A stretch of 51,563 nucleotides of DNA from an uncultured Bacilli bacterium (lineage in GTDB: Bacteria; Bacillota_I; Bacilli_A; RF39; UBA660), in the NCBI GenBank assembly GCA_944332435.1, contig CALVJW010000008.1, positions 1 to 51,563 on the forward strand, read 5' to 3'. Below the pieces are notes generated by a model. The model had not been told where the DNA came from and searched no databases. It worked only from the letters and a program-made list of their open reading frames with translations. Shown here piece after piece: positions 1-51,563 of the stretch. How positions within the stretch are numbered: the first letter of the stretch is position 1; each line of letters begins with the position of its first letter. Position numbers and translations under genes: made by a program.

Positions 1-88
1 TGTTTTATTAATGATATTACAGGAAAAAGAATGAATTCTTTTTATATTCAAAATTTATCATTTTATTTAATAAATCGTAAAAAAAGTA

Positions 89-117
89 TTGCATTTCTAT
101 ATTTTTTATGATATTAT
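89..117 (+). promoter_or_regulatory. Sigma-A promoter of tRNA-Ala
   Basis: TTGCAT (89-94) and TATTAT (112-117) are separated by 17 bp. They sit about 30 bp before the mature tRNA 5' end, the right distance for a tRNA promoter with a short 5' leader. Confidence 0.6.
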
Positions 118-147
118 GAATATGCGTTTTGATTTGCGCATATTATT

Positions 148-224
148 GGGGAATTAGCTCAGTTGGCTAGAGCACCTGCCTTGCACGCAGGGGGTCAAGG
201 GTTCGAGTCCCTTATTCTCCACCA
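148..224 (+). tRNA. tRNA-Ala (anticodon TGC)
   Basis: A complete cloverleaf can be drawn. The acceptor stem GGGGAAT pairs with ATTCTCC (one G-U). The D-arm carries TTAGCTCAGTTGG. The anticodon stem CCTGC/GCAGG encloses a CTTGCAC loop with anticodon TGC. The T-arm AAGGG-TTCGAGT-CCCTT is intact. The 3' ACCA end is encoded in the DNA (221-224), so this tRNA does not need CCA addition, which bears on the short CCA-enzyme homologue at 39400. Confidence 0.97.
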
Positions 225-235
225 TATTGTTAATT

Positions 236-259
236 AACCTTTATTTTTAAAGGTTTTTA
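236..259 (+). terminator. Terminator after tRNA-Ala
   Basis: AACCTTT (236-242) pairs with AAAGGTT (249-255) and a T-rich tract follows. It lies 12 bp after the tRNA CCA end. Confidence 0.65.
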
Positions 260-270
260 TTTTGTTTAAA

Positions 271-300
271 AAAACTCAAAGTAATTAATCTTTGAGTTTT
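271..300. terminator. Bidirectional terminator
   Basis: AAAACTCAAAG (271-281) is a perfect inverted repeat of CTTTGAGTTTT (290-300) around an 8-nt loop. On the minus strand it follows the small membrane protein gene that ends at 308, giving it a T-run terminator. It can also stop plus-strand read-through from the tRNA. Confidence 0.75.
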
Positions 301-307
301 AAAATAA

Positions 308-670
308 TTAAAACACTCCAAATATACTAGCAACGAAGTTAATGATAAGTGTAGTAACGGTTGCTGTAGTAACTATTGAAAAAATAGTAAAACTAATTTT
401 AATTAAAACATCTTTTTTTGATCGAATTGCACTAACTAAATAAAATATACTAACAAGATAAATTAAGAAATTGTCAAGTAATAACGAGATACAAAAACTT
501 TGAGATGTTACCAAACTATTTAAACGTCCTGTATCATAACTATTGTTGTATAAAGCATTAGCAAATGTTAAAGCACTCATGATAAAGCTGAATACTGTTA
601 AAATAATTAAAATGACTTCAATAATTTTTTCAAAATGTTTAATTTCTTTATTCCATTTTTCAAACTGCAT
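308..670 (-). CDS. Small membrane protein, unknown function
   Basis: The 120-residue protein has a short charged N-terminus (MQFEKWNKEIKHFEK) followed by about three hydrophobic segments near residues 15-40, 60-83 and 90-118, with a basic RSKKD loop before the last. It should be an inner-membrane protein with no sizeable soluble domain. The start is supported by a very strong AGGAGGATAGAGGT ribosome site directly upstream. A promoter lies at 691-720 and the convergent terminator at 271-300, so it is a single-gene unit. I recognise no family; hydrophobicity alone supports the membrane call. Confidence 0.75.
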   Translation of the reverse strand: MQFEKWNKEIKHFEKIIEVILIILTVFSFIMSALTFANALYNNSYDTGRLNSLVTSQSFCISLLLDNFLIYLVSIFYLVSAIRSKKDVLIKISFTIFSIVTTATVTTLIINFVASIFGVF

Positions 671-690
671 ACCTCTATCCTCCTATTGTT

Positions 691-720
691 AGTATATATT
701 TAGATATTATGTTTTGTCAA
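691..720 (-). promoter_or_regulatory. Sigma-A promoter, minus strand
   Basis: Read on the minus strand, a perfect TTGACA (715-720) is followed after 18 bp by TATACT (691-696). It directs transcription of the small membrane protein gene that starts at 670. Confidence 0.6.
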
Positions 721-838
721 TCTATTACAAATAAGAAAGATACAAGTACTAGTAAAGTAAATTGTAAAATAGTGTCTAACTTGATAAATTTCCACTATAA
801 GTATAGAAATAGTTGATACAATAATATTGAGGTGTTTT

Positions 839-1639
839 ATGAGAATTGCAATCTTATCAGATATTCATGGCAATATAACTGCGTTAGAAGCATGCTTTAA
901 AAAAATAGATTCCCTAAAAATAGATCAAATTATTTGGTGTGGAGATTATATTACGGACATTCAAAAAGGGAAAGAAGTAATTGAATTTATAAAAAACAAG
1001 GATAAGCAATATAAACAATATGCTATTCGAGGAAATCGTGAAGATTATATTCTTGACTATTGGAAACAAGAAGAACTTCATTGGGTAGTAGGAAGCAATG
1101 AACAAAGTCTCATGATTACTTATCAATCTCTTTCAGAAGAAGATTTAAACTGGTTAGCAAATTTACCTACAGAATTATGGATAGAAGAACAAAATTTTCC
1201 TAAAATTTTAGTTAGTCACAAAAAAATAGAAGATACGAATGCCGATATTATGGTTTCTGGTCATACTCATATCAGTGAAAGTACTTATGAGCATTATACC
1301 AGGTACATTAATCCGGGATCTGTTGGCTTTTCTTTTGCTGGTAGACCTGGAACAGATTTTGCTGTTTTAGACTATGATGATGAACATATTTCTGTGGAAT
1401 TTTATCATATTCCTTATGATCTAGAAAAAGCGATTCACTTAATCGAGCAAAGTGCGATTAGTGGAATTAAAAGTAACTGGGATAACATTTTAATAAAAAT
1501 TATTTTAACTGGAGATGATTACATTAGTCCTTATTTAAATCGTGTAAAGCAGTTAGCAATTGAGAATAATTTAGACGAAGATTTAGATCATGTTCCAAAA
1601 TATTTATGGGAACAAGCAAGAAAAGAATTAGATTTATAA
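839..1639 (+). CDS. Metallophosphoesterase, YfcE/MJ0936-like
   Basis: A 266-residue cytosolic phosphoesterase of the calcineurin-like superfamily. The di-metal motifs appear in order: DIHGN near residue 8, GDY near 40, GNRED near 65, a histidine in LVSHK, and SGHTH followed by INPGSVG. The segment between the LVSHK histidine and SGHTH is shorter than in typical family members, and about 90 residues follow the core as an extra C-terminal region. ATG 839 has GAGGTG 5 bp upstream; an in-frame TTG at 827 lies inside that ribosome site and is not used. The substrate (a small phosphodiester or a nucleotide) cannot be read from sequence. Confidence 0.85.
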   Translation: MRIAILSDIHGNITALEACFKKIDSLKIDQIIWCGDYITDIQKGKEVIEFIKNKDKQYKQYAIRGNREDYILDYWKQEELHWVVGSNEQSLMITYQSLSEEDLNWLANLPTELWIEEQNFPKILVSHKKIEDTNADIMVSGHTHISESTYEHYTRYINPGSVGFSFAGRPGTDFAVLDYDDEHISVEFYHIPYDLEKAIHLIEQSAISGIKSNWDNILIKIILTGDDYISPYLNRVKQLAIENNLDEDLDHVPKYLWEQARKELDL

Positions 1640-1700
1640 AATTCTTTTTTTGTATAATCAAAATAAAATGATGAATACTAATAATGATTGGAGGTGTAAT

Positions 1701-2210
1701 ATGAAAAAGTATTTTTTAGTAGTTGCTTTACTAGGCTTCATGATTGTAACTGGATGTGGGGCTAAAAATAATGAAGTAACAGATAATAATAATCAAAGTG
1801 ATGTTAATCCAAATCCGACTGCTAATGTTGTTTATCAGACTATGACCTGTACTAAAAAAGATGAAAACATGGGTGTGGGAGATGGAACAAAATATTTTAT
1901 TAAGCATGATGGACAAAATGTTAAAAGTATTACGATGAAATTAGATTATCATATGACCAATGACAAAGATAAAGAGGTATTTGATCAAAATAGAAATTTA
2001 TTTACAGAGTTAGCTGATAAAATGAAAGATATTGCCGGAGTAACAACAAATATTGTAGAAGATACGGTTGATATGTTTCAAGCAGATCTTACTTTAGCTT
2101 TAGATAAAATGAGTGATACTGATATTGCTAATTTTGATGATTTTAAATTATCAAAAGATTTAGAAGAGCAAAAAAGATTATTTGAAGAAAAAGGTCTTAC
2201 ATGCAATTAA
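1701..2210 (+). CDS. Lipoprotein, possibly YehR-like, unknown function
   Basis: The 169-residue precursor begins MKKYFLVVALLGFMIVTGCG, a classic lipoprotein signal with lipobox VTGC, so the mature protein should be lipid-anchored on the outer face of the membrane at Cys19. An Asn/Asp-rich linker follows. The globular part starts near YQTMTCTK and has a second and a final cysteine (…LTCN at the end) that could form a disulfide. The layout resembles small YehR/DUF1307-type lipoproteins, but that is resemblance only. ATG 1701 has a GGAGGTG site; the gene ends at its own terminator. Confidence 0.75.
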   Translation: MKKYFLVVALLGFMIVTGCGAKNNEVTDNNNQSDVNPNPTANVVYQTMTCTKKDENMGVGDGTKYFIKHDGQNVKSITMKLDYHMTNDKDKEVFDQNRNLFTELADKMKDIAGVTTNIVEDTVDMFQADLTLALDKMSDTDIANFDDFKLSKDLEEQKRLFEEKGLTCN

Positions 2211-2235
2211 AACTAGATTTGATATCTAGTTTTTC
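2211..2235 (+). terminator. Terminator after the lipoprotein gene
   Basis: AACTAGAT (2211-2218) pairs with ATCTAGTT (2224-2231), followed by a run of T. Confidence 0.75.
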
Positions 2236-2289
2236 ATTTGACAAATTATGATATCAGTGTTAACATAACCCTAATTAGGTGGTGATAGT

Positions 2290-3051
2290 ATGAATAAACC
2301 AGTAATTGGTATTATAGATTGGCCATATATGGATATCGATGGAGATTTAGTTTATTGTACACCAAAAGAAATATCTGATGTTGTGATTAAAAATGGTGGA
2401 ATTCCTTATATTATTGTACCGGTACAATGGGATGTTGATTATGCGAATACAAGAAGAATTGATACGCCAAAATTGACAGAAGAGGAAAAAGAATTATTAT
2501 TTTATCAATTATCTATGTGTGATGCGATTATAAAGCCAGGCGGAACAAAAACTTATGAATATGAAAATATGATTTATGAGTATACTTATGAACATGACAT
2601 TCCTTATTTAGGAATTTGTGCGGGAATGCAAATAATGGCTCATCATGGATATCAAAATGAAAAATATATTCCTAATATCAAAATTGAAAATACACCAATT
2701 GTCCATCGCAAAAGTGAAGAAGAAAAACGTGAAACAGGCGAGTGTACTCATGATATTATCATTTATTCTGGAACATTGTTAAGTGAAATTTATGGTGGAA
2801 AAAACATTGCAAAAGTAAATAGTTATCATAGTGTACAAGTACCGGAGATAATGATTCACAAAGTATCAGCACGTTCTCGTGATGGGGTAATAGAAGCGAT
2901 TGAAGCACCAGATAAAAAATTTCATTTAGGAGTTCAATTCCATCCAGAAAAATGGTATCAAAAAGATCCATATAGTGAAGAAATATTTAAAAGAATCGTA
3001 TATGAAGCAAATCAAAAAAGACTTGAAAAAAAGAAAGAAATTCGATTGTAA
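2290..3051 (+). CDS. Class I glutamine amidotransferase, peptidase C26 / PuuD-like
   Basis: A 253-residue soluble enzyme of the gamma-glutamyl-gamma-aminobutyrate hydrolase group. The nucleophile elbow is GICAGMQ (Cys near residue 108), and the catalytic His-Glu pair is in GVQFHPE near residue 218. The N-terminus MNKPVIGI and the KPGGTKTYEYE segment fit the family. Relatives hydrolyse gamma-glutamyl amides such as gamma-glutamyl-GABA or gamma-glutamyl-polyamines. No polyamine or peptidase genes are adjacent, so the substrate is open. The ATG at 2290 has a TAGGTGGTG ribosome site and the gene is monocistronic. Confidence 0.87.
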   Translation: MNKPVIGIIDWPYMDIDGDLVYCTPKEISDVVIKNGGIPYIIVPVQWDVDYANTRRIDTPKLTEEEKELLFYQLSMCDAIIKPGGTKTYEYENMIYEYTYEHDIPYLGICAGMQIMAHHGYQNEKYIPNIKIENTPIVHRKSEEEKRETGECTHDIIIYSGTLLSEIYGGKNIAKVNSYHSVQVPEIMIHKVSARSRDGVIEAIEAPDKKFHLGVQFHPEKWYQKDPYSEEIFKRIVYEANQKRLEKKKEIRL

Positions 3052-3063
3052 TTTCTTTTTTTT
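3034..3063 (+). terminator. Terminator after the amidotransferase gene
   Basis: AAAGAAAT (3034-3041) pairs with ATTTCTTT (3051-3058) and runs into a T tract. It overlaps the last codons of the gene. Confidence 0.6.
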
Positions 3064-3101
3064 GAATCTTAATAATATACTAGAATTAGGTGAGATAAGA
3101 T

Positions 3102-3323
3102 ATGAATCGATTGTTTTTTCTTCTATTAGGCTTCGGATTATCGCTCATTGGTTTTATCTATATCATTAGTTATTTAAATTTACTTACAATTGGGTATAAT
3201 TTTTATGAATATGTCAACTTTATAATTAGGAGAGTGGAATGTATGTATGCTCCTATTGGAATAATCATGATTATTCTAACTATTATGTTACCAGGAGGAA
3301 CTCATTATGAATTACATTTATGA
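3102..3323 (+). CDS. Two-TM small membrane protein
   Basis: The 73-residue protein has hydrophobic spans at about residues 4-28 and 48-66, separated by a loop with RRVE. It starts at ATG 3102 after TTAGGTGAG. Its last 17 bp overlap the start of the next gene, which implies translational coupling and a shared role with the 213-residue protein downstream. No family is recognised. Confidence 0.7.
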   Translation: MNRLFFLLLGFGLSLIGFIYIISYLNLLTIGYNFYEYVNFIIRRVECMYAPIGIIMIILTIMLPGGTHYELHL

Positions 3324-3948
3324 TATTTTAGTTAATTTAGGTGATAAGCCGTATGATTTTTACGATTGGAATTTAGATGATACAATTGAACATATTAGAA
3401 AGATACCATTATTTCATGTTTCTAGTATTATTCTAAAAGAATTAAGAGAATGTCGTATTGTAATAAGAGAAGAAATGATGGAAAAGTTAAATAATAAAAC
3501 AGAAGTTTTCGCGAAAAAAGGAATTGAACTTATTCCATATGCTTGTCTATTTAGTGATGGAATGGAAGTATTAGCCATTGAGTTCAATCATCAAGGTGTA
3601 TCAGTATTTAAGAGTAAATTATTACTTGAAGAAGAAGAAGAAGTCTTAGAAGTAGTGTCAAGAATTCCAGAAAGCCAAATTTCATATACAATGATTGGAA
3701 AAGAAGAAATGGAAGTGTTCAAAACAAGGAAAGAAGTAGAATTCTTGGAAGAGTTTGATCAAGAATTATCACGGTTAAAAAAAGAACAAGCTCAAAAATT
3801 ACGATATTTATATTATGAATGTTTTAATAAGAAAGAAGAAAATGTAAATATTATAGTAAAAGAAATCAAAAAGTCATTAAAAGAAAACTTCCATGACACT
3901 TATCCACAACTTTATCAATTTTTTAAATTAACAAGTGTGAAAAAATAA
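3307..3948 (+). CDS. Conserved hypothetical cytosolic protein
   Basis: The 213-residue protein begins MNYIYDILVNLGDKPYDFYDW. It looks like a conserved Firmicutes protein with a DUF3603-like opening (YDxxxNxxxxxYDFxEW and KIPLFHV), a family assignment I hold loosely. The middle is a mixed alpha/beta domain; the last third, from about residue 125, is highly charged and probably helical. There is no signal peptide. ATG 3307 has an AGGAGG site (3295-3300) located inside the upstream membrane gene. The 3' end of the gene carries the first of three DnaA-box-like sequences. Confidence 0.7.
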   Translation: MNYIYDILVNLGDKPYDFYDWNLDDTIEHIRKIPLFHVSSIILKELRECRIVIREEMMEKLNNKTEVFAKKGIELIPYACLFSDGMEVLAIEFNHQGVSVFKSKLLLEEEEEVLEVVSRIPESQISYTMIGKEEMEVFKTRKEVEFLEEFDQELSRLKKEQAQKLRYLYYECFNKKEENVNIIVKEIKKSLKENFHDTYPQLYQFFKLTSVKK

Positions 3949-3990
3949 ACTTTTCCACAGGATAATAAAAGATATTTGTTTTTATCCACA
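3900..3990 (+). promoter_or_regulatory. DnaA-box cluster upstream of asnS
   Basis: Two perfect boxes TTATCCACA (3900-3908 and 3982-3990) and one near match TTTTCCACA (3951-3959) lie in the same orientation within 91 bp. The last is only 6 bp before the -35 of the asnS promoter. The first overlaps the end of the preceding coding sequence. Consensus matching is direct; DnaA binding is inferred. Confidence 0.5.
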
Positions 3991-3996
3991 TAAATC

Positions 3997-4025
3997 TTGA
4001 CGAGTAAATACATTTATACTATAAT
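3997..4025 (+). promoter_or_regulatory. Sigma-A promoter of the asnS T-box transcript
   Basis: TTGACG (3997-4002), a 17-bp spacer, and TATAAT (4020-4025). It starts a leader of about 230 nt that carries the T-box. Confidence 0.8.
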
Positions 4026-4030
4026 AACAA

Positions 4031-4241
4031 TATAAATCGTTGATGTGGAGAAGTAAAATTTGATTCTGTGTATAGAGAGTTGGGATTGCTGGAAACCAAT
4101 CACAAGGCAAATTTGAATAACACCACGGAGTGTCTTTACGAATTGAGTAGTTTAGACCGGTAAATACCGTTAGAATGAAACCAAAGTTACGAAAGGGTGG
4201 TACCGTGCTTTTTAGCGCCCCTTAATTTCGTAACTTTTTTT
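4031..4241 (+). promoter_or_regulatory. T-box riboswitch, Asn-specific
   Basis: A standard T-box leader senses uncharged tRNA and controls transcription read-through into asnS. The T-box core AAGGGTGGTACCGTG spans about 4193-4207, with the acceptor-pairing TGGT at 4198-4201. A likely specifier AAC (4119-4121) sits in GAATAACACC, matching the asparagine codon and the downstream gene. The terminator stem pairs AGTTACGAAA (from about 4185) with TTTCGTAACT (to about 4235), followed by a T-run. The TGGT would pair with the usual G discriminator of tRNA-Asn by a G-U wobble. Confidence 0.93.
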
Positions 4242-4259
4242 ATTAGAAAGAGGGATAGA

Positions 4260-5651
4260 ATGAAAAGTGTTGATGTAGTTGAAGTATATCAAAAATTAGA
4301 AGATTATATGGATCAAAAAATTAAATTGCAAGGATGGATTCGTAATCATCGTAAACAAAAAGAATTTGGATTTATTGATTTTTACGATGGAACATGTTTC
4401 AAATCTGTACAGTTGGTATATACAAATGAATTAGCTAGTTTTGAGCAAATTCAAAAGTTGAGAGTTGGTTCTAGTATTGAAGTAGTAGGGACGTTAGTTT
4501 CTTCACCAGCCAAGGGGCAAGCATTTGAAATTAGTGTTGATTCGATAGAATTATTAGGAGATAGTCCAGAAAATTATCCAGTACAACCAAAACGTCATAC
4601 GAGAGAATTTTTAAGAGAAATTGGATATTTACGTCCACGTGTGAACTTATTTCAAGCTGTGTTCCGTGTTCGTAGTATAGCAGCAAGAGCAATTCATGAA
4701 TATTTCCAATCTCATGGTTATGTTTATGTACATACGCCACTTTTTACTGCGAATGATGGTGAAGGTGCAGGGGAAATGTTTAAAGTAACAACATTGGACT
4801 TAAAGAAGTTACCAAAAACAGAAGAAGGAGAAATTGATTATAAAAAAGATTTCTTTGGTAAAAAAGTAGGACTTACCGTGACAGGACAATTAGAAGCAGA
4901 AGCATTTGCAATGGCATTTAAAAAAGTATATACGTTTGGACCAACTTTCCGTGCAGAAAATTCCAATACGAAAACGCATGCAAGTGAATTCTGGATGATT
5001 GAACCAGAAATTGCATTTTGTGAATTAGATGGGTTAATGGATATAGAAGAAGAAATGTTAAAATTTGTTATTCAATATGTATTAGATCATTGCCCAACAG
5101 AGATGGAATTCTTTAACTCATTTGTAGAAAAAGGAATTATTGATAAATTAAAAGCAGTTGTTACAAGTAAAGCAGCTAGAATTACACATCAAGAAGCAAT
5201 TGATATTTTATTAAACAGTGGAGTAAAATTTGAAAATAAACCAGTACATGGAGAAGATTTGGCAACAGAGCATGAAAAATATTTAACAGGTGAATATTTC
5301 CATAGTCCGGTATTTGTTACCGATTGGCCACAAGATATTAAAGCTTTCTATATGCGTAAAAATGATGATAATAAAACAGTTGCTGCTGTAGATTTATTAG
5401 TACCAGGAGCTGGAGAATTAATGGGTGGAAGTCAAAGAGAAGAACGCCTGGATGTATTACTTGCTCGTATGGAAGAGTTGAAGATGTCTACTGATGGATT
5501 AGACTGGTATTTAAATTTACGTAAATATGGAGGGTGTAAACACTCTGGATTTGGTATGGGATTTGAACGTTTACTAATTTATATCACCGGTGTTGAAAAT
5601 ATTAGAGATGTAATTCCATTCCCAAGAACACCAGGAAACTGTGAATTTTAA
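4260..5651 (+). CDS. asnS: Asparaginyl-tRNA synthetase
   Basis: A 463-residue class IIb synthetase that charges tRNA-Asn in the cytosol. The N-terminal OB-fold anticodon domain (about residues 10-100, LQGWIRNHRKQKEFGFIDF) precedes the catalytic core. Motif 2 is FRAENSNTKTHASEFWMIEPE-type and motif 3 is GFGMGFERLLIYITG, followed by DVIPFPRTPG. ATG 4260 follows GAGGGATAGA; longer upstream reading would run into the T-box terminator and is rejected. Length is normal. A dedicated AsnRS means Asn-tRNA can be made directly rather than only by transamidation. Confidence 0.96.
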   Translation: MKSVDVVEVYQKLEDYMDQKIKLQGWIRNHRKQKEFGFIDFYDGTCFKSVQLVYTNELASFEQIQKLRVGSSIEVVGTLVSSPAKGQAFEISVDSIELLGDSPENYPVQPKRHTREFLREIGYLRPRVNLFQAVFRVRSIAARAIHEYFQSHGYVYVHTPLFTANDGEGAGEMFKVTTLDLKKLPKTEEGEIDYKKDFFGKKVGLTVTGQLEAEAFAMAFKKVYTFGPTFRAENSNTKTHASEFWMIEPEIAFCELDGLMDIEEEMLKFVIQYVLDHCPTEMEFFNSFVEKGIIDKLKAVVTSKAARITHQEAIDILLNSGVKFENKPVHGEDLATEHEKYLTGEYFHSPVFVTDWPQDIKAFYMRKNDDNKTVAAVDLLVPGAGELMGGSQREERLDVLLARMEELKMSTDGLDWYLNLRKYGGCKHSGFGMGFERLLIYITGVENIRDVIPFPRTPGNCEF

Positions 5652-5673
5652 AGAAACCTTGTGTTTCTTTTTT
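5650..5673 (+). terminator. Terminator after asnS
   Basis: AAAGAAAC (5650-5657) pairs with GTTTCTTT (5663-5670), followed by Ts. Confidence 0.75.
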
Positions 5674-5719
5674 GTATAAAACAAGGAATCTATACCAAAA
5701 TAAAAGTAGGAGGAAACAT

Positions 5720-6259
5720 ATGAAAAAATTGTTAACGATTTTAACGACCCTACTATTACTAACAGGATGTGAAACGATGTATAATACGCCAACGAAACAA
5801 GTAGAGTTTTTTCTAGCGGATTATCAAACACTTAATGAAGACGTTATGGATGATTTAGATAAGGTTGTACAGGAAGAAGAATTATTTAATTCAGAACAAA
5901 GAAAGAGATATCGCGAACTAATGAAAAAACATTATCAAGAATTAGTTTATAACGTAAAAGAAGAAGAAATTAATGCTGATAAAGCAATTGTAACAGTAGA
6001 AATAGAAGTACGAGATTACGCTAAAGTATTTGAACAAGCGGAAAAAGAATTGAATGATCATCCAGAAAAATTTCAAAATGAAAAAGGAGAATATGACGAA
6101 GAAAAATATTTAAACTATCGTTTGGAGCAAATGGAAAAAACCAAAGATAGAGTAAAATATACGATGGAAATGAATCTTACCAAAGATGGTGAAGAATGGG
6201 AATTAGATGATCTTACGGAAGAACAAGAAGATAAAATACATGGAATTTATAAATATTAA
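5720..6259 (+). CDS. Lipoprotein, unknown function
   Basis: The 179-residue precursor MKKLLTILTTLLLLTGCE has a clear lipobox (LTGC, Cys17). The mature part begins TPTKQVEFFLADYQTLNEDVMDDLD, where a helix is followed by an alpha/beta domain; the rest is strongly acidic and rich in Glu and Lys. This TPxxxVExFLxxYQ opening is reminiscent of small NTF2-like or DUF4878-type lipoproteins, which I offer only as a possibility. ATG 5720 has AGGAGG 8 bp upstream. A strong terminator follows at once. Confidence 0.75.
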   Translation: MKKLLTILTTLLLLTGCETMYNTPTKQVEFFLADYQTLNEDVMDDLDKVVQEEELFNSEQRKRYRELMKKHYQELVYNVKEEEINADKAIVTVEIEVRDYAKVFEQAEKELNDHPEKFQNEKGEYDEEKYLNYRLEQMEKTKDRVKYTMEMNLTKDGEEWELDDLTEEQEDKIHGIYKY

Positions 6260-6285
6260 AGGACGAGTTCTAACTCGTCCTTTTT
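6258..6285 (+). terminator. Strong terminator between the lipoprotein gene and dacB
   Basis: AAAGGACGAG pairs with CTCGTCCTTT around a short TTCTAA loop and runs into T5. Only about 27 bp remain before the dacB start, so the dacB promoter must lie close by or inside the upstream gene. Confidence 0.85.
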
Positions 6286-6311
6286 GTCATATACATGAAA
6301 TAGGTGATTGT

Positions 6312-7406
6312 ATGAAGAAAATAGTTGTAGGAATATTATTACTTTTTCTCTTACCAATGCAAGTATTTGCGATAGGAGATAGTGCAAGAAGTAGTATTTT
6401 GGTAGATACCGATTCCGGTAGAATCTTATATTCAAAAAATAGTAATGAAGTAAGAAGTATTGCTAGTATTTCTAAAATTATGACTGCTATTTTAGCAATC
6501 GAATCAGGAAAATTAGATAAAGTTGTAACAATTAATGATGTTGTTTTAAAAGCTTATGGTTCAGGAATTTATATCAAAGTGGGGGAAAAATTAACATTAG
6601 AAGATTTAGTATATGGACTTATGTTACGAAGTGGAAATGATGCTGCTTTAGCAATTGCAGATTATGTAGGTGGTAGTGTTCAAAAATTTGTAGAAAAGAT
6701 GAATCAAAAAGCAAAAGAAATAGGTATGAATAATACTACGTTTCATAATCCGAGTGGTTTAGATGAAGAAGAAGAAAAAGGAAACTTTTCAACTGCTTAT
6801 GACATGGCCTTATTAACGAGTTATGCGATGCAAAATAAGACGTTTAGAAAAATTACAGGTACTAAAAAATATGTGTTAAAAACTAATAAAAACCATTATA
6901 TTTGGTATAACAAAAATAAACTTCTTAATACTTATGAATATACTACTGGTGGAAAAACTGGGTTTACAAAAAAAGCAAGAAGGACCTTAGTATCAACAGC
7001 TAGTAAAAATAATCTTAATTTGGCTGTTGTAACATTAGATGATGGAAATGATTTTCAAGATCACAAAAATTTACATGAATATGGATTTCAAAATTATAAA
7101 AAATATGTATTTTTAAAAAAAGGAAAGATAGAAATAAAAGATGACAACTATTATAAACATGATATATTAGAAATCAAAAAAGATTTATCGATTGCTCTTA
7201 TGGAAAGTGAAAAAGATAATGTGATACTCCATTATCAATTAAAGAAAAATAGAAAACCTAAAGATGGTGATATCGTTGGAGTGGTAGAAGCAAAAATAGA
7301 TGATGAAGTACTAGCAAAGCAAGAAATCATTTTCAAAGAAAAAAAAGAAGAAGAAAAAGAAAAGAAAAAATCTAGTATTTTAGATTGGATTCGTAATTTA
7401 TGGTAA
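6312..7406 (+). CDS. dacB: D-alanyl-D-alanine carboxypeptidase, sporulation DacB type
   Basis: A 364-residue low-molecular-weight PBP (peptidase S11) that trims D-Ala from peptidoglycan pentapeptides. It has a signal peptide (MKKIVVGILLLFLLPMQVFA), the nucleophile motif SISK (Ser52, Lys55), RSGNDAA (SxN motif) near residue 109 and GGKTGFTKKA (KTG motif) near 215. A C-terminal domain ends in an amphipathic helix (SSILDWIRNLW) typical of membrane-tethered PBP5 relatives. ATG 6312 has TAGGTGATT upstream. It overlaps spmA by 7 bp; the dacB-spmA-spmB order is that of Bacillus, where these genes control spore cortex cross-linking and core dehydration. Confidence 0.93.
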   Translation: MKKIVVGILLLFLLPMQVFAIGDSARSSILVDTDSGRILYSKNSNEVRSIASISKIMTAILAIESGKLDKVVTINDVVLKAYGSGIYIKVGEKLTLEDLVYGLMLRSGNDAALAIADYVGGSVQKFVEKMNQKAKEIGMNNTTFHNPSGLDEEEEKGNFSTAYDMALLTSYAMQNKTFRKITGTKKYVLKTNKNHYIWYNKNKLLNTYEYTTGGKTGFTKKARRTLVSTASKNNLNLAVVTLDDGNDFQDHKNLHEYGFQNYKKYVFLKKGKIEIKDDNYYKHDILEIKKDLSIALMESEKDNVILHYQLKKNRKPKDGDIVGVVEAKIDDEVLAKQEIIFKEKKEEEKEKKKSSILDWIRNLW

Positions 7407-7981
7407 ATAAAATTTGGGGATTTTTCATCATTAGTGGTATCTGCTTTTGTTTTATCACTGGAAAGTTAGAACTTTTAAATAAGCAAATTTTAGATAGTAC
7501 GAAACAATCTTTTGATATGATTATTCAAATATTTCCAGTTATGGCCCTTTGGATGGGAATTATGAATATCGCAACAGTATCAGGACTATTAAAAAAGATG
7601 GCATATCGATTATCGCCTTTTTTAACAAAATTATTTCCAGAAATACCAAAAGGACATGAATCACTTAGTTATATTGCTTCTAATATTATTGTCAATTTAT
7701 TTGGACTTGGAAATGCAGCTACTCCATTTGGTTTAAAAGCAATGAAATCTTTACAAGCGATTAATCCTAAAAAAGATACTGCAAGTTGTAGTATGGTTAC
7801 CTTTTTAGTTCTAAATACTAGTGGAATGACTATTGTACCAACAACCATTATATCTCTTAGAATGTTACATAAAAGTGTGAATCCAACGGAAATAGTCTTT
7901 CCATGTATTCTTGCAACCTTATGTGCAACAATCGCAGGATTATTATTAGATCGTATTTTAGCAAGGAGGTATTATCATTGA
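7400..7981 (+). CDS. spmA: Spore maturation protein A
   Basis: A 193-residue integral membrane protein with hydrophobic spans throughout and the nucleoside-recognition (Gate) type core. Typical segments are MALWMGIMNIATVSGLL near residues 49-65, SYIASNIIVNLFGLGNAATPFGLKAM near 94-118 and SCSMVTFLVLNTSGMTIVPTTIISLR near 128-153. With SpmB it is needed for spore core dehydration and heat resistance in Bacillus; the transported ligand is not settled. The ATG overlaps the end of dacB, and the stop TGA overlaps the TTG start of spmB, so all three are translationally coupled. Confidence 0.93.
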   Translation: MVNKIWGFFIISGICFCFITGKLELLNKQILDSTKQSFDMIIQIFPVMALWMGIMNIATVSGLLKKMAYRLSPFLTKLFPEIPKGHESLSYIASNIIVNLFGLGNAATPFGLKAMKSLQAINPKKDTASCSMVTFLVLNTSGMTIVPTTIISLRMLHKSVNPTEIVFPCILATLCATIAGLLLDRILARRYYH

Positions 7982-8505
7982 TACAATTGTTATCAAATTG
8001 TGTAATACCACTGATGGTATTATTAGTAGTCGGTTATGGAATTTATAAAAAAATAGATATATATGATGTTTTTATTGAAGGAGCAAAAGAATCATTTGGA
8101 ATGATGTTGAGTTTATTTCCTTGTTTATTAGGAATGATATTAGGAATTAATATTTTTGTTCAAAGTGGCTTATTAACAACTATTATTGATTGGATGAATC
8201 CACTTTTTCATTTTTTAAATCTACCTAGTGAAATTGTACCAATGGCGATTTTAAGACCAATTTCTGGTAGTTCTACTTTAGCATTACTAAATAACGTATT
8301 AATGAATTATGGACCGGATAGTTTTATTGGTCGTCTTGCTTCTGTTATTCAAGGATCAACGGATACAACCTTTTATATTATTACACTTTACTTTGGTAGT
8401 ATTGGAATAAAAAAAATAAAACATGCATTATGGGCTGGTTTATTCGCTGATCTAATTGGTATTATCGCAAGTATCGTTGTAGTGAGTATTTTTTTTGGTA
8501 GATGA
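7978..8505 (+). CDS. spmB: Spore maturation protein B
   Basis: A 175-residue membrane protein and partner of SpmA. Family signatures include the opening VIPLMVLLVVGYGIYKKIDIYDVFIEGAKESF, split here by a membrane span, and RPISGSSTLALLNNVLMNYGPDSFIG near residues 93-118. The start is TTG 7978: AAGGAGGT lies 7 bp upstream, the TTGA overlaps the spmA stop by 4 bp, and the predicted N-terminus MIQLLSNCVIP matches the family. Longer in-frame starts would overlap spmA heavily and lack a ribosome site. Confidence 0.92.
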   Translation: MIQLLSNCVIPLMVLLVVGYGIYKKIDIYDVFIEGAKESFGMMLSLFPCLLGMILGINIFVQSGLLTTIIDWMNPLFHFLNLPSEIVPMAILRPISGSSTLALLNNVLMNYGPDSFIGRLASVIQGSTDTTFYIITLYFGSIGIKKIKHALWAGLFADLIGIIASIVVVSIFFGR

Positions 8506-8517
8506 AAGGAGGTAAGA

Positions 8518-9105
8518 ATGAAAGCCAAAGAGTTATATGTAAATTATGGATATCAAATAAAGAATAATGGAGAAATCGCATTGAATGATTATTTAGATAT
8601 GATTGGATTATGTCATAAAATCAAAGAAGAATATACAGAAGAAGAACTTTTAGAATTGGAAGACTTACTTTATCGTTATTATTTATGTGGCAGTAGAGTC
8701 CAATTAAACCAAATGACGCAAATTGCGAGCGATTGGTGGAGAAATGAATTAGTAAATCCTACATTACAAGATTTAAAATTATGGAAAACAATCTTATTAA
8801 TTATAAGTTGTGGCAATTTTACAAAGGAACGTATTAATTCAATTGAAACAATGAATGATTTTTCAAAACAATTTAAAAGTAGACTATTAGAACAACTTTT
8901 GCTAAAAAATGAAGTGGAATTAAACTATCCAACAGTTGATAAAAATATTTTAACGGACTCTTTAAAAGAATCAAATTATAAACATAGTAAAAGATATGAC
9001 ATGTATATGCAAATAAAAGAAAATAGAATACAAGTAGTAAAAGATGGAAACTCATTTTGTTTATATTATAATTATCAAAAAATAAATGCAAAAAAAGGAA
9101 AATAA
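8518..9105 (+). CDS. Hypothetical protein in the spm operon
   Basis: The 195-residue soluble protein begins MKAKELYVNYGYQIKNNGEI, is mostly predicted helical, and has no signal peptide or membrane span. No motif is recognised. It lies 12 bp after spmB with an AAAGGAGGTAAG ribosome site, so it is probably cotranscribed with dacB-spmA-spmB and may serve sporulation. Bacillus has no obvious equivalent at this position, where ypuL/rluB follows directly. From here to 9291 I see no gene. Confidence 0.65.
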   Translation: MKAKELYVNYGYQIKNNGEIALNDYLDMIGLCHKIKEEYTEEELLELEDLLYRYYLCGSRVQLNQMTQIASDWWRNELVNPTLQDLKLWKTILLIISCGNFTKERINSIETMNDFSKQFKSRLLEQLLLKNEVELNYPTVDKNILTDSLKESNYKHSKRYDMYMQIKENRIQVVKDGNSFCLYYNYQKINAKKGK

Positions 9106-9291
9106 TATAATGATAATAAAATTGATATTAGATGTATTAAATAATGTAATGATAAAGAGATAAGATATTACAATACGATTTAATATGAGTAAGGAAAGTT
9201 TATCGTGCAATATGAAAAATTTATAAAGCATGGATTTTGTTTATATAGATGGCAATTACTGTTCTCTTAGTAAAAAGTATTGGTTTATTCG

Positions 9292-9320
9292 TTGAAATTT
9301 ATGGACGAGTAAGGTATAAT
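9292..9320 (+). promoter_or_regulatory. Sigma-A promoter of rluB
   Basis: TTGAAA (9292-9297), a 17-bp spacer, and TATAAT (9315-9320), ending 22 bp before the rluB ATG. rluB therefore has its own vegetative promoter, separate from the sporulation genes upstream. Confidence 0.8.
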
Positions 9321-9342
9321 TGTAGTGCGAGGTGAGGTTGTT

Positions 9343-10071
9343 ATGGAAAGATTACAAAAAGTAATCGCAGCTAGTGGATATTGTTCTCGAAGAAAAGCAG
9401 AAGAATTAATTGAAACTGGTCATGTAACAGTAAATGGAATTGTAGTAACCGAACTTGGAAGTAAAGTATCAAATAAAGATCGAATAGAAATTGATAGAGA
9501 AAAAATTAATAAAGAACAAAAAGAATATTATTTACTTTATAAACCAAGAAGTGTTGTTACAACGACAAGTGATGATAAGAAGAGAAAAACAGTAGTAGAT
9601 CTTATTGAAACAAATGCGAGAATTTATCCAGTTGGGAGATTAGATTATGATACAACTGGAGCGATAATTTTAACGAATGATGGGGAACTAGCCAATTTAC
9701 TGATGCATCCCAAAAATAAGATTGATAAAGTTTATATTGCAAAAATAAAGGGAATTTTACATCCAACTATGATAGAACAATTAAAAAGAGGTGTTATCAT
9801 AGATGGGATAAAGACGGCAAGATCAAAGGTAAAAGTAAAACGTTATGATAGAAAAACTGATACAAGTATTGTAGAAATTATTATTCATGAAGGTAGAAAT
9901 CATCAAGTTAAGAAAATGTTCCAAGCAGTTGGAAAAGATGTATTAAAATTAAAAAGAGAAAGAATCTCGTTCTTAGATTTAAGAGGGTTAAATTCAGGTG
10001 AATATAGACGCCTAAATCCAAAAGAAGTAAAAAAATTATATAGTGAAGTAGATTTAAAACAGCAACTATGA
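9343..10071 (+). CDS. rluB: 23S rRNA pseudouridine synthase RluB-type
   Basis: A 242-residue RsuA-family pseudouridine synthase. An S4 RNA-binding domain occupies residues 1-60 (MERLQKVIAASGYCSRRKAEELI). The catalytic Asp is in GRLDYDTTGAIILTNDGE near residue 103, and EGRNHQVKKMF is the conserved third motif. The B. subtilis homologue YpuL lies right after spmB, which supports RluB (23S position 2605 in E. coli numbering) over RsuA or RluF. ATG 9343 follows GAGGTGAGG. Its stop overlaps the next gene as ATGA. Confidence 0.9.
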   Translation: MERLQKVIAASGYCSRRKAEELIETGHVTVNGIVVTELGSKVSNKDRIEIDREKINKEQKEYYLLYKPRSVVTTTSDDKKRKTVVDLIETNARIYPVGRLDYDTTGAIILTNDGELANLLMHPKNKIDKVYIAKIKGILHPTMIEQLKRGVIIDGIKTARSKVKVKRYDRKTDTSIVEIIIHEGRNHQVKKMFQAVGKDVLKLKRERISFLDLRGLNSGEYRRLNPKEVKKLYSEVDLKQQL

Positions 10072-11276
10072 TTACTCGTTGGTATAACAGCAGTAATAGT
10101 AGTAATGTTTTAACCCCTAAACAACTTAATTATGAGTATAATAAGTATATAAGAACGCATCACAATTCTTATGTTCTAGCAATTCGTATTACGAATTTTG
10201 GCGATATCGTTGCAACTTGTTTCTATGGAAAAACAAGAAAGACTATTGAGGAGTTTGTTAAGACAATAAGAGGATATTATAAAGATTCTTTAATTGGATC
10301 TGTTGTTGATGGTGATTTTGTTGTAATTACAGATCAATCCATTAACGAAGTAGGACAATTTTTTAAGAAATTGATTGCTGAACTACATCAAAAGTATATG
10401 AATAATATCTTTCCTATGGAAATTAAATTTTTATGTGGAATTTCTTTGAATAGTAATTTAGGAATAAATGAAGATATCAGAAGGGCTACAGTAGCAATGC
10501 TATATCCAAGAAGTCCTAGTATTTATGTCCAGTATTATACAGAAGAATTAGATGAAGAGTTAAAAAAACAAAATGCAATTATTCAAGACGTAGATCGTTT
10601 GATGAAGAAAAAGAAAATTACTTATCATGAATTAGCAATACAAACGATAAATGACAAAATTAAAATGGTTGAAATTAGAATGTTAGATGATTGTACACAT
10701 GATTTATATCAAGCAAAAAATATTCCCTTATTTAAGAAGTATTGTCGCTTTACAAAGTTAGATACCTATATGATGGATACTTTATTAGAAACGATTGCAA
10801 TGGACCATCATATGTGCTATATTTTTAATTTTTCTTTCTTAAGTATCTGCCTAAATTATTATGCATTTTTAAAAAGATTAAAAGAAATGGTAGAGGCGAA
10901 AGGATTATCGACAGAACAAATTTGTATTAATATTAATTATACAAATTATCAAGGTAGCTTAACTGAGTTATTATATGTGACAAGAGAAATCCAATCTTAC
11001 GGCTTTAAAATATGTTTACAACACTTTGGTATTTTAGAACAAAGTTATAGTTTAACTGTAATAGCCGCTATTGATGTAGATTATATTAAAGTTGGAAAAG
11101 ATGTATTAATTAAGGCGATGAACGAAGAAAGACTTTGCAAGATGTTACAATCTTTTATTAAAATGTATTTAGAATTAGGAGTTACCCCTATTTTTATAGA
11201 CGTGGAATCTGATTATCAAAAACAATTTATTAAAGATATTAGTAACCAATGTTTGATTAGATGGAAAAACAGATGA
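10068..11276 (+). CDS. Degenerate GGDEF-EAL domain protein
   Basis: The 402-residue protein matches a GGDEF half (to about residue 170) plus an EAL half (about 180-400) in layout. The signature sites are altered. The GGDEF position reads VDGDF in SVVDGDFVVIT (residues 78-88). In the EAL half, FTKLDTYMMDTLLE and ICININYTNYQG match LDxW and the ISVNLSPRQL block. The usual DDFG metal site is QHFG, DYIKVGKDVL replaces xLKID, and no EAL tripeptide is seen. It is likely enzymatically inactive for c-di-GMP and may act as a receptor or scaffold. Translation is coupled to rluB by an ATGA overlap. Confidence 0.75.
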   Translation: MITRWYNSSNSSNVLTPKQLNYEYNKYIRTHHNSYVLAIRITNFGDIVATCFYGKTRKTIEEFVKTIRGYYKDSLIGSVVDGDFVVITDQSINEVGQFFKKLIAELHQKYMNNIFPMEIKFLCGISLNSNLGINEDIRRATVAMLYPRSPSIYVQYYTEELDEELKKQNAIIQDVDRLMKKKKITYHELAIQTINDKIKMVEIRMLDDCTHDLYQAKNIPLFKKYCRFTKLDTYMMDTLLETIAMDHHMCYIFNFSFLSICLNYYAFLKRLKEMVEAKGLSTEQICININYTNYQGSLTELLYVTREIQSYGFKICLQHFGILEQSYSLTVIAAIDVDYIKVGKDVLIKAMNEERLCKMLQSFIKMYLELGVTPIFIDVESDYQKQFIKDISNQCLIRWKNR

Positions 11277-11299
11277 TTATGCTTGATCATCTGTTTTTT
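11268..11299. terminator. Bidirectional terminator shared by convergent genes
   Basis: AAACAGATGAT and ATCATCTGTTT form a perfect stem, with A and T runs on either side, between the GGDEF/EAL-like gene and galU. Both genes end inside the stem (stops 11274-11276 and, minus strand, 11277-11279), so they share it with no spare bases. Confidence 0.85.
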
Positions 11300-12146
11300 C
11301 TTTTAAATATGCAAGTAATTCTTTTTTTAAATCTTCACGTTCTAATCCATATTCAATATTTGCTTTTAAGTATCCTAATTGATTTCCAATATCAAAGTAA
11401 GTTCCTGTAAATTTACAAGCATAAAAATCTTGTGTTTGCATCAGTTCTTTTAATCCATCAACAAATTGATATTCATCACCAGCACCAGTTTTTATTGTTT
11501 CTAGACAATCAAATATTTCCGGATTTACAATATATCTACCTAGTCCAGCATAATTACTAGGTGCTTCTCCGATATTTGGCTTTTCAATAATAGATTTAAT
11601 TTTATCTTGCGCAGAATCTTGAAAATCGATAATACCATATTTATAAGTAAGCTCATATGGAACTTCTTGTACGCCAATTACGTTTGCCCCAGTTTGATGA
11701 TAAACATCAATTAGTTCTTGCAAAGCAGGGGTCTTGCCTTTAATTAAGTCATCACCGAATAATACAGCAAAAGGTTCTTTTCCAATAAAAGATTTTGCAA
11801 GTAATACAGCATGTCCACTACCAAGTGGTTCACCTTGTCTTACCGTAAATATTTTTACTTTATTAGAAATTTTCTGTATCATTTCCAATTGTTTTAATTT
11901 TCCACTTTTTTCTAGTCTCGACTCTAATTCATAACTACGATCAAAATAATCTTCAATTCCTTTTTTATAAGGACTTGTAATAAATAAAATCTCTTCAATT
12001 CCACTTTGAACTGCTTCTTCAACAATCATATCAATAGTGGGAATATCAACAATTGGTAACATTTCTTTGGGAATACTTTTTGTAACTGGTAAAAATCTCG
12101 TTCCCATACCAGCAACAGGAATCACGGCTTTTCTAACTTTTTTCAT
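11277..12146 (-). CDS. galU: UTP-glucose-1-phosphate uridylyltransferase
   Basis: A 289-residue nucleotidyltransferase making UDP-glucose for glycolipids, teichoic acid glucosylation or capsule. The UTP-binding signature is KAVIPVAGMGTRFLPVTKSIPKEMLPIVD near residues 5-33, split by the glycine-rich loop. Later motifs are PLGSGHAV, FAVLFGDDLI and EKPNIGEAPSNYAGLGRYI. Length is typical. The ATG (complement of 12144-12146) has a CTAGGAGGAATT site; the longer in-frame extension overlaps the ferredoxin stop and lacks such a site. It lies 13 bp after the ferredoxin gene on the same strand. Confidence 0.95.
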   Translation of the reverse strand: MKKVRKAVIPVAGMGTRFLPVTKSIPKEMLPIVDIPTIDMIVEEAVQSGIEEILFITSPYKKGIEDYFDRSYELESRLEKSGKLKQLEMIQKISNKVKIFTVRQGEPLGSGHAVLLAKSFIGKEPFAVLFGDDLIKGKTPALQELIDVYHQTGANVIGVQEVPYELTYKYGIIDFQDSAQDKIKSIIEKPNIGEAPSNYAGLGRYIVNPEIFDCLETIKTGAGDEYQFVDGLKELMQTQDFYACKFTGTYFDIGNQLGYLKANIEYGLEREDLKKELLAYLKEKTDDQA

Positions 12147-12159
12147 AATTCCTCCTAGT

Positions 12160-12360
12160 TTAATTTTCTTCGTTTTCAGAACTAATTGCTCCAACTGGAC
12201 AAATTCCAGTTGCCTCTTCAACGATATCTTCTGGTTGTACTTGTTGATCTTCTATTACTTCAGCAGTACCTTCATCATTAAACATAAAGATATCTGGATA
12301 TGTAGCTGCACAAGCACCACAACCAATACAAATATCAGAATTTACTTTTAATTTTTCCAT
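12160..12360 (-). CDS. fer: [4Fe-4S] ferredoxin
   Basis: The 66-residue protein has CIGCGAC (Cys11, 14, 17) and a late CPVGAI (Cys54), the Cys set for one [4Fe-4S] cluster as in Bacillus Fer. The second cluster motif of clostridial 2[4Fe-4S] ferredoxins is absent. It is an acidic, soluble electron carrier. A GGAGGATAGATT ribosome site precedes the start. It is divergent from the tail-anchored protein gene and apparently cotranscribed with galU. Its redox partner is not identifiable here. Confidence 0.93.
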   Translation of the reverse strand: MEKLKVNSDICIGCGACAATYPDIFMFNDEGTAEVIEDQQVQPEDIVEEATGICPVGAISSENEEN

Positions 12361-12422
12361 AATCTATCCTCCATATTCATTATAGAAAAAAATGGTCGAA
12401 AATTCAATCTAATTGTTTAAAA

Positions 12423-12450
12423 TTGGTGTAAATTGTGGTATTATTATAAT
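12423..12450 (+). promoter_or_regulatory. Sigma-A promoter of the tail-anchored protein gene
   Basis: TTGGTG (12423-12428), a 16-bp spacer, and TATAAT (12445-12450), just 14 bp before the ATG at 12465. Confidence 0.65.
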
Positions 12451-12464
12451 GCGAGGTGGTACGG

Positions 12465-13289
12465 ATGGCAAGTCGTATGGATCGATATCATAGTAATGAT
12501 ATGGAAAGTAAAAAACGAAGTCGTAGAAATGAAAGTTTATATGATAGCATTTATAATGATAATATTGAATATTCGAATGTAGAAGGAATTGCAAGAATTG
12601 AAAAAACAAATGAAATTGATATTAACCGTATTCGAGAAATGCTAAGACAAGAAGAAGAGAAAAAAAGAAAAAAAACGTCAGAGCCAGTATTTAAACGTAC
12701 AATTCCACTACCACCAATTTCTGAAAAAGATGAAATAAAGGATGAAAGAAATTATGATATACGAGATATTTTAGTTAAAGCAAAAAAAGATAAAAGTGAT
12801 GAAGAAAAAAATCAATATCGTAATTTAAAAAATACACAATATAATATTTTAAAAAATATAAAATTAGATGATCAGATTGGTCAAAAAGAAAAAGAAGACG
12901 AGAGTCAAGAATTAAAAGAATTAATTCATACAATTACCAATCATAAAGCATTAGAACAAATCGATGATCGCGATTTATCATTAGATTTGTTAGATGATTT
13001 AAAGTCTGATCATACGAATACCAGTACTTTAAATAAAGAGTCAATTCAAAAAATATTACAAGAAGCAAAAGAAAAACAAAAAGAAGATGAACCAGCAGAA
13101 GAAGTAAGAGAGTTAGATAAATCATTCTTTACGTCTAGTTTAAATTTTGATGATGAGGATTTTGAAGAATTAAGAGAATTAAGTTCAAAATATCATCGCA
13201 ATAACATATTAATTAAAATACTAATTACTATTGTTGTAATCGCTATTGTTATTATGATTGTTTTATTCTTTATGAAAATGCCAAAATAA
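12465..13289 (+). CDS. Charged coiled-coil protein with C-terminal membrane anchor
   Basis: A 274-residue protein. The first ~245 residues are extremely polar (Lys, Glu, Asp, Arg), with predicted disorder and short coiled coils (REMLRQEEEKKRKKT, ILQEAKEKQKEDEPAEE) and no catalytic motif. A single hydrophobic helix at about residues 246-269 (ILIKILITIVVIAIVIMIVL) lies three residues before the end. The topology is a tail-anchored cytosolic protein, as in some cell-division or envelope scaffold proteins; I recognise no family. ATG 12465 is favoured over GTG 12456 because GAGGTGG sits 5 bp upstream of the ATG and overlaps the GTG. Confidence 0.75.
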   Translation: MASRMDRYHSNDMESKKRSRRNESLYDSIYNDNIEYSNVEGIARIEKTNEIDINRIREMLRQEEEKKRKKTSEPVFKRTIPLPPISEKDEIKDERNYDIRDILVKAKKDKSDEEKNQYRNLKNTQYNILKNIKLDDQIGQKEKEDESQELKELIHTITNHKALEQIDDRDLSLDLLDDLKSDHTNTSTLNKESIQKILQEAKEKQKEDEPAEEVRELDKSFFTSSLNFDDEDFEELRELSSKYHRNNILIKILITIVVIAIVIMIVLFFMKMPK

Positions 13290-13314
13290 CACAGTATGTT
13301 TACTGTGTTTTTCG
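13290..13314. terminator. Bidirectional terminator
   Basis: AACACAGTA and TACTGTGTT-type arms around a TGT loop, followed by T5. It separates the tail-anchored protein gene from the convergent gerAB, whose last codons lie inside the stem. Confidence 0.75.
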
Positions 13315-14397
13315 TTTCATATGAGCGATGAGAATTAGAAAAAAGGGAATTAGAAAAAAGAAAAGATAAAGAAGGAAGGAAAATGGAAACATGAGAAATT
13401 CAGCTCCAATTGTATTATTTTTAAATACATGGTTACTTGCAATGGAAACAAATAGGCTGACAGTTATTAAAATGATTTGATATATTTTTTTACTTTGAAT
13501 ATGAAATGTTATTCGCATTGATTCAACGACATAATATAGAGCAATAATATTGCACATGAATAAGTCTAAGATCCATTGAATTGATAGAGTACTTTCAATT
13601 CGTTGAATAAAACCAAACAAAGATGCTCTTTTTAAAAGGTGAAATTCTGGATATTGAAAAAATTTTGTTAAATTAACGCCAAAGATCCCTAACGTTAAGA
13701 AAAATAAAATAAAAAGTAATATTGTTGTCATGATATAAAATAAAATTAAGTTTTTTGGAAGTTTTCTATGTTCTTCTACCATTTCTTTCGGAATGATAAG
13801 TAACAAAAAAATAGGAAGGACATTATTTGTTAAGTAGATAAAACTTCCTTTTAAAACGGGGGTTGGACCTTGATAGAGAAATGGTAAAAAATTATCCATA
13901 TCTAGTTGGAAAAATAACCCAATAAAAGGGAGCAATGTTAAAACGATACAGATATAAAACATCATGACACTACTTTTCGCAATGACATAAATTCCTTTAT
14001 TTAAAAGATAAATTGTTGGAAATAAAAAAATAAAGCTAATTGCAAGAGCAGGCGTATCTGATAAGTATTGTGATGCAATAAAAGTAGTAAAGTTCCAATA
14101 AATAATAGTGGAAAGGAAAAGAATAAATACAGATAAGATAAGATTGATTCCCTTTCCTAAATATGGGCCAAGTAAGTGTTCTATTAATTCTACAATATTA
14201 AGTTCTTTTTTATAACTGGATAAATAATAAAACAAAAGTAGAGGGATGAAACCAATCAGAAAACCAATGATAATAGATAGATAACTATCTTGATTTGCAA
14301 TATACACAATATTGTTAATCGTAATTCCAATGAAGAAACATCGCATAATGTAAAACATAAAAGTACTCATTTCTAGACAACTTAATTTCGTTTTCAT
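13300..14397 (-). CDS. gerAB: Spore germination receptor B subunit (GerAB family permease)
   Basis: A 365-residue integral membrane protein with about ten hydrophobic spans, of the APC-superfamily endospore germination permease family. Its GerAB-type opening is KTKLSCLEMSTFMFYIMRCF. In germinant receptors the B subunit binds the nutrient, usually an amino acid, in the spore inner membrane. The start codon overlaps the stop of gerAC (TGATG), with a GGAAGAA ribosome site inside gerAC. It is the last gene of a three-gene operon in A-C-B order. The germinant cannot be read from sequence. Confidence 0.9.
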   Translation of the reverse strand: MKTKLSCLEMSTFMFYIMRCFFIGITINNIVYIANQDSYLSIIIGFLIGFIPLLLFYYLSSYKKELNIVELIEHLLGPYLGKGINLILSVFILFLSTIIYWNFTTFIASQYLSDTPALAISFIFLFPTIYLLNKGIYVIAKSSVMMFYICIVLTLLPFIGLFFQLDMDNFLPFLYQGPTPVLKGSFIYLTNNVLPIFLLLIIPKEMVEEHRKLPKNLILFYIMTTILLFILFFLTLGIFGVNLTKFFQYPEFHLLKRASLFGFIQRIESTLSIQWILDLFMCNIIALYYVVESMRITFHIQSKKIYQIILITVSLFVSIASNHVFKNNTIGAEFLMFPFSFLLYLFFFLIPFFLILIAHMKRKTQ

Positions 14398-15587
14398 CAG
14401 GATTCTTCCTTTCTAATAGATTGTTCTAATGACCCTTTTGTCTCTAAATCTAAATCAACAGATACTTGAATTTTCAATTTAGAAAAAATCTCATCATCCC
14501 AATTTTTTTGATGTTCTTGAAAATACTTTGGATAACTTTTTTGAAATTTTCTTCCGATTCCTAAAATATCACTTTTATATTTTTTTTGTGCCATCTTGAT
14601 TCCTGCGTTCATAATATCTGCAGTATTTTTTTCAAATCGTTTGGTAATATCATCGATTGTTTTAGGGTCTCTTAAATCTAAATTACAGCCCATTTCTGTA
14701 ATATTCCCTTTTGATGTTAAAGTCATTTTTACTGTAGGTTCATTATCGTTAAGAGATACTGTTATTGTATTATTAGGATGATTTAATTCTGCTACCATGT
14801 AATCATTATCACATTTTGCTTCAATCGTAATTCTTTTTGTTTCATTAGAAATTAAGTTAATACCTTCACTTTCGGTTTTATCTGCAAATCCTTGTAATAC
14901 ATCTTCTTTAAAGATAGCTAAATTCGATAATTTTATTGAGGCCACTGGTTTAGATTGTTCTAAACTATTGTATTTGGAACCATCCTTTTTATCACCACTA
15001 ATTTTAATACTACTAAGAATTGGTTGCTTTCCTGGTTCAATTAAAGTACGGATAAAATCTGAGTAGTTGATATCAGCAATCATAGCTTGATAATTGGTTG
15101 CTTCAATAATATTAGAAGCAATATTTTGGGATGGTAATGCTTCTAATGGAGAAAGAATTTGTAGAACATCACTTGCTTTTTCATCTTGAGTAACAAGTAG
15201 ATAAAACTTTTTTCTACTTTCTGGTTCACGCATGAGAAAATCAGCAATTTTATTAACTCCGTTTTTAGCTACATCTTCCGAAAAGATAATAACATTTAAA
15301 CTACTTAAGTAAATTTGTTTTGGCGATTGTAAGTCAATATCATTGAGTGCTTCTGATATCGTATGACCTTTTCCTTCGATGATAACAGTTTGACTTTGTC
15401 CTTCTTTTGTATTGGATTGTGTACTATGAGCATTAGAAATCATTGCAGATACTTTATAAGTATTACTTTCTTCATCCGAATCAATGCCGAGAGCTGTAAC
15501 GATAGCAATTTGATTTAATTCATTATAATTCCAACAACCACATAGTAAAAAAGTGATACAACATAAAAGTAATAATTTAGTTTTCAT
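14397..15587 (-). CDS. gerAC: Spore germination receptor C subunit (GerAC lipoprotein)
   Basis: A 396-residue Ger(x)C family lipoprotein. The signal MKTKLLLLCCITFLLCGCWNYNEL has lipobox LCGC (Cys18), followed directly by the family signature CWNYNELNQIAIVTALGID. Middle sequences (KGHTISEALNDIDLQSPKQIYLSSLNVIIFSEDVA) fit domain I. The C-terminal domain contains DILGIGRKFQKSYPKYFQ, the conserved D(x)LG(x)G motif. It should sit on the outer face of the spore inner membrane in complex with GerAA and GerAB. A GGGGTGAAAC ribosome site lies inside the end of gerAA (11-bp overlap). Confidence 0.93.
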   Translation of the reverse strand: MKTKLLLLCCITFLLCGCWNYNELNQIAIVTALGIDSDEESNTYKVSAMISNAHSTQSNTKEGQSQTVIIEGKGHTISEALNDIDLQSPKQIYLSSLNVIIFSEDVAKNGVNKIADFLMREPESRKKFYLLVTQDEKASDVLQILSPLEALPSQNIASNIIEATNYQAMIADINYSDFIRTLIEPGKQPILSSIKISGDKKDGSKYNSLEQSKPVASIKLSNLAIFKEDVLQGFADKTESEGINLISNETKRITIEAKCDNDYMVAELNHPNNTITVSLNDNEPTVKMTLTSKGNITEMGCNLDLRDPKTIDDITKRFEKNTADIMNAGIKMAQKKYKSDILGIGRKFQKSYPKYFQEHQKNWDDEIFSKLKIQVSVDLDLETKGSLEQSIRKEES

Positions 15588-17046
15588 GATGTTTCACCCC
15601 TAATCTAGTATTATTTTTCTGTGTTAAGAAAATGGATCTTGTTTTTAATTTGTTTCGAGGAACACGAATAATCGCATCTTTGTTTGCTTTTATGTTAAAA
15701 GGACTGAGTGGAGCTAAATATGGTGTGCCCATACATTCTAGACTAGCTAGTTTGGTTATAAAAATAATTCCTCCAGCTACTATTCCAACGATTCCCATAA
15801 TTGTTGCACAAAATACAAAGAAGATACGCCAGAATCTGAGCGAATTTACAAAATCAACATCAGTAAATAATAGACCACAAATTGAAGTAATTGCAATAAT
15901 GATAACGACGATAGGTGAAATAATACCAGCATTAACTGCCGCATCGCCTAGGACAAGAGCACCAACAACACTGATTGCAGTACCTGTAATTTTAGGGATT
16001 CTAATATCACTTTCTCGTAACATTTCAAAGATAATCATGAGAATTAATACTTCAAATGCCGTTGGAAAGGGAACAGATTCCCTTTGAATTGCAAGGGAAA
16101 TTAATAAACGATCAGGAATCATCTCTTGGTTAAAAGTTGTAACTGCAATATAAATAGCGGGAGTAAGAAGTGTAATTAAGAATGCTGTCATTCTTAATAT
16201 TCTAGTAAAACTCACATTACTTGGCTTTTGATAATTATCTTCTGGTGAGTGTAAAAAATCGACTAGTAGCGCTGGTAAAATTAATACATATGGTGTGTTT
16301 TCAACCATAATACAAATTTTTCCATTCAGTAAAGATTGGCAGACTAAGTCAGGACGTTCTGTACTAATTAATTTGGGAAAACTAGAGTGTTGATTAGGAG
16401 ATAGAAATTCCGATAAATAACTAGAATCGATTACTCCATCAATATCAATGGAATTTAGTTTTTTTAAAATCATTTTGACGTGATCTAAATTAGCAATATC
16501 TTTGATATAACTAACTGCAATTTTCGTTTGTGTTCTTTTTCCTAATTTTATTTCATCCATTCGTAATTGTTTATCTTTAATTCTTTTTCTCACTAGTCCA
16601 AGGTTTACCATATAATTTTCGGTAAAACTATCTTTTGGTCCACGAATAATTGCTTCACTACTAGATTCTGATACACTTCTATCTAAAATGGCTTTTGTTT
16701 CAATGGCAATTATTTTTTGATAACCTTCCACAAAGATGCAAGTAAATCCACAAGATAGATAATAATAAATATCTTCTGGCTTTTCAATCAATGTTAATTT
16801 ACTATTGATAATTGTATTTTTTAAATGAAAAAATAAATCTTCGACAAAAGTATCTTCTTGGTAACGAATATCAGAAGTAATTCCTTTCATAAAAAAATTA
16901 CTGATTTTATCATCACTACTAACACTTTCAAAAAAACAATATAGAATTTTCTTATTTCCTAGTGTTAAAATACGTGAAAAAAAGTCACTACTATGACCAA
17001 CCTCATTTTTTATTTTTTTTAATATTTGTTCAACATTACTATGCAT
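15577..17046 (-). CDS. gerAA: Spore germination receptor A subunit (GerAA family)
   Basis: A 489-residue GerA/SpoVAF-family protein. A soluble N-terminal region (to about residue 270) has RDIANLDHV-like KDIANLDHVKMILKKLNSIDIDGVIDSSYL and ENTPYVLILPALLVDFLHSPEDNY-type motifs. Membrane spans follow, with FEMLRESDIRIPKITGTAISVVGALVLGDAAVNAGIISPI. The C-terminal cytosolic tail is RVPRNKLKTRSIFLTQKNNTR. It forms the multimeric channel-like part of the receptor. I chose the ATG at complement 17044-17046, which has GAGGG 5 bp upstream; an upstream in-frame ATG (17058) would bury that site. Confidence 0.93.
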   Translation of the reverse strand: MHSNVEQILKKIKNEVGHSSDFFSRILTLGNKKILYCFFESVSSDDKISNFFMKGITSDIRYQEDTFVEDLFFHLKNTIINSKLTLIEKPEDIYYYLSCGFTCIFVEGYQKIIAIETKAILDRSVSESSSEAIIRGPKDSFTENYMVNLGLVRKRIKDKQLRMDEIKLGKRTQTKIAVSYIKDIANLDHVKMILKKLNSIDIDGVIDSSYLSEFLSPNQHSSFPKLISTERPDLVCQSLLNGKICIMVENTPYVLILPALLVDFLHSPEDNYQKPSNVSFTRILRMTAFLITLLTPAIYIAVTTFNQEMIPDRLLISLAIQRESVPFPTAFEVLILMIIFEMLRESDIRIPKITGTAISVVGALVLGDAAVNAGIISPIVVIIIAITSICGLLFTDVDFVNSLRFWRIFFVFCATIMGIVGIVAGGIIFITKLASLECMGTPYLAPLSPFNIKANKDAIIRVPRNKLKTRSIFLTQKNNTRLGVKHHEN

Positions 17047-17065
17047 AGTATCCCTCATTTAATTT

Positions 17066-17095
17066 TAGTATGTGTAAACTCATATTTTTTATGCA
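17066..17095 (-). promoter_or_regulatory. gerAA: Sigma-G promoter of the gerA operon
   Basis: On the minus strand TGCATA (complement of 17090-17095), a 17-bp spacer and CATACTA (complement of 17066-17072) match the forespore sigma-G consensus almost perfectly. The -10 lies 19 bp before the gerAA start. This predicts late forespore transcription of gerAA-gerAC-gerAB, as for germinant receptors in Bacillus. Confidence 0.8.
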
Positions 17096-17327
17096 AAAAG
17101 AAATTGAGATTGTTTTTGAATTAGCACTAATTGTTTTTTAGTATGAACTACAACATAAATGTTATGTTCTATTAGTATTTTTTGAATGATCAATATGTAA
17201 TTCCAGTAATAAATAAATTCATTTTGCTCACCTAGTGTTATCTTGTATAAAAAGGCGAATATCATTCGTGTTTACTAGAATTTTTCATTGTTTTTGTGTA
17301 TAATTGAAAATGAAATTAGGTGAAATC

Positions 17328-18563
17328 ATGGAAGATATCAAAATAGAAAAATTAGATCATCAGGGAAGAGGAATTGCTAGAATGAAAGATAAACCAATGT
17401 TTATTCCCAATGCTTTACCAGATGAAGTTGTAAAAGTAAATATTATAGAAGAAAAGAAAAAATATAGAATTGGTGAAGTAGAAGAAATTTTGCTTTCTAG
17501 TGACAAACGTGTGAAACCAATTTGTCCATACTTTGAAGTATGTGGCGGTTGTGACTTAATGCACTTACGTTATGAAGATCAAATACAATATAAACAAGAA
17601 AAAATTATTGAAATTATGAAAAAGTTTGCCCATTTAGAAGCAGAAATTGTTAAACCAATTATTTTTAGTGAAAATTCTTTATACTATAGAAATAAGGTAA
17701 CATTTCAAGTAGATAACTGTGTCGGATTTTATGGAAAAAAGAGTTATAATTTAACTCCAATTGCGCATTGCTATATTGCAACACCGAAAATTAATGCGGT
17801 GCTAAAAGAAATACAAAAATTACCATTAGAACAGATTGAAAAGGTCATTGTCAAAACAGATGAACGTATAAAAGAAGTGATGGTAATTTTAGAAGTCAAA
17901 GGAATTTTAGAAGAACAAAAAATTATTTCTGTATTAAAAGATGTCGCAACATCAATTATTTTAAAGAATGGTCATAAGGAAAAAACAATTTATGGAGTGG
18001 ATTTTATTTGTTTTCCAATTGGCGAATATCAATTCGAAGTATCACCAAGTTCTTTTTTCCAAGTAAATTTAGAGCAGTGTGAGAAATTGTATCAAAAAGT
18101 AGTAGATAGTGCAGGAATTACCAAAGAAGATGTGGTATTAGATTTATATTGTGGAACTGGAACAATTGGAATTTATATAAGTAAATTTGCAAAACAAGTA
18201 TACGGAGTTGAAATAAATCCAGATGCTGTTAAAAATGCAAATAAAAATAAAGAAAGAAATCACATTGAAAATATTGAATTTCAATGTGGTGATTGTGGAA
18301 AAGTGGTAAAAGGGTTAAAACTAAAGCCAGATATTATTATTGTAGACCCACCACGAAAAGGATTAGATAAAGATACTGTAGAGAAGTTATTAATGTGGAA
18401 TACTAGAACAATCGTATATGTTTCTTGTGATCCTATTACTTTAGCGAGAGATTTAAAATTATTGCAAGAAAAATACGATGTAAAGATGATTACACCAGTA
18501 GATATGTTCCCTAATACATATCATGTTGAATGTGTGTCAGTGCTAAGTCGAAAAGCCCAGTAA
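17328..18563 (+). CDS. rlmD: 23S rRNA (uracil-5-)-methyltransferase, RlmD/RlmCD type
   Basis: A 411-residue SAM-dependent RNA m5U methyltransferase of the TrmA/RumA family. An N-terminal TRAM domain (IEKLDHQGRGIAR…) is followed by CPYFEVCGGCDLMHL and a later AHC, the four cysteines of a [4Fe-4S] cluster. The SAM site is VLDLYCGTGTIGIYI. IIVDPPRKGLD and the catalytic Cys in YVSCDP complete the active site. Gram-positive homologues often modify both U747 and U1939 of 23S rRNA. ATG 17328 follows TTAGGTGAA; a TATAAT at 17299-17304 is a likely -10. Confidence 0.92.
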   Translation: MEDIKIEKLDHQGRGIARMKDKPMFIPNALPDEVVKVNIIEEKKKYRIGEVEEILLSSDKRVKPICPYFEVCGGCDLMHLRYEDQIQYKQEKIIEIMKKFAHLEAEIVKPIIFSENSLYYRNKVTFQVDNCVGFYGKKSYNLTPIAHCYIATPKINAVLKEIQKLPLEQIEKVIVKTDERIKEVMVILEVKGILEEQKIISVLKDVATSIILKNGHKEKTIYGVDFICFPIGEYQFEVSPSSFFQVNLEQCEKLYQKVVDSAGITKEDVVLDLYCGTGTIGIYISKFAKQVYGVEINPDAVKNANKNKERNHIENIEFQCGDCGKVVKGLKLKPDIIIVDPPRKGLDKDTVEKLLMWNTRTIVYVSCDPITLARDLKLLQEKYDVKMITPVDMFPNTYHVECVSVLSRKAQ

Positions 18564-18674
18564 AATAAGGAGCTTTGAAATAAAAAAAATACAAAAAAAG
18601 TGAAAAAAGTAAAAATTTTTGAACTTGTAAAAATAGGGTTGTATGTATGTAATATGTTTCCATATATTAGTTTG

Positions 18675-18722
18675 AAGATTAAATCCTTTAGATATGTTAC
18701 AAGGGTTAAATCTTAATTTTAA
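18675..18722 (+). terminator. Possible terminator or RNA hairpin after rlmD
   Basis: AAGATTAAATCCTT (18675-18688) pairs with AAGGGTTAAATCTT (18701-18714) over 14 positions with one mismatch and one wobble, followed by AATTTT. It may end rlmD transcription, although it starts about 110 bp after the stop. Nothing else recognisable lies between 18564 and 18674. Confidence 0.4.
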
Positions 18723-18832
18723 CTATTTTATAGTTTTATTTATATAACTTTATTATTAAAAATTTATTATTCAAAGATTTGGTAGATATATTACTTATTA
18801 ATCATATTATAAAATAACATATTAAGCATATT

Positions 18833-18862
18833 GAGCTGATTAGAGGAATCAGTTCTTTTTTT
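18833..18862 (+). terminator. Intrinsic terminator with no gene upstream
   Basis: GAGCTGATT (18833-18841) pairs perfectly with AATCAGTTC (18847-18855), followed by T7. No coding sequence ends nearby (rlmD ends 270 bp earlier), so it may close a short untranslated transcript or be left from a lost gene. It marks the left edge of the accessory stretch. Confidence 0.65.
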
Positions 18863-18904
18863 GTGCCAGAGATGGAATACATAGCCATTTTGCTTAATTG
18901 TAGA

Positions 18905-19040
18905 ATGGCTAAATTTAAAAGAAAGGAGGAGGATACATACAAAAAAGTTATTGATGCTTCTCATCTAAAAAAAAGAAATAGATAAATTAGATGAACTAAT
19001 AGTGGATATGAAAAACAAATATCTTCGTCTAGATAAATAA
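18905..19040 (+). pseudogene. Small gene with a frameshift in an A8 run
   Basis: ATG 18905 opens MAKFKRKEEDTYKKVIDASH, then stops soon after a run of eight A (18967-18974). Removing one A restores an open frame to the TAA at 19038-19040, giving a 44-residue charged, helical protein ending KLDELIVDMKNKYLRLDK. The ATG lies in the right arm of an 8-bp inverted repeat (TAGCCATT 18882-18889, AATGGCTA 18904-18911). It could be a true frameshift, slippage-controlled expression, or an error in a homopolymer. No family is recognised. Confidence 0.45.
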
Positions 19041-19154
19041 AAATAATTTTTGCAAAACTATATAAAAAAAATAAAATAAAATGATATTATATTTTTATAA
19101 AAATTACTTGATAATTTAAGATGATAAATAGTAAGTTGTGAAGGAGAGATTTAT

Positions 19155-19565
19155 ATGTTTGGTAAGCCAAAAGCAGGTTGGGTAGATATTAATATTGGAA
19201 ATTATACAATAAGTGCTTCTTATTTAACGGATATTCCAATGGATTTTTTAAATTCCCTTATTAATAGTTTAGAAAACAATTTACCATTTTCCGTTTTTAT
19301 TGATGAAGAAGGATTAGAAAATATATTATGTGCTTATTATCATGGAGTGTTTATTATTACAATGAGTGATGATAATATAGAGTATAAAAAAATAGATATG
19401 GATTTTAATATATTTAGAGTAAAAATTATCAAAGATATAGAAAAGTATTTTAATGATAGGGTTGTTTGGAACATGGAAAATGATCCTAAAATATTAAAAA
19501 GTAGAGAGATAGAATTACGAAATAAATTATCTATTGCAAAAGAAAAGTTAAAAAAATATCGTTGA
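19155..19565 (+). CDS. Hypothetical protein, accessory island
   Basis: The 136-residue soluble protein begins MFGKPKAGWVDINIGNYTISASYLTDIP. It looks like an alpha/beta domain followed by a basic helix (SREIELRNKLSIAKEKLKKYR). A GAAGGAGAG ribosome site precedes ATG 19155. There is no signal peptide. The size, acidity and setting between broken genes resemble orphan immunity-type proteins of gut Firmicutes, but no family or toxin partner is identified. Confidence 0.65.
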   Translation: MFGKPKAGWVDINIGNYTISASYLTDIPMDFLNSLINSLENNLPFSVFIDEEGLENILCAYYHGVFIITMSDDNIEYKKIDMDFNIFRVKIIKDIEKYFNDRVVWNMENDPKILKSREIELRNKLSIAKEKLKKYR

Positions 19566-19760
19566 AATAAAATAAAAAATTACAATTTATTGAGCAGATA
19601 ATTATGGGATTATCAGAAATGATAGGCTCTTCTTTTATGGGGGGAAACTGAAAAATAAAAAAAACTTTGGATTAATTTCTAGGAACACAGATATAGAGTT
19701 TTTGAAAAAAATAAAAATGGAAGTAGAGTAAGAAAAACAATTGAAAATATTCTAGTTAGA
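19566..19760. other. Non-coding stretch with gene remnant
   Basis: GAGC…GCTC around GATAAT/ATTATC (about 19592-19628) can fold and precedes TTCTTTT, a possible terminator for the 136-residue protein gene. Further on, the plus-strand frame ending at TAA 19776-19778 reads RVFEKNKNGSRVRKTIENI then LVRLELER, with no start codon or ribosome site. It looks like the C-terminal end of a decayed gene, and the promoter of the candidate RNA overlaps it. Confidence 0.35.
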
Positions 19761-19789
19761 TTGGAATTAGAAAGGTAATGTGATATAAT
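19761..19789 (+). promoter_or_regulatory. Sigma-A promoter of candidate ncRNA 1
   Basis: TTGGAA (19761-19766), a 17-bp spacer, and TATAAT (19784-19789). No coding sequence starts within the next 280 bp. Confidence 0.7.
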
Positions 19790-19795
19790 TACACA

Positions 19796-19950
19796 GAAAA
19801 GACTTGTCACTAGCATACAGAGAACATAGTTTGTTGTAGCATAGTTAATATATTATAAAAAGGCATGCGTCATTAACTGTATATTGCAGTTATAATCAGA
19901 TGACACACGTGGAGTGCGTATGCTTACTTAACTTGCATTAAACTCTTATA
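19796..19950 (+). ncRNA. Candidate structured non-coding RNA 1
   Basis: Downstream of the promoter, AGGCATGCGT (19861-19870) pairs with GCGTATGCTT (19916-19925). Inside it GTCAT (19869-19873) can pair with ATGAC (19900-19904), enclosing the hairpin TAACTG/CAGTTA (19874-19879 and 19887-19892). The 5' part contains ACTTGT and TGTTGTAGCATAGTTA, blocks also recognisable in candidate RNA 2 at 50116. There is no ORF of note and no clear T-run terminator. The ends are uncertain. I do not recognise a known RNA class. Confidence 0.4.
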
Positions 19951-20017
19951 AAATAAGTAGAAAACTATTATTACATGAACTAGACATAAGTTTGTTATTT
20001 CACATTATTATATAAAT

Positions 20018-20046
20018 TTGCTTTTTTTTATAAAATGTGCTAGAAT
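20018..20046 (+). promoter_or_regulatory. Sigma-A promoter of the 227-residue protein gene
   Basis: TTGCTT (20018-20023), a 17-bp spacer, and TAGAAT (20041-20046) preceded by TGC (extended -10). It lies 28 bp before ATG 20075 and separates this two-gene unit from candidate RNA 1. Confidence 0.6.
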
Positions 20047-20074
20047 CTGTCTATATAAAAAAAGAGGAAAATTT

Positions 20075-20758
20075 ATGAATTCTTATTTAACTAAACAAGA
20101 TGTAATGAGTAAAAAACTAAAAAGTATAATCAAAATAGTTCTTAAATCATATAAAAAAGTATTAAAAGCAAAAATAATTTTAGGTGAAAATGATAAAGAA
20201 ATCTTAAATTATATAGGATTTGCTGAAAGTCTAAAGAATTTTGATGTAATGGCAAATATTTTTTATGAGGTATTTTTAGATGTTAACAATTTATCAGAAC
20301 ATGAATTTGATGAATGTTTAGAGCAAAATGCATTTAATTTAGGAGATTTTAAAAGTTTTTTAAAATTTGATAGTTTTATTAAAATATTATTTTTTAATGC
20401 ATTAACAATGAATAAAGAAGGTAGTTTATATGAGCAAATGATTGCAAAAATTAATAGTGAAAAAATTGATTCATTTGAGGCATATCAGTCTATTCTCAAT
20501 GAGTTACCACTTAATAAAAGAAAATATTTGGAATTAATTCAAGATCCTAATTTTGATTATAAGAATTTAGATGAAGAAGGTTTAAACATACTAAATAGTT
20601 ATCATGAATCCTTTATGGAAAAAGAAATTTTACCACATGTAACAAAATCGTTGGATTCCAAAGAGTCAGCAATATTGTCCGCAAAAATTTTAGATAAAAT
20701 TCCTTTGATAAATGTTAATATTGAGCTTCCAATCCAAAATCAAAAGAAATTTTATTAG
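20075..20758 (+). CDS. Hypothetical helical protein, accessory island
   Basis: The 227-residue protein begins MNSYLTKQDVMSKKLKSIIK, appears all-helical, and has no membrane span or motif I can name. ATG 20075 has an AGAGGAAAA site; the longer in-frame reading to 20018 would contain the promoter. It is followed after 27 bp by the NDT-like gene, so the pair probably forms one transcript. Base composition is even more AT-rich than the surrounding housekeeping genes, fitting horizontal acquisition. Confidence 0.65.
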   Translation: MNSYLTKQDVMSKKLKSIIKIVLKSYKKVLKAKIILGENDKEILNYIGFAESLKNFDVMANIFYEVFLDVNNLSEHEFDECLEQNAFNLGDFKSFLKFDSFIKILFFNALTMNKEGSLYEQMIAKINSEKIDSFEAYQSILNELPLNKRKYLELIQDPNFDYKNLDEEGLNILNSYHESFMEKEILPHVTKSLDSKESAILSAKILDKIPLINVNIELPIQNQKKFY

Positions 20759-20785
20759 TCGTAAAATAGAAAGAAGAATTAATAT

Positions 20786-21160
20786 ATGAATAAAAATATT
20801 GTATTATGTGGTAGTATGCAAGTGTTAGATCAAATATTAGAGGTAAAAGATCGATTAGAAAAAAAGGGTTTTGATGTATTGTTACCAAAAGAATGTATGG
20901 AGCACTTACCTAAAGAGATTGCTTCTAAAAAGCATTTTGAAAGAATTATTGATTCAAATAATACAAAAGTATTAATTATTAATTCAACTAAAAAAGGTAT
21001 AGAGAATTATATCGGTCCAAATACATTTGCAGAAATTGCTTTTGCCTTTTATTTTAATAAAAAAGTATATCTTTTAAATGATTATTATGAGCCATATATT
21101 GATGAATTAATTGGATGGAATACAATTCCTTTAAAAGGTAATTTAGATAATATTGATTAA
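20786..21160 (+). CDS. Nucleoside 2-deoxyribosyltransferase-like protein
   Basis: A 124-residue Rossmann-type protein. It opens MNKNIVLCGSMQ (beta strand plus glycine loop), has KVLIINSTKKGIENYIGPNTFAEIAFAFYFNKKVYLLN, split here around residue 78. The GPNTFAEIA block carries the Glu (E83) expected as nucleophile in NDT-fold enzymes. Family members cleave or exchange N-glycosidic bonds in nucleosides or nucleotides, and relatives are retron or other defence effectors. The upstream helical protein is its likely partner. The ribosome site (AGAAAGAAG) is weak. The true substrate is unknown. Confidence 0.75.
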   Translation: MNKNIVLCGSMQVLDQILEVKDRLEKKGFDVLLPKECMEHLPKEIASKKHFERIIDSNNTKVLIINSTKKGIENYIGPNTFAEIAFAFYFNKKVYLLNDYYEPYIDELIGWNTIPLKGNLDNID

Positions 21161-21169
21161 TGTAAATGA

Positions 21170-21277
21170 TGGTGGGGAGATTTAGGTCTATGGGTAAGAA
21201 CATTAGAAATGTTTCTAAGTGAAGTTGGTCATGAGAAATATCCTAATGTGAAACAAAAATATCGTTTTGAATTATAA
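21170..21277 (+). pseudogene. C-terminal remnant of an unknown gene
   Basis: After a TGA at 21167-21169 an open frame reads [19 protein letters not shown] then [16 protein letters not shown], ending at TAA 21275-21277. It has no start codon or ribosome site near its beginning but is protein-like in composition, so it is probably the tail of a deleted gene. The family is not recognised. Confidence 0.45.
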
Positions 21278-21501
21278 GATGTTAAAAGTGTAGTTTCAAA
21301 TTTTAATGGAAAATAATAAAAATTGCTTTGTTAATAATTGAAATTAGTCATTTATATTTATGTGATTAAATAACATAAAGTAAATTGAAGTTTTTATAGA
21401 TAATTATTTAAATGGTTAAAAAAGGTAACAATTTAGTGAGATAACATTGTCGGAAAAGCGATAATATTACGTATTATATATATATTACTTTAGTGAAAAA
21501 T
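21278..21501. other. AT-rich spacer, no gene seen
   Basis: No reading frame, RNA motif or repeat stands out between the remnant and the terminator of the ZIP transporter gene. Confidence 0.5.
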
Positions 21502-21530
21502 AAAAAAATCCTTTTGATAGGATTTTTTTT
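21502..21530. terminator. Bidirectional terminator, ZIP gene end
   Basis: AAAAATCCT and AGGATTTTT arms around TTTTGAT, with A and T runs on both sides. It directly follows the ZIP stop on the minus strand. Confidence 0.8.
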
Positions 21531-22308
21531 ATCCAAATGAAATATCAAGTATCATCATTAAGAGAAATCCAAGTGTTACTCCAATAACACTAAAATCATT
21601 ATGGTCATCACTATGAGCATCTGGAATTAATTCTTCTATTACAACGTAAATCATAGCTCCAGCAGCAAAAGCAAGAATATATGGTAGAATTGGATGAATA
21701 AAAGTGGTAAATAAAATTGTGAGAAGAGCACTAACTGGTTCTACGACTCCAGAAAGCATACCGAATAAAAAAGCATGCTTTTTAGAATACCCCTTGCTTT
21801 TTAAGGGAAGGGATAAGATTGCCCCTTCTGGAAAGTTTTGTATAGCAATCCCAATACTTAAAGCTAGGGCACTTGTAATAGTTAAAATATGATGTTGATT
21901 AATGGCACCTGCTAATACTACACCAACAACCATTCCTTCTGGAATGTTATGAATAGTAATTGCAAGAAATAATTTGATGGATTCACTAAGAGAGGATTTT
22001 GGCCCTTCTGCTTGCTTACTATCTTGATGTAAATGTGGAATAAGATGATCTAGTAATAATAAGAATAAAACTCCAAAAATAAATCCTATTGATGCTGGAA
22101 TCCAATAAGCTTTCATAGAACTTTGTGCAATATCTAATGCCGGTATTAATAAGGACCAAATAGATGCAGCAATCATGACACCGGAAGCAAATCCTAATAA
22201 AAATTTTTCAAAATTACGATTGAGTTTATTTTTTACTAAGAAGACACAAGCCGATCCTAATGTTGTTCCTAAAAGTGGAATTAAGGTTCCGATAATAATC
22301 GCATTCAT
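21529..22308 (-). CDS. ZIP family metal transporter
   Basis: A 259-residue, eight-span ZIP transporter (ZupT/GufA-like) for uptake of zinc or another divalent metal. The metal-binding HNIPEGMVVG (TM4) and NFPEGAILSLPL (TM5) are both present. A His/Asp cytosolic loop (DHLIPHLHQDSKQAEG) lies between TM3 and TM4. A second one (EELIPDAHSDDHNDF) precedes the last span. The ATG at complement 22306-22308 has GGAGGTATAC upstream. An extended -10 (TGCTATAAT, complement of 22329-22337) and the symmetric promoter at 22434-22471 lie upstream. Confidence 0.93.
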   Translation of the reverse strand: MNAIIIGTLIPLLGTTLGSACVFLVKNKLNRNFEKFLLGFASGVMIAASIWSLLIPALDIAQSSMKAYWIPASIGFIFGVLFLLLLDHLIPHLHQDSKQAEGPKSSLSESIKLFLAITIHNIPEGMVVGVVLAGAINQHHILTITSALALSIGIAIQNFPEGAILSLPLKSKGYSKKHAFLFGMLSGVVEPVSALLTILFTTFIHPILPYILAFAAGAMIYVVIEELIPDAHSDDHNDFSVIGVTLGFLLMMILDISFG

Positions 22309-22433
22309 ATGTATACCTCCATTTTTTTATTATAGCATAAGTATTAAATGGATAGATAGAAAATATCAATTTTAATTTTTACAATTGCGGTTTTTGGGAT
22401 AAAATGATAAAATAAAAACAGTTTTTATAGATA

Positions 22434-22471
22434 ACATCATATTGACAAACGAATGATTGTCAATATGATGT
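22434..22471. promoter_or_regulatory. Perfect 15-bp inverted repeat forming symmetric divergent promoters
   Basis: ACATCATATTGACAA (22434-22448) and its exact inverse TTGTCAATATGATGT (22457-22471) flank 8 bp. Plus strand: TTGACA (22442-22447), 16-bp spacer, TATGAT (22464-22469). Minus strand: the mirror image, TTGACA (22458-22463), 16 bp, TATGAT (22436-22441). Both directions therefore have near-consensus promoters, toward the lysozyme gene (22579) and the ZIP gene (22308). The repeat could also be an operator or form a hairpin. Confidence 0.6.
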
Positions 22472-22578
22472 ATTATTTTTATCTTTATAATAAATATTAA
22501 CAAAATAGGTAATATTTTAAAAAAATAAAAAGGTTGTAAAAATTTGTAAAATGTCGAAAAAATAAGAAAGGAGAAACT

Positions 22579-23787
22579 ATGAATCAAAAAAACAAAGTAA
22601 TTATTTTTCTATTTTCCATTGCTATGGTAATGTGTTTCTTTTTTCTCTTTCAAGGGTATCAATATATTCGTTTAAAAACAGCAGATGTAAAAATTAAACT
22701 ACAAGATAATTTAACGGTAGAAGTTTATCATAAAAAGAAAATATCAGATTTTTTAAAGTCGATTAATGGTACCATATTAGATGATAGAAAGATTGACACT
22801 TCAAAATTAGGAAAACAGAATATTGTTTTTCATTATAAAAATGAAGATGGAGTTAAAATTCCCTATCGTTTTCAAATTGATGTTGTGGATACAACAAAAC
22901 CACTGGTTTGGTTAAGTGATTCTTACTTTGTTGAAAAAGGGACGGAAGTTAATTTAGAAAATAAGATTTTATGTGGAGATAATTATGACAACAATCCAAA
23001 TTGTAGTGTAGAAGGAAACTATAATTTAAACAAAGAAGGAAATTATCCACTTGTATTTAAAGCAAAAGATAATAGTGGCAATGAAGTAGTCCAGTCATTT
23101 ACACTAAATGTATATGAACCTAAAAAAAGTGAAGAAACAACAAAATTTGTACCACCTAATTATGTGTCATTTTCGGATGTAGTAAAAAAGTATAAAACAA
23201 AGAATACAAAAATCGGTATTGATGTTTCGTCATGGCAAGGTGACATTGATTTTGATAAATTAAAAAAGGCTGGAGTAGAATTTATTATTATTCGTGTAGG
23301 TAGTTATACTGGTGATGAAGAGAAGTATTTTGTAGATAAAAAATTTGTCCAAAATATCAAAGAGGCCAATAAGCATAATATTGATGTTGGAATATATTTT
23401 TATTCTTATTCATCTTCAATTAAAGAAGCAAAGGAAGATGCAAGGTGGGTATTAGACCAAATTAAAGATTATGAGGTAACCTTACCAATTGCTTATGACT
23501 GGGAAGATTGGGCTTATTTCAATGATTATAAACTTAGCTTCTTTGGATTAACGAGTATGGCAGAAGCATTTTTAGAAGAAATAGAAAAAAATGGTTATGA
23601 TGGAATGCTTTACAGTAGTAAAACATATTTAGAAAATATTTGGTTTCCTACAAAATATGATATATGGCTTGCTCATTATGTAGATGAAACAAGTTATAAT
23701 GGAAATTATAAATTTTGGCAATTGACAGATAAAGGAAAAGTAGATGGAATTAATGGAACAGTTGACATTAATATTATGTATCAATGA
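22579..23787 (+). CDS. Membrane-anchored GH25 lysozyme with Ig-like domain
   Basis: A 402-residue extracytoplasmic muramidase. An N-terminal anchor or signal (residues 7-28) is followed by an Ig-like, DUF5011-type region (about 35-180, VVDTTKPLVWLSDSYFVEKG and NSGNEVVQSFTLNVYEP). The glycosyl hydrolase 25 domain runs from residue 210: GIDVSSWQG (Asp215), IRVGSYTG, GIYFYSYS, and YDWED with Asp307 and Glu309, the catalytic pair. No cell-wall repeat domain is present, so the anchor holds it. It probably cuts MurNAc-GlcNAc bonds during growth or spore development. AAGGAG precedes ATG 22579. Confidence 0.9.
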   Translation: MNQKNKVIIFLFSIAMVMCFFFLFQGYQYIRLKTADVKIKLQDNLTVEVYHKKKISDFLKSINGTILDDRKIDTSKLGKQNIVFHYKNEDGVKIPYRFQIDVVDTTKPLVWLSDSYFVEKGTEVNLENKILCGDNYDNNPNCSVEGNYNLNKEGNYPLVFKAKDNSGNEVVQSFTLNVYEPKKSEETTKFVPPNYVSFSDVVKKYKTKNTKIGIDVSSWQGDIDFDKLKKAGVEFIIIRVGSYTGDEEKYFVDKKFVQNIKEANKHNIDVGIYFYSYSSSIKEAKEDARWVLDQIKDYEVTLPIAYDWEDWAYFNDYKLSFFGLTSMAEAFLEEIEKNGYDGMLYSSKTYLENIWFPTKYDIWLAHYVDETSYNGNYKFWQLTDKGKVDGINGTVDINIMYQ

Positions 23788-23845
23788 AAAAGGAATTAAT
23801 ATTTTAGGTAAAATATAGTAAAATAGAATAAGGAAGAGGGATAGA

Positions 23846-24685
23846 ATGGAATTTATAGAAATATTAAAATCAATTTTATTTGGAATTGTAGAGGGAATTA
23901 CAGAATGGTTACCGATTAGTAGTACAGGACATATGATTTTATTAGAAGAATTTGTATCTTTAAAAGTATCGGAAGATTTTTGGAACTTATTTTTAGTAGT
24001 AATTCAATTAGGCGCTATTTTAGCAGTGGTGTTATTATTTTGGAATAAAATTTTTCCATTTAATTTATCAAAGAAAAATCAAAAATCATTTATTAAAATG
24101 GATATTATGACACTATGGTTTAAAATTATTGTTGCATGTTTACCAGCAGCAGTAATTGGAATTTTATTTGATGAAGTATTAGAAAAATATTTATATAATT
24201 CAGTTGTTGTAGCAACGATGTTAATTTTATTTGGAATTGGATTTTTATTGATTGAAAATAGAAATAAAGATAAAAAAGCACGCATTAATTCACTAAATGA
24301 TATTACATATAAAGACGCCCTTTTAATTGGAATATTTCAATTAATTGCTGCTATTTTTCCAGGTACATCACGTTCTGGAGCAACCATACTAGGAGGATTA
24401 TTAATCGGAGTAAGTCGTACAGTAGCAGCTGAATTTACCTTCTTTTTAGCAATCCCAGTTATGTTTGGTGCTAGTTTATTAAAAATTGTAAAATTTGGTA
24501 TTGCGTTTACAAGTTCAGAATTAATCATTTTATTAGTTGGAATGTTATCTGCTTTCTTTGTATCTATCATCGTAATTCGTTTCTTAATGGATTATATTAA
24601 AAAACATGATTTCAAAATATTTGGTTGGTATCGTATTGTTCTAGGTATTATGATTCTTGTTTATTTTGGATTGCAATTATTATAA
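23846..24685 (+). CDS. uppP: Undecaprenyl-diphosphatase
   Basis: A 279-residue membrane phosphatase (UppP/BacA) that recycles undecaprenyl pyrophosphate, the carrier lipid for peptidoglycan and teichoic acids. It gives background bacitracin tolerance when abundant. The first catalytic motif is GIVEGITEWLPISSTGH (residues 13-29) with the Glu-rich segment. The second is PGTSRSGATILGGLL near residue 172, followed by AAEFTFFLAIPVMFGAS. It has about eight membrane spans. AGGAAGAGGG precedes the start. It follows the lysozyme gene and starts a run of closely spaced genes. Confidence 0.95.
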   Translation: MEFIEILKSILFGIVEGITEWLPISSTGHMILLEEFVSLKVSEDFWNLFLVVIQLGAILAVVLLFWNKIFPFNLSKKNQKSFIKMDIMTLWFKIIVACLPAAVIGILFDEVLEKYLYNSVVVATMLILFGIGFLLIENRNKDKKARINSLNDITYKDALLIGIFQLIAAIFPGTSRSGATILGGLLIGVSRTVAAEFTFFLAIPVMFGASLLKIVKFGIAFTSSELIILLVGMLSAFFVSIIVIRFLMDYIKKHDFKIFGWYRIVLGIMILVYFGLQLL

Positions 24686-24703
24686 TATATTTTGGAGTAA
24701 ATT

Positions 24704-25582
24704 ATGGAAAAACAAAATATGTTAATAATGCAAGTACAAGAGGAATCGTTGTTACTTGAGTTTCTATATCAAACATTAAATTCGTACCCAAAGAAAAAAG
24801 TAAAATCTTTTTTAACACATGGGAATATTTTAGTCAATGACGTTATTACAACGAAATATAATGCCAAATTAAAACCTGGGATGACAGTAAAATTAGTATT
24901 TGGAAAAGTAGTACTTGATAAAAAGAAGAAAGCATTACCAATTTTATATGAAGATAATGAATTTGTTGTCATTAATAAACCGGCGGGATTATTAACGGTG
25001 GCAACAGAAAAAGAAAAAGTAACTACGGCTTATCATATGGTAAAAGAACATGTGAAAGCTGCAAATTTGAAAAATAATATTTACGTTGTCCATCGTTTAG
25101 ATCAAGATACTTCGGGAATTTTACTTTTTACGAAGAATGAAAAGTTAAAAGAATTATTACAAGAAAATTGGAATGATGCGGTCATAAAAAGACAATATTT
25201 CGCAATTGTTGAAGGAAATGTAAAGAAAAAACAAGGAACGATAAGAAATTATTTAACCGAAAATAAAAATAAACTGGTATATATTACAAAAAATAAAAAA
25301 GAAGGTAAATTAGCAATTACGCATTATCAAGTAATGAAAGTAAAAAATGGGTATACATTATTAAATGTATTACTAGATACTGGTAGAAAAAATCAAATAC
25401 GTGTTCATATGAAGGAGATTGGAACTCCTATTATAGGGGATAAGAAATATGGAGCAAAAACGAATCCGATAAAAAGATTAGGATTGCACGCAAAAGAACT
25501 TAGTTTTATTCATCCTATTACAAAAAAGAAATATCGATTTGAAGCACCACTTCCAGTAGAATTTAAGAAAATAATGCGATAG
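24704..25582 (+). CDS. RluA-family RNA pseudouridine synthase
   Basis: A 292-residue pseudouridine synthase. An S4-like N-terminus (about residues 12-70, LLEFLYQTLNSYPKKKVKSFLTHGNILVNDV) precedes the catalytic domain. The nucleophile Asp is in VHRLDQDTSGILLFTKN near residue 145. GRKNQIRVHMKEIGTPIIGDKKYG is the C-terminal signature. It belongs to the RluD/YlyB-type branch; the target uridine in 23S rRNA is not predictable. GGAGTAAA precedes ATG 24704, 18 bp after uppP, so the two are probably cotranscribed. Confidence 0.9.
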   Translation: MEKQNMLIMQVQEESLLLEFLYQTLNSYPKKKVKSFLTHGNILVNDVITTKYNAKLKPGMTVKLVFGKVVLDKKKKALPILYEDNEFVVINKPAGLLTVATEKEKVTTAYHMVKEHVKAANLKNNIYVVHRLDQDTSGILLFTKNEKLKELLQENWNDAVIKRQYFAIVEGNVKKKQGTIRNYLTENKNKLVYITKNKKEGKLAITHYQVMKVKNGYTLLNVLLDTGRKNQIRVHMKEIGTPIIGDKKYGAKTNPIKRLGLHAKELSFIHPITKKKYRFEAPLPVEFKKIMR

Positions 25583-25607
25583 AAAAAGATTAAGAAAGGA
25601 AGACTAT

Positions 25608-25961
25608 ATGGAACTAATAGAATATCCAAAATGTTCAACATGTAAGAAAGCCAAAAAATGGTTAGAAGAACATCAATACCATTTTCATGATCGAGATATT
25701 ACCAAAGAAACACCGACAAAAGAAGAGTTAAAAAAATATATAGAGATTAGTGGTTATCCTATTAAGAAATTTTTTAATACAAGTGGGAATTTATATAAAG
25801 AATTTGGGTTAAAAGATAAATTAGAAACGATGACACAAGAAGAAAAATTAACGTTATTAAGTAATTATGGTATGTTAATTAAACGTCCACTTCTGATCTT
25901 TGATGACTTGGTATTAGTAGGATTTAAAGAAAGCGAATGGGAAGCAAAACTAACAAAATAG
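25608..25961 (+). CDS. ArsC/Spx family thioredoxin-fold protein
   Basis: The 117-residue protein has a CSTCKKAKKWL motif (Cys9, Cys12) after the first strand, KETPTKEELKKYI, and RPLLIFDDLVLVGFKESEW near the end. The CxxC and overall length match the Spx/MgsR/YusI group better than classical arsenate reductases. RPLL after LIK is the cis-Pro region. A regulatory Spx role would need interaction with RNA polymerase alpha; the YusI-like alternative is a reductase of unknown substrate. AAGGAAGA precedes the start. No ars genes are nearby. Confidence 0.85.
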   Translation: MELIEYPKCSTCKKAKKWLEEHQYHFHDRDITKETPTKEELKKYIEISGYPIKKFFNTSGNLYKEFGLKDKLETMTQEEKLTLLSNYGMLIKRPLLIFDDLVLVGFKESEWEAKLTK

Positions 25962-26026
25962 GGAAGAATATTTGTTTTCTATTCCAATCTGTGATACAAT
26001 ACATAATCGTTGATGGGAGGTTCTAG

Positions 26027-26248
26027 ATGAAAAAATTAGTAATTTATGAACGACAATTAGAAAGAACACAAGAACAGATTAGAAAATTGAATGAAGAAAA
26101 ACATGTAAAATATCTTGTAATGAAAGATAATCCATCAGAGTATACGTTCATAGAAAGATGTAAAGAAAGACAATTGCAAAGAAGAGAAGATCATCTTATG
26201 CGAAAAGAACATAACATTCAATGTAAGATAAAAAAATTGACGAAATAG
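26027..26248 (+). CDS. Small basic helical protein
   Basis: The 73-residue protein is rich in Lys, Arg and Glu (MKKLVIYERQLERTQEQIRKLNEEKHVKYLVMKDN…), probably one long helix or a helical hairpin, with no known motif. GGGAGGT lies 8 bp before ATG 26027. A terminator follows immediately, and the reading frame is protein-like, so I take it as real. Confidence 0.6.
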   Translation: MKKLVIYERQLERTQEQIRKLNEEKHVKYLVMKDNPSEYTFIERCKERQLQRREDHLMRKEHNIQCKIKKLTK

Positions 26249-26267
26249 TAGAAATACTATTTTTTTA
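26243..26267 (+). terminator. Terminator before clpC
   Basis: AAATAGTA (26243-26250), GAAA loop, TACTATTT (26255-26262), then Ts. A textbook intrinsic terminator. Confidence 0.88.
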
Positions 26268-26334
26268 TTTATCCCTAAATCAGACATAATATGCACTTTT
26301 CTTGTAGTAAGATAACGATGGAAGGGAGAAAGTT

Positions 26335-28662
26335 ATGTTTGGAAATTTTACAGAAGAAGCACGTAGTATTTTAGTAAGAGCAAAAGAAGAAATGTATGCA
26401 TTAAAACATCCATATGTTGGAAGTGAACATTTGTTATTAGCAATCTTAAAAAGTGATAATCCAATTTCACGTAAATTAAAACAATATCATTTAGACTATA
26501 AAAAATTAAAAGAAGAAATTATTCGTATTGTTGGTATTGGTTCGAAAGAAAGTAATTGGTTCTTATATACACCACTATTAAAAAGAGTAATGGAAAATGC
26601 GGTAATTGATGCGAAAGAAAATAATCATGGTGAAGTTACCATTTCGCATTTATTTGCTAGTTTATTAGAAGAAGGAGAAGGGGTTGCCATTCGTATTATG
26701 GTAGGGTTAGAAATTGATTTAGATGAATTGTATTCAGAATTTTCTTATCATTTTAGTTCTAGCCATAAAACAAGAGAAGGAGATAAATTATTGTTAGAAG
26801 AGCTAGGTGTCGACTTAACGAAAAAAGCAATAGATGGTCAGTTAGATCCAGTAATTGGCCGAGAAAAAGAAATGAAACGTGTCATTGAAATTTTAATGCG
26901 TCGAACAAAAAATAATCCATTATTAATAGGGGATGCAGGGGTAGGAAAGACTGCAATTGTTGAAGAGTTGAGTCGGATGATTGCCTTTGGCGAAGTGCCA
27001 CCTATGCTAAAAAATAAACGCATTATTTCGTTGGATATGGCAACAACCGTAGCTGGAACAAAATATCGTGGAGAATTTGAAGATCGCATGCGTAAAATAT
27101 TAAAAGAAATTGAAGACCATGATGATATTATATTATTCATTGATGAAATTCATACACTTGTTGGAGCAGGTGGAGCAGAAGGCGCAATTGATGCCTCAAA
27201 CATTTTTAAGCCGGCTTTAGCTAGAGGAAAATTACGATGTATTGGAGCTACTACTACAGCAGAATATAAAACATATATCGAAGCCGATAGTGCATTAGAA
27301 AGGAGATTTCAAAAAGTAAATATAGAAATTCCAACGAAAGAAACAGTGAAAGAAATCTTAACAAAATTAAAACCAATTTATGAAAAGTTTCATTTCGTAT
27401 CGATTAGTGATGAGATGGTCGACTTAATCATCCGTTTAAGTGATAATTATATTTATGATCGTCATCAACCAGATAAAGCAATTGATATTATGGATGAAGT
27501 ATGTGCGAGAGTAAGCTTAAAAGAAAGTAAAGAATTGAAACAATATAATGAATATAATAGAAAATTACAGGATGTAAGAAAGCAAAAAAATGAAGCAATT
27601 ATGAATGATGATTTTAAACTTGCTTCCCATTATAAGGATGAAGAAAATAAATGGATGCATGAACTAAATGAATTGGAATTAAAATTATATCAAAATAATC
27701 ACGTAAAAACAGTGACAAAAGAAGATATCGCAAGTGTTGTTCACATGAAAACATCCATTCCCGTTTATGAATTATTACAAGATAGTAAGATGGTAATCGA
27801 GAAAATTGAAGAAGATTTAAAAGAAAAGATTATGGGACAAGACCAAGCTGTATCACAAGTAATTAAAATAGCAAAGAGAATGAAACTAGGGTATCAAGAT
27901 GAAAACCGTTGTTATTCTTATTTATTTTGTGGGCCAAGTGGTGTAGGAAAAACAGAACTTAGTAAGGTTTTCGCAACTCATTTGGTTGGAGAAAACAATG
28001 TAATAAAACTTGATATGAGTGAATTTAGTGAACCACATACCGTTAGTAAAATTGTTGGAGCACCTCCAGGTTATGTAGGGTATATGGATCATCGAAATAT
28101 TTTAGACGAAATCAAAAATAAACCATATAGTGTTCTTATTTTAGATGAAATAGAAAAAGCACATCCTTCCATTCTTAACTTGTTTTTGCAAATTTTAGAT
28201 GAAGGAAAAATAAAAGATTCTAAAGGATCTATCATTCGTTTTGATCATGTTACGATTGTAATGACTTCTAATGTTGGGTTTCATGATATTAACATTGGAT
28301 TTACAGAATACAAAGAAAGTAATGTAATAACAAAATTAAAAGAATTCTTTAGTGTGCCTTTTATTAACCGCATTGATCAAGTAATCGTCTTTAAAAAGTT
28401 AGAAGTGGAAACAATCCGTAAACTAGTAGAGGAAAAATTAAATAAAGTGAAGAATAAGTATCAATCAAAAAATATTAAAGTAATCATTGAAGAAAATGTG
28501 ATAGAGGAAATCATCGTTGAATCCAATTATCAAGAATTTGGTGCAAGAAAATTAAATAAAATTATATTAGATTATATTGAAAATCAAATTATAGAAGCGT
28601 TGTTAAATCATAAGAAAGAATGTCATATTAAAGCACTTAAAACTACTTCTATTGCTTCATGA
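26335..28662 (+). CDS. clpC: ClpC-type AAA+ unfoldase
   Basis: The 775-residue HSP100 protein unfolds substrates for ClpP. The double Clp-N repeat occupies residues 1-145 (FTEEARSILVRAKEEMYALKHPYVGSEHLLLAI). AAA-1 has Walker A GDAGVGKT (199-206) and Walker B ILFIDEIHTL. A short coiled middle domain with UVR-like KQKNEAIMNDDFKLASHYKDEE follows. AAA-2 has Walker A GPSGVGKT (near 533) and ILDEIEKAHPS. ClpC in Bacillus sits with ctsR-mcsA-mcsB; none of these is here, and I see no CtsR heptad repeat upstream, so regulation must differ. GAAGGGAG precedes the ATG. Confidence 0.93.
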   Translation: MFGNFTEEARSILVRAKEEMYALKHPYVGSEHLLLAILKSDNPISRKLKQYHLDYKKLKEEIIRIVGIGSKESNWFLYTPLLKRVMENAVIDAKENNHGEVTISHLFASLLEEGEGVAIRIMVGLEIDLDELYSEFSYHFSSSHKTREGDKLLLEELGVDLTKKAIDGQLDPVIGREKEMKRVIEILMRRTKNNPLLIGDAGVGKTAIVEELSRMIAFGEVPPMLKNKRIISLDMATTVAGTKYRGEFEDRMRKILKEIEDHDDIILFIDEIHTLVGAGGAEGAIDASNIFKPALARGKLRCIGATTTAEYKTYIEADSALERRFQKVNIEIPTKETVKEILTKLKPIYEKFHFVSISDEMVDLIIRLSDNYIYDRHQPDKAIDIMDEVCARVSLKESKELKQYNEYNRKLQDVRKQKNEAIMNDDFKLASHYKDEENKWMHELNELELKLYQNNHVKTVTKEDIASVVHMKTSIPVYELLQDSKMVIEKIEEDLKEKIMGQDQAVSQVIKIAKRMKLGYQDENRCYSYLFCGPSGVGKTELSKVFATHLVGENNVIKLDMSEFSEPHTVSKIVGAPPGYVGYMDHRNILDEIKNKPYSVLILDEIEKAHPSILNLFLQILDEGKIKDSKGSIIRFDHVTIVMTSNVGFHDINIGFTEYKESNVITKLKEFFSVPFINRIDQVIVFKKLEVETIRKLVEEKLNKVKNKYQSKNIKVIIEENVIEEIIVESNYQEFGARKLNKIILDYIENQIIEALLNHKKECHIKALKTTSIAS

Positions 28663-28677
28663 ATGTGAATGAGATGC

Positions 28678-28708
28678 AAAGAAATTGTCGATTGACAGTT
28701 TCTTTTTT
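28678..28708 (+). terminator. Terminator after clpC
   Basis: AAAGAAATTGTC pairs over 12 positions (one wobble) with GACAGTTTCTTT around GATT, followed by Ts. Confidence 0.85.
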
Positions 28709-28733
28709 AGAGTGTAAAACGAAAAAAATTAAC

Positions 28734-28761
28734 TTGAAAATAGGAAAACATGTGATATAAT
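28734..28761 (+). promoter_or_regulatory. Sigma-A promoter of the 28790-29601 gene pair
   Basis: TTGAAA (28734-28739), a 16-bp spacer, and TATAAT (28756-28761), 28 bp before ATG 28790. Confidence 0.7.
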
Positions 28762-28789
28762 ATTACTTAAGGAATATTAGGGTGATACT

Positions 28790-29323
28790 ATGGATTTATT
28801 AGTAGTAAAGGAAGCAATGAGTAAAAATAAAGGATTAGATCAAGAATTTCAAGAAAATGTATTAGAATTAGTTGAAATTTTTCATAAAACATTTCCTGAA
28901 GTTGAGTTAAAAAACTTATGCCAAAATTTAAAAACACTAAAAATTGAAAAAACAAATCGCTTTATTCAAAGACTTCCACTTGATTATAATGCCAAGTTAA
29001 ATAAGTTAACTATTAATCCAAAAGAGTTGGAAAAAGTGAAAGATACGAAAAATCTTTTAATGAACATTGTCATTCGTTTGATTGTTACAAATAATGGAAT
29101 GACTGGATTTGATGCTGATGGTAGTTTCTTAGCACTTAACATTGGTTATATTGCAGGAATTGCCAATATGTTAGTAGGAAATGAAGAAGAACACGATTAT
29201 TATACAGATGAGATTATTGCTACTAATTTATTTGGTAAAATTGTTGGTGACGAAGTGTTAAAAGAAGCATTTTTTCAGAATAATCCAAGTTTGATTATTG
29301 ATAGAGTGAATGAAGGAGAATAG
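28790..29323 (+). CDS. Hypothetical cytosolic protein
   Basis: The 177-residue, mostly helical protein begins MDLLVVKEAMSKNKGLDQEF. The middle contains NIVIRLIVTNNGMTGFDADGSFLALNIGYIAGIANMLVG, suggesting a conserved functional core. There is no signal peptide or long hydrophobic span. GGGTGATA precedes the start. It lies 2 bp before the next gene, whose ribosome site is in its final codons. No family is recognised. Confidence 0.7.
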   Translation: MDLLVVKEAMSKNKGLDQEFQENVLELVEIFHKTFPEVELKNLCQNLKTLKIEKTNRFIQRLPLDYNAKLNKLTINPKELEKVKDTKNLLMNIVIRLIVTNNGMTGFDADGSFLALNIGYIAGIANMLVGNEEEHDYYTDEIIATNLFGKIVGDEVLKEAFFQNNPSLIIDRVNEGE

Positions 29324-29325
29324 TT

Positions 29326-29601
29326 ATGAATCGATTAGATAGTATGAAAAGAGTGATGGATATTACGAATCGTAGTTACATCTCAGGAACCCACGAATTA
29401 GGCGACATTTATAATGAAATGCTTGCTTTTGCTATTGAAATGGGGAAAGTAAAAGAAATCGTAGGTTATTTCTTTGGCTCAGAATATATGAAAGGTTCAT
29501 CATTTGATTATCCTGGTTTACAAACAACTGAAGCTTATGACAAACAAGTAGCTGACGTATTACAATATCAAAGTACTTTAACCCAAGGAAGAACAATATA
29601 A
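29326..29601 (+). CDS. Small hypothetical protein coupled to the preceding gene
   Basis: The 91-residue protein begins MNRLDSMKRVMDITNRSYISGTHELGDIYNEMLAFAIEMGKV and ends QYQSTLTQGRTI. The first half is probably helical. A GAAGGAGAA ribosome site lies in the end of the upstream gene, so the two are translationally linked and probably act together. A strong terminator follows. Confidence 0.7.
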   Translation: MNRLDSMKRVMDITNRSYISGTHELGDIYNEMLAFAIEMGKVKEIVGYFFGSEYMKGSSFDYPGLQTTEAYDKQVADVLQYQSTLTQGRTI

Positions 29602-29627
29602 GGATGCATCTAGCATCCTTATTTTTG
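29600..29627 (+). terminator. Terminator before the Hsp20 gene
   Basis: AAGGATGC (29600-29607) pairs with GCATCCTT (29613-29620) around ATCTA, followed by ATTTTTG. Confidence 0.85.
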
Positions 29628-29673
29628 TATATATTTGCTCATTCTTATCATAATAATGATAGGAGATGGTAAC

Positions 29674-30069
29674 ATGTTGGATGCAAAAAATAATTTTTTT
29701 CATAATTATATGAATTTATTAGATGAAACTTTATTAGAACGTGATTATACAATGATGAAAGCTGATATTAGTAGAAATGAAGGAGAATATTGTATTGAAA
29801 TTGATCTACCAGGAGTAGAAAAAGATAATATTAAAATTGAATATCATAAGGGATATTTAACGGTAGAAGCAAATCGTACGAATGAAGAGGATATAGATGG
29901 TGAATATATCAGAAAAGAGCGATACTTTGGTATGTATCGCCGTAGTTTCTATGTTGGTGATATTGATATTACCAATATTAAGGCTAAATATAAAGATGGC
30001 ATTTTAACAATTCACTTTCCGGAAATTACGGAAGAAACTTATACAAAAAAACAGATTAAAATCGACTAA
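29674..30069 (+). CDS. Small heat shock protein, Hsp20 family
   Basis: A 131-residue ATP-independent holdase chaperone. The alpha-crystallin domain starts near residue 28 (MMKADISRNEGEYCIEIDLPGVEKDNIKIEY, with the LPGV motif). It ends with YKDGILTIHFPEI, the usual A-x-x-x-n-G-v-L motif. A short C-terminal tail KKQIKID contains the I-x-I-like contact. ATG 29674 has AGGAGATGG upstream. I see no CIRCE inverted repeat before it. It lies between two terminators and is a single-gene unit. Confidence 0.92.
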   Translation: MLDAKNNFFHNYMNLLDETLLERDYTMMKADISRNEGEYCIEIDLPGVEKDNIKIEYHKGYLTVEANRTNEEDIDGEYIRKERYFGMYRRSFYVGDIDITNIKAKYKDGILTIHFPEITEETYTKKQIKID

Positions 30070-30142
30070 GAATGTCGTTTTTTTCTTGTTTTTCTTACTT
30101 TTTACAAAGAAATATGGTAAAATGTTTACGGGTGATAATAGT

Positions 30143-31576
30143 ATGAAAACAAGAACACGTTATGCACCAAGCCCAACAGGGTTTATGCATGTCGGAAATT
30201 TAAGAAGTGCAATTTTTGAATATTTAATTGCAAAACATGATAATGGAGATTTTTTACTTCGAATTGAAGATACAGACCAAACAAGAAAAGTAGATGGAGC
30301 AGTAGAGTTTATTTATGATACTTGCCGCTTATGTGGATTAAATTTTGATGAAGGACCAAATAACCCAGGAAAGTATGGACCATATACACAAAGTGAACGA
30401 TTAGAAATTTATCAAAAATATGCCCATGAATTAGTAGAAAAAGGACATGCATATTACTGTTTCTGTACACCAGAACGATTAGATAAATTAAGAAGTCAAG
30501 CGGAAGAAAATAAAGTTGCTTTTATGTATGATGGTCATTGTCAAAAGTTATCAAAAGAAGAAGTTGAGGAAAAAATAAAAGCAGGAGTTCCATATGTAAT
30601 TCGTCAAAAAATGCCGAAAGATGGTGTTAGTGTTTATGAAGATTTAGTATATGGAAAAATTAGTGTAGAAAATAGAATTTTAGAAGATCAAATTTTATTA
30701 AAATCTGATGGATATCCAACTTATAATTTTGCCAATGTAATTGATGATCATTTAATGGAAATTACGCATGTTGCTAGAGGAAATGAATATGTTATGTCAA
30801 CTCCTAAATATAATCTTTTATATGAAGCATTTGGTTGGGAAAAACCTACGTATGTACATCTTCCAATGGTAAATGGTAGTGATGGTAAAAAATTGTCAAA
30901 ACGAAATGGAGATGCTTCTTTCATGGATTTATATCATGAGGGATATCTACCAGAGGCAATTGTAAATTATTTAGCAATGTTAGGTTGGTCTCCAGAAACA
31001 AACGAAGAAATTTTTACATTAGAAGAGTTAGTAAAAATATTTGATCCAAAAAGAATTAGTAAGGCACCAGCAGTATTTGATATTAAAAAATTACAATGGG
31101 TTAATGCACATTATATTAAAAAATTAGACCCAGATGCATTATTAAAGATTACGGTTCCTCATTTAAAAGAAGCATATGATTTAACAAATAAAAGTGATAA
31201 CTGGGTAAAAGAACTTGTATTACTTTATCAAAATCATATTAGTTATGGAAAAGAAATAGTAAAAGAGACTGCATTATTCTTTAATGATGAAATTGATTGG
31301 GATGAAGAATGCCAAGAATTTATGAAACAAGAAGGAATTTCTAATACCATTCGTATTTTTAAAGAAGAAATTGCCAATGTTTCTGACTGGACAGTAGAAA
31401 ATATTAATGCAGCAATTCAAAATACAAAAGAGAAAGCAAATGTAAAAGGAAAAATGTTATTTATGCCAATTCGTATCCAAGTATCAGGAATTATGCATGG
31501 TCCAGAACTTCCAAATACAATTCATTTAATTGGAAAAGAAACAGTTTTAAAAAGATTAGAATCTATTAAAAATTAG
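30143..31576 (+). CDS. gltX: Glutamyl-tRNA synthetase
   Basis: A 477-residue class I synthetase. The HIGH-type motif is APSPTGFMHVGNLRSA (residues 7-22), and KLSKRNGD is the KMSKS loop near residue 250. The C-terminal anticodon-binding domain is helical (from about 320). Length is typical. ATG 30143 follows GGGTGATA; the longer in-frame start at 30086 lacks a ribosome site and family support. Firmicutes GluRS is often non-discriminating and supplies Glu-tRNA-Gln for GatCAB, but nothing here tests that. Confidence 0.95.
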   Translation: MKTRTRYAPSPTGFMHVGNLRSAIFEYLIAKHDNGDFLLRIEDTDQTRKVDGAVEFIYDTCRLCGLNFDEGPNNPGKYGPYTQSERLEIYQKYAHELVEKGHAYYCFCTPERLDKLRSQAEENKVAFMYDGHCQKLSKEEVEEKIKAGVPYVIRQKMPKDGVSVYEDLVYGKISVENRILEDQILLKSDGYPTYNFANVIDDHLMEITHVARGNEYVMSTPKYNLLYEAFGWEKPTYVHLPMVNGSDGKKLSKRNGDASFMDLYHEGYLPEAIVNYLAMLGWSPETNEEIFTLEELVKIFDPKRISKAPAVFDIKKLQWVNAHYIKKLDPDALLKITVPHLKEAYDLTNKSDNWVKELVLLYQNHISYGKEIVKETALFFNDEIDWDEECQEFMKQEGISNTIRIFKEEIANVSDWTVENINAAIQNTKEKANVKGKMLFMPIRIQVSGIMHGPELPNTIHLIGKETVLKRLESIKN

Positions 31577-31589
31577 ATTCTTTTTTTTG
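31558..31589 (+). terminator. Terminator after gltX
   Basis: AGAATCTA (31558-31565) pairs with TAGATTCT (31574-31581), followed by T8. The left arm lies in the last codons of gltX. Confidence 0.85.
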
Positions 31590-31743
31590 TTAAACAAGAT
31601 TTAGAAAAAATAGTTGCTATATTTTATTTTCTCTATTATACAAATTATGAAATTATTCTATTTTAACGCTAGAAACATCAAAATAATCATTTTTATTTTT
31701 TGCTTTATTATGTTACATTGTGAATACAAGGAGGAATAAATAA

Positions 31744-32592
31744 ATGCAATATCATAATTTAATATCGGTATTAGATAAAGAATTATATCCATTATTATGG
31801 AAAAATAGTAATACTGTAAGATATTTAATAGATTTTTTGAATGCTTATTTTTGGTTTCATGGAAAAAATAGGATTACGTCTTTATCGATTTTATCAGCAA
31901 AAGAATTTACGAAAAATTCAGATGTTAAGAAAAGAATTCATGTTCATTTTAAGCAAGAAAAGAAAGAATATTTTTATGAGATTAAATTTAGTAATGATAT
32001 TCGTGATGAAAAACAATTTGATCCTTCTTTTTTTGACTTTGCTAATTATTATTGGTATCAAAAAGAAGAGGAAAATAATTATAAGATTGGTCAAATTATT
32101 TTAAATTTTAAAGAAGGGTTACGAAAAAATCCGATTGTCCATTATTATCTAAAAAATGAGCAATTAGAACCAATGAAGGATACTTTTGATATCCATATTT
32201 TATATGTTTCTTCACTAAAGCGAATTTTAAAAACAAAATCTTATGATGAGTTGAATCTTTTTGAACGATGGATTCTTCTATTACAATGTAAAACAGTAGA
32301 AGAGGCAAAGCAATTATGTATAGGGGAAAAATATATGTTGGAGTTTTTATCTATTTGGAATTATCATAGTAGGCGAATTCAATACAAGCGTTTATCAAAT
32401 TCACCTAACGATACGCTTCATTATTTATTAGAAAAAAATAGTTTAGCAATCAAACGAAAAATTGCTAGAAATTTACTATTAGCTGGATGTTCGGTATCGT
32501 TTGTGGAAAAAGTAATAGAATTAAAGTTAAATGAGATTGAAAAAATTAAAAGAGTAATTGATAGGAAAGAAGGAATAAACGATGCAACATAA
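31744..32592 (+). CDS. Rpn-like PD-(D/E)XK family protein, probably degenerate
   Basis: The 282-residue protein resembles Rpn/PDDEXK_2 proteins in layout: RYLIDFLNAYFWFHGKNRITSLSIL near residues 26-50, then strands KKRIHVHFKQEKKEYFYEIKFS. The last helices KRKIARNLLLAGCSVSFVEKVIELKLNEIEKIK match the Rpn C-terminal AR(x)L(x)xG pattern. The E-x-K of the nuclease motif is seen (YEIK), but the preceding Asp is replaced (RIHVHF), so cleavage activity is doubtful. AGGAGGAATAAATA precedes the start. I am moderately sure of the family. Confidence 0.6.
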   Translation: MQYHNLISVLDKELYPLLWKNSNTVRYLIDFLNAYFWFHGKNRITSLSILSAKEFTKNSDVKKRIHVHFKQEKKEYFYEIKFSNDIRDEKQFDPSFFDFANYYWYQKEEENNYKIGQIILNFKEGLRKNPIVHYYLKNEQLEPMKDTFDIHILYVSSLKRILKTKSYDELNLFERWILLLQCKTVEEAKQLCIGEKYMLEFLSIWNYHSRRIQYKRLSNSPNDTLHYLLEKNSLAIKRKIARNLLLAGCSVSFVEKVIELKLNEIEKIKRVIDRKEGINDAT

Positions 32593-32740
32593 AAAGTATT
32601 TATATGCAAAATTTATTTTAATTGTACAAGCTAAGACGATGGTAGATGCATTATTAATTGCGGGTGCCAATCGCCTATTACAGAAGATTGTCTTTTATTT
32701 GGAACAAGAATATCAATTGTATGAAAAAAACACAAATTAA
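32582..32740 (+). CDS. Small protein overlapping the Rpn-like gene
   Basis: The 52-residue ORF starts at ATG 32582, overlapping the end of the Rpn-like gene by 11 bp in another frame, with GAAGGA 7 bp upstream. It encodes MQHKKYLYAKFILIVQAKTM then a helix VDALLIAGANRLLQKIVFYLEQEY. It looks like a single amphipathic or weakly hydrophobic helix. The tight overlap and good ribosome site suggest it is real and coupled to the upstream gene. Its stop overlaps the terminator shared with the PBP gene. Confidence 0.5.
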   Translation: MQHKKYLYAKFILIVQAKTMVDALLIAGANRLLQKIVFYLEQEYQLYEKNTN

Positions 32741-32752
32741 TTTGTGTCTTTC
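32728..32752. terminator. Bidirectional terminator
   Basis: ACACAAATTAATTTGTGT (32730-32747) is a perfect palindrome flanked by A and T runs. It ends the Rpn-like unit and, on the minus strand, the PBP gene. Confidence 0.6.
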
Positions 32753-34710
32753 TCTGTTTTTACACTTGGAATTAACTCGTCTAATTGTTTCTCTGTTATA
32801 GTTGGCTCTGTTCCTTTAATATAGTAAAGCATTTTTTTGTTTTTATCTTTTTCGGTTGCGATTTCGCCTGTGATAGGATTTACAATGACTCCCACTACAT
32901 TTTTTGGTATTTCGTACCAACAATTTCCTTCTTTTTCTTTTAATAGTTGTTCTACGGTATCAACCCAAACATTTTTAATACTATTACCATCTTTTACTTC
33001 TGATTCAGAATTATCATCATATCCAGCCCAGACTCCCATAATAATATCTTTATTATAGCCAAAGATAAGATGATCTGTTGTAGTTGTTCCTGTTTTTATA
33101 GCATATTTTTTAGTAATTTTAGGTGCAATATTAATACAGGTTGGATAATTGTAATCGATAAATTCTTTTGCATAGGAGCTTGTTAGCATTTCATTAAGCA
33201 CATAAACGATGCTTTTATTGAGAACGTTTTCTTTTTTTTCTTTATGCTGATACAAAATATTGCCATTGGAATCTGTAATTTTACGAATAAAAAACGGCTC
33301 TATCTTATATCCTTCACTGGCAAAGGTTCCATATGCTTCCATCATTTGTAAAAGATTAATTTCACCAGTTCCGAGTGCTAAAGATGGATTTGCTTTTAAT
33401 TTTGTTTGAATTCCAACTCTTTTAGCTGTTTCTACAAGTGTATTTTCGCCTAAAAAAATATGAGTTTTTACAGCATAAATATTATCAGAGTAGGCAAGAG
33501 CAGTTGCCATACTAATTGGTTTGTTTGGATAATTCTTATTATAATTTTCGGGACTATAAGTTTTATTTTCAGAAAAAGTAAAGGTTGTTTTTTCACTTGT
33601 AAAAGTAGTGGAAGGAGTAAAACCATTTTCTAGAGCAGCATAATATAGAATTGGTTTCATAGTGGATCCTACTTGACGATTGGCACTAGTCGCTCGATTA
33701 AACTGGCTTTTAGAGTAATCTCTACCACCTGATAGAGCTTTTATTTTTCCATTTTTAGGATCCATAATGACACTTGCTATTTGTAATTTAGGATTATATT
33801 CTAAGTATTTATCAATATTTTCTTCCATTGTTTTCTGCGCATTCATATCAAGATTGGTGTAGATTTTAAGTCCTCCTGTTTTTAGGAAGGAAGCAGGAAT
33901 TGTCTTGATACTTTGTAATTCTTTCATTACTGCATCTTGATAGTACATCAACATTTTCAATTCTGTTTCCGTCTTATCTACGTGATAAGTTAATTGTTTT
34001 TGATAAGCTTTCTTCATTTGTTCTTCCGTAATATAATTTTGCTTTTCCATTGCCGATAAAATTAATTTTTGTCTTTGTTTCGCGGCATCTTCATTTGCAA
34101 TCGGTGAGTAATAAGAAGGATCTTTAGGAATGCCTGCTAAAATACTAGCTTCAGCGATGGTTAACTCTTTTGCTGATTTGTTAAAATAATAGTTACTAGC
34201 GTTTTCAATACCAAATATTCCCCCATAATTAATGGTATTTAAGTATCCTTCTAATATTTTATCTTTACTATAATGTGATTCTAAACGAATCGTAAGCCAT
34301 GCTTCATCTATTTTTCGTTTCCATGTTTTATCAAAATCTAAAAATAAATTTTTTGCGTATTGCTGAGAAATGGTAGAAGCACCTTCTAATCTTTTCCCAC
34401 TTGTAATATTACGATACATTGCTTTCATAATTCGTAAAAAATCAAAGCCTTTATGATGATAAAAGTTTTTATCCTCAATCGCTAAAGTAGCCTGAATTAA
34501 GTAAGGGGAGATATCTTCTAATTTTACCCATTCTTGGCTATTCCTAGTTTCAAATATTTTATTATTTTGGTCATAGAAATAAAAGCGATTTGCTTTATCA
34601 ATTGGTAGTTTTGGTAACATTTTCGCATATACGTAAAGGCCGACATAAAATAAAAAACAGCCAAGTAAAAATATACCACTCCATTTACAGAAAATTTTAA
34701 ACTTTTTCAT
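32737..34710 (-). CDS. Class A penicillin-binding protein (transglycosylase-transpeptidase)
   Basis: A 657-residue bifunctional PBP1A/2c-type peptidoglycan synthase. A single N-terminal membrane anchor (residues 10-30) precedes the GT51 domain (about 55-220) with AIEDKNFYHHKGFD (catalytic Glu) and GASTISQQYAKNL. The transpeptidase domain has GSTMKP (SxxK), YSDN (SxN) and KTGTTTTDH (KTG). A short tail carries GxWAGYDDN-type motifs. GGGAGTGAGTT precedes the start. Its last 4 bp overlap the convergent small ORF. Which Bacillus paralogue it matches (PonA, PbpD, PbpF) is not clear. Confidence 0.95.
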   Translation of the reverse strand: MKKFKIFCKWSGIFLLGCFLFYVGLYVYAKMLPKLPIDKANRFYFYDQNNKIFETRNSQEWVKLEDISPYLIQATLAIEDKNFYHHKGFDFLRIMKAMYRNITSGKRLEGASTISQQYAKNLFLDFDKTWKRKIDEAWLTIRLESHYSKDKILEGYLNTINYGGIFGIENASNYYFNKSAKELTIAEASILAGIPKDPSYYSPIANEDAAKQRQKLILSAMEKQNYITEEQMKKAYQKQLTYHVDKTETELKMLMYYQDAVMKELQSIKTIPASFLKTGGLKIYTNLDMNAQKTMEENIDKYLEYNPKLQIASVIMDPKNGKIKALSGGRDYSKSQFNRATSANRQVGSTMKPILYYAALENGFTPSTTFTSEKTTFTFSENKTYSPENYNKNYPNKPISMATALAYSDNIYAVKTHIFLGENTLVETAKRVGIQTKLKANPSLALGTGEINLLQMMEAYGTFASEGYKIEPFFIRKITDSNGNILYQHKEKKENVLNKSIVYVLNEMLTSSYAKEFIDYNYPTCINIAPKITKKYAIKTGTTTTDHLIFGYNKDIIMGVWAGYDDNSESEVKDGNSIKNVWVDTVEQLLKEKEGNCWYEIPKNVVGVIVNPITGEIATEKDKNKKMLYYIKGTEPTITEKQLDELIPSVKTEKDTN

Positions 34711-34818
34711 AACTCACTCCCATCTATGTATAGTATTATAAAAAAAGTTAAAAATATGAGTGCAATTTTTAAAAACTTATGTTATAATTACTTTCGAATA
34801 AATGAAAGAGGTAAGATT

Positions 34819-35193
34819 ATGCCTAAGATTCGAATAAAAGCAATGTTGATTGGAAATGAAACCAATCATAATGTTATGGGCAAAGGGATTTTACAAAATG
34901 ATAAGATTATTTATCAAGAGACTGGTTTACAGGTCGTTATTGAAAAAAAAGATAATCAAGTAATTTTAAAGCGCAGTTGTAAAGAATATGAACTCGTTTT
35001 ACCGTTCACAAACAATGAAAAAACGAGTGGCGTGTATAAAATAATAGAGTATTCTATGATACTTGATGCGGAAATTTATACGAAAAAACTAGTGATGAAT
35101 AATCAAGAGATAAAAATTACTTATGAGTTAACATTAGGCGGCGAATTCTTAGGAGAATATACGTATGATTTGGTTTATGAGGTGATAAAATGA
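34819..35193 (+). CDS. ywiB: DUF1934 family protein (YwiB-like)
   Basis: The 124-residue beta-rich protein (MPKIRIKAMLIGNETNHNV…LTLGGEFLGEYTYDLVYEVIK) has the lipocalin/beta-barrel pattern of the DUF1934 family. Its place directly before argS is the same as ywiB in Bacillus, which supports the name; the function is unknown. ATG 34819 has AAAGAGGTAAG upstream. An extended -10 TGTTATAAT ends at 34788. The stop overlaps the argS ATG (ATGA). Confidence 0.8.
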   Translation: MPKIRIKAMLIGNETNHNVMGKGILQNDKIIYQETGLQVVIEKKDNQVILKRSCKEYELVLPFTNNEKTSGVYKIIEYSMILDAEIYTKKLVMNNQEIKITYELTLGGEFLGEYTYDLVYEVIK

Positions 35194-36800
35194 AAGAACA
35201 GTTAAAAGAGTTAATTGCAAGTGTCCTAAAAAATAACGAGTTTTCCATGGATACAGAGAATATTGTAATTGAAATACCAAAAGATACTGCACATGGAGAT
35301 TATGCTACCAATGTTGCAATGCAATTGGCTAGAACATTAAAAACAAATCCTAGGGAAATTGCTAGTAAATTAGTAGAACAATTAACAGCAGACTACATTG
35401 AAAAAGTAGAAATTGCAGGACCAGGATTTATTAATTTTTATGTAAAGAATGATTATTTATTTAAAAATATTAATACGATTTTAGAAATGGAAGATCATTA
35501 TGGTAGTTCTAATGTTGGAAATAGAACTAAAATTAATGTGGAATATGTAAGTGCTAATCCAACTGGAATTTTACATTTGGGACATGCAAGAGGTGCTAGT
35601 TATGGAGATTCTCTCAGTCGAATTTTAACTTTTACGAACTTTGATGTGACTCGCGAATATTATATTAATGATGCGGGAAATCAAATTGCAAATTTGCAAA
35701 ATTCAATTCAAGCACGTTATGAAGGAATTTGTGGTAGAGAAGAAAATATGCCAGAAGATGGATACTATGGAAAAGAAATTATTCAAATCGCAGAGGAAAT
35801 GAAGCGTGAACTTGGAACTAATATTACAGATATTCAAGTATTTAGAAAAAAAGGATTAGACTATCTGTTAGGAAAAATTAAAGAGCATTTGAAAAATTTC
35901 CGTGTGGAATTTGATGTTTGGACGAGTGAGCAAACAATTTATGATAGTGGTGCATTAGATCAAGTATTACAGCAATTGATTGATTCTGGGTATACTTATG
36001 AAGAAGATGGTGCTGTTTTCTTAAAGACAAGTGCTTTTGGTGATGAAAAAGATCGCGTTTTAATAAAAAAAGATAAAACAAATACTTATTTATTACCAGA
36101 TATTGCATATCATAAAAATAAATATGATCGTGGATTTGATGAATTAATTGACGTGTTTGGTGCAGATCATCATGGATATGTACCACGTTTAAAAGCTTCA
36201 ATTGCGATGCTTGGTAATAATCCAGATAAATTAGATGTTGAAATCTTACAAATGGTACGCTTGGTACGTGGAAAAGAAGAAGTAAAAATGAGTAAACGTA
36301 CGGGTAATGCTGTAACGATTGAAGAATTAATGGAAGAAGTTGGTGCTGATGCTATGCGTTATTTCTTCTCATCTAGAAGCTTGGATACACAACTTGATTT
36401 TGATCTTGATTTAGCAACGAAAAAATCTAATGAAAATCCAGTTTATTATATTGAATATGCTTATGCACGTATTTGCTCTATTTTAAGCGGATGGAATCAA
36501 GAAATAAAGCCACTAGAACAATATCAAACATTAACGAGTGATTATACGAAAAATTTACTTGCAAAACTTTATGAATTTACAGATACAGTAAAATTATCTG
36601 CAATTAAAAGAAGTCCACATATTATCGCAAATTATGCATACGATTTAGCAGGATTATTTCATACATTCTATGCACATGAGAAAGTGTTAACGGATGATGA
36701 AATGAGTACAAAGGAAAGAATTAATTTGATAAAAGCAACCGCCATTACAATTAAAAATGCATTGAATTTAATTGGTGTTGTTGCAACAGAAAAAATGTAG
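35190..36800 (+). CDS. argS: Arginyl-tRNA synthetase
   Basis: A 536-residue class Ia synthetase. The Add1 domain (residues 1-85) contains KDTAHGDYATNVAMQLAR. The HIGH motif is NPTGILHLGHARGASYGD. KMSKRTGNAVTI is the KMSKS-like loop. The C-terminal anticodon domain has YARICSIL and a terminal LNLIGVVATEKM segment. Slightly short for the family (usually 550-560) but with all domains. The ATG overlaps the ywiB stop with GAGGTGAT in ywiB. rpoE follows in 15 bp, giving a ywiB-argS-rpoE unit as in Bacillus. Confidence 0.95.
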   Translation: MKEQLKELIASVLKNNEFSMDTENIVIEIPKDTAHGDYATNVAMQLARTLKTNPREIASKLVEQLTADYIEKVEIAGPGFINFYVKNDYLFKNINTILEMEDHYGSSNVGNRTKINVEYVSANPTGILHLGHARGASYGDSLSRILTFTNFDVTREYYINDAGNQIANLQNSIQARYEGICGREENMPEDGYYGKEIIQIAEEMKRELGTNITDIQVFRKKGLDYLLGKIKEHLKNFRVEFDVWTSEQTIYDSGALDQVLQQLIDSGYTYEEDGAVFLKTSAFGDEKDRVLIKKDKTNTYLLPDIAYHKNKYDRGFDELIDVFGADHHGYVPRLKASIAMLGNNPDKLDVEILQMVRLVRGKEEVKMSKRTGNAVTIEELMEEVGADAMRYFFSSRSLDTQLDFDLDLATKKSNENPVYYIEYAYARICSILSGWNQEIKPLEQYQTLTSDYTKNLLAKLYEFTDTVKLSAIKRSPHIIANYAYDLAGLFHTFYAHEKVLTDDEMSTKERINLIKATAITIKNALNLIGVVATEKM

Positions 36801-36814
36801 GAGGAATTTAGAGA

Positions 36815-37246
36815 ATGAAATTAAGCCAAATGTCAAAAGAAGAAATTGAATTGCTTTCTTATACAGATTTAACCTATTTATTATTAACTGAGAGACATAA
36901 ATCGATGAATACACCAACTATTTTTAGAGAAATATCTAATTTATTAGGATTTACTGAAGAAGAATATTCTTCTAAGATTGGAGATTACTATACATCATTA
37001 ACAATCGATAAACGATTTGTTTTATTAGAAAATAATGAATGGGATATTCGTGATCGTCACTCTATTGAATTAGTTGTTGATGAAGAAGAGGAAGAAGTAG
37101 AAGAAACTGAGGAAGAGGAAGAAGAAATAATTCCAGAAGAAGTAGAGGAAGATATTGATACAATTCATGATGACGAATCATTGGATGAAGATAATGATTT
37201 AGAAAATCTTTCTATTATTCCTGATGACGATGATGAAGAAGAATAG
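36815..37246 (+). CDS. rpoE: RNA polymerase delta subunit
   Basis: A 143-residue delta factor. The N-terminal HARE-HTH domain (about 1-85, MSKEEIELLSYTDLTYLLLTE… NEWDIRDRHS) precedes an unstructured acidic tail of Asp and Glu (about 95-143). Delta binds RNA polymerase, displaces it from weak promoters and nucleic acid, and affects sensitivity to the initiating NTP. AGGAGGAATTTA precedes the ATG. A terminator follows. Found only in Firmicutes, it helps place the organism. Confidence 0.95.
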   Translation: MKLSQMSKEEIELLSYTDLTYLLLTERHKSMNTPTIFREISNLLGFTEEEYSSKIGDYYTSLTIDKRFVLLENNEWDIRDRHSIELVVDEEEEEVEETEEEEEEIIPEEVEEDIDTIHDDESLDEDNDLENLSIIPDDDDEEE

Positions 37247-37266
37247 ACTTAGGTCTATTTTTTTCT
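37242..37266 (+). terminator. Terminator after rpoE
   Basis: AATAGAC (37242-37248) pairs with GTCTATT (37253-37259) around TTAG, followed by T-rich sequence. Confidence 0.85.
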
Positions 37267-37307
37267 TTAAAATCAGTAATAAAACGGTATAAAGTGTGAA
37301 AAAAATA

Positions 37308-37336
37308 TTGCAATTACAATAAAATAATGGTATTCT
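37308..37336 (+). promoter_or_regulatory. Sigma-A promoter of the HU gene
   Basis: TTGCAA (37308-37313), a 17-bp spacer, and TATTCT (37331-37336). The start codon is 45 bp further, preceded by AGGGAGGT. Confidence 0.65.
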
Positions 37337-37381
37337 TAGATTGTAAGCAAAGTAGCTTAACACAATAGGGAGGTAAATAGA

Positions 37382-37654
37382 ATGACAAAAACAATGTTAG
37401 TTGACTTTATTGTTGAAGAAACAGGATTAACAAAAGCTGATGCATCACGCGCTTTAGAAGCAATGATGAACGGAGTTATTAAAGGATTAAAAGAAGAAGG
37501 AAAAGTAACTTTAACTGGATTCTGTACTTTTGCTGCACAAAATAAACCAGAAAAAGTAGGACGTAACCCAAGAACTGGTGAAAGTTTAACAATTCCTGCT
37601 AGAGTAGCAGTTAGTGTAAAAGCTGGTTCTAAATTAAAAGATGCTTTAAACTAA
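37382..37654 (+). CDS. hup: HU family DNA-binding protein
   Basis: A 90-residue nucleoid protein. The helical dimer core (MTKTMLVDFIVEETGLTKADASRALEAM) precedes strands and the DNA-bending arm. The arm reads KPEKVGRNPRTGESLTIPAR, with the conserved Pro that intercalates into the minor groove. The C-terminus VSVKAGSKLKDALN is typical. It is the usual bacterial HU rather than IHF. It has a strong ribosome site and its own promoter and terminator, fitting a highly expressed gene. Confidence 0.97.
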   Translation: MTKTMLVDFIVEETGLTKADASRALEAMMNGVIKGLKEEGKVTLTGFCTFAAQNKPEKVGRNPRTGESLTIPARVAVSVKAGSKLKDALN

Positions 37655-37661
37655 GAAAATG

Positions 37662-37694
37662 AAGAGAGGATTAGAAATATCTTCTCTTTTTTTG
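37662..37694 (+). terminator. Terminator after the HU gene
   Basis: AAGAGAGGAT (37662-37671) pairs with ATCTTCTCTT (37679-37688), with one wobble, followed by T7. Confidence 0.8.
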
Positions 37695-37728
37695 TACATA
37701 ATAAATAAAGAATAAGAAAGGTGATAGC

Positions 37729-39372
37729 ATGAAACAAATTTATTATCATGGAACAATTTTAACAATGGAAAAAGATCTTATCCAAGAAGCAGTATATGTT
37801 GTAGATGGTAAAATTAAAGAGGTTGGAAAAGAAGCGGATATTTTAGCAAGAAAAGATTCTGATACAGAACTGATAGATTTACAAAATCGAGTACTATTAC
37901 CAGGTTTTATTGATGGGCATAGTCATTTATCAGCTGTAGCTTATGACTTATTAATGGTAAATTTAAGACCATCTCCTAGTGGAAATGTAAATTCAGTTGA
38001 TGATTTAAAATTTGTATTAAAAAATTGGCTAAAAAGTCATAAATTAGATAAGGATCAATGGCTTATAGGAGCTGGATATGATAATACTTGTTTTGCAGGA
38101 AATCAAGAAATAACGAAATATGATTTAGATGAGGTATCAACTGAAATTCCAATTGCAATAACACATGTTTCTGGTCATGTTGGCGTTTGTAATTCTCTTG
38201 CTTTACAAAAACTAGGATATACTGGTGATTATACGGTTCCTGAAGGTGGGACTGTTGAATGTTTTCTTGGTACGAATGAGCCAACAGGTTTATTAGAGGA
38301 AAATGCCTTTTTAGATCCTAGTATTAAAGCGAAAATGAGTATGCCAGATCCTAACAAATTATTACAATCATTGATTGAAGCAGAAAAGTTATATGCTTCT
38401 TATGGATATACCAGTGTTCAAGATGGATTTACCGATGAAAGAACTTATCCATTATTAACAAAGGTGGCAAGTGATAACTTATTATTTTTAGATGTTACTT
38501 CTTATGTAAGTTTTTCACTACTTGAATCCTTGCAACAAAATGGAATTGATAATTATGGAAATCATTATCATATTGGTGGCGTTAAATTATTCTTAGATGG
38601 ATCACCACAAGCCAAAACAGCGTGGCTTACAGAACCTTACTATTGTATTCCTGAGGGAAAAGAAAAAGATTATCGTGGCTTTGCTATTTATTCAGACGAA
38701 GAAGTATATCAGTATTGTAAAAAATGTTTACAAAATAATATAACATTACATACTCATTGTAATGGGGATGCTGCGATTGATCAGTTATTACGATGTTATC
38801 AAAAAGCAAAAGAGGATACTAAAAATTATCAAGATTTAAGACCAGTTATTATTCATGCTCAAACCATTCGTGATGATCAACTAGATAAGATGAAGCAATT
38901 AGGAATGCTTGCTAGTTTCTTTGTTGATCATGTTTATTATTGGGGAGATTATCATAAAAAATCAGTATTAGGAAGTACACGAGCAAAAAGAATCTCCCCA
39001 ATACATTCGGCATTAGAAAAAGGAATTTCCTTTACAATTCATCAAGATAGTCCTGTAATCGCCCCTAATGTTATGTTTAGTATTCATAATGCAGTAAATA
39101 GAATGACTAGAAATGGAGAAGTACTTGGTGAAGAACAAAGAATATCTGTACTAGACTCGTTAAAAGCTTTTACAGTTAATGCTGCTTATCAATCATTTGC
39201 CGAAGATGAAAAAGGAAGTATTAAAGTAGGAAAACGAGCTGATTTCGTTATTTTAAATCAAAATCCATTAGAAGTAGATAAAAGTAAAATTAAAGATATC
39301 GATATAGTGAAAACGATAAAGGATGGGAAAATAGTTTATCAAAATAAGAAATACTTGTCGAAAAATGAATAG
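37729..39372 (+). CDS. YtcJ-like metal-dependent amidohydrolase
   Basis: A 547-residue amidohydrolase of the Amidohydro_3 (YtcJ/LAF3) group. The N-terminal strands precede LPGFIDGHSHL (HxH metal site near residue 64). Later metal or catalytic motifs are THVSGHVG, LHTHCNGDAAIDQLL (matching the HAxGD pattern), VIIHAQ and HQDSP near residue 441. The small beta domain closes with GSIKVGKRADFVILNQNPL, the usual C-terminal signature. The substrate (an N-acyl or amide compound) is unknown. AAAGGTGATA precedes ATG 37729. The gene is followed by the CCA-enzyme homologue after 27 bp. Confidence 0.9.
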   Translation: MKQIYYHGTILTMEKDLIQEAVYVVDGKIKEVGKEADILARKDSDTELIDLQNRVLLPGFIDGHSHLSAVAYDLLMVNLRPSPSGNVNSVDDLKFVLKNWLKSHKLDKDQWLIGAGYDNTCFAGNQEITKYDLDEVSTEIPIAITHVSGHVGVCNSLALQKLGYTGDYTVPEGGTVECFLGTNEPTGLLEENAFLDPSIKAKMSMPDPNKLLQSLIEAEKLYASYGYTSVQDGFTDERTYPLLTKVASDNLLFLDVTSYVSFSLLESLQQNGIDNYGNHYHIGGVKLFLDGSPQAKTAWLTEPYYCIPEGKEKDYRGFAIYSDEEVYQYCKKCLQNNITLHTHCNGDAAIDQLLRCYQKAKEDTKNYQDLRPVIIHAQTIRDDQLDKMKQLGMLASFFVDHVYYWGDYHKKSVLGSTRAKRISPIHSALEKGISFTIHQDSPVIAPNVMFSIHNAVNRMTRNGEVLGEEQRISVLDSLKAFTVNAAYQSFAEDEKGSIKVGKRADFVILNQNPLEVDKSKIKDIDIVKTIKDGKIVYQNKKYLSKNE

Positions 39373-39399
39373 TATGCTATAACAATTTTAGGTGATAAT

Positions 39400-40185
39400 A
39401 TGAATCCAATTGTAAAAGAAGTATTAAAAAAGATAGAATATTATGGATATAAAGCTTATTTAGTGGGTGGATATCCACGAGATTATTATATGGGAAAAGA
39501 AAGTACAGACTTTGATATTTGTACAAGTGCACCATTAGAAAAACTGAAAGAATGGTTTGTTGTTGAAAAAACAAATTATGCATCAAGTATTATTATACAA
39601 GAAGGCTTAAAATTAGAAATAACGCAGTTTCGAAAAGAATTTGATTATATGAACCATCGTTTTCCTGGACGCATTGAATTTGTTCCAGATTTAATCACGG
39701 ATTTATTACGAAGAGATTTTATTATCAATACGTTATGCATGAATAAAGAAGGGGATTATATTGATTTATTAAATGCAAGAAAAGATATTGACTCGAAAAT
39801 TATTCGTTCTGTTGGTGACCCACTCATAAAATTAGAGGAAGATGCTTTAAGAATTCTCCGTGCTATCCGTTTTGCCACTGTTTTAAATTTTACAATTGAA
39901 GAAGAATTATCGGCGGCAATGAAAAAGAAAGCTCACCTTGTTTCAAACCTTTCATATTATAGAAAAAGACAAGAGCTAAATCGAATCATTTTAAGTGAAA
40001 ATCGATTGTATGGATTTCAATTATTAAAAGACTATGGACTAATAGAATTGCTGGAGTTAGAACAAATAGAAAAAGTAACGAATGATATGTCATTTTTAGA
40101 AGTATGGAATATGATTGATCCAAATAGAAAATATGAATATACAAAAGAGGAAAAACGAAAATTAAAAGAATTAAATTCATTTTAG
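39400..40185 (+). CDS. cca: CCA tRNA nucleotidyltransferase homologue, short form
   Basis: A 261-residue class II polymerase-beta type nucleotidyltransferase. Head motifs: YLVGGYPRDYYMG (GG…RD), STDFDICTSA (DxD metal site), DLLRRDFIINTL (RRD base-recognition region) and EEDALRILRAIRFA. Neck motif: YRKRQELNRIIL. The body and tail domains of normal bacterial CCA enzymes (about 380-450 residues) are missing; only about 60 residues follow the neck. It may be a reduced CCA-adding or A-adding enzyme, or degenerate. AGGTGATA precedes the start. Confidence 0.8.
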   Translation: MNPIVKEVLKKIEYYGYKAYLVGGYPRDYYMGKESTDFDICTSAPLEKLKEWFVVEKTNYASSIIIQEGLKLEITQFRKEFDYMNHRFPGRIEFVPDLITDLLRRDFIINTLCMNKEGDYIDLLNARKDIDSKIIRSVGDPLIKLEEDALRILRAIRFATVLNFTIEEELSAAMKKKAHLVSNLSYYRKRQELNRIILSENRLYGFQLLKDYGLIELLELEQIEKVTNDMSFLEVWNMIDPNRKYEYTKEEKRKLKELNSF

Positions 40186-40212
40186 CACATACGGTTAAGT
40201 AGGTGCTTTTTA
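40184..40212 (+). terminator. Terminator overlapping the next ribosome site
   Basis: AGCACATAC (40184-40192) pairs, with one mismatch, with GTAGGTGCT (40199-40207), followed by T5. The right arm contains the AGGTG ribosome site of the next gene (start 40212), so the same hairpin could hide that site. It may be a terminator, an attenuator, or both. Confidence 0.5.
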
Positions 40213-40850
40213 TGAAAAAAATTCTTTTTATTATCATAATTTTTGGTTATTGTCTTTTTATAAAAAGTAATATTTATAGTCGAACATTAGAGCAAATTAC
40301 GGTTCAGTTAAATCCGGGTGAAGTAGGAATTACGTTTTTAATTAATGATAATGTAAAGGGAATACTACTACATCATCAAAGTCAAAACGAATTATTAATG
40401 ATTGAAATTATGGATCAATTTCAATTTCGAAAAGAATTTCCAGTCTTTCATAACCTTTCTTTTAATCATATTTTTGTATTATCAGAATTTGAGAAAAGTA
40501 AAATAAAAGGGAAAAATATCCAAGTATTAGATAATGAACTTTTAAATGGCCTTAAATTAAAAAATCGTAATGACATGGTAGAAATAACATTTGAAGAATT
40601 AACTTTTTGTATTGTAACTGATGAACATGCTAATTTACAATTTTGTGATTTTATTTATTTAAGTAATTCTGATGTTTATATCCATAGTTCAGAGAAAGCA
40701 AAACTAATAATTTATGATACCAGTATATCTAACCAAACAAGATTGAATCATTATAATCAGTGGATTGATACATTGATAATACCGGAAAATAATTATATGA
40801 CCTTTATTTGGAATCGAGAAGGATATGAAGCGGTTATGATTCCCAAGTAA
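40212..40850 (+). CDS. Membrane-anchored or secreted protein, unknown function
   Basis: The 212-residue protein has an N-terminal hydrophobic segment (MKKILFIIIIFGYCLFIKSN, residues 4-17) serving as signal or anchor. The rest is mixed, with beta-strand patterns (QITVQLNPGEVGITFLINDNVKGILLHH…). There is no lipobox and no catalytic motif. A vague resemblance to ComEC-type beta-lactamase fold domains is not strong enough to name it. ATG 40212 has TAGGTG upstream, inside the hairpin at 40184-40212. Confidence 0.65.
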   Translation: MKKILFIIIIFGYCLFIKSNIYSRTLEQITVQLNPGEVGITFLINDNVKGILLHHQSQNELLMIEIMDQFQFRKEFPVFHNLSFNHIFVLSEFEKSKIKGKNIQVLDNELLNGLKLKNRNDMVEITFEELTFCIVTDEHANLQFCDFIYLSNSDVYIHSSEKAKLIIYDTSISNQTRLNHYNQWIDTLIIPENNYMTFIWNREGYEAVMIPK

Positions 40851-40899
40851 ATTTGACAAATAAAATAAATTACGGTAAAACAAAAATAGAGGTGGTTGT

Positions 40900-41454
40900 A
40901 TGAAAAATATTTATATATTAGGAGTGCCAAGAAGTGGAAAGACAACGTTTTCTATTTTGTTAAAAAAAGAATTAGAAGATTATTCCCTTATTTCACTAGA
41001 TGCAGTAAGAAATGCCTTCCATTATTCTTTACCGGAATTAGAAATGATTAATAGGCAAAGTTATTCAAGAAAGAATATTTTACCAAGATATATCGCTGAA
41101 TTTGTTCATTGGAATCATGATATTAGTAAGAATGCTTGTATTGTTGAAGGGGGAATTATTAACTTAGATGATATTATTGGTGAAATTCGTAACGATGATA
41201 TTGTAATTTGTTTTGGACATGGAAATCATTCATTAGAAGAAGTAGTAGAAAAAATTCAAGAATATGATACCAAAGAAGATTATACTTATGGGTGGAGTAA
41301 AGAAAAATTAATGAATCATTATTATGATTTATCTGATACGGATCTAGAAAATAAAAAAATATGTTTACAAAAAAAATATTATTATATTGAAACTTTTGAA
41401 AATAGAGAGCAAACATTTTCTAAATTATTAAAAGAAATCAAAAAATTATTGTAA
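40900..41454 (+). CDS. P-loop NTPase, small-molecule kinase-like
   Basis: A 184-residue cytosolic protein. Walker A is GVPRSGKTT (residues 8-16), followed by LISLDAVRNAFHYSLPE and ACIVEGGIINLDDIIGEIR, in the layout of adenylate kinase or AAA_17/AAA_33-type small kinases. The lid region may be TYGWSKEKLMNHYYDLSD. The C-terminus (ENREQTFSKLLKEIKKLL) is a helix. The substrate is unknown. AGAGGTGG precedes the ATG. It stands alone between the membrane protein gene and dnaD. Confidence 0.8.
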   Translation: MKNIYILGVPRSGKTTFSILLKKELEDYSLISLDAVRNAFHYSLPELEMINRQSYSRKNILPRYIAEFVHWNHDISKNACIVEGGIINLDDIIGEIRNDDIVICFGHGNHSLEEVVEKIQEYDTKEDYTYGWSKEKLMNHYYDLSDTDLENKKICLQKKYYYIETFENREQTFSKLLKEIKKLL

Positions 41455-41526
41455 ATAAGAAAATTGTCGAAAAGAACAAATGTTTTTATTTTATAAAATA
41501 TGATATAATGTAGTAGGGTGATTCAC

Positions 41527-42168
41527 ATGTTAGACAAAGTGATTGAATTATTAAAAGAAAGTAATATTCAAGTACCAAGAATATTATTTACTAGTTATAA
41601 AGATATGAAATTAACAGATCAAGAGTTAATTATGATTTGTTATTTGTTAAATACCAATTTAGTATTAAATCCAAAACAAATTAGTCTTGATTTAAAAATA
41701 GAGTTACCAGAAGTATTTGAACTAATTAGTAGTTTGGAAGGAAAAGATATTTTAAAAATAGAAACATATCAAAATAAAAATATTCGTGAAGAAGCATTAA
41801 ATTTTGATGGCTTATATAATAAGTTGGCATTTTTAATTGTTAATGAAAAAAAAGAAGTAGAAGAAAGTACGAATGTATTTGATTTGTTTGAAAAAGAATT
41901 TGGTAGAACGTTATCACCAATGGAATATGAAATTATTAATGGCTGGAAAGAAGTTAATTTTAAGGAAGAATTAATTATTGCTGCTTTAAAAGAAGCAATT
42001 TATAATGGAGTAAGTAATTTAAGATATATTGATAAAATTTTATATGAATGGAAGAAGAAAGGGATTCAAACAAAAGAGGATGTGGAACGTAACAAGTTAG
42101 AATTTAAACAAGCAAAAGAAGTAAAATCAGAGTTATATGACTATGATTGGTTAAATGATAATGAATGA
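41527..42168 (+). CDS. dnaD: DnaD family replication protein
   Basis: A 213-residue DnaD. The N-terminal winged-helix (about 15-95: LTDQELIMICYLLNTNLVLNPKQI) is followed by the DnaD domain. Its DLFEKEFGRTLSPMEYEIINGW is the DDBH2 opening, with YGVSNLRYIDKILYEWKKKGI ending in the YxxxILxxW motif. DnaD loads helicase machinery and remodels DNA in primosome assembly, probably at oriC and restart sites. The dnaD-nth pair with overlap matches Bacillus. ATG 41527 follows TAGGGTGATT, and TATAAT (41504-41509) is the likely -10. Confidence 0.9.
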   Translation: MLDKVIELLKESNIQVPRILFTSYKDMKLTDQELIMICYLLNTNLVLNPKQISLDLKIELPEVFELISSLEGKDILKIETYQNKNIREEALNFDGLYNKLAFLIVNEKKEVEESTNVFDLFEKEFGRTLSPMEYEIINGWKEVNFKEELIIAALKEAIYNGVSNLRYIDKILYEWKKKGIQTKEDVERNKLEFKQAKEVKSELYDYDWLNDNE

Positions 42169-42805
42169 TTTTTTCTATGAATATTTAGATGAATTGATTC
42201 CTAATCCTCGTTGCGAACTCAATTATACCAAAGATTATGAGTTGTTACTTGCAGTGATGCTTTCTGCACAAACAACAGATGTTAGAGTGAATTCGGTAAC
42301 AGAGATTTTATTTCAAGAATATCCAACTTTAGAAGATTTTGCACATGCCGATGTAAATGATATTATTCATATTATTAGACCAATCGGAACATATTTTAAA
42401 AAAGCAAAAAATGTAATTGAAATTTCTAAAAAAATATTAGAAGTTGGTGGAGTGGTTCCTAATGATCGTGAATACTTGGAACAATTACCAGGTGTGGGAA
42501 GAAAAACAGCAAATGTCGTACTAAGTAATATCTATGATGTACCTTGTATTGCTGTAGATACACACGTAGAACGCGTTTCTAAAAGACTTGGCTTTGCTAG
42601 GGAAAAAGATGATGTTTTAACAGTAGAAAAAAAATTAACAAAATTAATTCCGGAAGAAAAATTAAACAAGATGCACCACCAGATCTTATTATTTGGTCGA
42701 TATTACTGTAAGGCAAGAAATCCTTTATGTGATACTTGTAAACTAAAAGAACAATGTAAATATTATAAAAAAAATAATAAAAAAGTTTCAGAAAAATCAC
42801 TCTGA
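42155..42805 (+). CDS. nth: Endonuclease III
   Basis: A 216-residue base excision glycosylase/AP lyase. The helix-hairpin-helix is LPGVGRKTANVV with catalytic Lys, and the catalytic Asp is in AVDTHVERVSKRLGFA. The C-terminal [4Fe-4S] loop has C-x6-C-x2-C-x5-C (CKARNPLCDTCKLKEQC). Substrates are oxidised pyrimidines. The start is ATG 42155 or in-frame ATG 42161; no clear ribosome site is present because it overlaps the dnaD end by 14 bp, so translational coupling is likely. Confidence 0.95.
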   Translation: MIMNDFFYEYLDELIPNPRCELNYTKDYELLLAVMLSAQTTDVRVNSVTEILFQEYPTLEDFAHADVNDIIHIIRPIGTYFKKAKNVIEISKKILEVGGVVPNDREYLEQLPGVGRKTANVVLSNIYDVPCIAVDTHVERVSKRLGFAREKDDVLTVEKKLTKLIPEEKLNKMHHQILLFGRYYCKARNPLCDTCKLKEQCKYYKKNNKKVSEKSL

Positions 42806-42812
42806 AACTTTT
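42781..42812. terminator. Bidirectional terminator between nth and the LemA gene
   Basis: AAAAGTTTCAG (42781-42791) is a perfect inverted repeat of CTGAAACTTTT (42802-42812), with the A and T runs as part of the arms. It serves both convergent genes. Confidence 0.85.
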
Positions 42813-43356
42813 ATAATTTAAAATCATTTAAGATGTCATCATTCATATCTTTTCCATCAAAATAAGTTTTCTCTTTTAAATTACATAATTTTCCAACAAT
42901 ATTAGATGGAAAAGAACGAATGTATTTATTGTAGTCTGTCACAATATCATTGTAATATTTACGTGATGCATAAATTTCTGTTTCTGTTTCCATAAGACTA
43001 GTATCAATTTTAACAAAACTTTCACTAGTCATTAAAACAGGATATTTTTCCTTATACGTTTGAAATTCATTAATGGCATCATATAATTGCCTGTCTAGTT
43101 CAAAATTTGTTAATTTACGAGAACGTAATTTTACAATCCCCTCAAGTACTTCTCCTTCGATTTCAGCATTTGCCTTAATAATACTAATTGATTTATTTAA
43201 TAAGTCAAAACGTTTACGTAACGTTGTATCGATACTTGCTTCTGATTCATTTAAGCGAACAACAAAACTTTGAAATCGATTATAAGCAGTAATATACCAA
43301 ATACTAATTAAACAAATAAAAATACATAAAATTAATAAAATGATAAATAACGTCAT
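42811..43356 (-). CDS. LemA family protein
   Basis: A 181-residue protein with a single N-terminal membrane segment (residues 3-25, TLFIILLILCIFICLISIW). A long helical domain follows, with YNRFQSFVVRLNESEASIDTTLRKRFDLL (N-terminal LemA block). RKYYNDIVTDYNKYIRSFPSNIV is the C-terminal signature. LemA proteins form membrane-tethered helical bundles whose role is unsettled. The usual Mx YDxQ linker is poorly conserved. AAGGTGATA precedes the start. It is divergent in no way from gerQ; both are on the minus strand. Confidence 0.88.
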   Translation of the reverse strand: MTLFIILLILCIFICLISIWYITAYNRFQSFVVRLNESEASIDTTLRKRFDLLNKSISIIKANAEIEGEVLEGIVKLRSRKLTNFELDRQLYDAINEFQTYKEKYPVLMTSESFVKIDTSLMETETEIYASRKYYNDIVTDYNKYIRSFPSNIVGKLCNLKEKTYFDGKDMNDDILNDFKL

Positions 43357-43413
43357 ACTATCACCTTAATCCATTATAGCAAACTTACTTTAAATGTACA
43401 ATATACTTCCAAA

Positions 43414-43433
43414 TAAAAAAGGCTAATTAGCCT
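43414..43433 (-). terminator. Terminator after gerQ
   Basis: On the minus strand the palindrome AGGCTAATTAGCCT (43420-43433) is followed by T6. It overlaps the gerQ stop. Confidence 0.6.
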
Positions 43434-43798
43434 ATAAAAGGTTTTGGACCATATTTAATTGGTTCTGAAAATTTAATATAATCTAAATAAATCATTTGTA
43501 ATAAATACCAATTTCCTGTAGATGGTTGGCTAATAATAATATGATCAGGTCCTGCTTCTTCTAAAATTCCAGAAAAGACTTGATCACGCCATTCACTAGA
43601 ATCTGTAAAGGTCATGTAAATATCAACTTGTTTACCTTTATTATCACGTAAAATATTTTCAATAAAAGAACGTTCAGAAGTAGTAAGTGAAGGTGCTAAT
43701 TGTTGATTAGGGGTAGGAGTACCATTTGCTGTATAAATTGGTGTACCAGGAAATCCTTGTGTCATACCAGGAAACATATTATTTGAATTTTGATTCAT
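43427..43798 (-). CDS. gerQ: Spore coat protein GerQ
   Basis: A 123-residue coat protein. The Asn, Pro and Gly-rich N-terminus (MNQNSNNMFPGMTQGFPGTP) precedes the conserved domain: TSERSFIENILRDNKGKQVDIYM, EEAGPDHIIISQPSTGNWYLLQMIYLDYIKFSEP. GerQ is cross-linked by transglutaminase into the coat in Bacillus and is needed to place the cortex-lytic enzyme CwlJ. The start at complement 43796-43798 has GAGGTGAAA upstream. A sigma-E-like promoter lies just before it, fitting mother-cell expression. Confidence 0.93.
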   Translation of the reverse strand: MNQNSNNMFPGMTQGFPGTPIYTANGTPTPNQQLAPSLTTSERSFIENILRDNKGKQVDIYMTFTDSSEWRDQVFSGILEEAGPDHIIISQPSTGNWYLLQMIYLDYIKFSEPIKYGPKPFIG

Positions 43799-43816
43799 TT
43801 TTTCACCTCTTAGTAA

Positions 43817-43844
43817 ACTATATGAATCAGAATTAAAAATATAC
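43817..43844 (-). promoter_or_regulatory. gerQ: Sigma-E-like promoter of gerQ
   Basis: On the minus strand GTATATT (complement of 43838-43844), 13 bp, then CATATAGT (complement of 43817-43824), close to the sigma-E pattern of an ATATT -35 and a CATACA-like -10. The spacer is about 1 bp short. It lies 18 bp before the start codon. Confidence 0.4.
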
Positions 43845-43851
43845 AAATTAT

Positions 43852-43881
43852 CTTGATATCAAGTTTTTATTTTGGTATAAT
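43852..43881 (+). promoter_or_regulatory. pduL promoter with overlapping palindrome
   Basis: TTGATA (43853-43858), 17 bp, TATAAT (43876-43881): a good sigma-A promoter. The perfect 12-bp palindrome CTTGATATCAAG (43852-43863) covers the -35, a position suited to a repressor. It is 20 bp before the ATG. Confidence 0.6.
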
Positions 43882-43901
43882 TCCCATGTTGGAGGTAAAA
43901 A

Positions 43902-44474
43902 ATGAAAGTACAATTAGGGGTATCAAATCGTCATGTTCATCTTTGTCTAGATGATTATAAACAATTATTTGGTGAAGATAGTGAATTAGAAGTAGTAAAA
44001 CAACTAGTTCAACCAGAACAATTTGCTAGTTCATCTTTTGTTACAATTAAAACAGCTAAATCTGAATTTTCAAAAGTAAGAGTAATTGGACCACTTCGTA
44101 ATTATACACAAGTGGAAATATCAAAATCTGACGCGATTAAATTAGGAATTAATCCTCCAGTAAGAGATTCTGGCGATTTACAAAATAGTGAGACAGTAGA
44201 AATTATCGGTCCTAAAGGCAGTATTATAAAAGACAATTGTTGTATTTTAGCGAATCGTCATTTACATATTACGCCACAAGATCGTATTCGTTATGGACTT
44301 ACAGATGTAGAAAAAGTAGTTGTAAAGACATTTGGTGAAAAAAGTGCCATTTTATTTGATGTCTTTATTAAAGAACAAGAATTGTCAGCATTAGAATTAC
44401 ATTTAGATACAGATGATGCGAATGCAAACTTATTAAAAACAGGAGATATCGTAGAAATACTACTAAATAAATAA
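43902..44474 (+). CDS. pduL: Phosphate propanoyltransferase (PduL-type phosphotransacylase)
   Basis: A 190-residue acyl-CoA:phosphate acyltransferase. Two zinc-binding histidine motifs appear, SNRHVHL (residues 8-14) and ANRHLHIT near 126. The conserved RVIGPLRNYTQVEIS and PVRDSGDLQNSETVEIIGPKG are also present. It can convert propanoyl- or acetyl-CoA and phosphate to acyl phosphate plus CoA, for ATP production with an acyl kinase. It lacks an N-terminal microcompartment targeting helix and no pdu genes are nearby, so it probably acts as the cytosolic phosphotransacetylase. TTGGAGGT precedes the ATG. Confidence 0.93.
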   Translation: MKVQLGVSNRHVHLCLDDYKQLFGEDSELEVVKQLVQPEQFASSSFVTIKTAKSEFSKVRVIGPLRNYTQVEISKSDAIKLGINPPVRDSGDLQNSETVEIIGPKGSIIKDNCCILANRHLHITPQDRIRYGLTDVEKVVVKTFGEKSAILFDVFIKEQELSALELHLDTDDANANLLKTGDIVEILLNK

Positions 44475-44479
44475 GAGCG

Positions 44480-44704
44480 ATGATTTTTAAAGTATGTGAT
44501 AAGTGTAAAGGTACAAATATTAAAACCTTAGTACCAAAATTAAAGGAGATTGATTCCCAAGCACAAATTGATATTCGCTGTCATAATTTATGTGGCATTG
44601 GTAGAACAAAGCCATTTGTCATTGTAAACCATATTCCAGTTATTGCAGATACGGAAGAAGAGTTACTAGCAAAAGTAAGAGAAAAAGTAAAGAATGGGTC
44701 TTAA
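44480..44704 (+). CDS. DUF1450 family protein (YuzB-like)
   Basis: The 74-residue protein has MIFKVCDKCKGTN, a CHNLCGIGRTKPFVIVNHIPV segment and cysteines spaced C-x2-C … C-x3-C. This fits the small thioredoxin-like/YuzB ferredoxin-fold family. The cysteines may bind metal or form a disulfide. It starts 6 bp after pduL, with a weak ribosome site (AAGAGCGATG), so it is probably coupled. Function is unknown. Confidence 0.75.
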   Translation: MIFKVCDKCKGTNIKTLVPKLKEIDSQAQIDIRCHNLCGIGRTKPFVIVNHIPVIADTEEELLAKVREKVKNGS

Positions 44705-44724
44705 AAAATAAGATCTTTTTTTGT
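44697..44724 (+). terminator. Terminator after the DUF1450 gene
   Basis: GGTCTT and AAGATC arms (one wobble) around an A-rich loop, followed by T7. Confidence 0.65.
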
Positions 44725-44798
44725 CAAATTTAGTAAAAAAATAGATAATTTACTATATTTTATAAGGATTTTCGTCTATAATGATAGTAGGTGAGACT

Positions 44799-46913
44799 AT
44801 GGAAGAAAGATTATTAGAGTTCCTAAAAAAAGAAAATAAGGCATATAGTGTTTCTGAATTAGAAGAAGCACTTGGATTAACAACTTTAGATGAATTAAAA
44901 GAAATGATGAAAACATTAAATGAAATGGAACGAAATTTAAAAGTATATCATACGAATAAAAATAAATACATGCTCTTTAATAATAGTAATTTAAAAATAG
45001 GTCGTATGATTGGAAATAAAAGAGGATTTGGTTTTGTTGATATCGAAGGAGATATTGATGTTTTTGTAGCGCCTACTAATATGAATAATGCGATTCATGG
45101 AGATAAAGTAGTTGTAGAAATTACTTCTAAAAAAGGAACGGATTTAGAAGGAAGAATTGTAAAAATTGTTGAACGAAAATTTAAACCAATGGTAGGAGAA
45201 TTTTTCTTTAAAAAAGGAAAAGGTCATGTTGAATTAGATGAAGATAAAGTAAAAATTGATATTGAAATTGATAGAGAACTATCACTAGGAGCTATGAATG
45301 GTCATAAAGTATTAGTAAAAATATTAAATAAATTACAGGGAAATTGTTATAAAGGACAAGTATTAAAGATATTAGGACATAAAAACGATCCTGGTGTTGA
45401 TATTTTATCAATTGTTAATAAATATGGAATTGAAGAAGAATTCCCTGAAGAAGTAATGGAAGCAGTAGCCAAACTTCCTGATGAAGTAAGGGAAGAAGAT
45501 AAAGAAGGTAGAAAAGATTTACGTAAGTTAGTAACATTTACGATTGATGGTGATGATGCAAAAGATTTAGATGACGCTATTAGTTATGAAAAATTACCAA
45601 ATGGAAATCATCATTTATGGGTCCATATTGCTGATGTTAGTTACTATGTAAAAGAAAATTCTGTTATTGATGAAGATGCCATGATGCGAGGAACTAGTGT
45701 TTACTTAGCAGACCGTGTTATACCAATGTTACCACATAAATTATCAAATGGTATTTGTTCTTTAAATGGAAATGTGGATCGTTTAGCAGTAACATGTGAA
45801 ATGGAAATTAATGAAAAAGGAAAAGTTGTTTCTTACGATATTTATCCAAGTATTATTAATTCCAATTTAAGAATGACTTATAAAAATGTTAATCAAATTT
45901 TAGATGGAATTAGTGTACCAGAAGGATATGAACCATTTCAGGAAATATTATTACAATGTGAAGAGTTAGCACAAGTACTTAGAAAAGAAAAAATAAGTCG
46001 TGGATATATTGATTTTGGAATTGATGAGGCAAAAATTGTTGTCAATGAAAAAGGTGAAGCAATTGACGTTGTAAAAAGAGAACGTGGTAAAGGAGAAAAC
46101 TTAATTGAAGATTTTATGATTGTGGCAAATGAAACGGTTGCAACACATATTTATTTCTTAGAATTACCATTTGTATACCGTGTTCATGGAGAACCAGATG
46201 AAGAAAAAATTCAAAATTTTGTTCGATTTATTCATCAATTAGGGTATAATGTTAGTGGAAAATTAACCGATATTCATCCAAAAACAATGCAAAGAATTTT
46301 AAAAGAATTAAGCGATAAAAAAGAATTCCATTTATTATCTAGTTTACTATTAAGAAGTATGCAAAAAGCAGTATATTCGGAACATAATATTGGACATTAT
46401 GGACTTGCTAGTAAGTACTATACACATTTTACTTCACCAATTCGCCGTTATCCAGATACAACAGTACATAGACTACTTCGTACTTATATCTTTAATAATC
46501 GTATGGATAAAGGTACTAAGGATTATTGGGAACATAAGTTACCAGCACTTTGTGAACATGTATCACAAAAAGAACGCGATGCAATTAGTTGTGAACGTGA
46601 AGTAGATGATATGAAGAAAGCCGAATATATGATGAAACATATTGGAGAAGAATATGAAGGAATCGTGAGTAGCGTTCTTAATTTTGGAATGTTTGTAGAA
46701 TTAGATAACTTAGTAGAAGGACTTATTCGACTAGATTCTATTAAAGGAGATCATTACTATTTTGATGAGTCAACATTCTCAATTTGTAGTGAAAATAATA
46801 AACGTGGTTATCGTTTAGGTGATAAAGTTAAAATCGTTGTGGTTAATGCAAATAAAGAAGCTAAGACAATTGATTTTGAATTAGTTGATGAGAAAAAGAA
46901 AAGTAACGAATAG
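44799..46913 (+). CDS. rnr: Ribonuclease R
   Basis: A 704-residue 3'-to-5' exoribonuclease. The N-terminal winged helix (1-65) is followed by cold-shock domains (NKRGFGFVDIEGDIDVFVAP). The RNB catalytic domain contains TIDGDDAKDLDDAIS, where the Asp cluster binds Mg2+, and FTSPIRRYPDTTVHR. The S1 domain (EEYEGIVSSVLNFGMFVELDN) is at the C-terminus. It degrades structured RNA and, with tmRNA-SmpB, the mRNAs of stalled ribosomes. The neighbours smpB and ssrA form the same pathway. ATG 44799 follows TAGGTGAG; TATAAT at 44777-44782 is a likely -10. Confidence 0.96.
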   Translation: MEERLLEFLKKENKAYSVSELEEALGLTTLDELKEMMKTLNEMERNLKVYHTNKNKYMLFNNSNLKIGRMIGNKRGFGFVDIEGDIDVFVAPTNMNNAIHGDKVVVEITSKKGTDLEGRIVKIVERKFKPMVGEFFFKKGKGHVELDEDKVKIDIEIDRELSLGAMNGHKVLVKILNKLQGNCYKGQVLKILGHKNDPGVDILSIVNKYGIEEEFPEEVMEAVAKLPDEVREEDKEGRKDLRKLVTFTIDGDDAKDLDDAISYEKLPNGNHHLWVHIADVSYYVKENSVIDEDAMMRGTSVYLADRVIPMLPHKLSNGICSLNGNVDRLAVTCEMEINEKGKVVSYDIYPSIINSNLRMTYKNVNQILDGISVPEGYEPFQEILLQCEELAQVLRKEKISRGYIDFGIDEAKIVVNEKGEAIDVVKRERGKGENLIEDFMIVANETVATHIYFLELPFVYRVHGEPDEEKIQNFVRFIHQLGYNVSGKLTDIHPKTMQRILKELSDKKEFHLLSSLLLRSMQKAVYSEHNIGHYGLASKYYTHFTSPIRRYPDTTVHRLLRTYIFNNRMDKGTKDYWEHKLPALCEHVSQKERDAISCEREVDDMKKAEYMMKHIGEEYEGIVSSVLNFGMFVELDNLVEGLIRLDSIKGDHYYFDESTFSICSENNKRGYRLGDKVKIVVVNANKEAKTIDFELVDEKKKSNE

Positions 46914-46930
46914 TTGCTTTTTCTTTTAAA
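46891..46930 (+). terminator. Possible terminator overlapping the rnr stop
   Basis: AGAAAAGTAAC and GTTGCTTTTTCT pair with one wobble around GAATA, then CTTTT. It is A/T-rich and partly in the coding sequence, so its strength is uncertain. Confidence 0.4.
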
Positions 46931-46961
46931 ATAAGGCATAATGAGTTTATGAGGTGATAGC

Positions 46962-47402
46962 GTGATAGAAATTAACAATCGAAAAGCCAAGTTTGATTAT
47001 GAAATAACAGATACGATAGAAGCTGGAATTGTACTTACTGGAACCGAGATTAAATCAATTCGTAACGGTCATGCACAATTAAAAGATAGTTATGCAATTA
47101 TTAGAAATAATGAATGTTTCTTATTAAATGCTCATATTAGCATTTATAAAGAAGGCAATCGTTTTAATCATGATGAAACAAGAACTAGAAAGTTATTATT
47201 ACATAAAAAAGAAATATTAAAATTACATGATAAAATTCGTTTAGAAGGATATACCTTAGTACCGCTAAAATTATATTTTAAGAAAAATCATGCAAAAATA
47301 TTATTAGGTGTCGCAAAGGGTAAAAAGAATTATGATAAAAGAGAAGTAATAAAAAAACGTGATACTGAACGTGAAATTAGAAAAACACTAAAGAATTATT
47401 AG
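46962..47402 (+). CDS. smpB: SmpB, tmRNA-binding protein
   Basis: A 146-residue SmpB. The OB-fold starts [33 protein letters not shown] and includes [22 protein letters not shown] and [12 protein letters not shown]. The basic C-terminal tail [23 protein letters not shown] enters the ribosomal A site with tmRNA. The start is GTG 46962, with GAGGTGAT 5 bp upstream; no ATG fits. It sits between rnr and ssrA, its functional partners. Confidence 0.97.
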
Positions 47403-47421
47403 TGGTTGGTATCATTTGGAA

Positions 47422-47450
47422 TTGTCGAAAATAAAATATAGTGATATAAT
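47422..47450 (+). promoter_or_regulatory. ssrA: Sigma-A promoter of ssrA
   Basis: TTGTCG (47422-47427), a 17-bp spacer, and TATAAT (47445-47450), 10 bp before the tmRNA 5' end. Confidence 0.8.
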
Positions 47451-47460
47451 AATATCACAT

Positions 47461-47829
47461 GGGGCTGTCCAGGTTTCGACGGGTATAGGATGGTTTAGAT
47501 TGCAAGTCGGAGGTACACGTTACGTACAAAACAGAAAATAACTGGAAAAAATAAATTTAATTTTGGTGGAGCATTCGCTCCAACTTTCGCTTAATTAGAA
47601 TATAGCGACCAAGCTTCCTATTACTTTTTCTTACGGGGTAATAACGAGGCGCAATTTAGTAAGATATATTATCTAGTAGTCTAGATTAGATAACGAACTA
47701 TATTAGACTTACTATAAAGTGAGTTGTTGGATTCTAACACTTTATAGGAAATTAACAATCCAACTAAACTTGTAGATATTTAAGTTGTTTTATATTCGGA
47801 CGCGAGTTCGATTCTCGCCAGCTCCACCA
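47461..47829 (+). ncRNA. ssrA: Transfer-messenger RNA
   Basis: A 369-nt one-piece tmRNA. The 5' GGGGCTG pairs with CAGCTCC before ACCA to form the Ala acceptor stem, and GGTTCGATTCTC-type T-arm (GCGAGTTCGATTCTCGC) is at the 3' end. The tag frame runs ACT GGA AAA AAT AAA … GCT TAA (stop 47592-47594), giving a tag of about GKNKFNFGGAFAPTFA. It rescues stalled ribosomes with SmpB. The -PTFA ending differs from the -LAA of most bacteria and recalls -AFA of Mollicutes. The first tag codon (ACT or GGA) is uncertain. Confidence 0.95.
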
Positions 47830-47840
47830 TTGAGAGAATT

Positions 47841-47864
47841 ACTCACACCTTCGTGTGAGTTTTA
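47841..47864 (+). terminator. ssrA: Terminator of ssrA
   Basis: ACTCACAC pairs with GTGTGAGT around CTTC (47841-47860), followed by TTTT. Confidence 0.9.
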
Positions 47865-48204
47865 TATTATAAATATATCCTATATCATTTGTTAATATGG
47901 GATTTTTTCATGTTTGAAAGAAAGATTAACAAATGAAAATAAACATAGAACAATTAGAGTTTCCTATCAGTGTTAAGGATAAAATTATTTGAATAAAAAC
48001 AATGTTATGAAACTGAAAAACATAATTCAATAGATATTAGGAATATAATAAAAGAGACTAATGTGCAAACTATTACTAATAGTTTAAATCAAAAGAAAAA
48101 AACTACGATATTTTAAATAATTGTAGTTGTAAAATACTGAATTATGACAACTTAGAAACACACTTGCAAATTGACATAATCAACTAGCGCGTGTTTTATA
48201 CATA
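47865..48204. other. Non-coding stretch after ssrA with inverted repeat and ORF debris
   Basis: A perfect 11-bp inverted repeat, CATTTGTTAAT (47886-47896) and ATTAACAAATG (47925-47935), spans a 28-bp gap. ATG 47933 opens only 19 codons (MKINIEQLEFPISVKDKII). The remainder is broken in all frames. This looks like decayed accessory DNA at a site, the tmRNA 3' end, often used by integrases. No integrase gene is present. Confidence 0.45.
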
Positions 48205-48747
48205 TTAGTCGTTTATTATATATTCCCAACCAGGTTGCCATGATTTTGTTTTACGCCAATCTTGGTCAATAGCTTCCTCCCAAGTTTTTCCTTGCGTTAA
48301 AACTTGAAAAGCAAGTTGAGGCGCTTTGTGAGCAACGATTGCAATATGTTTACCACTATAATTTTTTAAAAGATAAGCAATAAAATTTCTAATTCTCTTT
48401 TCAACATCTAGCATACATTCTCCATTTGGAAATTTTTCTGTGATATGTTCTTCATATTTTACTAAGATACTATCTTGTCCATTGAAATCACCATAGTTGC
48501 ATTCTCTTAATCTTTCATCTTGAATAATTTCTTTTACACCATCAAAAGTATATTTAGCTGAATCAATTGCTCGTTGTAAATCAGAACAGAATACAACATC
48601 AAATTGATTGATATCTACTTGTTCTTTTAAAAGGATACTTTGATCTATTCCTTTTTGTGATAATTTTCCCGGTAACCATCCGGTAGATTTGTGTTCTAAA
48701 TTATCTGTAGTTGTTCCATGTACAAAATAAGTTATTGTAATTGACAT
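48205..48747 (-). CDS. Histidine phosphatase family protein with VHG in place of RHG
   Basis: The 180-residue protein has the phosphoglycerate mutase-like fold. The N-terminal strand reads TYFVHGTTTDN, where the catalytic RHG is VHG (Val9-His10-Gly11). VVFCSDLQRAIDSA, ERLRECNYGDFNG and IVAHKAPQLAFQ (usually SHG or GHG) supply the other site residues. The phospho-accepting His10 is kept, but an Arg that binds phosphate is lost. The VHGTTTDN form occurs in other Gram-positive proteins, so it may be a distinct subgroup. GGGGAGGAATT precedes the start. It is the only intact gene between ssrA and the relaxase remnant. Confidence 0.8.
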   Translation of the reverse strand: MSITITYFVHGTTTDNLEHKSTGWLPGKLSQKGIDQSILLKEQVDINQFDVVFCSDLQRAIDSAKYTFDGVKEIIQDERLRECNYGDFNGQDSILVKYEEHITEKFPNGECMLDVEKRIRNFIAYLLKNYSGKHIAIVAHKAPQLAFQVLTQGKTWEEAIDQDWRKTKSWQPGWEYIIND

Positions 48748-49037
48748 TATAAATTCCTCCCCTAATCAATTATATTTTACCATAAAGTTATATTTGATTC
48801 CATTATTTTAAATCAATACACAATTTAAAATAGTTTATTAACCATTTTTTTCTATAAAAATACTATCAATATTAAAATTACCAATTTCTTTTGAAAGAGA
48901 CTTTATATTTTTTTGATTTTATTAATGTCGACTATAATATCATCTCACAATTAACTAAATTATATTATATTTGAAATAAAGAAACCATGTGGCCATTAAT
49001 TTATATTAAGTTTTATCATATAATTTATTTAACGAGT
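48748..49037. other. AT-rich spacer, no gene seen
   Basis: No open frame, RNA fold or repeat can be supported in this stretch. It is one of the most AT-rich parts of the window. Confidence 0.5.
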
Positions 49038-49157
49038 GAGGGATATTTTTTTAATAAAAGATTTAAAACCCTCTTATCAATCGCACCAGATTGATAGGAA
49101 ACTCGAACTTTTCGAGTAGTAATAAATATTAACTAGAAGTATCGTCTAGTTTTTTTG
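49038..49157 (+). promoter_or_regulatory. Candidate structured leader ending in a terminator
   Basis: Several stems fold in series: GAGGG (49038-49042) with CCCTC (49069-49073), or the hairpin CTTATCAATC/GATTGATAGG (49073-49098). Next come ACTCGAA/TTCGAGT (49101-49117) and AACTAGA/TCTAGTT (49131-49151) followed by T7. The last is a clear intrinsic terminator. Lying 28 bp before a small ORF and the relaxase remnant, the set looks like an attenuator or countertranscript RNA of a mobile element. Confidence 0.4.
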
Positions 49158-49184
49158 TTATTATAAGGAAAGTGAGGAGTTTTA

Positions 49185-49313
49185 ATGAAGGAAGTAAAAA
49201 TATTAGAAGTTGAAAAGGAAGCTTTGAAAAAAATTGATATGATATGTAGATTTGCTTGTTGTAAGCACACTATTAAACAAGGAAGCAAGATAGTAAAAAT
49301 AATATACAATTAA
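49185..49313 (+). CDS. Small ORF before the relaxase remnant
   Basis: The 42-residue ORF MKEVKILEVEKEALKKIDMI…FACCKHTIKQGSK starts at ATG 49185 with GTGAGGAG upstream and ends at TAA 49311-49313. The good ribosome site after a terminator suggests it was once expressed. It may be a truncated leftover of a mobile-element gene. No family is recognised. Confidence 0.4.
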   Translation: MKEVKILEVEKEALKKIDMICRFACCKHTIKQGSKIVKIIYN

Positions 49314-49324
49314 TTAAATATAAT

Positions 49325-50074
49325 ATGAAGTATAAAGAAAAGTTTTATGAAATTACTAAAGAATATCGAAAAGAACACGAAGAAAAAATGAAAACTATTA
49401 GGCAAGATAGATATAAAACTTTTAATCAGATGGTAGATAATTAAAAAAGTTGTGTGGCAGACGAAATGATATTTACAAGTGACCAAGAATTTTTTAAAGA
49501 TATGACAAAAGATGAAATATTAAAATGGGCTAATGGATGTATGGATTTTGTTTATAAAGATTTAGGCTATACTAAAGAACAAATATTACATTCAGTACTA
49601 CATTTAGATGAAAAAACACCACATATTCATTGTGTAGTAGTACCTTTTGTTAAAAAGTTTGATAAAAGAGTTAATAAAGAAAGATATTCTATTTCTAAAA
49701 GAGATTATATTAAAGACCAAAATTATTTAAGTATATTATAAGATAAATATTGCTTTAGATTAAATAATTTAGGTTTTAAATTGGAACGTGGAGAAAAAGC
49801 TACAGTAATTAATGTGCCAAAAGATATTGATAAAACACATCCTTATACTGCTACGAAAGTAATTAAGAAGATAAAAGAAACATTGGAATTATCCCTTGGT
49901 CTAACTCATAAATTTACTTCAAAGAAATTTCAAGATATATGTAAAAGAAAAGGCATAAAAAATAATCAAGATTATTGTTATCAATTTCCTTATTCAAAAA
50001 CCAAAATTTATAAATATAGTGATATAACTATTGAATATATTAGTCAAGCTTACATCGAAGAATTTAAAAAATAA
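49325..50074 (+). pseudogene. MobV-family relaxase (Pre/Mob), broken
   Basis: One reading frame with two in-frame TAA codons (49442-49444 and 49739-49741) encodes pieces of a MobV relaxase. Piece 1 is MKYKEKFYEITKEYRKEHEE. Piece 2 includes DEMIFTSDQEFF, YKDLGYTKEQILHSVLHLDEK and TPHIHCVVVPF, the histidine motif III of the family. Piece 3 is LNNLGFKLERGEKA, the block that follows it in intact proteins, running to the TAA at 50072-50074. The N-terminus with the motif I segment is lost, and the C-terminus is short. It was probably carried by a mobilisable plasmid or element now decaying. Confidence 0.8.
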
Positions 50075-50103
50075 AAAATTGTGAATAATTAATAATTATA
50101 TGC

Positions 50104-50217
50104 TATAATATATATGTAGATGGGATACTTGTGAAGGAATAACGATGTGTTGGCATAGCTAGTAAGCATACTTTGTATGTGAGCATTCATCTCGCCTGGG
50201 GTACCCATCATTTTTTG
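50104..50217 (+). ncRNA. Candidate structured non-coding RNA 2
   Basis: TATAAT (50104-50109, with TGC before it) should start a transcript near 50116. GATGGG (50119-50124) plus TAC (50126-50128) pair with GTA-CCCATC (50201-50209), closing a ~90-nt domain, and T6 follows as in a terminator. Inside, GCATAC/GTATGT (50166-50180) is a hairpin, GGC (50152-50154) can pair with GCC (50194-50196), and GATG (50144-50147) with CATC (50188-50191). The ACTTGT and TGTTGGCATAGCTA blocks are also recognisable in candidate RNA 1. No coding frame fits. Confidence 0.5.
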
Positions 50218-50285
50218 TGAAATTTAACTTTTTATTAAATAAAAGTTGTATTTAACTATTTAAGTAATATAAAAATAAAGATAAT

Positions 50286-50313
50286 TTGGAATTATAAAAA
50301 AATGTGTTATAAT
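50286..50313 (+). promoter_or_regulatory. Sigma-A promoter of the two-repeat NDT-like gene
   Basis: TTGGAA (50286-50291), a 16-bp spacer, and TATAAT (50308-50313), with TGT before the -10. It is independent of candidate RNA 2. Confidence 0.75.
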
Positions 50314-50336
50314 ATTCAATCAAAGAGGTGGTTTCT

Positions 50337-51398
50337 ATGAGAAAAGAACCTACTGATAATTATATCAATTTTGCACTATTAGGAAATAATATATATGATA
50401 TAACTTTTATGAATTATTTATTTGAATCACAAAATGTTAATTCTTATTTTTGCAACAAATATAAAATATGTGATGAAGAAAAAGAAAATATATTAAAGAA
50501 TATTGCGTATTATTTTGGCACAAGAGGTCCCATGTTAATTGATGATAAGGGACTAAGGAAAATATTTGATGATAATGAGATACCTAAAATATCTATGTTG
50601 CCCAATTTATCTTCAGAAGATATAATTAATCAAATTAATATTTGTTTAAAAAGCGATGCAGTTTATGTTTGTAATTCAAATGGTAAATTAGATAAATATA
50701 CGATGTTTATATTAGGATATTTAATGGCGATGGAACAAGAAATTTTCTTTTGGAATGATATAGATGAATCAGAGTGGTTAATGTCGTGTATTTCTAAAAA
50801 GAATAACAATGGTTATAAAGAAGTTGTACAATTCCCTTTAGAAATAATCAGAACTTTTGCTTATCCATATTTATTTAAAAAACAAAAATTAGAATTGCAA
50901 CCAGGAATATATGGTGAAGTAATAGTTGATGATAAAGGAAATATAGGTGTAGATAGAAACATAGAATTTAATTTGCAAGTGGAAAATCAAGAAAATGAAG
51001 AAAATACAATTTCATTGTTAGGTAGTTTAAAAAAACAATTAATATCTATTAAAGAAAAAGCTTTGCAATTAGAAGAAACTGGATATAAGGTTTTAGCTCC
51101 TAAATTATCAAATGTTAAAACCAATGAAAATGGATTTATAATTTTTGAGGATGATGTTAGTGATAATCCTATTGCAATAGAGTCAAATTTTATTGAAAAT
51201 TGTTTAAAATCTGAAGGTATTATTGTTTGTGATAAAGATGGTTATGTAGGAAATACTGTTATGTTTGAAATTGGATATTTACTAGCAAAAAAGAGAAATA
51301 TAGAGTTTATTGAAGAACCTAACGAACTTTGGTTAAGAGAGGTTGTAGATTATTTTTTTAAGTTAAATGATAAATCGCAATTATCTAAATACAGATAG
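50337..51398 (+). CDS. Two-repeat nucleoside 2-deoxyribosyltransferase-like protein
   Basis: The 353-residue cytosolic protein has two halves ending in the same NDT-like block. The first is DAVYVCNSNGKLDKYTMFILGYLMAM (residues 107-132) and the second GIIVCDKDGYVGNTVMFEIGYLLAKK (294-319), both shown in part. Each is the D(x)-x(n)-G-x-x-x-x-x-E-[IL]-G-Y pattern of NDT/DUF4406-like folds. Only the second keeps the Glu nucleophile (E311); the first has Ile125. So one half may be active and the other a binding or dimer domain. AAAGAGGTGG precedes ATG 50337. A terminator follows. Confidence 0.65.
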   Translation: MRKEPTDNYINFALLGNNIYDITFMNYLFESQNVNSYFCNKYKICDEEKENILKNIAYYFGTRGPMLIDDKGLRKIFDDNEIPKISMLPNLSSEDIINQINICLKSDAVYVCNSNGKLDKYTMFILGYLMAMEQEIFFWNDIDESEWLMSCISKKNNNGYKEVVQFPLEIIRTFAYPYLFKKQKLELQPGIYGEVIVDDKGNIGVDRNIEFNLQVENQENEENTISLLGSLKKQLISIKEKALQLEETGYKVLAPKLSNVKTNENGFIIFEDDVSDNPIAIESNFIENCLKSEGIIVCDKDGYVGNTVMFEIGYLLAKKRNIEFIEEPNELWLREVVDYFFKLNDKSQLSKYR

Positions 51399-51460
51399 AA
51401 TCGTTGTAAAATTTTACCATTTGAATATTAGTCAATGATGTGAAACAAAAAAATATAGAA

Positions 51461-51491
51461 AATAGCTTAGTCTTAACTGAGTTATTTTTTA
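51461..51491 (+). terminator. Terminator after the NDT-like gene
   Basis: AATAGCTTAGT (51461-51471) pairs over 11 positions (two wobbles) with ACTGAGTTATT around CTTA, then T-run. Confidence 0.8.
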
Positions 51492-51504
51492 TATATGTAA
51501 TAAT

Positions 51505-51563
51505 TTATTTTTCATTTCTATGGCTACGTTCAACTTTACCATTATGTCTAGGAGTTCTAGGTC
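51505..51563 (-). pseudogene. IS481-type transposase remnant, cut by window edge
   Basis: On the minus strand the window end reads PRTPRHNGKVERSHRNEK then TAA (complement of 51505-51507). P-R-T-P-x-H-N-G-K-V-E-R-S-H-R is the distinctive block of the IS481-family DDE integrase core, including the final catalytic Glu. Intact proteins run on for tens of residues past this point, so this copy is truncated or frameshifted at its 3' end. The rest lies beyond the window. Confidence 0.75.

Follow-up and report, generated by a model that had tools for sequence, protein, structure and literature searches.

The locus examined here raises the question of which gene is served by a short structured RNA encoded in the window, by which we mean the whole stretch of 51,563 nucleotides that was analysed. 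The original prediction described a unit of about 100 nt with its own -10 element, a closing GATGGG/CCCATC stem and a terminal T-run, did not recognise the class of the RNA, and joined it to a downstream NDT-like gene to form one unit. The signals of the RNA gene are all present in the window sequence (Table 1), and the closing stem is formed by positions 50119-50124 and 50204-50209. Rfam 15 gives no match to the RNA at E<=10, whether the whole window or the region around the RNA is scanned, in agreement with the RNA class having gone unrecognised. The single-sequence fold of the window RNA (-29.2 kcal/mol, z -2.2) is modestly above chance. The structure is nevertheless proven, because the relatives support the same fold by covariation.

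Table 1. Features of the window around the RNA gene (positions are those of the whole stretch)
Feature	Position	Strand	Basis or remark
Broken MobV relaxase fragment	49454..49741	+	Mob_Pre PF01076, E 9.1e-16
C-terminal relic (~96 aa) of a predicted DUF3644/EC042_2821 HEPN protein	49784..50074	+	Directly upstream of the RNA
Extended -10 of the RNA, TGcTATAAT	50101..50109	+	Sequence
Structured RNA, ~100 nt, orphan copy of the DUF3644-associated family	50116..50216	+	T-run at the end
P1 5' strand, GATGGGATACT, closing stem	50119..50129	+	Pairs with 50200-50209, covarying
Conserved GAAGGAATAAC segment and P2 5' strand	50133..50149	+	GG 50136-50137; CGATGTG 50143-50149
P3 hairpin, TGGC-ATA-GCTA	50151..50161	+	Covaries among relatives
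P4 variable hairpin, GCATAC-TTT-GTATGT	50166..50180	+	Arms differ, self-complementary
P1 3' strand, GGTACCCATC	50200..50209	+	Followed by T-run 50211-50216 (intrinsic terminator)
NDT-like two-half protein, 353 aa	50337..51398	+	Pfam, internal repeat

The NDT-like gene itself was correctly described as a real ORF with an intact and a degenerate half. The two halves resemble each other around VCNSNGKLDKYTMFILGYLMA and VCDKDGYVGNTVMFEIGYLLA (blastp E 3e-9), and the glutamate of the FEIGY motif is present in the second half only. The match of the protein to Pfam Nuc_deoxyrib_tr is sub-threshold (E 4e-4), phages, plasmids and 60 related genomes contain distant matches only and no close relative, and an AF2 model from the single sequence reaches a pLDDT of 36. 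The gene adjoins the RNA on the same strand at a distance of 120 nt, which would suit an RNA acting as its leader or partner. However, it has its own -10 (promoter-like sequence TGTTATAAT, 50305-50313) and its own RBS, the RNA closes with a terminator, and an NDT-like gene is missing from all other RNA loci examined, namely 20 family copies and about 150 loci elsewhere. The proposed unit of RNA and NDT-like gene is therefore refuted by the distribution of the RNA and has hardly any probability left. As far as the comparison of loci can tell, the NDT-like gene is an unrelated chance neighbour.

By DNA search (blastn) the RNA was found in 20 of the 291 same-family genomes searched, in 21 copies of mostly 83-98% identity. 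These copies stand in unrelated surroundings, and the block conserved among them extends from the -10 to the T-run. The blastn search of phages and plasmids gave AT-rich chance matches only and is uninformative, the DNA of the phage copies having diverged too far. In streptococcal satellite phages and in staphylococcal, listerial and corynebacterial phages (loci L044-L051), the DUF3644 gene has a homologous RNA at its 3' side on the opposite strand. The covariance model R1 recognises the window RNA with 73.4 bits (E 2.3e-14), the window RNA being one of the 63 sequences in the model. No match to the RNA was found in E. coli genomes. Judging from its sequence matches, the family is widespread, comprising Bacillota, Corynebacterium phages, Melainabacteria and one spirochaete. 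It is new to Rfam but may have been described earlier, given that the literature search covered mainly open-access papers.

The family has a structure supported by covariation. RNAalifold identified 20 pairs in the 63 diverse sequences, 14 of which show double-sided changes. Across the 19 named pairs 98.3% of the cells are paired, and 13 pairs are doubly changed. The covariation score is 0.451 compared to 0.167 in shuffles (0/500 shuffles as high), and it collapses in a control in which the partners are slid by one base. In P2 the GG/CC is invariant (63/63 sequences) while helix 3 covaries, and in P3 most relatives have UCCC/GGGA where the window has UGGC/GCCA, so that this hairpin (helix 4) covaries as well. 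P4 is mostly 3 to 10 pairs long and comprises 39 distinct self-complementary arms among the 63 sequences, which form 273 pairs compared to 114.5 in shuffles. The promoter score upstream of the RNA in these diverse relatives is 10.1 versus 7.9 in shuffles, and the -10 is mostly located 8-12 nt 5' of the closing stem. Scattered genomic places, inverted repeat ends and the MobV remnant in the window might suggest the end of a mobile element, a MITE, or a plasmid single-strand origin carried together with MobV. Such an element would not account for the conserved promoter, the internal invariant bases and covariation of the RNA type including G-U pairs, nor for the single fixed partner gene in phages whose neighbourhoods lack MobV, and we consider this origin extremely unlikely.

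The partner gene was identified by DUF3644-alignment searches, which gave 80 viral and 80 genomic loci in which the RNA was then sought by a nucleotide profile. These 160 loci from phages, satellites and diverse bacteria contain 146 DUF3644/EC042_2821 ORFs, and adjacency is near-universal with the RNA at the stop codon of 141 of them. As to the remaining five, three stop exactly where the contig stops, in a fourth 166 nt remain, and the fifth is a chimeric assembly. The RNA is convergent to the gene in 131 loci, where its 3' end usually overlaps the last few to about 50 nt of the ORF, and is encoded on the same strand in 10 loci, 10-33 nt after the stop. The link between RNA and gene is therefore independent of orientation. 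Further orientations are same strand in L224 and convergent in L246. Where RNA and gene converge, the complement of the RNA T-run encodes the lysine-rich C-terminal end of the protein. No RNA was found beside PF12358-only proteins (Flavobacterium, Falsirhodobacter, L234 and L235) or beside a truncated Legionella gene. In an unbiased test, 392 genomes, sampled irrespective of whether they have the RNA, were searched with the covariance model and the protein profile. The RNA was present in 14 places in 13 genomes, the protein in 10 and both in 8, always adjacent to each other (Fisher p 4e-12). The two protein-only genomes have weak matches consisting of PF12358 without EC042_2821. In addition, RNA and protein distances co-diverge (Mantel r 0.68, 0/2000).

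The frequent convergent arrangement, with its overlap of the ORF 3' end, would also be expected of an antisense or transcription-interference regulator acting on the DUF3644 mRNA in a type I-like manner. This is very unlikely considering the same-strand location in 10 loci and in the window's own family, and the strong three-dimensional constraint, which an antisense RNA does not need. The RNA is no more complementary to the start and ribosome-binding region of DUF3644 than shuffles are. The occurrence of the RNA gene on either strand argues for a product that acts through its fold, and against an antisense RNA or leader.

The intact partner protein comprises the Pfam domains DUF3644 and EC042_2821, which were both present in all 56 proteins scanned. 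A Pfam scan of the partner protein returned only PF12358, PF18740 and a weak Ribonuc_2-5A match. Anantharaman et al. 2013 (PMC3710099) place DUF3644 among the HEPN ribonuclease families. At the level of the alignment the protein has the HEPN Rx4-6H motif and the conserved acidic residue in helix 2: the motif is R107-N-x-x-T-H112 (Rx4H), and R107, H112 and E52 are invariant in 56 sequences, with RN..TH present in 135 of the 146 ORFs. The AF2 model has a pLDDT of 85, and its best Foldseek matches in the PDB include HEPN domains and HEPN toxins (prob 0.93); for the four-helix HEPN fold this is support by ranking, with weak E-values of about 0.5. Together, gene and RNA make up compact mobile modules with phage integrases and repressors nearby.

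Of the partner gene the window retains only the part for the C-terminal ~96 residues, so that the window RNA is an orphan. The relic has 80% identity (tblastn) to the intact protein of locus L027 over residues 215-310 of the latter and matches the protein profile with E 2.5e-23; the HEPN domain is missing. The MobV fragment runs in frame across a stop into this relic. The dead MobV relaxase and IS remnant of the original prediction are accordingly only partly retained: a broken MobV is present, and the window edge carries the end of a transposase (PRTPRHNGKVERSHRNEK*), but the 3' stretch of the supposed MobV is the DUF3644/EC042_2821 C-terminus. The RNA does lie on accessory DNA, as had been proposed. 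A MobV oriT or single-strand origin was rejected as a candidate since phage loci have no MobV near the RNA. Among the same-family loci, the gene is complete in L025, L027, L028 and L037, where its end lies about 20 nt upstream of the -10; only its tail is found in the window, L031, L032, L039 and L040, the tails in L031 and L032 being very short.

Several other observations concern the surroundings of the RNA. Upstream of the MobV remnant (49020-49180) there is an element with terminator-like inverted repeats, of which the window genome has three copies. It has matches in 119 of 193 family genomes, often in several copies each, and probably serves a widespread mobile element as its leader. The smpB gene is located upstream of the RNA in three genera (window, 47461-47829; L028; L034), so that a shared integration hotspot may exist; in the window the tmRNA gene (ssrA) is likewise upstream. 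A Staphylococcus epidermidis plasmid (L239) has two RNA copies about 1.8 kb apart (1137-1234 and 2964-3059), which flank a DUF3644 gene with a broken frame; downstream lies an integrase-like reading frame. In L218 and L222 (~1501-1610), from two species of one genus, an orphan RNA lies by the same 127-aa gene (MKDFLFNLSNTPKFLG...), and no DUF3644 gene is present in the flanks. The orphan RNA of these two loci may have a host role.

Taken together, the window RNA is one copy of a conserved ncRNA family whose dedicated partner is a DUF3644/EC042_2821 HEPN ribonuclease-like protein, and the RNA is the likely antitoxin. In its intact Rx4H motif and its nearly constant company of the RNA in mobile modules, the HEPN protein resembles a toxin with its neutralising RNA. 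The RNA would be transcribed from its own strong promoter and folds into the closing stem P1, the inner helix P2 and the hairpins P3 and P4. The folded RNA is supposed to bind the HEPN protein and thus to keep its RNA-cutting activity off. If phage infection, for instance, disturbed transcription or the RNA itself, the nuclease would be freed and would stop the growth of the cell or the phage. Direct binding, inhibition, and an anti-phage or addiction role of the RNA are what we infer. In the window the toxin gene would have lost its HEPN domain through recombination with the MobV fragment, and the RNA would be the leftover antitoxin. In the window, L031, L032 and L039 the protein was lost and the RNA retained, and a protective RNA would be expected to outlast the protein. 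Counting against the antitoxin are the orphan places in the unbiased search (6 of 14), the about 15 of 20 RNA-bearing family genomes that yielded no intact partner gene, and two homologues from Actinobacteria plasmids which have both domains and beside which no RNA was detected at the sensitivity used. Orphan copies score below paired ones on average (63 vs 77 bits, one-sided p 0.04), so some of them are decaying.

The RNA could also be an activator, guide or substrate instead of an inhibitor. As an activating or guiding cofactor or sensor, comparable to the crRNA of Cas13, it would leave the protein inactive in its absence and let it act once the RNA detects a phage product. The same linkage, conservation and covariation apply to such a cofactor, and HEPN effectors can be RNA-guided, as suggested by the kinship of AbiF with Cas13 (review PMC12737573). 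However, the variable P4 is a self-complementary hairpin and no guide-like variable segment is present at a fixed position, and the orphan RNAs and the erosion of the toxin first suit an antitoxin better. A cofactor role is therefore regarded as unlikely. An experimental precedent for the preferred antitoxin role is AbiF of Clostridioides difficile, a HEPN toxin that the ~100-nt abiF RNA binds directly and neutralises, acting in cis and in trans (PMC12373285).

Comparison with known systems reveals both likenesses and differences. Type III toxin-antitoxin systems (ToxIN, CptIN, TenpIN, AbiQ) share with the present modules the small mobile format and, as proposed here, an RNA that neutralises a protein ribonuclease. 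Their RNA consists of tandem repeats while the RNA described here is a single unit without tandem repeats, and this contrast to ToxI counts against the antitoxin. They also have a ToxN-like toxin instead of HEPN, and an upstream operon with a terminator between RNA and toxin, which is absent here with the RNA located 3' of the gene. A HEPN toxin fold is among the Foldseek matches (with weak E-values), as in HEPN-MNT toxin-antitoxin systems, but there is no MNT gene as fixed neighbour and the constant partner is the RNA. The intact homologue in L027 matches the PADLOC PDC-S19 models (E 3.1e-68), and the window has the C-terminal relic only. PDC-S19 is a single-gene phage defence candidate, matched here as a protein model, to which the present subfamily adds a conserved RNA; PDC-S19 would thus turn into a two-part system. 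In defence screens, a gene cloned without the RNA may be toxic and therefore be scored negative. For annotating the RNA a covariance model is now available.

A further likeness is to AbiF and the abiF RNA (RF03085, RCd22, AbiFr), which also combine a HEPN-superfamily protein with a structured RNA of ~100 nt that has its own promoter and terminator, and which are phage-borne and found in Bacillota. To our knowledge, AbiF is at present the sole well-studied case of HEPN proteins with RNA partners. The AbiF/abiF RNA pair is regarded as the source of Cas13. In contrast to AbiF, the partner protein described here consists of DUF3644 and EC042_2821 and has no Abi_2 (PF07751) match at E<=10. The abiF RNA has two repeats and lies upstream of its gene, whereas the present RNA comprises one P1-P2-P3-P4 unit and is located at the gene's 3' end, in most loci on the opposite strand. 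RF03085 has no match in 8 phage loci at E<=10. We consider it reasonably probable that the modules represent a second, independent lineage of a HEPN ribonuclease with a dedicated RNA, parallel to AbiF/abiF RNA and found across phages, satellite phages and gut Bacillota. Since nothing but the RNA-protein complex would matter, the RNA gene of this lineage would be free to change strand. If this is true, RNA-controlled HEPN nucleases are a general design.
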